From assembly GCA_944383035.1 (NCBI GenBank), contig CALWOE010000015.1, positions 1 to 33,463 on the forward strand: DNA of 33,463 bases. The letters are read 5' to 3'. The notes under the pieces were generated by a model. It did not search any database. It had not been told where the DNA came from and was given only the letters and a program-made list of their open reading frames with translations. The position numbers and the translations under genes are program-made. The DNA comes from an uncultured Clostridia bacterium (GTDB taxonomy: Bacteria; Bacillota; Clostridia; TANB77; CAG-465). Position 1 is the stretch's first letter. Each line of letters begins with the position of its first letter. Positions 1-33,463 of this stretch are shown here, one piece after another.

Positions 1-2418
1 CATTTAGGAAATAGACGTGTAAGATGTGTTGGTGAATTATTACAAAATCAATTTAGAATTGGTCTTGCAAGACTTGAAAGAGTAGTTCGTGAAAGAATGG
101 CTACACAAGATTTAGATGTTGCAACACCACAAACTTTAATTAATATAAAACCAGTAGTTGGAGCATTAAGAGAATTTTTTGGAAGTTCACAATTATCTCA
201 ATTCATGGATCAAATAAATCCACTTGCTGAACTTACACATAAAAGAAGAATATCTGCTTTAGGACCTGGTGGTTTGACAAGAGATAGAGCTGGATTTGAG
301 GTTCGTGATGTTCATTATACACACTATGGTAGATTATGTCCAATAGAGTCTCCAGAAGGACCAAATATCGGACTTATATCTTCACTTTCAACATTTGCTA
401 AAATAAATAGATATGGATTTATTGAAACTCCATATAGAGTTATTGATAAAGCTACTGGAAAAGTTACAGATGATATAATTTATCTTACTGCAGATGAAGA
501 AGATAAATACATAGTAGCACAAGCAAATGAACCTCTAGATGAAGAAAATAGATTTATAAATAAAAGAGTAAAAATAAGACATAAAGATGATATCTTAGAA
601 ATTGATAGAGATAAAGCTGATTTAATGGATGTTTCTCCAAAACAATTAGTTTCAGTTGCAACAGCTATGATACCATTCTTAGAAAATGATGATGCTAAAC
701 GTGCACTTATGGGTTCAAACATGCAACGTCAAGCTGTTCCTCTTATAAGAGCAGAAAGCCCAATTGTTGGAACTGGTATTGAATATAAAGCAGCAGTTGA
801 TTCTGGTATTGTTATACTTGCAAAAAATGATGGTGTTGTATCTTATGTAAGTGCAGATAAAATAATAGTAGATACAAAAACTGGTAAAGATGAATATCAT
901 TTAATAAAATATCAAAGATCTAACCAAGGAACTTGCATAAATCAAAAACCAATAGTATTAAAAGGTGAAAAAGTAAAAAAAGGTGATGTTATTGCTGATG
1001 GTCCATCAACTGATCATGGTGAACTTGCACTTGGTAAAAATATTTTAGTAGGTTTTATGACATGGGAAGGATATAACTTTGAAGATGCAATTTTAATTTC
1101 TGAAGATCTAGTAAAAGATGATGTTTTAACTACAATACATATTGAAGATTATGATTGTGAAGCAAGAGATACTAAACTTGGACCAGAAGAAATCACAAGA
1201 GAAATACCAAATGTTGGTGATGATGCAATAAGTGACTTAGATGAAAATGGTATTATAAGAATTGGTGCAGAAGTAAGACCAGGGGATATATTGGTAGGAA
1301 AAGTAACACCAAAAGGCGAAACAGAACTAACTGCAGAAGAAAAGCTATTAAGAGCGATATTTGGAGAAAAAGCAAGAGAAGTTAGAGATACTTCACTTAG
1401 AGTTCCACATGGTGAAGCGGGTACAGTTGTTGATGTAAAAATATTTACAAGAGAAAATTGTGATGAACTTGCAACAGGAATTCATAAAGTGGTAAGAATA
1501 TATATTGCACAGAAAAGAAAAATATCAGTTGGTGATAAAATGTCTGGACGTCATGGTAATAAAGGTGTTATATCTCGTATTTTACCAAGAGAAGATATGC
1601 CTTATCTACCAGATGGTACACCACTTCAAATAGTACTTAATCCACTTGGACTTCCATCTCGTATGAATGTTGGACAATTACTTGAAACACACCTTGGATA
1701 TGTTGCAAAATCTTTAGGATGGAAAGTTGCAACACCAGTATTTGATGGTGCAAAAGAAAATGATATCGAAGATTTATTTAAAAAACAAGGTTTAAATCCA
1801 ACAGGAAAATTCCCAATTCATGATGGTAGAACAGGGGAATTACTAGATGCAGAAGTTACAGTTGGATACATGTATATGTTGAAACTATATCATATGGTTG
1901 AAGATAAAATACATGCTCGTTCAATTGGGCCATATTCTTTAGTTACACAACAACCATTAGGTGGTAAAGCACAATTTGGTGGTCAAAGATTTGGTGAAAT
2001 GGAAGTTTGGGCTTTAGAAGCTTATGGTGCAGCTTATACATTACAAGAGATATTAACAGTAAAATCTGATGATGTAGATGGTAGATTAAAAACTTATGAG
2101 GCAATAGTTAAAGGTGAAAGTATACCAACTCCTGGAATTCCAGAATCATTTAGAGTATTAACAAAAGAATTACAAAGTTTAGCTTTAGATCTTAGAATGT
2201 ATAGAGAAGATGAGCAATTAGAATTAAAAGAATCTATGGATTATGATGATGATGGAAAAGAGCCAGATTATTCAGAAGATATGAATATGAAAATTACAGA
2301 TTCTGATTTTGCTGGTATGTCATTTGATGATGGAGACACAGAAGATTCTGATATTTCAGCAATAGATATTGATTATGATGATAATAAACAAGAAAATTCA
2401 TATGTTGATGAAGATTAA
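1..2418 (+). CDS. rpoB: RNA polymerase beta subunit, 5'-truncated by window edge
   Basis: This is the C-terminal part of the beta subunit of RNA polymerase; the reading frame is open from base 1 ([14 protein letters not shown]...), so the true start lies outside the window. The rifampicin region is visible at 184-279 (QLSQFMDQ then [11 protein letters not shown] and SALGPGGL), followed by the [14 protein letters not shown] segment and the basic [12 protein letters not shown] segment of the active-centre region. The usual resistance sites (Asp516, His526 and Ser531 in E. coli numbering) are wild type, but the residue at 518 is Ile, where Asn or Thr is usual. The protein ends in an unusually acidic tail of about 50 residues rich in Asp and Glu. 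rpoC follows after 21 bases, so the two are surely cotranscribed. Confidence 0.98.
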
Positions 2419-2439
2419 ATTGTAAGGAGGATTTAGTTT

Positions 2440-5400
2440 ATGCAAGATATTGATAATTTCGATAGATTAAGTATAGGTCTTGCTTCTCCTGAAAAGATCA
2501 GAGAATGGTCAAAAGGTGAGGTTAAAAAACCAGAAACAATAAATTACAGAACTTTAAAACCAGAAAGAGATGGCTTATTTTGTGAGAAAATTTTTGGACC
2601 AACAAAAGACTGGGAATGTTATTGTGGAAAATATAAAAAAGTAAGATATAAAGGCATAATTTGTGATAGATGCGGTGTTGAGGTTACAAAGAAAAAAGTT
2701 AGACGTGAGAGACTTGGACATATTGAACTTGCTTGTCCAGTCTCACATATCTGGTTTTTTAAAGGTATTCCTGGTAGAATGGGATTATTGCTTGATATGT
2801 CACCAAAAGCTTTAGAAAGAGTATTATACTTTGCATCATATGTAGTTTTAGATCCAAAAGATACTGGATTTAAAGCTTGTGATGTATTAAATGAAAAAGA
2901 ATATAGAGAAGCTTTAGAAAAATATGGACCAAACAGTTTAAGAGTTGGAATGGGTGCAGAAGCGATAAGAGAACTACTAAGTAAAATAGATCTACCAAAA
3001 TTAAAAGAACAGTTAAAAAAGGAACTTGAAAAAAATAATGGTGCTAAAAGATCAAAAATCATTAAAAGATTAGAAACAGTAGATGCCTTTCTAAATTCTA
3101 ATAACAAACCTGAATGGATGATTCTTGAAGTGTTACCTGTTATTCCACCTGATTTAAGACCTATGGTTCAATTAGATGGTGGAAGATTTGCAACATCAGA
3201 TTTGAATGATTTATACAGAAGAGTTATTAATCGTAATAATAGACTTAAGAGATTATTAGAACTTGAAGCACCAGATATAATCGTAAGAAATGAAAAAAGA
3301 ATGCTACAAGAAGCAGTAGATGCTTTAATTGACAATGGTAGACGTGGTAGACCAATAACAGGTGCCGGTGGTAGACCATTAAAATCAATATCTGATATGT
3401 TAAAAGGAAAACAAGGAAGATTTAGACAAAACTTACTTGGAAAAAGAGTTGACTATTCTGGACGTTCAGTTATAGTTGTTGGACCATCACTTAAGATTTA
3501 TCAATGTGGTCTTCCAAGAGAAATGGCTTTGGAATTATTCAAACCATTTGTAATGAGAGAACTTGTTAAAAGAGAATTAGCATATAATATAAAGACTGCT
3601 AAAAGAATGGTTGAAAGAACAGATGTAAAAGTATGGGATGTATTGGAAGATGTTATAAAAGATAGACCAGTTATGTTAAACCGTGCTCCAACTTTACATA
3701 GACTTGGAATACAAGCTTTTGAACCAGTTTTAGTAGAAGGAAGAGCTATAAAATTACATCCATTAGTATGTACTGCATTTAATGCTGACTTTGATGGTGA
3801 CCAAATGGCTGTTCACGTACCTTTATCACCAGAAGCAGTAGCAGAAGCTAAATTATTAATGTTAGCATCTAATAATTTGCTTAAATTACAAGATGGTAAA
3901 CCAGTAACAGTTCCATCTATGGATATGATTCTTGGAAGTTTCTATTTGACATTTGAAAAAGATGATGAGCCAGGAACTGGAAAAGTATTCTCTAATGTTG
4001 ATGAAGTAATGATGGCATATGATGAAAAAGTAATTGGTATGCATGCTCCTATTAAAGTTAGGGTAACTAAAGAAATAAATGGTGAAAAAGTTAGTGGCAT
4101 TATTGATGCAACAGCTGGTAGATTAATATTTAATGAATTTATACCTCAAGATATTGGTTATGTTGATAGAACTAAAAAGGAAAACTTACTAAAACTTGAA
4201 ATTGATTTTCCTGTTAAGAAAAAAGAACTTGGTGTAATAATTGATAAATGTATTGCAAAACATGGTATTTCTACAACTGCTGTAGTATTAGATGAAATAA
4301 AAGAAAAAGGATATAAATACTCAACACAAGCAGCCGTTACTGTATCAGTTTCAGATATAGTAATACCTAAGAGTAAGCCGGAAATATTAAAAGAAGCTGA
4401 AGAACAAGCAGAAAAAGTTCTTAAAAATTATAAACGTGGTCTTATATCAAACGAAGAAAGATATAATGAAGTTATAAAAATATGGTCTGCAGCAACAGAT
4501 AAAGTTCAAGCAGAAATAATGAGTAATCCTGATATATTAAATCCAATTCAAATGATGGCTCATACTGGTGCCAGAGGTAATCCAACTCAAATTAGACAGC
4601 TTGCTGGTATGCGTGGACTAATGGCAAATACAATGGGACAAACAATTGAGCTTCCTATTAAATCTAATTTTAAAGAAGGTTTGGATGTTCTTGAATTTTT
4701 CATAGCATCACATGGTGCTAGAAAAGGTCTTGCTGATACAGCATTAAGAACAGCAGATTCTGGTTACTTAACAAGAAGACTTGTTGATGTAAATCAAGAT
4801 GTAATAGTAATGGAAGACGATTGTGGAACTACAAATGGATTTGAGGTTAGTGCTATACTTGAAAGTGGTGAACCAGTAGAGAAATTATCAGAAAGAATTG
4901 AAGGTAGATATTTAGCAGAAGATATAAAAGACAAAGATGGTAATGTAGTATTTCCACATAATACATATATTACTCAAGATATATGTGATAAAATATTATC
5001 ATTTGGTTATGAAAAAGTAAAAATACGTTCAGCATTAACTTGTGAATCTGTAAGAGGAGTTTGTGCAAAATGTTATGGTAAAAACTTAGCTACTGGAGAA
5101 CCAATTACTCCTGGTGAAGCTATAGGTATAATAGCTGCACAATCAATTGGTGAACCAGGTACACAGCTTACAATGAGAACTATTCATAGTGGTGGTGTTG
5201 CAGGTTCAGATATAACTCAAGGTTTACCAAGGGTTGAAGAATTATTTGAGGCTAGAAAACCAAAAGGTGTTGCTATGGTAACTGAAATTGATGGTGTAGT
5301 TTCAATTGGTGAACATGGTAATAATAAAGAAGTTATAATAACAGGTGATGAAAAACACGTTGAAAGATATATAATTCCATATGGCTTGAGAATAACAGTA

Positions 5401-6033
5401 AATGATGGAGATCATGTAAAAGCTGGAGATAGAATTACAATGGGTTCTCTTGATCCACATGATATTATACGTATAAAAGGTGATATTGCAGTTCAAAACT
5501 ATCTAATAGAAGAAGTACAAAAAGTATATAGAACACAAGGTGTTCATATAAATGATAAACATATTGAAATAGTTGCAAGACAAATGACAAGAAAAATATT
5601 TATTGAAGATGCTGGTGAAACTGAATTAATTGCTGGCTCAACAGTAGATATGACAGAGTTTAATCAAGAAAATAAAGATGCAAAAGAACATGGTAAAAAA
5701 CAAGCAAAAGGAAGAAAAACATTGCTTGGAATTACTAAGGTTGCACTTCTTACTGATTCTTTCTTATCTGCAGCTTCTTTCCAAGAAACAGCAAGAGTTT
5801 TAACAGATGCTGCTGTAAAAGGAAAAGTAGATAAGTTACAAGGTATTAAAGAAAATGTTATAATTGGTAGATTAATACCTGCAGGAACTGGTGTAGTTGA
5901 TTACAAATCAATAGAAGTAGAACCAGTTAAAAAAGAAGAAGAAAAACCAACAGTTTCACAAGTTATACAAAATAATATAATTGCAGATGATGAAGATTTT
6001 GTTAAGACTATGGTAGAAAAAGCTAAAAAATAA
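2440..6033 (+). CDS. rpoC: RNA polymerase beta-prime subunit
   Basis: Largest catalytic subunit of RNA polymerase, 1197 residues, close to the length normal for Firmicutes. An N-terminal zinc site (CYCG ... CDRCG) lies near residues 61-79. The catalytic magnesium loop NADFDGDQM is encoded near 3781-3807, and the second zinc cluster (CGTTNG ... [11 protein letters not shown]) is present in the C-terminal half, followed by the trigger-loop region ([16 protein letters not shown]). AAGGAGG at 2424-2430 sits 9 bases before the ATG. It is translated from the rpoB message and closed by a hairpin terminator directly downstream. Nothing is missing compared with the family. Confidence 0.98.
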
Positions 6034-6041
6034 TAATAATG

Positions 6042-6075
6042 AACTATCCTAAATTATATATTAGGGTAGTTTTTT
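6042..6075 (+). terminator. Rho-independent terminator of rpoBC
   Basis: The arms AACTATCCTAA and TTAGGGTAGTT (one G-U pair) enclose an AT-rich loop and run into TTTTTT. It lies 8 bases after the rpoC stop. Confidence 0.9.
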
Positions 6076-6076
6076 C

Positions 6077-6105
6077 TTGATAAAAAATAAATTTAATAGT
6101 ATAAT
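6077..6105 (+). promoter_or_regulatory. sigma-A promoter of the transglutaminase-like gene
   Basis: TTGATA (6077-6082), 17-base spacer, TATAAT (6100-6105). It begins at the foot of the rpoC terminator, so the gene downstream is an independent unit, not part of the rpoBC transcript. Confidence 0.75.
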
Positions 6106-6130
6106 AAAATAGAAAGGTGTAAGGTATTTT

Positions 6131-7324
6131 ATGAGAAAAATATTTGGATTAATCTTAGTAGTTTTAATAGTTGCTTTTGGAGTTTACTTCTTTTCATATA
6201 AAGATGGTTCTGTTGATGCTGTAAGAAGTGATGTTTACAATTTGTTTTTAAATGTTAGTGGAACAAGAACTCCAGAATATACAAAGGATTTAAAAATTAA
6301 TAGCTTAAATGGAATTATAGAAAATGATTTTTATTATAATACGTTAAATGATGAGCAAAAAAAGATTTATACTGCTATATCATATGGAGTAAAAGATTTT
6401 AAGGATAGATTTAATGTTCAAAATTACAATTTTGTATCTATGGAACAAACATTAGATGATGTTGGAAAAGCTCTTTCATGCTTTTTAGATGATCATCCAG
6501 AAGTTTTTTATGTTAACAACAAATACACAGTATATACAAAAGATAATTTGTTGTTTGGTACACTTGTTGATGTAAAAATTAATTTTACTGAAAAGTCACT
6601 TAATGATGTTGAAACAAAAATATCAAGAATTGAAACAGAAATAAATAATATTTTAAATAATATTCCATCTGATGAACCTATTGAAAAAGAATTATATTTT
6701 CATGATATTATAGGTGAAAATGTAAAATATTATGAATATGATACAATAGAAAATATTCCTGATTCATGTCATAGTATAGAAGGAGTATTTTTAAATAAAG
6801 AAGCTGTATGTGATGGATTTTCAGAAGCTTTAAATATTTTGTTATCTAGGGTTAATATACCATCTATAGCAGTTATTGGAGAATTAGAAGAAGCACATGA
6901 ATGGAATTTAGTAAAATTAGATGATGGATGGTATAATTTAGATTTAACATCAGATAAATCTATTGAAAGTACAGATAAAGAAATTGTAACACATGTATAT
7001 TTTAATAGAACAACAGAAGATATGCAAGAAACACATATATTTAATGATCTAAATATTTTACCAGATGCAACAGCCACAAAATATATGTATTATAATTATT
7101 ATGATAAAAATATTTTATCAACAGATAATACAACTACAAAATTAGAAGAAATTTTAGATAATAATAAGAATGAATATTTGGTAGAGTTTAAAGTAAACGG
7201 CCAAAGTAATATAACTAGTGTAATGTCTAATGTGTTTGGTAAGAGTAAGTATGGAAAATACACTAAGGATAGAATTTACACTTATTATGATATTTTGGAT
7301 GCTTATATAGTAATGATAAAGTAA
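6131..7324 (+). CDS. membrane-anchored transglutaminase-like protein
   Basis: This 397-residue protein has one hydrophobic segment at residues 4-22, read as a signal anchor or uncleaved signal peptide, so the rest should lie outside the cytoplasmic membrane. A transglutaminase/protease-like core is visible in the middle: Cys227 in AVCDGFSEALNILL, His256 in AHEWNLV and Asp271 in WYNLDLT, spaced like the catalytic triad of Transglut_core (PF01841) proteins. All three residues are present, so an active enzyme is possible (cross-linking, peptidase or amidase activity on wall or surface proteins); the substrate is unknown. It has its own promoter, a weak AAGG-type ribosome binding site before the ATG, and a terminator shared with the convergent XRE gene. 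It occupies the interval between rpoC and rpsL where many Firmicutes carry an L7Ae-family gene. Confidence 0.8.
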   Translation: MRKIFGLILVVLIVAFGVYFFSYKDGSVDAVRSDVYNLFLNVSGTRTPEYTKDLKINSLNGIIENDFYYNTLNDEQKKIYTAISYGVKDFKDRFNVQNYNFVSMEQTLDDVGKALSCFLDDHPEVFYVNNKYTVYTKDNLLFGTLVDVKINFTEKSLNDVETKISRIETEINNILNNIPSDEPIEKELYFHDIIGENVKYYEYDTIENIPDSCHSIEGVFLNKEAVCDGFSEALNILLSRVNIPSIAVIGELEEAHEWNLVKLDDGWYNLDLTSDKSIESTDKEIVTHVYFNRTTEDMQETHIFNDLNILPDATATKYMYYNYYDKNILSTDNTTTKLEEILDNNKNEYLVEFKVNGQSNITSVMSNVFGKSKYGKYTKDRIYTYYDILDAYIVMIK

Positions 7325-7329
7325 ACAAA

Positions 7330-7367
7330 AAGAGTACATATTTTTTTATAATGTACTCTTAATTTTT
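7330..7367. terminator. bidirectional terminator between convergent genes
   Basis: A perfect 10-base stem (AAGAGTACAT at 7330-7339, ATGTACTCTT at 7351-7360) is flanked by a T run on the right and an A run on the left, so it can serve both strands. The stop codon of the minus-strand XRE gene lies in its right arm. Confidence 0.85.
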
Positions 7368-7679
7368 ATTTCTTGAATTTAAAAATTTCATAAATTCTAA
7401 AACTTGTTTTTTATCATCAATTGATAGTTTATCGTATTCTCTTTCAAATTCATGTTCTGGTGTTATAATAAGTCCACCTATAATGGAATTTGCATCAGTG
7501 TGTAAAATATTACATATTTTGATTAGTTTTTTAGTTGTACATGAATTTTCACCACGTTCAATTCTACCATAATGATTTGGAGCAATATCTAACTCTTTTG
7601 CCATATCTTCTTGTGTTAGATTTTTATGCTCACGATATTCTTTAATTTTTTTACCAATATAAATGTTATCATCACTCAT
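7359..7679 (-). CDS. XRE-family helix-turn-helix transcriptional regulator
   Basis: A small DNA-binding regulator. Residues 9-63 form a Cro/C1-type HTH (IKEYREHKNLTQEDMAKEL, then IAPNHYGRIERGE), followed by a short C-terminal helical part (DDKKQVLEFMKFLNS). I place the start at 7679 (MSDDNIYIG, 106 residues), because GGGTGAT stands 7 bases upstream; an in-frame extension of 17 residues to 7730 is open but would begin with hydrophobic sequence unlike the family and would run through the likely operator. It converges on the transglutaminase-like gene and is divergent from rpsL. Repeated ATAACAT/ATGTTAT motifs in its upstream region suggest autoregulation. Its targets are unknown. Confidence 0.85.
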   Translation of the reverse strand: MSDDNIYIGKKIKEYREHKNLTQEDMAKELDIAPNHYGRIERGENSCTTKKLIKICNILHTDANSIIGGLIITPEHEFEREYDKLSIDDKKQVLEFMKFLNSRNKN

Positions 7680-7701
7680 AATATCACCCATGTGTAAAAT
7701 T

Positions 7702-7743
7702 ATAACATTAAATATATTGAAAAATAACATCTTATAATGTTAT
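7702..7743. promoter_or_regulatory. candidate XRE operator (ATAACAT repeats)
   Basis: ATAACAT occurs at 7702-7708 and 7724-7730, and its complement ATGTTAT at 7737-7743; the last two form an inverted repeat with a 6-base centre. A possible minus-strand -10 (TATAAT, complement of 7699-7704) overlaps the first copy. This position and symmetry fit an autorepressor site; binding is inferred. Confidence 0.45.
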
Positions 7744-7844
7744 AAAATATCCATAATTATACATATAAAGTAGCAATAACTTTTAAATATGATATAATAT
7801 GTTTATAGTAGAATAAAAAATTATGTAATTTTAAATTTATTTTG

Positions 7845-7873
7845 TTGACTTATTATGCTTTATAATGTATAAT
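7845..7873 (+). promoter_or_regulatory. str-operon promoter upstream of rpsL
   Basis: TTGACT (7845-7850), 17-base spacer, TATAAT (7868-7873). It predicts a leader of about 58 bases, which contains the palindromic word ATGCAT twice, 3 bases apart (7898-7912). The other part of the 7680-7937 gap holds only the candidate XRE operator. Confidence 0.8.
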
Positions 7874-7937
7874 ATTATATGTATTATGTGCAGTTTTATG
7901 CATGTTATGCATATATATAAAAAGGAGGTGAACTTAA

Positions 7938-8354
7938 GTGCCAACATTTAGCCAATTAGTTAGAAAAGGTAGAGAAGATAAAGTAACAAAATCTAAATCA
8001 CCAGCTTTACAAAGAGGATATAATTCTAGAAAAAAAGCTGCAACTAATCAATCTTCTCCACAAAAAAGAGGTGTTTGTACAGTTGTAAAAACTCAAACTC
8101 CAAAAAAACCAAACTCAGCTTTACGTAAAGTAGCCAGAGTAAAACTTACTAATACAATGGAAGTAACAGCATATATTCCAGGTATCGGACATAATTTACA
8201 AGAACATAGTGTTGTTTTAATAAGAGGTGGAAGAGTTAAAGATCTACCAGGTGTACGTTACCATATAGTAAGAGGCGTATTGGATACAGCAGGTGTTGCA
8301 GATCGTATGCAAGCTAAATCTAAATACGGCGCAAAAAGAGCTAAGAAAAAATAA
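7938..8354 (+). CDS. rpsL: 30S ribosomal protein S12
   Basis: S12 forms part of the decoding centre of the small subunit. The protein has 138 residues with the invariant blocks [32 protein letters not shown] and [14 protein letters not shown]. The two lysines whose change gives streptomycin resistance are intact (Lys56 in PKKPNS and Lys101 in VKDLPG). The start is GTG at 7938, set by AAAGGAGGTGA 6 bases upstream. It is the first gene of rpsL-rpsG-fusA-tuf. The usual L7Ae-like gene ahead of it is absent. Confidence 0.98.
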
Positions 8355-8362
8355 AAGGTTAT

Positions 8363-8438
8363 AGGTGCTTAAGTTTAGATACATAAACTAGCCCTTACAA
8401 AAATTAAAATTTTTGAGTACCTTAAGAACGATAAGTTC
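8363..8438 (+). promoter_or_regulatory. structured rpsL-rpsG spacer, candidate S7-binding RNA
   Basis: The 112-base spacer can fold into a three-way junction. Helix P1 pairs AGGTGCTT (8363-8370) with GAGTACCT (8415-8422), with two G-U pairs. P2 pairs AGTTTA (8372-8377) with TAAACT (8384-8389). P3 pairs AAAAAT (8399-8404) with ATTTTT (8409-8414). A small hairpin GAAC/GTTC follows at 8426-8438. No T run follows, so it is not a terminator. S7 is known to repress its operon through this spacer in E. coli; the role here is inferred from position. Confidence 0.4.
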
Positions 8439-8445
8439 AATTTAA

Positions 8446-8937
<492 letters not shown>

Positions 8938-8970
8938 TATTATAATTTTACGAGAGGAGGAAATTTATAA

Positions 8971-11052
8971 ATGGCTGAAAGAGAATATCCTCTTGAGAGG
9001 ACTAGAAATATCGGTATCATGGCTCACATAGATGCTGGTAAGACTACTACAACTGAAAGAATTTTGTTTTACACAGGTAAAACACATAAAATTGGTGAAA
9101 CTCATGATGGAGACGCAGTAATGGATTGGATGGCTCAAGAACAAGAAAGAGGTATCACTATTACTTCAGCTGCAACAACTTGTTTCTGGAAAAATAATAG
9201 AATAAATATTATTGATACTCCTGGACACGTTGATTTTACAATCGAAGTTGAAAGATCTCTAAGAGTTTTAGATGGCTCTGTTACAGTACTTTGTGCTAAA
9301 GGCGGAGTACAACCACAATCAGAAACAGTATGGAGACAAGCAAATAAATATAATGTACCTAGAATGGTATATGTAAATAAAATGGATATAACTGGTGCTG
9401 ATTTTTATAATTGTGTTAAACAATTAAGAGAAAGATTACAAGCTAATGCAGTACCTATTGCACTTCCAATTGGTAAAGAAGATAATTTCAAAGGAATTGT
9501 TGATTTATTAAAAATGGAAGCTCTAGTTCACTATGATGATTTAGGAAAAGATGTAAGACGTGAAGAAATTCCTGAAGATATGAAAGAACTAGCTGAAAAA
9601 TACAGAACAGAGCTTGTTGAACATGTAGCAGAACAAGACGATGCTTTAATGGAAAAATACTTAAATGGTGAAGATTTAACTGTAGAAGATTTAAAACGTG
9701 GAATAAGAAAATCTACAATAGCTGGTACTATGGTTCCAGTTACTTGCGGAAGTTCATATAAAAATAAAGGTGTACAAGAACTATTAGATAATATAGTAGA
9801 TTATATGCCTGCTCCAACAGATATACCTCATATAAAAGGTGTACTTGAAGATGGAACTGAAGAAGAAAGAATATCTGCTGATGATCAACCATTTGCAGCT
9901 TTAGCTTTCAAAATAATGACAGATCCATATGTTGGTAAATTAACTTTCTTTAGAGTATATTCAGGTACTTTAGAAAGTGGTTCATATGTTTTAAATGCAA
10001 ATAAAGGTAAAAAAGAAAGAATTGGTAGATTAATTCAAATGCATGCTAATAATAGACAAGATATAACTAAAGTATATGCTGGTGATATTGCATGTGCTGT
10101 TGGATTAAAAGATGTTGTAACTGGTGATACATTATGTGATGAAAAAGCACCAATTATACTTGAATCTATTGAATTCCCAGATCCAGTTATAGATATAGCA
10201 ATAGAGCCTAAATCTAAAGCAGATCAAGAAAAAATGGCTATTGCTTTACAAAAATTAGCTGAGGAAGATCCATCATTTAAAACATATACAGATCAAGAAA
10301 CAGGTCAAACTATAATTGCTGGTATGGGTGAATTACATCTTGACATTATAGTAGATAGAATGAAAAGAGAATTTAAAGTTGAAGCAAATGTTGGTAAACC
10401 ACAAGTTGCTTATAAAGAAACTATTACTAAACCAGTAAAAGTAGAAGGTAAATTTATTAGACAATCTGGTGGTAAAGGACAATATGGTCATGTTTGGTTA
10501 GAAGTTGAACCAAATGAAGCTGGTAAAGGTTATGAATTTACATCTAAAATTGTTGGTGGTGTAGTTCCTAAAGAATTCGTTAAACCTACTGATGAAGGTG
10601 TAAGAGATGCAATGAAAGCTGGTATACTTGCTGGATACCCAGTAGTTGATGTTAAAGTTGCTCTTGTAGATGGTTCATACCATGATGTTGACTCATCTGA
10701 AGCAGCATTCCATATAGCTGGTTCTATGGCATTTAAAGAAGCTTGTCGTCAAGGAAATTCAGTTTTACTTGAACCAATAATGAAAGTTGATATTATAGTT
10801 CCAGAAGAATATATGGGAGACGTTATTGGAGACGTTAACTCAAGACGTGGTAGAATGGAAGGTATGGATACAGTTCAAGGAACAACAACTATACATTCAT
10901 TTATCCCACTATCAGAAATGTTTGGTTATGCTACAGATTTACGTTCTAAAACTCAAGGTAGAGGCGTATACTCTATGGAACCTTCACATTATGAACAAGT
11001 TCCAAAATCTGTTTTAGATACAATAGTAGCTTCAAGAACTAAAAAAGATTAA
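8971..11052 (+). CDS. fusA: translation elongation factor G
   Basis: Ribosomal translocase GTPase of 693 residues, full length. The G-domain motifs are all visible: AHIDAGKTT (residues 18-26, P loop), [10 protein letters not shown] (switch I), DTPGHVDF (switch II) and NKMD. The domain IV region with [12 protein letters not shown] and the C-terminal domain V ([14 protein letters not shown]) follow. GAGAGGAGG lies 9 bases before the ATG. It belongs to the str operon; tuf follows after a 120-base spacer with two hairpins. Confidence 0.98.
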
Positions 11053-11068
11053 TTTTATTTAGCTAAAA

Positions 11069-11145
11069 ACATATAAAGGTATTGCAAAATACCTCTATAT
11101 GTTGTAGAATAATAAAGAAATATATGTCCATATATATAGGACATA
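11069..11145 (+). promoter_or_regulatory. two hairpins in the fusA-tuf spacer
   Basis: Hairpin 1 (11069-11102) has an inner stem AGGTATT/AATACCT closed by the GNRA-type tetraloop GCAA and an outer stem ACATATA/TATATGT, joined by one A-C mismatch. Hairpin 2 (11123-11145) pairs TATGTCC with GGACATA around a 9-base loop and ends 13 bases before the tuf ribosome binding site. Neither is followed by a T run, so they are not intrinsic terminators; mRNA processing, stability or translational control is possible. Confidence 0.5.
11082..11110 (+). promoter_or_regulatory. possible internal promoter for tuf
   Basis: TTGCAA (11082-11087), exact 17-base spacer, TAGAAT (11105-11110). The match is moderate (4/6 and 5/6), and it overlaps hairpin 1, so one of the two readings may be accidental. 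A separate tuf promoter would explain the long spacer. Confidence 0.35.
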
Positions 11146-11172
11146 AATAAAGATTTAAGGGAGGAATTTAAA

Positions 11173-12375
11173 ATGGCAAAAGCTAAGTTTGAAAGAAACA
11201 AACCACATGTTAACATTGGTACTATTGGTCACGTTGACCATGGTAAAACAACACTTACAGCTGCAATTACAAAATATTGTAGTTTAACTGGTGGAGCAGA
11301 ATTTAAAGCTTATGATCAAATAGATGGTGCTCCAGAAGAAAGAGCTAGAGGTATCACTATTTCTACTGCTCACGTTGAATATGAAACAGCAAACAGACAC
11401 TATGCACACGTTGACTGTCCAGGACACGCTGACTATGTAAAAAATATGATTACTGGTGCAGCACAAATGGATGGTGCAATACTAGTTGTATCTGCTGCTG
11501 ATGGCCCAATGCCACAAACAAGAGAACACATTCTTCTTGCAAGACAAGTTGGTGTTCCATACATCGTAGTATTCATGAACAAATGTGATATGGTTGATGA
11601 TCCTGAATTATTAGAATTAGTTGAAATGGATATAAGAGATCTATTAAACAAATATGATTTCCCAGGTGATACTACTCCAATAATTAAAGGTTCTGCTTTA
11701 AAAGTATTAGAATCAACTTCTACAGATGCTAATGCTCCAGAATATGCTTGTATCAAAGAATTATTAGAAACTATTGATGCATATATTCCAAATCCAGAAA
11801 GAGATGTAGATAAACCATTCTTAATGCCTGTTGAAGATGTATTTACTATCACTGGTAGAGGTACAGTTGCTACTGGTAGAATTGAAAGAGGTACATTAAA
11901 ACTTGGTGAAGAAGTTGAAATCGTTGGTTTATCTGATGAAAAGAAGAAAACAGTTGTAACAGGTATCGAAATGTTCAGAAAAGAACTTGCTCAAGCAGAA
12001 GCTGGTGATAACGCTGGTGTTCTATTAAGAGGTGTTCAAAGAACTGAAATTGAAAGAGGTCAAGTTATAGCTAAACCTGGTTCAATTCATCCACATACTG
12101 AATTCGAAGCAGAAGTTTATATCTTAACTAAAGAAGAAGGTGGAAGACATACTCCATTCTTCCAAGGCTATAGACCACAATTTTATTTCAGAACTACTGA
12201 CGTTACTGGTGTAATTGAATTACCAAAAGAAAAAGAAATGGTAATGCCTGGTGATAACGTAACTATGAAAATAAAACTTATCACTCCAATAGCTATTGAA
12301 AAAGGACTTAAATTCGCTATTCGTGAAGGTGGTAGAACAGTAGGTGCTGGTTCAGTATCTGATATAATTGCTTAA
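11173..12375 (+). CDS. tuf: translation elongation factor Tu
   Basis: EF-Tu carries aminoacyl-tRNA to the ribosome. The 400-residue protein shows GHVDHGKTT (residues 19-27), the RGITIS effector region, DCPGHADY and NKCD. The three-domain layout is complete, ending in [23 protein letters not shown] precedes the ATG. A strong terminator directly after it closes the str operon. Codon use is less extreme than in neighbours, with preferred codons such as AAC, ATC and GTT, as usual for a highly expressed gene. Confidence 0.98.
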
Positions 12376-12390
12376 TTTCATAAGCAAATT

Positions 12391-12421
12391 AGACGTAAGT
12401 ATTAACTTACGTCTTTTTTTT
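12391..12421 (+). terminator. terminator of the str operon
   Basis: A 10-base perfect stem AGACGTAAGT/ACTTACGTCT with loop ATTA is followed by eight T residues. Confidence 0.95.
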
Positions 12422-12447
12422 GACTATTTTAAATTTTATGTTATAAT
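12420..12447 (+). promoter_or_regulatory. promoter of the membrane protein gene
   Basis: TTGACT (12420-12425), 16-base spacer, TATAAT (12442-12447). It starts inside the T run of the tuf terminator. Confidence 0.7.
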
Positions 12448-12466
12448 AATATCAAGGAGGAGTATA

Positions 12467-14053
12467 ATGGAGGAATTGAAAAAAAGAGTACTTAAAATAT
12501 GGGATTATATAAAAGATAAAAAAGTAACATATATTTCTTTAATAGTTACAACTATTTATTTTATTATATTAGTTTTATTTAATATTAGTGGTAATAAAAT
12601 ATTTACTGGAGTTATACCATATACCTTAATTAGTATAATATTTAATTCATTTTTTTGTGAAAGTGTTTTTAAGAAAAATTCAACTATATATATAACTGAT
12701 ATAATACTTATTTGTTTAAATTCAATATTGTTGAGTATTAATTTATTTGTGGAAAATGTGGATTATTTAACAATATTTGCAATTGGATATATGATAAGTA
12801 TAACTGTCTATACAACATATAATTTGTATAAAAAAAGTAAATTAGAGTTTTATGACTTTGTAACTAGATTTATAAATAAACTTTTTTATATATTTTTAAT
12901 TTTAGCAGTATTTACAATATGTATATTTTTGTTAATGCTTTTATTTATATTTTTAGTAAATGATAATAATTATATATATAATGTTTTAAGTTCATTTTAT
13001 ATAGCTCTATTTGGTTTTTATATAATACCTAATATTATAAAAACATTAGATAATATAAATAAAATTAAGATTAGTAAATTTTTTAAAACATTAATTTTAT
13101 ATATAATTTTACCAGTATCAATAATGGCGATGGTTATAATATATGCACATATAATTATTAGAATTGTATCATCTGAAGTACCATCAAATTTTGTATTGCC
13201 AGTTATTTCATTTTTATTTATTGTAGTATTTGTTATATATAACATATTAAGAAATTATAAGTCAAATAAAGTACTTAATATAATAAGTATAGTTTTACCA
13301 TATGTATTTATTCCATTTATAATTTTACAAATATATACAGCAAATATAAGATATCAAGAATATGGAATAACACCATTAAGGTATGTATCATATATATACA
13401 TAGTATTTGAGATTGTATCAATTTTATTAATGATAATAAAAAAAGGTAAATATTTAGAATACGATTTCTTTGCATTAATAATATTTTTAATTATTTGTAC
13501 AAATCCATTCATTAATGCAGAAAAAGTTGCATATTTAAATCAAAAGCATATAATAGAGAGTAATATAAAAGATAAAGATTTTGATGATTTGTCATCAGAA
13601 GAAAAAAATAAAATTATTAGTGCATATAATTATTTGAAAGTCTTAAATAAAGAAAATGATATAGATATTGATGCAAGTAATTTAGAAAAAATAAAAAATA
13701 CTGATAAAATTGTTTTAACAGATAAGGACTTTTTAAATATAAATGAATATAATATTGTAGATAGTTTAAATGTATCTGGATATTCAAATTTATATTTCGT
13801 AGATACTAGATCTCAAGATACATATGATAGTAATAATATTAAGCTATATAACAATGAAACTGCGATATTGTCTTTAAATATGACTAACATTTTATCTTAT
13901 TTACAACATAACAATAATTATATAAAAGAAAATAATTTAGTAAAAATAAATGATAATAGTGTATTAATAATAGATGATTTTTATTTAAGATATAATCTTG
14001 AAAAAAATGAAATTGAACGTATTTCTATTGACGGATATTTACTTACAAAATAA
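12467..14053 (+). CDS. polytopic membrane protein, DUF4153/DUF4173-like
   Basis: A 528-residue protein with about ten hydrophobic segments over residues 20-385, then a soluble C-terminal part of some 140 residues rich in Asn, Asp and Lys (YLNQKHIIESNIKDKDFDDL onward), probably outside the cell. The motif YGITPLR before a late membrane segment resembles the YGxTxxR motif of DUF4153/DUF4173 proteins, and I assign it there tentatively; no biochemical role is established for that family. The start is ATG 12467, after AAGGAGGAG; an upstream in-frame extension to 12368 would run back through the tuf stop and its terminator. It has its own promoter and stands alone between tuf and acpP. Confidence 0.6.
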   Translation: MEELKKRVLKIWDYIKDKKVTYISLIVTTIYFIILVLFNISGNKIFTGVIPYTLISIIFNSFFCESVFKKNSTIYITDIILICLNSILLSINLFVENVDYLTIFAIGYMISITVYTTYNLYKKSKLEFYDFVTRFINKLFYIFLILAVFTICIFLLMLLFIFLVNDNNYIYNVLSSFYIALFGFYIIPNIIKTLDNINKIKISKFFKTLILYIILPVSIMAMVIIYAHIIIRIVSSEVPSNFVLPVISFLFIVVFVIYNILRNYKSNKVLNIISIVLPYVFIPFIILQIYTANIRYQEYGITPLRYVSYIYIVFEIVSILLMIIKKGKYLEYDFFALIIFLIICTNPFINAEKVAYLNQKHIIESNIKDKDFDDLSSEEKNKIISAYNYLKVLNKENDIDIDASNLEKIKNTDKIVLTDKDFLNINEYNIVDSLNVSGYSNLYFVDTRSQDTYDSNNIKLYNNETAILSLNMTNILSYLQHNNNYIKENNLVKINDNSVLIIDDFYLRYNLEKNEIERISIDGYLLTK

Positions 14054-14110
14054 AAATATATAAAAATGCATTTATTTTCATAAAAATTATATAAATTAAA
14101 TAAAATACTA

Positions 14111-14139
14111 TTGACATTATATAGTAAATATAAGATAAT
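14111..14139 (+). promoter_or_regulatory. acpP promoter
   Basis: TTGACA (14111-14116), 17-base spacer, GATAAT (14134-14139), then a leader of about 33 bases to the acpP start. Confidence 0.8.
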
Positions 14140-14178
14140 AATGATGTGAATTAACAATAATATTAGGGAGGTGCTAAT

Positions 14179-14415
14179 ATGGAGGCTATTTTTGAAAGAG
14201 TAAAAGAAGTAATAGGTGAACAACTTGGTATTGATGATTTAGATTCAATAACTTTAGATACAACATTTATAGATGATTTAGGTGCTGATTCTTTAGATAT
14301 AGTAGAATTAATAATGGCTTTAGAAGAAGAATTTGATATGGAAATTCCAGAAGCTGAAGCAGAAAAGATACAATCAGTTAATGATGTTGTAGAATATATA
14401 ACTAAAAACAGTTAA
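14179..14415 (+). CDS. acpP: acyl carrier protein
   Basis: Carrier of the growing acyl chain in fatty-acid synthesis, with chains held on a 4'-phosphopantetheine arm. The 78-residue acidic protein contains the attachment motif DSLDIVEL; the modified serine is residue 39 in LGADSLD. TTAGGGAGG precedes the ATG. In many Firmicutes acpP follows plsX/fabD/fabG and directly precedes rnc; here it is a monocistronic gene with its own promoter and terminator, and two opposite-strand genes separate it from rnc. Confidence 0.96.
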
Positions 14416-14423
14416 TAAAAAAT

Positions 14424-14461
14424 AATCTTTGTATTATAAAAATAATACAAAGATTTTTTTT
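14424..14461. terminator. bidirectional terminator after acpP
   Basis: A perfect 13-base stem AATCTTTGTATTA/TAATACAAAGATT with loop TAAAAA, with a T run on the right and A-rich sequence on the left, serving acpP and the convergent gene. Confidence 0.9.
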
Positions 14462-14924
14462 AAAATTCTGTGTATTCTCCATTAAAAATACCAAGTTTTA
14501 TAAGTGCAATATCTACAGACATATTGTTGTAAGTAGATGTTTGAAATATAATAGCATCTTCTGTCGTTTCAGTATTTCTTACAGATGGATTTTTTTTAGG
14601 CATTCTATCTATACGTTGCAAATCTTCTAAATTGTTTGCGTTGTAATGTTTTATACAAGTATTAATGATTTTACCTTTTGAATCTGTATAAAATATAATA
14701 TCTTCATCATAATCTAAATATTTTCCATATACTTCTTCATCATAAGTTTCATGTCTTGTTATTTTATATATATGAATATCTTCATTTGGTTTTAAATTTA
14801 TACTATCAGTATAAGAAGAATTCATGTCTTTTGATATAGTGTTTATTTGAAAAAGTGTTATTACTAACCATATAAAAATAGCAATGGAAATAAAAATAAG
14901 AACTAAATTTAGTTTATTTTTCAT
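14460..14924 (-). CDS. membrane-anchored small protein, unknown function
   Basis: The 154-residue product has one hydrophobic helix at about residues 5-26 (LNLVLIFISIAIFIWLVITL) followed by a soluble domain that should face outward. That domain is rich in Tyr, Asp and Thr; no family motif is recognised. The start is ATG 14924 (MKNKLN), because GGAGGTG stands 5 bases upstream; an ATG four codons earlier overlaps that ribosome binding site. The start overlaps the end of the gene before it by 11 bases, so translation is probably coupled. With its partner it forms a two-gene unit inserted between acpP and rnc. Confidence 0.7.
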   Translation of the reverse strand: MKNKLNLVLIFISIAIFIWLVITLFQINTISKDMNSSYTDSINLKPNEDIHIYKITRHETYDEEVYGKYLDYDEDIIFYTDSKGKIINTCIKHYNANNLEDLQRIDRMPKKNPSVRNTETTEDAIIFQTSTYNNMSVDIALIKLGIFNGEYTEF

Positions 14925-15387
14925 AAGCACCTCCATACATTATTTCTGTACAAGTATAATCAGTTATATTATTACTATCGATAACATTTTGTATAGTTTG
15001 TCCATTATATATTTTAGTATGATAACTTAAAATATTTTCATAAGTAAATACATTACTTTTGTTAAATACATCTTCTGTTTTGTAACTTTCATATTTTTGA
15101 TTTAAGTCTTCATCAGAATCAATAGTTTCTTTAACAATAGTTTCGATAATATATTTGTTATTTAATAAATCTACAACAAAATAATATTCAATATTACTAT
15201 TATTTACTTTTAAATTATAAGTATTATAGCTATTATTTCCAGTTATCATATTATTTGCTATCTCACTATTTTGTAAGTTTATTTCAGAATATGTATCTTT
15301 TAAATTATCTTTTATTTTTATAGCAAAAACTAGTAAAAAAACAAGTAAAAATAATATAACTAGTGTAACAATTAGACTTTTTTTCAT
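14914..15387 (-). CDS. membrane-anchored small protein, unknown function
   Basis: This 157-residue product begins with a short basic stretch and a hydrophobic helix (residues 4-24, IVTLVILFLLVFLLVFAI), then a Asn/Tyr-rich exported domain (YNLKVNNSNIEYYFVVDL, a beta-like pattern). It has no lipobox cysteine, so it is a signal-anchored protein, not a lipoprotein. AAGGAGG lies 10 bases before the ATG, behind a strong minus-strand promoter. Its size, topology and operon partnership resemble those of the overlapping downstream gene, so the two products may act together, but I cannot name a family. Confidence 0.7.
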   Translation of the reverse strand: MKKSLIVTLVILFLLVFLLVFAIKIKDNLKDTYSEINLQNSEIANNMITGNNSYNTYNLKVNNSNIEYYFVVDLLNNKYIIETIVKETIDSDEDLNQKYESYKTEDVFNKSNVFTYENILSYHTKIYNGQTIQNVIDSNNITDYTCTEIMYGGAYEK

Positions 15388-15410
15388 ATAAATATAACCT
15401 CCTTTTTTTT

Positions 15411-15439
15411 ATTATACCATATAGTAAAAAAAATGTAAA
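15411..15439 (-). promoter_or_regulatory. promoter of the paired anchored-protein genes
   Basis: Minus strand TTTACA (15434-15439), 17-base spacer, TATAAT (15411-15416). The other part of the 15388-15622 gap holds only the rnc promoter and plain AT-rich sequence. Confidence 0.75.
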
Positions 15440-15576
15440 AATAGTGTAGAAATTGTAAAAAAATAATGCTAAAATACCAAAAATATATTATTATAATAAA
15501 AAATGAACTTAAAATATAAAATATTTTGAAAATTATCCTTTTAATTAACTTTCTTTTTATACAAATATATATAATA

Positions 15577-15605
15577 TTGAAAAAAAGTAAATATTCGTAT
15601 ATAAT
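15577..15605 (+). promoter_or_regulatory. promoter of the rnc operon
   Basis: TTGAAA (15577-15582), 17-base spacer, TATAAT (15600-15605). The predicted transcript starts only about 10 bases ahead of the rnc start codon. Confidence 0.75.
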
Positions 15606-15622
15606 ATATATGGGTGAATAAA

Positions 15623-16324
15623 ATGACTGAAAAAGAGAAACTACAAATTTTTGAAAAAAAGTTAAATTATAAATTTAAAAAAATTGAACTTTTGAAAATA
15701 GCATTAATTCATAAATCTTATGCATATGAAATTGGTACAGTAAATAAGATGGAATATAATGAAAGAATAGAATTTTTAGGAGATGCTATATTAGAACATG
15801 TAATTTCAGAAATGTTGTATATGCAAACTCCAAAATTAAGAGAAGGTCAAATGACAAAAAAAAGAGCTGCTATAGTGTGTGAAACATCTTTAAGTATTGC
15901 AATGAAAAGAATAGGAGGACAAGATTTTTTATATCTTGGAAAGTGTGAAGAAACAACTAATGGAAAACAAAAAGATGCTATTTTGGCAGATGCTATGGAA
16001 GCAATTATAGGAGCAATATATTTAGATGGTGGATATGAATGTGTAAAAAAATTTATACTAAACACATTAGATAAAGAAATACAAATTGTTTTATCTGGAG
16101 GTAACTTTAATACAGATTATAAAACAAAATTACAAGAAAAATTACAAGAAAATGGAAATGTTAAAATAGAATATGTTTTAGTGGATGAAAGTGGTCCAGA
16201 ACATGATAAAGTATTTAAAGTAGAACTTTTATTTAATGATAAAAAGATAGGTGAAGGTGTTGGAAAAAGCAAAAAACATGCAGAACAAGAAGCAGCAAAA
16301 TATGCACTTGAAAACAGTATATAA
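15623..16324 (+). CDS. rnc: ribonuclease III
   Basis: Double-strand-specific endoribonuclease that processes rRNA precursors and structured mRNAs. The 233-residue protein has the signature NERIEFLGDAIL (residues 46-57), the second acidic cluster DAILADAMEAIIGAIYLDGG (118-137), and a C-terminal double-stranded-RNA-binding domain (about 162-231, ending HAEQEAAKYALE). The start is ATG 15623, 5 bases after GGGTGA; a GTG three codons earlier overlaps that site and would leave almost no leader. It heads an operon running to the transketolase genes. The radical SAM neighbour is a common partner of rnc in Clostridia. Confidence 0.96.
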   Translation: MTEKEKLQIFEKKLNYKFKKIELLKIALIHKSYAYEIGTVNKMEYNERIEFLGDAILEHVISEMLYMQTPKLREGQMTKKRAAIVCETSLSIAMKRIGGQDFLYLGKCEETTNGKQKDAILADAMEAIIGAIYLDGGYECVKKFILNTLDKEIQIVLSGGNFNTDYKTKLQEKLQENGNVKIEYVLVDESGPEHDKVFKVELLFNDKKIGEGVGKSKKHAEQEAAKYALENSI

Positions 16325-17366
16325 TATAGATATAAATCTTGATGTGAATAAATTATTAAAGAACTTTTTAAATAAAGATAATCAGTATACAATTCCAATT
16401 TTTATACCTCATAAGGGTTGTCCTAATAATTGTATTTTTTGCAATCAAAAAAGAATAAGCGGTGTAGAAGATACAAAAGAAGAAGAAGTAAAAAATATTA
16501 TAGAGACTCATTTACAATATTTTAAAGATTCAAATAAAAATATTGAGATTGCCTTTTTTGGTGGAAGCTTTACTGGTATAGATATAAATTTACAAAATAT
16601 GTATTTAAAAGCAGCTTATGAATATATAAAAGATGGACGTGTAAAGAGTATAAGATTATCAACTAGACCAGATTATATAAATGATACAATACTTAAGAAT
16701 TTAAAAAAGTATGGCGTAAAAAATATAGAACTTGGTGTTCAATCAATGGATGATAATATATTAGAGTATTCAAAAAGAGGACATACAAGAGAAGATGTAA
16801 TTAAAGCTTCAAATTTAATAAAATTATATGGATTTAATTTAGGACACCAGGTAATGGTTGGATTACCAGGTTCAACACTTAAAACAGAAATAGATACTAT
16901 AAAAAGTTTATTAAAATTAAATCCAAATGATTTAAGAATATATCCTGTATATGTTCTACAAGATAGTGAATTATATGATATGTATGAAAATAAAGAATAT
17001 ATACCACTTACAATTGATGAAGCTATTGAAAGAGTATATTATATATTAAAAGAATGTATAAAAACTGATGTTAAAATTATAAGGCTTGGTCTTCAATCAA
17101 CAAATGAGATTACTGCTAGTAATAAAAATATTGCAGGCCCTGTTTGTGATAATTTTGCTGAATATGTAATGGCAAGAATTATTAAAGAATATATAGAAGA
17201 AAATTTAATAAATGAAATAAATAAAAATGTTATAAAATTAGATGAAAGTATTATTCATTTAAATATACATGCTAATAATTATTATTCTTCTGTTATTTAT
17301 GGACCAAAAAAAGTAAATAAAGAATATTTTCATAATAAATATAATTGTGTTATGAAAATAAGATAA
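16302..17366 (+). CDS. Elp3-like radical SAM protein
   Basis: Radical S-adenosylmethionine enzyme of the stand-alone Elp3-related group that neighbours rnc in many Clostridia; the substrate is unknown. From the chosen start it has 354 residues. The 4Fe-4S ligands are Cys40, Cys44 and Cys47 (HKGCPNNCIFCNQ), followed by EIAFFGGSFTGI, SIRLSTRPDYI, NIELGVQSMDD and LGHQVMVGLPGST, the usual strand motifs of the TIM-barrel. There is no clear acetyltransferase domain, so it is shorter than eukaryotic or archaeal Elp3. The start is uncertain: ATG 16302 overlaps rnc by 23 bases and has only a weak AAGAAG upstream; an earlier ATG at 16251 is less likely. Confidence 0.88.
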   Translation: MHLKTVYNIDINLDVNKLLKNFLNKDNQYTIPIFIPHKGCPNNCIFCNQKRISGVEDTKEEEVKNIIETHLQYFKDSNKNIEIAFFGGSFTGIDINLQNMYLKAAYEYIKDGRVKSIRLSTRPDYINDTILKNLKKYGVKNIELGVQSMDDNILEYSKRGHTREDVIKASNLIKLYGFNLGHQVMVGLPGSTLKTEIDTIKSLLKLNPNDLRIYPVYVLQDSELYDMYENKEYIPLTIDEAIERVYYILKECIKTDVKIIRLGLQSTNEITASNKNIAGPVCDNFAEYVMARIIKEYIEENLINEINKNVIKLDESIIHLNIHANNYYSSVIYGPKKVNKEYFHNKYNCVMKIR

Positions 17367-17375
17367 GGAGACTAT

Positions 17376-17840
17376 ATGAAAAAAGTTATATTTGTGGCAA
17401 GCTCTGGTGGACATCTTACAGAAATTTTGAGGTTAAAAGAATTATTTAAAGACTATAATTATTTACTTGTAACAGAAAAAACTGATGTAACAGAAAAAAT
17501 GGTAAATGATTATAACATGGATTTTTTAGTATATGGTCCAAGTACAAATAAGATAGATTATATAATTAGAATATTAAAAAATATATTTTTAAGTATAAAA
17601 ATAATAATGAAGTTTAAACCACAAACTATAATAAGTACTGGTGCTCAAGTTGGTGGCATAATGTGTCTTTTTGGGAAAATTTTTGGATGTAAAATTATAT
17701 ATATAGAATCTTTAGCAAGAGTAAAAGAATTATCTTCTACAGGAAATAGAGTATATAAATTTGCTGATAAATTTTATGTACAATGGGAAAGTTTAACTAA
17801 AAAATATAAAAAAGCAGAATATTTAGGAAGGTTGATATAA
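17376..17840 (+). CDS. Alg14/PssD-like glycosyltransferase subunit
   Basis: Membrane-associated partner of a two-protein glycosyltransferase. The 154-residue protein has the N-terminal VASSGGHLTEIL motif, a hydrophobic IKIIMKFKPQTIISTGAQVG region, and the typical end YIESLARV ... FADKFYVQWESL ... YLGRLI seen in Alg14, PssD and Cps14F proteins. In the family, this subunit anchors and positions the catalytic Alg13-like subunit, encoded here one base downstream, for sugar transfer to a lipid-linked acceptor. AAGGAGA precedes the ATG. No other polysaccharide genes are nearby, so the acceptor may be a housekeeping glycolipid or undecaprenyl-linked sugar. Confidence 0.85.
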   Translation: MKKVIFVASSGGHLTEILRLKELFKDYNYLLVTEKTDVTEKMVNDYNMDFLVYGPSTNKIDYIIRILKNIFLSIKIIMKFKPQTIISTGAQVGGIMCLFGKIFGCKIIYIESLARVKELSSTGNRVYKFADKFYVQWESLTKKYKKAEYLGRLI

Positions 17841-17841
17841 T

Positions 17842-18303
17842 ATGATTTTTGTTACTTTTGGAACTCAAAAACAAGATTTTAGTAGAGCATTAAATATTCT
17901 AGAAAAATCAAAATACTTAAAAGATAAAGAAGTTATTGTTCAGTCTGGTTATACTAAATATGATGTAAAAAAATTTAAAATGTTTGATTTTATACCACAA
18001 GAAAAAATGAATGAATATGTAACAAATTGTGAGTTTGTTATAACTCATGGAGGAGTTGGTTCGATTTTTGCAGGACTTAAGGCAAAAAAGAAGGTGCTTG
18101 CTATTCCAAGACTTGCAAAATATTCTGAGCACAAAGATGATCATCAACTTGAAATATGTGAAGAACTAGAAAATTTAGGATATATATTATTTTTTAAAGA
18201 ACAAGATGATATAGATAAAAAAATAGAAGAATTATTAAATATGAAACAAAAAATATATGAAAATGATAATAAATATATAGAAATATTAAAAAAAGAAATA
18301 TAA
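17842..18303 (+). CDS. Alg13/PssE-like glycosyltransferase catalytic subunit
   Basis: Catalytic half of the split glycosyltransferase, equivalent to the C-terminal GT28 domain (MurG-like). The 153-residue protein begins MIFVTFGTQKQDFSRAL and contains the nucleotide-sugar motif FVITHGGVGSIFAGL (about residues 62-76), then KKVLAIPRL and HKDDHQLEICEEL, as in PssE/Cps14G/Alg13. The ATG is one base after the stop of the Alg14-like gene, with no separate strong ribosome binding site, so translational coupling and equal production are likely. The sugar donor cannot be told from sequence. Confidence 0.87.
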   Translation: MIFVTFGTQKQDFSRALNILEKSKYLKDKEVIVQSGYTKYDVKKFKMFDFIPQEKMNEYVTNCEFVITHGGVGSIFAGLKAKKKVLAIPRLAKYSEHKDDHQLEICEELENLGYILFFKEQDDIDKKIEELLNMKQKIYENDNKYIEILKKEI

Positions 18304-18344
18304 ATTAGTAAAAATTTACCATAATAATATTAGTGAGGAATGTT

Positions 18345-19217
18345 ATGGTAAATAAAAAGAAAAATAATTTCATATTATTAGCATTATTTAATATATTTTT
18401 AATAGTCTTAGGCGCATATTTATTTACAATGGGAACAAATATCTTTTTACTTCCCAATATGATGACAACAGGTGGAGCAAGTGGTATAGCAACTATATTT
18501 TATTTTGTATTTAAAATACCACTTGGAGTTACAATTTTAGTAATAAATATACCGCTTTTTGTAATATCTTTTTTTAAACTTGGATTTAAGTATAGTATAA
18601 AGACTTTATTTGCAACACTTTTACTTTCTATATTTTTAGAAGTATTTAAATTTAACGATTTATTATTAACAAGATCTGTGGATATGGTTATATCAAGTAT
18701 ATTTGGTGGTATGTTAGTTGGATTTGGTTTATCTTTGATATTAAAAGCTGGTTGTAGTTCTGGTGGATCAGATTTACTCGCACAAATAATATATAAAACT
18801 ACAGGAGTACAGAGTATATCTAAAATACTTATGGTAATAGAATTTTTAATTATAAGTGCACTTATAATTGTTTTGAAAAATATAAATTCTGGATTATATT
18901 CATTAATTGCGTTATATATATCAACAAAGATTTTAGATATTGTATTTGAGGGTGTAAATTATACAAAAATAGTCACTATAATAACTAGAAGTCCTCAAAA
19001 TATAATAAATGAAATATTAAATGATTTAAAAAGAAGTGCTACAATTACTAAAACAATTGGAGCTCATTCTGGAGAAGAAAATACAACTATAACGTGTATT
19101 GTTACAAGACCACAAATATCAAAAATAAAGAAAATATTAAGAGAGAACGATGAAACAGCAATAATGTATATAACTAGTGCTAATGAAGTTATTGGAAATG
19201 GTTTTAAACATATTTAA
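18345..19217 (+). CDS. YitT family membrane protein
   Basis: A 290-residue protein of the YitT family. It has about five or six membrane segments over residues 7-205, including the family block NMMTTGGASGIATIFYFVFKIPLG and GCSSGGSDLLAQ, then a C-terminal cytoplasmic DUF2179 domain (KIVTIITRSPQNIINEIL onward). The transported substrate, if any, is unknown. The start is ATG 18345 after GTGAGG; a GTG four codons earlier overlaps that ribosome binding site. It stands 41 bases after the glycosyltransferase pair and 9 bases before the transketolase genes, so it is probably in the same operon. Confidence 0.9.
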   Translation: MVNKKKNNFILLALFNIFLIVLGAYLFTMGTNIFLLPNMMTTGGASGIATIFYFVFKIPLGVTILVINIPLFVISFFKLGFKYSIKTLFATLLLSIFLEVFKFNDLLLTRSVDMVISSIFGGMLVGFGLSLILKAGCSSGGSDLLAQIIYKTTGVQSISKILMVIEFLIISALIIVLKNINSGLYSLIALYISTKILDIVFEGVNYTKIVTIITRSPQNIINEILNDLKRSATITKTIGAHSGEENTTITCIVTRPQISKIKKILRENDETAIMYITSANEVIGNGFKHI

Positions 19218-19226
19218 GGGGGATAT

Positions 19227-20048
19227 ATGAAATATACAAAAGACATTGAAAAATTAGAGTTTTTTTCAAATGAGGCAAGAAAGGATATAATTAAAATGAT
19301 ATATAAGGCAAAATCTGGTCATCCGGGTGGTAGTTTGTCTTGTATAGATATTTTAGTTTGCCTATATCATAGTGTTATGGATATAACATTAGATGATAAC
19401 TTAAAAAGAAAAGATAAATTTATTTTATCAAAAGGTCATGCAGCACCAGCATATTATGCGATTTTGTCACAAATGGGTTTTATTCCAAGAAAAGATCTTG
19501 TTACTTTAAGAAAGTATAATAGTTATCTTGAAGGACATCCATCAAATAAAATATTTGGTGTTGATGTATCTAGCGGATCTCTTGGACAAGGAGTATCAAT
19601 AGCTAATGGAATGGCGATGGCAAAAAAATTATCAAAAGATGATGGTTATGTTTATGTGTTAGTTGGCGATGGAGAAATAGAAGAAGGTCAAGTTTGGGAA
19701 GCTTTTATGACAACATCAAAATATAATCTTAATAATATGATCTTAATTATAGATAAAAATAATTTGCAAATAGATGGTAGTGTTGAACAAGTAAAAAATA
19801 TTAAAGTTATTGATGAAAAGTTGAATGCTTTTGGTTTTAATGTTATAAATGCAAATGGTCATGATTTTAAAGATTTAAGCATTGCATTTAAAGAGGCAAA
19901 AATGTCTACAAAACCATCTTGTATAATAGCTCATACAATAAAAGGAAAAGGTATATCTTTTATGGAAAATATGGTTTCATGGCATGGTAAAAGCTTAAAT
20001 GATGAAGAATATGAAAAAGCTATGAAAGAATTAGGAGGTGCTATATGA
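19227..20048 (+). CDS. transketolase, N-terminal (thiamine-binding) subunit
   Basis: The N-terminal half of a split transketolase, which moves two-carbon units between sugar phosphates in the pentose phosphate pathway. The 273-residue protein has KSGHPGGSLSCIDIL (residues 29-43), VSSGSLGQG, and the thiamine-diphosphate motif starting GDGEIEEGQVWEA at 147 and ending in DKNN near 179. AAGGGGGA precedes the ATG. The C-terminal half is encoded in the next gene, which overlaps by 4 bases (ATGA). Split transketolases are common in Clostridia and archaea, so this is not a frameshift. Confidence 0.95.
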   Translation: MKYTKDIEKLEFFSNEARKDIIKMIYKAKSGHPGGSLSCIDILVCLYHSVMDITLDDNLKRKDKFILSKGHAAPAYYAILSQMGFIPRKDLVTLRKYNSYLEGHPSNKIFGVDVSSGSLGQGVSIANGMAMAKKLSKDDGYVYVLVGDGEIEEGQVWEAFMTTSKYNLNNMILIIDKNNLQIDGSVEQVKNIKVIDEKLNAFGFNVINANGHDFKDLSIAFKEAKMSTKPSCIIAHTIKGKGISFMENMVSWHGKSLNDEEYEKAMKELGGAI

Positions 20049-20965
20049 AATCAACAAGAAAAGCATTTGGTGAATTTTTAGTTGAAAAAGCTGCAAAAGA
20101 TGAAAATATAGTTGTAGTTGATGCTGATTTATCAACAGCAACATGTACTACTGATTTTGCAAGATTATTTCCAAATAGACATTTTGATGTAGGAATTGCA
20201 GAACAGGATTTAGTTGGCTTTTCAGCTGGACTAGCACTTTCTGGTAAAACAGTTTTTGCCACAACTTTTGCAATGTTTTTAGCAGGAAGAGCATATGAAC
20301 AGATAAGAAATACAGTTGCCTATTCTAATATAAATATTAATTTATGTGCAACTCATACTGGGCTTGCAGTAGGAGAAGATGGAGCTTCACATCAATGTAT
20401 AGAAGATATTGCACTTATGAATACTATACCAAACATGAAAATTTTTTGTCCTGCAGATGATATTAGTACAAAACAAATATTAAATGAATGTTTAAAAATA
20501 TCTGGCCCAAAATATATTAGACTGGGTAGAAATTCCTTAAGAGATGTTTATAGTATGGAAACTAATTTTAAATTAGGTTGTAGTAATATATTTGGAAATG
20601 GTACAGATGGTACTATTTTTGCGATTGGTTCTACTTTAAATATTGCATTAGATGCAAAATCAGAATTGAAAAAACATGGAATAGATGTAAGAGTAGTAGA
20701 TTTGTATAGTATAAAACCAGTAGATAAGGATACTATAATTGAATCAGCTATGCAAACTGATAAATTAGTATCAATAGAAGATCATAATATAATATCTGGT
20801 ATTGGTAGTATAATATCTAATGTATTAACTGAATATTATCCAAAAAAACTATATAAATTAGGTGTTAATGATAGATTTGGAAAATCTGGTAGTATAGACA
20901 AGTTATATAAAATGTATAATATTACTAAAGAAGATATAATGAAAATATTTCTTAACAATAAATGA
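20045..20965 (+). CDS. transketolase, C-terminal subunit
   Basis: The second half of the split enzyme, 306 residues, with the pyrimidine-binding domain (HFDVGIAEQDLVGFSAGLAL, containing the catalytic Glu) and the C-terminal domain (VRVVDLYSIKPVDKDTI and SIEDHNIISGIGS). TTAGGAGGTG lies within the end of the N-terminal subunit gene, and the ATGA overlap should give coupled synthesis. The stop codon falls in the left arm of the following terminator, which ends the operon that begins at rnc. Confidence 0.94.
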   Translation: MKSTRKAFGEFLVEKAAKDENIVVVDADLSTATCTTDFARLFPNRHFDVGIAEQDLVGFSAGLALSGKTVFATTFAMFLAGRAYEQIRNTVAYSNININLCATHTGLAVGEDGASHQCIEDIALMNTIPNMKIFCPADDISTKQILNECLKISGPKYIRLGRNSLRDVYSMETNFKLGCSNIFGNGTDGTIFAIGSTLNIALDAKSELKKHGIDVRVVDLYSIKPVDKDTIIESAMQTDKLVSIEDHNIISGIGSIISNVLTEYYPKKLYKLGVNDRFGKSGSIDKLYKMYNITKEDIMKIFLNNK

Positions 20966-20990
20966 GTGTTAAAAAGCACTCATTTTTTTT
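20961..20990 (+). terminator. terminator after the transketolase genes
   Basis: A 10-base stem AATGAGTGTT/AGCACTCATT (one G-U pair), loop of four A, then nine or so T residues. The stop codon of the gene lies in the left arm. Confidence 0.9.
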
Positions 20991-20996
20991 ATTTAC

Positions 20997-21025
20997 TTGA
21001 AACAAACTATATTTTATTATATAAT
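20997..21025 (+). promoter_or_regulatory. promoter of the rarA operon
   Basis: TTGAAA (20997-21002), 17-base spacer, TATAAT (21020-21025), followed by the rarA start 33 bases on. Confidence 0.75.
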
Positions 21026-21057
21026 TATTATGTGAAATTATATTTAAAGGAGAATAA

Positions 21058-22299
21058 ATGGAACCATTAGCATATAGAATGAAACCAAAAACATTAGATG
21101 ATTTTTTTGGACAAGAAGATATAATAAGTAAAGATAAATTGCTTTATAGATTGATTAAAGCTGATAAGTTAACATCAGCAATATTTTGGGGACCTCCGGG
21201 TTGCGGGAAAACATCTCTTGCCAGAGTAATAGCTAATACTACAAAAAATAAGTTCGTGACTTTAAATGCTACTACAGCGGGAGTTGCAGATATAAAAAAA
21301 GTAGTTGATGAAGCACAAAATATTTTTACTAATCCAACCGGCCGTGTAATTTTATTTATAGACGAAATTCATAGATTTAATAAGTTACAACAAGATGCAC
21401 TTTTACCACATGTTGAAAAAGGAACAGTAATTTTAATTGGTGCTACTACAGAAAATCCATATTTTACAGTAAATAAAGCATTAATTTCTAGATCTACAGT
21501 ATTTAAGTTTAATCCATTAGAAACAAAAGATATAAAAAATATTCTACATAACTGTTTAAATGATAAAGAAAATGGACTTGGTAACTATGCTTTAGATGTT
21601 AAAGAAGATGCAATTGATTTTTTAGCGCAAAATGCAAATGGTGATGTAAGAACAGTACTTAATGCTTTAGAACTTGCAGTACTTACTACAGAAATGAATT
21701 CGGATGGTAAGATATTAATTGATAAAGAAGTAATTAGAAACTGTATTCAACAAAAAAAGACTATTTATGATAAATCAGACGATTCACATTATGATATAAT
21801 ATCTGCATTTATAAAATCAATGCGAGGAAGTGATCCTGATGCAACGCTTCATTATTTGGCTAGAATGATTGAAGGTGGAGAAGATCCGATGTTTATAGCT
21901 AGAAGAATAGTAATACAAGCGTCAGAAGATGTAGGTCTTGCAAATAATCAAGCGCTAGTTGTAGCGGTAAGTGCTATGAATGCAGTTCATCAAATAGGTA
22001 TGCCAGAAGCAAGAATAATATTAGCTCATGCAGCATTAGTTGTTGCACTAAGTAGAAAATCAAATAGTGCATATATGGGAATAAATAGTGCAATAGAAGA
22101 TGTTAAAAACATTGATATTGGTGAAGTACCAATGCATCTTAAAAATGCTCCAATAGAAGCTATGCAAGATTATGGATATTCTGTAGGATATAAGTATCCA
22201 CATAATTTTGAGGGTGGATATGTAGAACAACAATATATGCCTGATAAATTAATTGGAAAAAAATATTTTTTTCCTAAAGATTGGGAGAAAAAATTATGA
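21058..22299 (+). CDS. rarA: replication-associated recombination ATPase RarA (MgsA)
   Basis: AAA+ ATPase of the clamp-loader clade, acting at stalled replication forks with SSB and DNA. The 413-residue protein starts EPLAYRMKPKTLDDFFGQ, with Walker A GPPGCGKT at residues 45-52, Walker B ILFIDEIHRF (Asp102, Glu103), sensor 1 GATTENP and the arginine-finger/sensor region ALISRSTVFKF. The C-terminal tetramerisation domain is complete (GSDPDATLHYLARMIEGGEDP and YKYPHNFEGGYVEQQY). AAAGGAG precedes the ATG. It overlaps the next gene by 4 bases (ATGA). Confidence 0.96.
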   Translation: MEPLAYRMKPKTLDDFFGQEDIISKDKLLYRLIKADKLTSAIFWGPPGCGKTSLARVIANTTKNKFVTLNATTAGVADIKKVVDEAQNIFTNPTGRVILFIDEIHRFNKLQQDALLPHVEKGTVILIGATTENPYFTVNKALISRSTVFKFNPLETKDIKNILHNCLNDKENGLGNYALDVKEDAIDFLAQNANGDVRTVLNALELAVLTTEMNSDGKILIDKEVIRNCIQQKKTIYDKSDDSHYDIISAFIKSMRGSDPDATLHYLARMIEGGEDPMFIARRIVIQASEDVGLANNQALVVAVSAMNAVHQIGMPEARIILAHAALVVALSRKSNSAYMGINSAIEDVKNIDIGEVPMHLKNAPIEAMQDYGYSVGYKYPHNFEGGYVEQQYMPDKLIGKKYFFPKDWEKKL

Positions 22300-23822
22300 A
22301 GAAAATAAGAAGAGGTAATATAGTAAGGGTTTCTCTAAATAAGGATTTACTTGGAAGTTTTAGACAAAAAGGTAAAAAAGTTAAACCAAATGAAAAAGAA
22401 GAAATTAAAAATATTGAACCAGAACTAGTAAGTGAAGATACATTAAGAGTTAAGGTTAGGAAAAGTAGTAGAAACACTGAAGATAAAGAAGAAAAGGTTA
22501 CTAAACAAAATAAAATAAAAAATGAAAAAGAGAAAAAAGAAAAAGAAACTAAAATAAGACGTGCAAATGATAAAAAATATGAAGAAAGTATATCAAAAGG
22601 AATAGATATATTAAATAATTATAAAAAGAATTTGTATAAAAAAAGAGAAGAAAGAATAGGAAAAACACCTAAAATTTTAACAGAAGAAAATGAAGAAAAA
22701 AACAAGTTCTTTAATTTGATACGTATTATTATGATTACTATATTGATTATTGTGTTTATAGTAGTTGTATATATTTTCCTAGAATATGGTCCAATATTTG
22801 GTACAAGTTTAAATAAAGATAAAGGTATTACAGAAGATTGGAAAATTGATATTATTACAACAGACCAAGATTCTTATCAAATGTATAATGAAGAATTTTT
22901 AATGTATTCAAATGGTGTTTTAAGAACATTTAATAAATACGGTAAAAATACATGGGAATATAAACTAGATGGAACATATACTCCTCAGTTATATGTTTGT
23001 GGGAGATTCTTAGTTGTAAGCAATAATTCAAATGGCACTATATTTTTATTTGAAAATAAAAAAGAAATACTAGATAAAAAAATAGATGGCACTATACAAA
23101 GTATTTGTTTGGATGAAAATGGCAATATGGCAATAGAATACTCTACAAATACATATAAAAGAGTTATTAATGTTTATACAAAAAGTGGAAAATTAAAATA
23201 TACAGTATATTTTTCAAACGGTACTATAGAAAATATAAAACTTCTTGATAATGGAGATAAATTACTTATTTTACAATCAAAATCTAATTCCTTTACTGTT
23301 GGTGCTAATATATCTATTATAGATGGTACAAAGAAAGAAAATAGCATAGAAAATATATTAACATTAGATAATAATTTAGTATATGACTTGACTATTCAAG
23401 GACAAAATCTTATAATATTATTAGACAATAGAATTATAAAATATAACATAGATAGCAAGAAAACAGATGTTATACAAGAATTTGATTCAAATCAGATGTT
23501 GTTTGTAGCTCTTGCTGATAACTATTATGTTGACGTAGAAAAAACATTAAGTGAGGAAAATGATGAGTATATTATAAATACTAGAAGATTTGATAATACC
23601 CAAATTGGAAAGTTAAATATACAAAATTCGCCAAAAATAATGAAAAATAGTGGACTTTTAAATTATTTTATATATCAAGATTCATTACAAGTTGTAAATA
23701 AATGGGGAATTGATGTAAAAAATATTAAATTAGAATTTCCACCTAAGGATATTGTAGTATTTAATAATGAAAAAAGTGTAGCTTTAATATATACAAATAA
23801 AATATATTTTATTAATATGTAA
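22296..23822 (+). CDS. DUF5711-like single-pass membrane protein
   Basis: A 508-residue protein with three parts. Residues 1-145 are highly charged, rich in Lys and Glu, and probably cytoplasmic. A single hydrophobic helix follows (about 147-170, IRIIMITILIIVFIVVVYIF). The rest is an extracellular repeat-rich domain of beta-propeller character, with recurring blocks such as FLVVSNNSNGTIFLFENKK and KLLILQSKSNSFTVGANISI; it resembles DUF5711 proteins of Clostridia. The start is ATG 22296 after GGGAG, overlapping the rarA stop. It lies upstream of CvpA and LCP genes, which suggests an envelope role; the function is not known. Confidence 0.75.
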   Translation: MKKIRRGNIVRVSLNKDLLGSFRQKGKKVKPNEKEEIKNIEPELVSEDTLRVKVRKSSRNTEDKEEKVTKQNKIKNEKEKKEKETKIRRANDKKYEESISKGIDILNNYKKNLYKKREERIGKTPKILTEENEEKNKFFNLIRIIMITILIIVFIVVVYIFLEYGPIFGTSLNKDKGITEDWKIDIITTDQDSYQMYNEEFLMYSNGVLRTFNKYGKNTWEYKLDGTYTPQLYVCGRFLVVSNNSNGTIFLFENKKEILDKKIDGTIQSICLDENGNMAIEYSTNTYKRVINVYTKSGKLKYTVYFSNGTIENIKLLDNGDKLLILQSKSNSFTVGANISIIDGTKKENSIENILTLDNNLVYDLTIQGQNLIILLDNRIIKYNIDSKKTDVIQEFDSNQMLFVALADNYYVDVEKTLSEENDEYIINTRRFDNTQIGKLNIQNSPKIMKNSGLLNYFIYQDSLQVVNKWGIDVKNIKLEFPPKDIVVFNNEKSVALIYTNKIYFINM

Positions 23823-23833
23823 GGAGGAAATAT

Positions 23834-24481
23834 ATGATAGTTGATATAATAGTAATTGCACTTATATTACTGGGTGCTTTTAATGGATATAAAAAAGGAT
23901 TAGTAGGTATATTAATTGGACTGATAGCTGTATTATTGTCACTTATATTAGCATTTGCTTTACAAATACCTGTATCTTCATACTTGTATAATAATACACC
24001 TATTGGTGAAGGATTAAATAACACAATAACATCTGGAATTAATGAAGCTTTTGAAAACTCAAAAGACACAGAAAATAAAACAGAAGAACAAAATTTTTAT
24101 ACAGATATTGTAAAGAATATAACAACTGAAGAACAAATAGCACAAATGTCAGAAAATGTAACAATGTTTATATTAAAAGGAGCAAGTTTTATTATTGTAT
24201 TTATAGTTGTTCTTGTGATATGTTATATTTTAAGAATGGTATTAAATCTTGTATTTGATTTACCAATATTACACTCTATAAACAAAATTGGTGGAGTAGC
24301 TGCAGGGCTTATAAAATCACTTCTTTCAATATGGATTATACTTGCACTAGTATCCATTGTATCGCCTATTCCAATGTTTGATGGTGTGGTAAATTTGATA
24401 AAAAATACAACAGTAACAAATTTCCTATATACTAACAATATATTAGTTAATATATTAGGTTCAGGATTAAAGATAAAATAA
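23834..24481 (+). CDS. CvpA family membrane protein
   Basis: The 215-residue protein has four hydrophobic segments: residues 2-16, 22-45, 112-140 and 155-182. The N-terminal pattern DIIVIALILLGAFNGYKKGLVG is the signature of the CvpA/colicin V production family (PF02674), including the conserved Gly-rich turn. An Asp/Glu/Lys-rich stretch of about 50 residues between segments 2 and 3 is longer than usual. AAGGAGG precedes the ATG. The exact role of CvpA proteins is unsettled; membrane or envelope homeostasis is suggested for some. Confidence 0.9.
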   Translation: MIVDIIVIALILLGAFNGYKKGLVGILIGLIAVLLSLILAFALQIPVSSYLYNNTPIGEGLNNTITSGINEAFENSKDTENKTEEQNFYTDIVKNITTEEQIAQMSENVTMFILKGASFIIVFIVVLVICYILRMVLNLVFDLPILHSINKIGGVAAGLIKSLLSIWIILALVSIVSPIPMFDGVVNLIKNTTVTNFLYTNNILVNILGSGLKIK

Positions 24482-24493
24482 GGTAGGTAAGAA

Positions 24494-25504
24494 ATGAAAA
24501 ACAAAAATAAAAAAAAGAAGAAAAAAACAGTATATTCAATTATAACTAGATTTTTAGTAGCTTTTTCAATAATAGGTGTTTTAGTATATGCTGCATTATT
24601 CTCATTTAATTATATCATTGGTGATGATGAAGTGATATTAGATGCAAGTGGTAATCCTGTAGTTGAAACATCAAAAAAGACAGAGATAAATGCACTTGTA
24701 TGTGGAACTAATCAAAATTTAACCGATACAATGGTATTTGTTAGATATAATGTAGAAACAGGAAAGATAGCTATGATGTCTATTCCAAGAGATACTTATG
24801 TAACAAATGAATATTGTATAGGACATAAGTTAAACGCAATTTATAGAGGAAAAAATATTGGACCTCTTGTAGAGCAAATTGAAGAACTTATTGGTGCAGA
24901 TATAGATTATTATTTAGTATTTGATTCAGAAATGTTAATTAATATGGTTGATGCTTTAGGTGGAGTAGAAGTAAATGTTCAAATGAGAATGAAATATGAC
25001 GATCCATCACAAGATTTACATATTGATTTATATCCAGGAGTACAAGTATTAAATGGTAAGCAAGCTGAAATGTTTGTAAGATTTAGACATAATAATGATA
25101 TGACAGTAGGATATGCTATGGGAGATTTAGATAGAACAGAAGTACAACAAGAATTTATAAAACAATTTATAAAAACAGTAGTAGATCCTAAAAATATTGG
25201 AAAAATACCAGAACTTATAAATATAGCTATGGAAAATACTGATACCAATGTTACTGTAAGAGAAGCATTAAAATATGTTACAGATGCAGCAAAAATAGAT
25301 GTAAATAGTATTGAATCTATGACTGCTCCAGGAACAACTAAGTATATTGATAATTTATCATATTTTATATTAGATGAAGAAGAAACACAAAGAATTATAA
25401 AAGAAGAGTTTAATAGAGAACCAGAAACTACAACACCACAAGATGGTGAAAATTCTACAACTCAAACAAATCAAGAGGAAACATCTAATGAAACTAATAA
25501 TTAA
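24494..25504 (+). CDS. LytR-CpsA-Psr (LCP) family cell-wall polymer ligase
   Basis: LCP proteins transfer undecaprenyl-linked glycopolymers such as teichoic acids or capsule to peptidoglycan. The 336-residue protein has a Lys-rich N-terminus, one membrane segment (about residues 16-38), and an extracellular LCP domain (about 65-225) with TDTMVFVRY, MSIPRDTYV, the block DALGGVEVNV and LNGKQAEMFVRFRH ... GDLDRTEVQQEFI; the conserved arginines that bind the lipid pyrophosphate are present. A Thr/Gln/Asn/Glu-rich tail of about 35 residues ends it. It is last in the rarA operon, closed by a terminator. Confidence 0.93.
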   Translation: MKNKNKKKKKKTVYSIITRFLVAFSIIGVLVYAALFSFNYIIGDDEVILDASGNPVVETSKKTEINALVCGTNQNLTDTMVFVRYNVETGKIAMMSIPRDTYVTNEYCIGHKLNAIYRGKNIGPLVEQIEELIGADIDYYLVFDSEMLINMVDALGGVEVNVQMRMKYDDPSQDLHIDLYPGVQVLNGKQAEMFVRFRHNNDMTVGYAMGDLDRTEVQQEFIKQFIKTVVDPKNIGKIPELINIAMENTDTNVTVREALKYVTDAAKIDVNSIESMTAPGTTKYIDNLSYFILDEEETQRIIKEEFNREPETTTPQDGENSTTQTNQEETSNETNN

Positions 25505-25505
25505 A

Positions 25506-25540
25506 AAATATAACTAAGCTTTAAGCTTAGTTATATTTTA
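25506..25540. terminator. bidirectional terminator after the LCP gene
   Basis: A 15-base perfect stem AAATATAACTAAGCT/AGCTTAGTTATATTT with a 3-base loop, flanked by T-rich sequence on the right and A-rich sequence on the left. It serves the LCP operon and the convergent carboxypeptidase gene. Confidence 0.88.
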
Positions 25541-25546
25541 TATCTA

Positions 25547-26863
25547 TTATCTAAAAATATCTTTATATTTTTTTCTTTTTTTCTTTTTATACTTTTTAAA
25601 TTTCATAATAATTAATAATATTATAATAAGTAAAATAATTATAACAATAATTATATATTTTTTTATTAAATAAATAATGTATGACATTAAATCATTTATA
25701 TTTTCTATATCAAGTTTTTTTGAAACTAATTTTACATCAGAAGTAGTATTTATATCTGTATATTTTTCTTTAAATGTGTAATTTACTTTACCAACAATAT
25801 CATTTGATTTTTTATCTTTTAAATTTTCTATATTTACATCTAAAGTATAATTATTTTCTGGTATTTCTTCACTTGTAGTAATAAAAGATATATTGTCATT
25901 TAAAGCAACAGTATATTCTAAGAAGTTTTCTTTGTCTTCTACTATGTAAGTTGTATCTTTTTTTACTAAATCTTTATTATTAAAATTATTAAAAGCATAT
26001 TCATATAAAGTTTTAGAATCTAAGTATCTTGCTTGTTCACCAGAAATATTTTGTGATCCATCATATGTTGCACATATAAAAAATTTATCATCTTTTTTAG
26101 CATATGATATTAAACACCCTCTAGCTTCTAATGTATATCCAGTTTTTCCACCTATAGCATATTCATAGTATTCATCTTCGTATTTTGGATTAAATAGTCT
26201 ATCGGTATTTACTATTGTTCTTGGCTCTTCTGATTTATTTGTTTTGGGTAATTCATATTCTTTGGTTTCAATAAATTGTCTAAATGTTTCATTTTTTAAG
26301 CAATATAACATTATCTTTACCATATCATATGGTGTAGTGTAGTGATTGTCATTATGATATCCATGTGCATTAGTAAAATGTGTATTAAGACAACCAATTT
26401 CTTTTGCTTTATTATTCATAAGTTCTACAAATGAAGAAATATCTCCACTAACGGCTTCACCTAAAACATTTGCTGCATCATTTCCTGAACTTAACATTAA
26501 ACCATAAAGTAAGTCTTTTATTTTATATATTTCTCCAACTTCAAGTCCCATAACAGAACTATCATAAGGTATACTTTCTAGAGCTTCACTAGATACAACA
26601 AAAGGTTCTTCTAAATTACAGTTTTCAATAGTAAGTATGGCTGTTAATATTTTTGTTGTACTTGCAGGATATACTTTTTCAAATGCCCCTTTACTATATA
26701 AAATATTACCGCTATTTGCATCTACTACAATTGCATAATTTGAATAAATATTTGGTTCTTCACTTGCAAATATTTCACTTTTAAAGAATATGAAGTTAAA
26801 AATTATCAAACAAAAAATAAATATATATTTTATAAAACTTAGTTTTTTAGTGCTCAAAGTCAA
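25547..26863 (-). CDS. D-alanyl-D-alanine carboxypeptidase (class S11 PBP, DacF type)
   Basis: Serine carboxypeptidase that trims the terminal D-Ala from peptidoglycan stem peptides outside the membrane. The 438-residue protein has a signal peptide (hydrophobic residues 11-33, ending near FASEE), the catalytic tetrad STTK at 68-71, SGN at 126-128, KTG at 240-242, and a beta-rich domain like PBP5_C after about residue 285. A C-terminal hydrophobic helix (about 395-420) and Lys/Arg-rich tail replace the usual amphipathic anchor, so it is anchored as a true transmembrane protein. The start is TTG at 26863, 7 bases from GAGGTGA; no ATG is available. It is divergent from comEA. Confidence 0.93.
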   Translation of the reverse strand: MTLSTKKLSFIKYIFIFCLIIFNFIFFKSEIFASEEPNIYSNYAIVVDANSGNILYSKGAFEKVYPASTTKILTAILTIENCNLEEPFVVSSEALESIPYDSSVMGLEVGEIYKIKDLLYGLMLSSGNDAANVLGEAVSGDISSFVELMNNKAKEIGCLNTHFTNAHGYHNDNHYTTPYDMVKIMLYCLKNETFRQFIETKEYELPKTNKSEEPRTIVNTDRLFNPKYEDEYYEYAIGGKTGYTLEARGCLISYAKKDDKFFICATYDGSQNISGEQARYLDSKTLYEYAFNNFNNKDLVKKDTTYIVEDKENFLEYTVALNDNISFITTSEEIPENNYTLDVNIENLKDKKSNDIVGKVNYTFKEKYTDINTTSDVKLVSKKLDIENINDLMSYIIYLIKKYIIIVIIILLIIILLIIMKFKKYKKKKRKKYKDIFR

Positions 26864-26932
26864 AAAAAAATCACCTCTTAGTTTAATATTATATAATAAA
26901 ATAATTTAAAAATAAATAGAAAGGAGTTAATT

Positions 26933-27574
26933 ATGAAAAAAATTTTTGTTAGAATATTTGATTTTATAAAAAAATATAAAAGTTATATATTAATTATATT
27001 GATAGTTGTAGTATCAATTTTTTCAATATTTATGCAAAATATTGAAAAAAAAGAACAAATGAAAATAAATGGAAAGTCTTTAGATAAAAAAGAAGATAAA
27101 ATATGTGTTTATATAACAGGAGAAGTAAAAAATCAAGGAGTATATTATTTAGAAGAAAATTCTAGATTATGTGATCTTATAGATATATGTGGCGGACTTA
27201 CTGAAATGGCTGAAATTAGTGATATTAATCTTGCAAAAAAATTAGTAGATAGTGATAAAATTGTAATACCTAAAATTAAAGATACAATAGATAATAATGA
27301 AAATAATTTAATTACAAATATTGTAGAAGATGAAATAGAAAATTTAGATGATGTAGATGATATAGATAATATAAATTCAAGTGAAAAGATAAATATCAAT
27401 ACAGCATCAAAAGATATGTTGCAAAATTTAGATGGAATTGGAGAAAAGACAGCAGAAAAAATTATTGAATATAGAAAAAATAATAAGTTTCAAAAAATAG
27501 AAGATATAATGGAAGTATCTGGTATTGGAGAAGCAAAGTTTGAAGCGATAAAAGATTATATATGTGTAGACTAG
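26933..27574 (+). CDS. comEA: ComEA family DNA-binding protein
   Basis: Membrane-anchored double-stranded-DNA receptor of the competence uptake pathway. The 213-residue protein has a signal anchor (about residues 17-34), a SLBB domain (KICVYITGEVKNQGVYYL, then CDLIDICGGLTE and DSDKIVIPK), an acidic linker rich in Asp, Glu and Asn (about 115-150), and a C-terminal helix-hairpin-helix domain (ININTASKDMLQNLDGIGEK and ISGIGEAKF-like VSGIGEAKFEAI). AAAGGAG precedes the ATG. comEC and the other com genes are not in the window, so whether DNA uptake works cannot be told from here. Confidence 0.92.
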   Translation: MKKIFVRIFDFIKKYKSYILIILIVVVSIFSIFMQNIEKKEQMKINGKSLDKKEDKICVYITGEVKNQGVYYLEENSRLCDLIDICGGLTEMAEISDINLAKKLVDSDKIVIPKIKDTIDNNENNLITNIVEDEIENLDDVDDIDNINSSEKININTASKDMLQNLDGIGEKTAEKIIEYRKNNKFQKIEDIMEVSGIGEAKFEAIKDYICVD

Positions 27575-27599
27575 CATATATATTAAAGTAGGTGATAGT

Positions 27600-28241
27600 A
27601 TGAGATTTTATTTGTATTTAGACAAAAATTTTTTAAAGATTTTATTCTCTACTAATGAAAAAATGGATTTTGATATAGAAGTAGTTGAATGTTCTATAAG
27701 AAAAAGTAATAGTGTAAATAATATTTTAAGAGTTGAACCAAGAAGTGAAAAAATATGTGATGATGAGAATTTAAAAAGAGAAGATATAAAAGATAATATA
27801 TCGTGTAATTATAAAGAAGGAAATGTAAGAAAAGAAGGAATGTGTATATCATATGGTTTCGATAATAATAGAAGTGAACAAACAGAAAGAAGATTTATTA
27901 ATATTGATGATATAACGGATATGAAAAATAATAATTTCTATCATATTTTAATTGAAAATATGATAAATGATAATATAAAACTTGAAAATAGCAGAATTAT
28001 CGTAATAAATGATTTTATAAAAAAATATGATGGGAAATTAAATGAAATAAATATAAATAAAAATAATGGATTTTTTACTATAGATGAATATGTAGTTTGG
28101 TTTGACAGGGATTTACTTATAAGCGATATAGATCTTTTAATTACAATGTCGTGTAAAGTAACAGTAATAGGTTATGTAATGAATTGTTTGGAAATACATG
28201 ATGTTAATTTTATAAAAGCAATTGCAATATATATATCGTAA
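27600..28241 (+). CDS. hypothetical protein, unknown family
   Basis: The 213-residue product is not recognised. It has no signal peptide or membrane segment. The start MRFYLYLDKNFLKILFS is strand-like, a charged region rich in Asn, Lys, Glu and Arg fills residues 45-105, and the C-terminal half alternates hydrophobic strands and helices (RIIVINDFIKKY, GFFTIDEYVVWF, KVTVIGYVMNC). AGGTGA stands 6 bases before the ATG. It lies 25 bases after comEA with no terminator between, so it is probably cotranscribed with it. The stop codon is directly followed by the -35 box of the next promoter. Confidence 0.7.
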   Translation: MRFYLYLDKNFLKILFSTNEKMDFDIEVVECSIRKSNSVNNILRVEPRSEKICDDENLKREDIKDNISCNYKEGNVRKEGMCISYGFDNNRSEQTERRFINIDDITDMKNNNFYHILIENMINDNIKLENSRIIVINDFIKKYDGKLNEININKNNGFFTIDEYVVWFDRDLLISDIDLLITMSCKVTVIGYVMNCLEIHDVNFIKAIAIYIS

Positions 28242-28270
28242 TTGACATAATATAGATTTTGTGGTATAAT
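28242..28270 (+). promoter_or_regulatory. consensus sigma-A promoter for the 83-residue protein
   Basis: TTGACA (28242-28247), exactly 17 bases, TATAAT (28265-28270): the only promoter in the window that matches consensus at all twelve positions with ideal spacing. Confidence 0.9.
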
Positions 28271-28322
28271 ATAAATGATTTGTAAATTAGGGTTCCAAAA
28301 AAAATTAGGAGGAGGTTTAGCT

Positions 28323-28574
28323 ATGGAAGCTATTGAAAAGTGGAAGAGGTTAAGACGTTTTTTTGTCATTAAATCTTCTAGTTGTATGTTAAGTGCTGTT
28401 GTATATTATGCAAATAGCGCAGACAAAGAGGAAAAGGAATTTTTGCGTGCTTTCTTTCAAGAAATTGCAGAAGTTTCTGAAGGAGAAAATGAAAAAGAAA
28501 TGGTAAATAAAATCTATAATAAATACAGAAAGGAGTTAAATAAAAAAATTAAAAGCTGTGAACAAAGTTGTTAA
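28323..28574 (+). CDS. small 83-residue protein, unknown function
   Basis: The protein begins MEAIEKWKRLRRFFVIKSSS, has two Cys residues in its last seven (ending SCEQSC) and another near residue 21, and a helical acidic/basic C-terminal half (EVSEGENEKEMVNKIYNKYR). No membrane segment or known motif is seen. The ATG at 28323 is set by AGGAGGAGG 7 bases upstream; an in-frame ATG at 28275 coincides with the predicted transcript start and is unlikely. It has its own consensus promoter and terminator, so it is a monocistronic, probably strongly expressed gene. Its last eight codons and stop lie inside the terminator hairpin. Confidence 0.75.
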   Translation: MEAIEKWKRLRRFFVIKSSSCMLSAVVYYANSADKEEKEFLRAFFQEIAEVSEGENEKEMVNKIYNKYRKELNKKIKSCEQSC

Positions 28575-28586
28575 CAGCTTTTTTTC
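28551..28586. terminator. terminator overlapping the end of the 83-residue gene
   Basis: Arms AAAAGCTGTGAAC (28551-28563) and GTTAACAGCTTTT (28570-28582), with one mismatch, followed by a T run; the A/T-rich left flank lets it also serve the convergent HD-GYP gene. The left arm and part of the right arm are coding. Confidence 0.88.
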
Positions 28587-28590
28587 CTTT

Positions 28591-29619
28591 TTATATTTCA
28601 TTAGTTTCGCCACGCATTATTTTAAATAAATTTTCACCATATTCATTTATCATTTCTAAGAATTCATCGCAAAGTTCAGGATCAAATTGAGTACCTCTAT
28701 TATTTTTAAGTTCAGATATTGCGTATTCTATAGATGTTTCGTTTTTATATGGTCTTCTTGAAGTTATTGCATCAAAAGAATCACATAAAGCAAGAACTCT
28801 TGCAAGATAAGGAATGTTTTCTCCTTTTAAATGATTTGGATAACCTTTACCATCATATCTTTCATGATGATGTAACATTATAGGTATTATATCATCAAAT
28901 ATATGCGAGATACTAAATATATTAGCTCCTATTATTGGATGTAATTTTATTGTATCATATTCATCTTGTGTTAATTTTCCTTCTTTTAATAAGATATAAT
29001 CAGGAATTCCAATTTTTCCTATATCATGGAACACACCAGCCATTTCTATATTTTTTATTTCTTTTTGATTTAAACCTATTCTAGTTCCAAAAAATACTGC
29101 AAGTCTTGATACACGTCTTGAATGTTCTTCTGTATAGTGATCTTTTGCTCCAACTGTATTTAGTAATATTTTTGCAAAGTCAATTAAATATTGTTCTAAT
29201 TTTATATTCATATTTTTTATTTTGTTTAATTGATTTAAATAACTTATACCACTTTGAATTTGTAATATTAATTGATCAAATCTACTACTTTTTTCAAAAT
29301 ATGCTTGTATATCTAATGTTTGCATAGTTTCAATGGATGGAGCTAGATCTTTATGCATTGACATTAAAATTATATATATTTCTTTATTAAATTCTCTTAC
29401 TAATTCTATTATCCTATCACCATTTACAGGAGACATTAAATAATTTACTATTAATATATCATATGTGTTGGCTTTTAGTTCTTCAATCGCAGCGACTGGA
29501 TCCGTAAATGTTTTTACTTGATGTCCATATTTGGATAATACTACAGATAATATATCCATCATGTTTACATCATCATCTATTATAAGTATTTTTGCATTAA
29601 TTATTTTGTTATTTTCCAT
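28591..29619 (-). CDS. receiver-HD-GYP protein, probable cyclic-di-GMP phosphodiesterase
   Basis: A 342-residue two-domain protein. Residues 8-130 form a response-regulator receiver (KILIIDDD, switch Ser in ILMSMHKD, Lys in YFEKSS), but the phospho-acceptor position is Asn59 (ILIVNYLMSPVNG) where Asp is expected. Residues 160-335 form an HD-GYP domain with HSRRVSRLA, HDIGKIGIPDYIL, the HHHERYDGKGYP motif and DSFDAITSRRPYK; the metal-binding and GYP residues are all present, so cyclic-di-GMP hydrolysis is likely. The start is ATG 29619 with AGAGGTG upstream. No histidine kinase is adjacent. It is divergent from an AT-rich gene cluster. Confidence 0.92.
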   Translation of the reverse strand: MENNKIINAKILIIDDDVNMMDILSVVLSKYGHQVKTFTDPVAAIEELKANTYDILIVNYLMSPVNGDRIIELVREFNKEIYIILMSMHKDLAPSIETMQTLDIQAYFEKSSRFDQLILQIQSGISYLNQLNKIKNMNIKLEQYLIDFAKILLNTVGAKDHYTEEHSRRVSRLAVFFGTRIGLNQKEIKNIEMAGVFHDIGKIGIPDYILLKEGKLTQDEYDTIKLHPIIGANIFSISHIFDDIIPIMLHHHERYDGKGYPNHLKGENIPYLARVLALCDSFDAITSRRPYKNETSIEYAISELKNNRGTQFDPELCDEFLEMINEYGENLFKIMRGETNEI

Positions 29620-29641
29620 GAGTAACACCTCTTGTATAATT

Positions 29642-29670
29642 AGTATAGCAAAAAAAAAATAAATAATCAA
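29642..29670 (-). promoter_or_regulatory. HD-GYP gene promoter
   Basis: Minus strand TTGATT (29665-29670), 17-base spacer, TATACT (29642-29647), about 23 bases from the start codon. Confidence 0.7.
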
Positions 29671-29726
29671 TATGATATTTTAGGGATTTTCATATGTTTC
29701 GTGTCGTTTTTTGCGATCGATTTTTC

Positions 29727-29755
29727 TTGACTTTATATAAAAATGATGTTAATAT
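29727..29755 (+). promoter_or_regulatory. possible promoter of the AT-rich cluster
   Basis: TTGACT (29727-29732), 17-base spacer, TAATAT (29750-29755). The -35 is good and the -10 is weak (4/6). A CG-rich block at 29698-29721 lies just upstream. Confidence 0.45.
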
Positions 29756-29779
29756 AAAAATGTAGGTGGTGATGTATAT

Positions 29780-30355
29780 GTGTATGTATTAGTTTTTTTA
29801 CTTTCAATTTTTTTATCGTATAATTTATTATTATTGCTTTTTTCAAATAAATTAAATCAAAATCTTATTTTTAATATTATAAATGAATATTTTTATCTAT
29901 TATTATTTTTAGTAGTTCTTTTGATAATTTCCAAAAACATTATATTAACTATTCTATTTTTCATTGTTATTTTTATTTTTCCAAAACTTTTAAAATTTTT
30001 ATTAAAATTAATTATTAACATATGGTTGTTATGCTATTATGCAAAGATAACCTCTAAATTATATGATGTCATAATATTAGATAATGACATAAGTGTAGTT
30101 AATAAATATTCTAATAACAATTTACTCTATAAAATACAAAACCATTTTAAAGATAAACTAATATATAATAATTTATATATTTTAAATTATAACTTAATGT
30201 TAGATAAGTTATTTAATAAAAAAATAGAAAAAAATTACGTTTATAATTTAAACAGATATTATAAAAGACATTTAATAAAGTATTTGATATATTTTTTATG
30301 CATAATTTTCTTTGTTCTAATTTTCATAAATTTAATATTTATTTTTTGGAGGTAA
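29780..30355 (+). CDS. small multi-pass membrane protein, unknown function
   Basis: The 191-residue product has hydrophobic segments at about residues 2-20, 36-60 and 56-82 (partly merged) and a last one at about 165-189, around a polar, Asn/Lys/Tyr-rich stretch of some 80 residues. Two N-terminal helices, a helical soluble part and a final helix recall a reduced TadB/TadC-type protein, but no diagnostic motif is seen and I do not assign it. The start is GTG 29780 behind AGGTGGTGA; out-of-frame ATG codons at 29772 and 29778 lead only to a very short reading frame. Base composition is extreme (7 G/C in 60 at 30181-30240). Confidence 0.65.
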   Translation: MYVLVFLLSIFLSYNLLLLLFSNKLNQNLIFNIINEYFYLLLFLVVLLIISKNIILTILFFIVIFIFPKLLKFLLKLIINIWLLCYYAKITSKLYDVIILDNDISVVNKYSNNNLLYKIQNHFKDKLIYNNLYILNYNLMLDKLFNKKIEKNYVYNLNRYYKRHLIKYLIYFLCIIFFVLIFINLIFIFWR

Positions 30356-30356
30356 A

Positions 30357-30947
30357 ATGAAAAAGACATATAAACTTTTTTATTTAAATAAATTAAAAAG
30401 AAAAATTATCTTTTTAATTATACTTATTCTTTTAAATTACATATTTTTTTATTTATATAATTTGTTTGCAATAACAAATAGGTATCAAAAAGTATATATA
30501 TTAAATCAAGATATTAAAGAAGGACAAAATATAAAAGATGAATATTTTGATATTGAGTATGTAAAAAATAATAACTTTCATTTTAATAATAAAAATGAAG
30601 AATATGTTTTTAAATGTGATTTAAAAAAAGGTCAAATTTTAAATGATACTTTAGTTATAAATAAAGAAAATTATAAAGTGAAAAAAGAATATATTAATAT
30701 CAAGTTAAATGAAAATTTAAATTATAATATTAAAAAAGGTGATATAGTTAATATTTATTATACTAGTAAAGATAAAAGCAAGTTAATACTTGAAAATATT
30801 GAAATAATAAATTCATATAATAAAGAGGGAATTGAAAGTAATAAAAATATAACACAGATTTTAATAGGTATAAAAAGTGATGATGTAAGTATTATAAATT
30901 CTTTAAAAGAAGGGGGGCTATTTGATATATCGATAGTAAAAAAATAA
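30357..30947 (+). CDS. SAF-domain protein, CpaB/RcpC-like
   Basis: The 196-residue protein has a basic N-terminus, one membrane anchor (about residues 17-38), then a SAF domain (YILNQDIKEGQNIKDEYFDI, followed by DLKKGQILNDTLVI). A second all-beta part (LNYNIKKGDIVNIYYTS) and a C-terminal IIGIKSDDVSIINSL-like stretch complete the layout of CpaB/RcpC, which in Tad pilus systems sits at the cell envelope. It is a shorter version than typical CpaB. GGAGG lies in the last codons of the upstream gene, and the ATG follows its stop by one base, so the two are coupled. No CpaF ATPase or pilin gene is in the window. Confidence 0.72.
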   Translation: MKKTYKLFYLNKLKRKIIFLIILILLNYIFFYLYNLFAITNRYQKVYILNQDIKEGQNIKDEYFDIEYVKNNNFHFNNKNEEYVFKCDLKKGQILNDTLVINKENYKVKKEYINIKLNENLNYNIKKGDIVNIYYTSKDKSKLILENIEIINSYNKEGIESNKNITQILIGIKSDDVSIINSLKEGGLFDISIVKK

Positions 30948-31036
30948 AAGTATTATTAATATATGATAGCTATGAGAATAAAAAATTAGCTTTAAAACTT
31001 AATTTATATAATATAATAAAAAAGGAAAATATTATT

Positions 31037-31342
31037 ATGGATTTATATTATAAAGAAAATAAATATGATTTATATGTCATAATTTCAAATTCTATAAGTT
31101 TTGTAAAAGCAGTAGTAAGACATATAAATAAAATGAATAACTTAAAAAATAAAATTAGGAAAAAAGAAATGTTTAATAATAAGAAAAATAAAAGGTATGT
31201 TATACTTACAAATAATTATAATTCAGAATATATTATAAATCTAATAAAAATTACAGAAAATATTTTTTATTCAAAAAATAGTTTAGAAGATATATTGTAT
31301 AAAATTAAGAAAAGCTATAAAAAAGTACTATTACTTAATTAA
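31037..31342 (+). CDS. receiver-like protein, start uncertain (frame open from 30926)
   Basis: The coordinates give the first ATG (101 residues, AAAGGA 10 bases upstream), but the frame is open back to 30926 with no ATG, GTG or TTG, and the extra residues (KIKVLLIYDSYENKKLALKL) look like strand 1 and helix 1 of a receiver fold. The rest fits strands 3 to 5 (YDLYVIISNS, RYVILTNN, NIFYSKNSLEDILYKI, with a Lys where receivers keep theirs). The acidic phospho-acceptor is absent. This resembles the atypical receiver at the N-terminus of TadZ/CpaE, which fits the CpaB-like gene before it, without the ATPase domain. The true start may be a rare codon (ATC 30929 or ATA 30944) or a -1 shift from the SAF gene. 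Confidence 0.55.
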   Translation: MDLYYKENKYDLYVIISNSISFVKAVVRHINKMNNLKNKIRKKEMFNNKKNKRYVILTNNYNSEYIINLIKITENIFYSKNSLEDILYKIKKSYKKVLLLN

Positions 31343-31415
31343 AAATATATGTATGTTGATAATGTGGATAATTTCTATAAAAAAGATAGTACCATACCAA
31401 TATCTTAAGTCGTTC

Positions 31416-31441
31416 AAAAAAGATCCAACTTAAGTTGGACC
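31416..31441 (-). terminator. terminator of the MecA-like gene
   Basis: Read on the minus strand, GGTCCAAC and GTTGGATC (one G-U pair) form a stem with loop TTAA followed by TTTTTT. The gene's stop codon touches the first base of the stem. The 31343-31440 gap otherwise holds a DnaA-box-like 9-mer. Confidence 0.85.
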
Positions 31442-32055
31442 TAAATATTAATTAATTTTTGTAAAGCGTTATTTTTAATAATTAATTTACTTTTTTCTTT
31501 TATAGAAACTTCATATATATCATATGAATAATATGTATTACAAAATTCAGATAATATAACGTAAGTCTTTAAAAACTTTTTGTTTTTAATAGAATTTTTT
31601 GTAAATATTAAAAAATATGTATCATTATATTTATATAAACTATTTCTACCAAAATATAAATTCTCTTTTTTAGCTATTGTACATAAATCTAAAATGTCAT
31701 CTATACTATTAAATGAAAATACATTACTATCTACTTTATATCTTGTAATTTTATTTGTTTTTGTGTTTGATTTGTTTTCTCTTTTTGTATATTTTTTTAA
31801 TTCTGGAAAATCATTAATTTTTGTTATTGTAACGATAAATAAATTATTGTTATCAGAACAAGCTTCAATTAAAAGTTGAGAATCATCAACAAAAAATTCA
31901 CTGTCTAAATCTGTTTCTTCTATTAAATCTGTAAATAAATCTCTTGCAAGTGAAGAATTATTTGTAATATCTTTTAAAGATATATCTCTTTTCTCTAATT
32001 CTTCAAAAGTAAGAGTAATCTTAATCTTGTTTTCATTTATAAATTCTACTTTCAT
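31441..32055 (-). CDS. MecA-family adaptor protein
   Basis: MecA proteins hand substrates to the ClpC ATPase for degradation. The 204-residue protein has the N-terminal substrate-binding pattern (KIKITLTFEELEKRDISLKD, then ARDLFTDLIEET and DDSQLLIEA with VTITKI), a polar Lys/Asn linker (about residues 88-105), and a C-terminal ClpC-binding-like domain (FSFNSIDDILDLCTIA, YFLIFTKN, YVILSEFC). Sequence divergence from B. subtilis MecA is large but length and order of parts agree. TAGGAGG precedes the ATG, behind a strong promoter. It is divergent from rpsF. Confidence 0.82.
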   Translation of the reverse strand: MKVEFINENKIKITLTFEELEKRDISLKDITNNSSLARDLFTDLIEETDLDSEFFVDDSQLLIEACSDNNNLFIVTITKINDFPELKKYTKRENKSNTKTNKITRYKVDSNVFSFNSIDDILDLCTIAKKENLYFGRNSLYKYNDTYFLIFTKNSIKNKKFLKTYVILSEFCNTYYSYDIYEVSIKEKSKLIIKNNALQKLINI

Positions 32056-32102
32056 AAAATTACCTCCTATAAGAGTGATTAATTACTATTATTAATATAT
32101 GT

Positions 32103-32131
32103 ATTATACAATTAATCTGTTACAAAGTCAA
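32103..32131 (-). promoter_or_regulatory. MecA-like gene promoter
   Basis: Minus strand TTGACT (32126-32131), 17-base spacer, TATAAT (32103-32108). The spacer holds one arm of a TAATCTGTTA/TAACAGATTA inverted repeat. Confidence 0.82.
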
Positions 32132-32173
32132 TAAACTAAACGTTATATAATTATTATTAACATTAACAGATTA
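32113..32173. repeat. 10-base inverted repeat between divergent promoters
   Basis: TAATCTGTTA (32113-32122) and its exact complement TAACAGATTA (32164-32173) are 41 bases apart. One arm lies inside the MecA-like promoter, the other 36 bases upstream of the rpsF -35 box. It may be an operator pair; the binding protein is unknown. Confidence 0.4.
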
Positions 32174-32209
32174 TTTATGTAATATATTGCATAAATACAA
32201 TCAAATAAC

Positions 32210-32238
32210 TTGATAAAAAAAATAATTTATGCTATAAT
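32210..32238 (+). promoter_or_regulatory. rpsF operon promoter
   Basis: TTGATA (32210-32215), 17-base spacer, TATAAT (32233-32238), with a leader of about 60 bases before the rpsF start. Confidence 0.82.
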
Positions 32239-32250
32239 ATGGTATGTTAG

Positions 32251-32291
32251 TTCCTTACTCTATTTTTATAGAGTCAGATGTCCATGAGGAG
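32251..32291 (+). promoter_or_regulatory. rpsF leader hairpin masking the ribosome binding site
   Basis: TTCCTT (32251-32256) can pair with GAGGAG (32286-32291), the rpsF ribosome binding site, and encloses a 7-base hairpin ACTCTAT/ATAGAGT (32257-32274) with a TTTT loop. S6:S18 complexes are known to bind rpsF leaders in several bacteria; this element is a candidate, though I could not verify the specific S6:S18 motif. Confidence 0.5.
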
Positions 32292-32303
32292 GTGAGTTTA
32301 GTC

Positions 32304-32588
32304 ATGAATAAATATGAAGCAGTTATTATATTATCTACAAAAGCTGAAGGTGATGCAACAGTAGCTTTTGGAGAAAAAATGAAAGCTTTAATTTCAGAAA
32401 GTGGCGAGCTTACAAATGTTGAAGAATGGGGTAAAAAAACATTAGCTTATGAAGTTAAAAAACAAAAAGAAGGTTATTATATCCTATTTACATTTGATGC
32501 TAAACCAGAATTTATTTCTGAACTTGATAGAGTTTTAAGACTTGATGAAATTGTTTTAAAACACATGATAATAAAAAAAGAAGATTAA
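32304..32588 (+). CDS. rpsF: 30S ribosomal protein S6
   Basis: S6 binds S18 on the platform of the small subunit. The 94-residue protein starts MNKYEAVIILSTKAEG and has VEEWGKKTLAYEVKKQKEG and LDRVLRLDEIVLKHMI, typical of the family. The start is ATG 32304, 7 bases after GAGGAGGTGA; an ATG at 32244 in the same frame lies at the predicted transcript start and its extra 20 residues have no family counterpart. It heads rpsF-ssb-rpsR, the standard order in Firmicutes. Confidence 0.96.
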   Translation: MNKYEAVIILSTKAEGDATVAFGEKMKALISESGELTNVEEWGKKTLAYEVKKQKEGYYILFTFDAKPEFISELDRVLRLDEIVLKHMIIKKED

Positions 32589-32647
32589 TAATAAAAAATA
32601 TATAAAAGCCATAAGCAGGCTATATTGCTTACAAGGGGGAACTAAAT

Positions 32648-33070
32648 ATGAATAAATTTCAATTTATGGGAAGATTAACAAAGGACCCAGAATCAAGAGT
32701 TACACCAAACACTAATACACCAGTAACAACTTTTACTATTGCTGTAAATAGAAGATTTACAGAAGCAAATGGTGAAAGAAAAGCAGACTTTTTTAATTTA
32801 ACAGCATTTGGAAAATTAGCAGAATTTTGTGCTAAATATTATAGAAAAGGTCAACAAGTATTAGTAGAAGGTAGAATTCAAAACAGAACTTGGGAAGATC
32901 AAACAGGACAAAGAAGATATACAACAGACTATATAATTGAAAATGCATATTTTGCAGATTCAAGAAGAGATCCATCACAAGTTGAAAGCGATGCTGGAAT
33001 GGCTACACCATCATCTAGTATTGATGGTGAATTCATAACAATAGATGATAGTGAAGAGTTACCATTCTAG
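32648..33070 (+). CDS. ssb: single-stranded DNA-binding protein
   Basis: SSB coats single-stranded DNA in replication and repair. The 140-residue protein has an OB fold (residues 1-105: FQFMGRLTKDPESRVTP, FTIAVNRRF, DFFNLTAFGKLAEF, VLVEGRIQNRTWED), a short flexible part rich in Ser, Pro and Asp, and the C-terminal acidic tip DDSEELPF that recruits partner proteins. AAGGGGGA precedes the ATG. A small hairpin (TAAGCA/TGCTTA, 32612-32631) lies just before this ribosome binding site. Confidence 0.97.
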   Translation: MNKFQFMGRLTKDPESRVTPNTNTPVTTFTIAVNRRFTEANGERKADFFNLTAFGKLAEFCAKYYRKGQQVLVEGRIQNRTWEDQTGQRRYTTDYIIENAYFADSRRDPSQVESDAGMATPSSSIDGEFITIDDSEELPF

Positions 33071-33102
33071 TCAAATTTTAATTTGAAAGGAGGAAACTTA
33101 AA

Positions 33103-33360
33103 ATGGCAGATAAAGCAAAAAGAGGAAACAAAAATGATAAACCATACAGAAGACCAAGAAAAAAAGTTTGTAACTTCTGTGTTGAAAAAATAGATGATAT
33201 AGATTACAAAGATGTAGAAAAATTAAGAAAATATGTAAGTGATAAAGGTAAAATATTACCAAGAAGAGTAACAGGAACTTGTGCTAAACATCAAAGAAAA
33301 GTAACTGTTGCAATTCAAAGAGCTAGAGCTATAGCACTTTTACCATACACTGTAAAATAA
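33103..33360 (+). CDS. rpsR: 30S ribosomal protein S18, zinc-binding form
   Basis: S18 joins S6 on the subunit platform. The 85-residue protein has CNFC (Cys23, Cys26) and TCAKHQR (Cys60, His63), the C+ zinc-binding version of the protein; the rest ([23 protein letters not shown]) is standard. GAAAGGAGG precedes the ATG. It ends the operon. Confidence 0.97.
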
Positions 33361-33385
33361 AAATGAGGTTTTCCTCATTTTTTTT
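33361..33385 (+). terminator. terminator of the rpsF-ssb-rpsR operon
   Basis: AAATGAGG/CCTCATTT with loop TTTT, followed by a T run that continues as CTTT to the start of the probable intron. Confidence 0.95.
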
Positions 33386-33389
33386 CTTT

Positions 33390-33463
33390 GTATGACGGGC
33401 ATATCAATGCTCTGTGGTGAAAGTCCACCGAGGCGTAGTTACCGACGAACTCTTAAGCGACTT
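33390..33463 (+). mobile_element. 5' end of a probable group IIC intron, cut by the window
   Basis: The last 74 bases are far richer in G and C than any flanking spacer. They begin GTATGACGGGCAT, can form GGGCAT/ATGCTC with loop ATCA, and then GGTG/CACC around AAAGTC (33417-33430). This order matches the start of domain I in group IIC introns (GTGTG-type start, small stem, GGGTGARAGTCCC-type hairpin). The position directly after the T run of an intrinsic terminator is the known insertion preference of group IIC introns. The reverse-transcriptase gene and 3' end, if present, lie beyond the window. Confidence 0.68.

Follow-up and report, generated by a model that had tools for sequence, protein, structure and literature searches.

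Apparent repeated reduction of a Tad-like pilus locus to the same remnant in a family of uncultured Clostridia

The window analysed here is a whole stretch of 33,463 nucleotides that makes up the entire contig 15 of the 1.28-Mb, 99% complete genome of an uncultured Clostridia bacterium. Three genes, here termed A, B and C, lie in it between a divergent REC-HD-GYP gene and mecA (Table 1). The original prediction drew attention to this trio for its extreme AT-richness; its three frames are present and intact, and its base counts are exact, with 7 G/C in 60 bases at 30181, 30241 and 30421 against 19 at 21601. Local G+C content is 15-17% in the trio compared to about 22-33% across most of the window, and B and C have the lowest values among the compared genes of the window genome. 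The trio is not alone in its low G+C content: seven or fewer G/C occur in 25 of the 557 sixty-base tiles of the window. Chance produced no open frame longer than 115 codons when 2000 first-order Markov sequences were simulated with this base composition, compared to 191 and 196 in A and B, so these open frames exceed chance expectation at such a composition. A second very AT-rich stretch occurs between tuf and rnc (window 12541-15541), where a large membrane protein (561-aa frame) is encoded, with two small proteins on the opposite strand.

Table 1. Features of the trio locus, of the corresponding operon in relatives and of the second locus.
Feature	Position	Strand	Basis or remark
REC-HD-GYP gene, flank; locus anchor, outside the module	28591..29619	-	Pfam HD_5 and Response_reg; anchor survey
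0A-box-like regulatory element TGTCGTTTTTTGCGATCGA, common to the operon promoter of relatives	29702..29720	+	comparison with relatives
Promoter: -35 TTGACT (29727-29732), 17-bp spacer, -10 TAATAT (29750-29755)	29727..29755	+	sequence
Shine-Dalgarno AGGTGG; in relatives AGGAGGTGAT	29764..29769	+	comparison with relatives
A, TadC remnant, 191-aa multi-pass membrane protein, GTG start	29780..30355	+	N-terminal match to TadC
B, CpaB/RcpC homologue, 196 aa, one TM helix, SAF domain, C-terminal beta domain	30357..30947	+	Pfam matches of relatives, structure match
C, stand-alone receiver-fold protein (pseudo-receiver)	30944..31342	+	alignment of 22 homologues, structure model
mecA, flank; anchor on the other side of the locus	31441..32055	-	Pfam MecA 5e-35; anchor survey
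TadC-like protein, about 265-299 aa	relatives' operon, first gene		
Flp1-like pilin	relatives' operon, second gene		
B (CpaB), then C (pseudo-receiver)	relatives' operon, third and fourth genes		
D, about 190 aa	relatives' operon, fifth gene		missing in a few genomes
E, about 530 aa	relatives' operon, sixth gene		Athe_2463 domain
Two small single-TM proteins, minor-pilin-like	relatives' operon, last two genes		
Split VirB4-type ATPase, TadZ and m245 cluster	L195 (G000:C33) 98-4404; L097 2260-8556		kept nearly family-wide

Sequence comparison identifies A as the N-terminal piece of a TadC protein that has lost its T2SSF part. In a gapless comparison with the N-termini of nine full TadC proteins, the N-terminus of A scores at z 5.8, a value matched by 0 of 1000 shuffles, and the segment KNIILTILFFIVIFIFPKLLKFLLK matches TadC of a relative (G021) at E 0.003. 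Over its whole length, A has an HMM score no better than shuffles, and no T2SSF domain is detectable in it with Pfam or HMM searches.

B had been described as a CpaB-like SAF protein, which is borne out by its predicted structure (pLDDT 89.7). The best PDB match is RcpC of P. aeruginosa (9gzr; E 4.5e-7, Z 8.4) and spans both outer domains; its rmsd is high, probably due to rotation of the domains against each other. Relatives of B pass the Pfam cut-offs for SAF (PF08666) and RcpC (PF16976), while window B, to which they are 20-36% identical, passes neither. RcpC, which forms a dodecameric ring in P. aeruginosa (PMC12307814), shares with B a single TM helix, an SAF-type domain and a second beta domain; window B is shorter.

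The frame of C is open from 30926 and, in an alignment of 22 homologues, homology begins at about 30944, which rules out the ATG at 31037 as its start. Translation would begin at a non-standard codon, probably ATA at 30944, within an ATAA overlap with the stop codon of B, or else ATC at 30929. A programmed -1 frameshift that fuses B and C at the A7 run (30938-30944) is a less simple explanation because C has its own start and ribosome-binding site in most relatives. The structure model (pLDDT 83.6) has a (beta-alpha)5 receiver fold that matches receiver domains at Z 12-14. C resembles stand-alone receivers and the N-terminal receiver of TadZ in this fold and differs from both in that no conserved phospho-acceptor aspartate column is visible in the 22-homologue alignment. 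The expected likeness to the TadZ/CpaE N-terminus holds for the fold; kinship with the TadZ receiver in particular would be tentative, as the C profile matches this receiver of the same genomes over 18 columns at 32% probability (hhalign), a weak match. C has no Pfam match, including to the PF21194-type TadZ receiver, and profile comparison with m245, a protein of the second locus described below, gave none either.

The pilus ATPase and platform genes are missing genome-wide. Searches of the entire window genome found only PilB and PilT above the PF00437 cut-off and only PilC above that of PF00482, all of type IVa, so that there is no CpaF/TadA extension ATPase and no complete TadB or TadC platform protein. 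The E protein was not found in a whole-genome search, and reading of the trio locus revealed no Flp-type pilin or minor pilins there.

Gene neighbourhoods were surveyed in 36 genomes of the family. Far from being confined to the window, the trio genes are conserved in relatives, with B-like matches in 21 of the 36 genomes. Where the locus is complete, an eight-gene Tad-like operon lies between the REC-HD-GYP gene and mecA; its SAF, RcpC and Athe_2463 matches exceed curated cut-offs, and those of its T2SSF/UpsF-like TadC and Flp1-like pilin fall below them. Anchor searches with mecA and HD-GYP define three states: full (15 genomes), reduced to a TadC remnant, B and C (six genomes: G000, which is that of the window, G004, G007, G019, G021 and G023) and empty, with about 0.4 kb separating the anchors (13 genomes). 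In genera g2 and g5, and also in the sister family, the operon is not next to HD-GYP. One further genome (G003) has a full second locus with CpaF, and neither HD-GYP nor mecA was found in it. From these comparisons, the trio is read as a reduced Tad locus and not a transferred island. The proposal of a degraded pilus locus was therefore right as to origin, because the same site in relatives holds the full operon from which the missing genes were deleted. A regulatory link with the divergent HD-GYP gene is not supported; HD-GYP adjoins mecA in 13 genomes that lack the trio and the operon occurs elsewhere without HD-GYP, so the association looks positional only and HD-GYP is unsupported as a functional partner.

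The N-terminal helix of TadC is retained in 6/6 reduced genomes, and in four of them TadC consists of just this first helix, a peptide of 31-38 aa upstream of B (L037, L041, L045 and L101) that retains the promoter and ribosome-binding site of the operon. The promoter element, which has the consensus TGTCGnnnnTTGCGAYCGA, is common to many full operons and to the reduced G000, G004, G007 and G019, with a diverged copy in G023; the -35 and -10 regions were aligned with those of relatives by eye. Allowing up to two mismatches, it occurs only three times in the 1.28-Mb window genome, compared to 0 for the reversed control. One of the other copies lies upstream of a Spo0E-like gene adjoining the second locus and the third precedes a sortase and a thioester/SpaA adhesin (L196, G000:C46, 318-2480). 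The element resembles the 0A-box consensus, and Spo0A is encoded in the window genome. A riboswitch upstream of the operon was dropped from consideration because there is no Rfam match to any known RNA.

The second locus in relatives has the order m190 - m570 - TadZ - CpaF - TadB - m245. The m570 protein is VirB4/TraC-like (NF045975, 1.7e-53; NF045971, 2.3e-42, both far below the family cut-offs) and has a close relative in 35/36 genomes, and m190 of G019 matches the N-terminal part of VirB4; by homology, m190 and m570 are two parts of a split VirB4-type ATPase. Contig C33 of the window genome retains m190, m570, a 397-aa TadZ (family HMM E 2.6e-95) and m245, and the CpaF-TadB slot between TadZ and m245 is empty. 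A survey with PF00437 detected an ATPase of CpaF size in every full genome but G033 (14 of 15) and also in G003, and in no reduced or empty genome. CpaF and TadB are exactly missing in 19/19 reduced or empty genomes, while the VirB4-TadZ-m245 core stays and is complete in almost all of them, even where no Tad pilus gene is left; in G001 the fetched region meets a contig end before TadZ and in G013 m190 is uncalled. TadZ diverges faster after CpaF loss. Both loci are present in the sister family, with CpaF and TadB where the contig reaches, which makes the two-locus system ancestral. When 84,980 species were scanned at pattern-search sensitivity, only 19 m245 loci came up, all in uncultured Clostridia MAGs, and the sister family has a weakly m245-like protein. 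Near the VirB4-TadZ locus the family also conserves three small Asn-rich proteins, encoded beside the Spo0E-like gene (L195 4378-5547). Two relatives (L085, G032:C14; L095, G029:C19) have an additional Tad-like locus, distinct from the others, that includes a CpaF and platform proteins of its own.

Relatives with both loci share with the Tad (type IVc, Tfpc) pili of monoderms and diderms a TadC-/TadB-type platform, CpaF, TadZ, a Flp1-like pilin and CpaB/RcpC, to which their full form adds the split VirB4-type ATPase and m245. The window genome shares TadZ and the RcpC-like fold of B with these pili and differs from them in having no CpaF, TadB or complete TadC, nor pilin or minor pilins at the locus. 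The match of m570 to conjugation ATPases of the VirB4/TraC type (CD1110 and Mbov_0397 families) is accompanied by differences: the protein is here split in two, its scores are low against those families, and its neighbours are TadZ, CpaF and TadB instead of other conjugation genes. Tad systems have been reported in Clostridia by a survey (PMC6668835), and RcpC is among the parts missing in monoderm Tad systems compared in a review (PMC6916266), from which the full form described here differs in having an RcpC homologue. A limited literature search found no description of a VirB4-linked Tad locus or of a convergent A-B-C remnant.

The number of reductions was assessed with a tree of 18 markers and 19 taxa and with AU tests based on full constrained searches. 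In the best tree, reduced genomes are interspersed with full ones; its backbone has weak support, as has that of a 12-marker tree, and the positions of G000 and G021 differ between the 18-marker FastTree and IQ-TREE results. The data reject one clade for every reduced and every empty genome (delta logL 81, AU p=2e-6) and do not reject a two-event constraint (AU p=0.07); the same remnant was thus reached by convergence in two or more lineages. On this phylogenetic evidence, two or more independent rounds of deletion removed the motor, pilins and most other Tad parts and spared the same leftovers. Signs of decay such as frameshifts or relaxed selection, which the original prediction had named, are not seen in the retained genes: frames are intact and pN is smaller than pS in every pair, with ratios that are rough because dS is near saturation. 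Identities of reduced pairs are in or near the range of full pairs (reduced pair G004-G007, 0.42 for both B and C; full pair G012-G017, 0.47 for B and 0.44 for C), and B and C thus evolve no faster in reduced genomes than alongside the full gene set.

Retention of the same leftovers each time suggests a function that persists in the absence of a pilus. We lean towards the view that selection maintains A, B and C as a pilus-less module, which probably cooperates with the VirB4-TadZ-m245 core; TadZ, the VirB4-type ATPase and m245 are the likely partner because these parts of the ancestral two-locus system are common to all reduced genomes. Several observations count against this view. The trio and the core lie at separate loci, and the empty clade has the core without B and C, which makes B and C dispensable in some lineages. 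B identities to the window protein are low with dS near saturation, the promoter element is degenerate in G021, the start of window C is probably weak, and faster TadZ divergence is what partial loss of its role would produce. The main rival view is slow decay, in which the trio would mark a transition between the full operon and complete loss, with B and C surviving longest, by chance or under weak residual selection. The series of full, reduced and empty loci, with the empty clade as its end point, fits such a course, as do shrinkage of TadC in all six reduced genomes, the lack of a standard start in window C and the G+C content of B and C, the lowest among the compared genes of the window genome. 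Frames of 196 and about 133 codons are nevertheless intact at roughly 15% GC, B and C remain intact in lineages separated by near-saturated dS, the same genes were retained in at least two independent reductions, the promoter element is retained, and B and C show no acceleration; we therefore regard slow decay as rather unlikely.

It is less probable again that B and C were recruited to a machine unrelated to the VirB4-TadZ-m245 core, for example a type IVa pilus, a sortase-linked surface system or a cell-wall process. The window genome has a type IVa pilus locus (PilB/PilT/PilC, contig 3) and its sortase and adhesin pair lies behind the promoter element of the trio, but G019 and G023 retain B and C with no PF00437 ATPase found there, so this pilus cannot be the general partner; lacking a T2SSE ATPase match in those two genomes, it was ruled out as the partner of B and C. 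Recent transfer of an AT-rich island, also raised in the original prediction, deserves almost no credence. The G+C contrast with most of the window would fit a transfer, but trio genes are low in G+C relative to the HD-GYP gene in every compared genome, and synteny refutes the idea: the locus keeps the same anchors and position in most of the family, has its full form in 15 relatives, occurs as an operon in the sister family and is ancestral to the order.

On the favoured view, A, B and C would make up a sub-complex that is anchored in the membrane and needs no filament to function. B would assemble its SAF/beta domains into a ring like that of RcpC on the outer side of the membrane, where its own TM helix and the helix that A has from TadC would hold it in place. 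C would dock at the cytoplasmic face and act, independently of phosphorylation, as an adaptor to TadZ and to the VirB4-type ATPase; these two could provide nucleotide-driven positioning or transport across the envelope. Spo0A would control expression through predicted binding to the 0A-box-like promoter. A bolder possibility, to which we give less weight, is that filament-less envelope machines arose repeatedly from Tad pili that lost their motor, pilins and adhesin. Such a machine would have retained the CpaB ring, an adaptor with a receiver fold and a membrane helix from TadC, and would now be run by the split VirB4-type ATPase with TadZ and m245. It would correspond to the distinct envelope system that the original prediction named as an option. 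The same few parts have outlasted two or more independent reductions, a natural experiment that asks which Tad components do work other than filament making. It makes roles of TadZ and of CpaB/RcpC, described as a filament conduit in a diderm, testable without pilin or motor, and it connects a Tad system with a VirB4-type ATPase, a kind of enzyme familiar from conjugation.

TadC and C seem often to start at AUU or AUA. TadC of many relatives has no ATG, GTG or TTG at the homologous N-terminus, and most such genes have an extended Shine-Dalgarno sequence, AGGAGGTGA, 7-8 nt upstream of ATT or ATA. The next standard start is 37-117 codons off in G011, G012 and G032; in G017 and G018 the nearest is 128 and 89 codons off, respectively, and the start codon is less clear. 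A blind scan with the Shine-Dalgarno motif for general AUA-start usage gave too noisy a signal and was abandoned. In S. aureus, such starts with an extended Shine-Dalgarno sequence supported expression at about 10% of the AUG level in poor medium (PMC13009471). Gene callers would miss the N-termini of TadC and C proteins that start at ATT or ATA. C begins at ATT or ATA in G017, G018, G028 and G004, as it probably does in the window, and loci with such starts (L040, L042, L039, L049, L047, L038, L046 and window 30944) occur in several genera.
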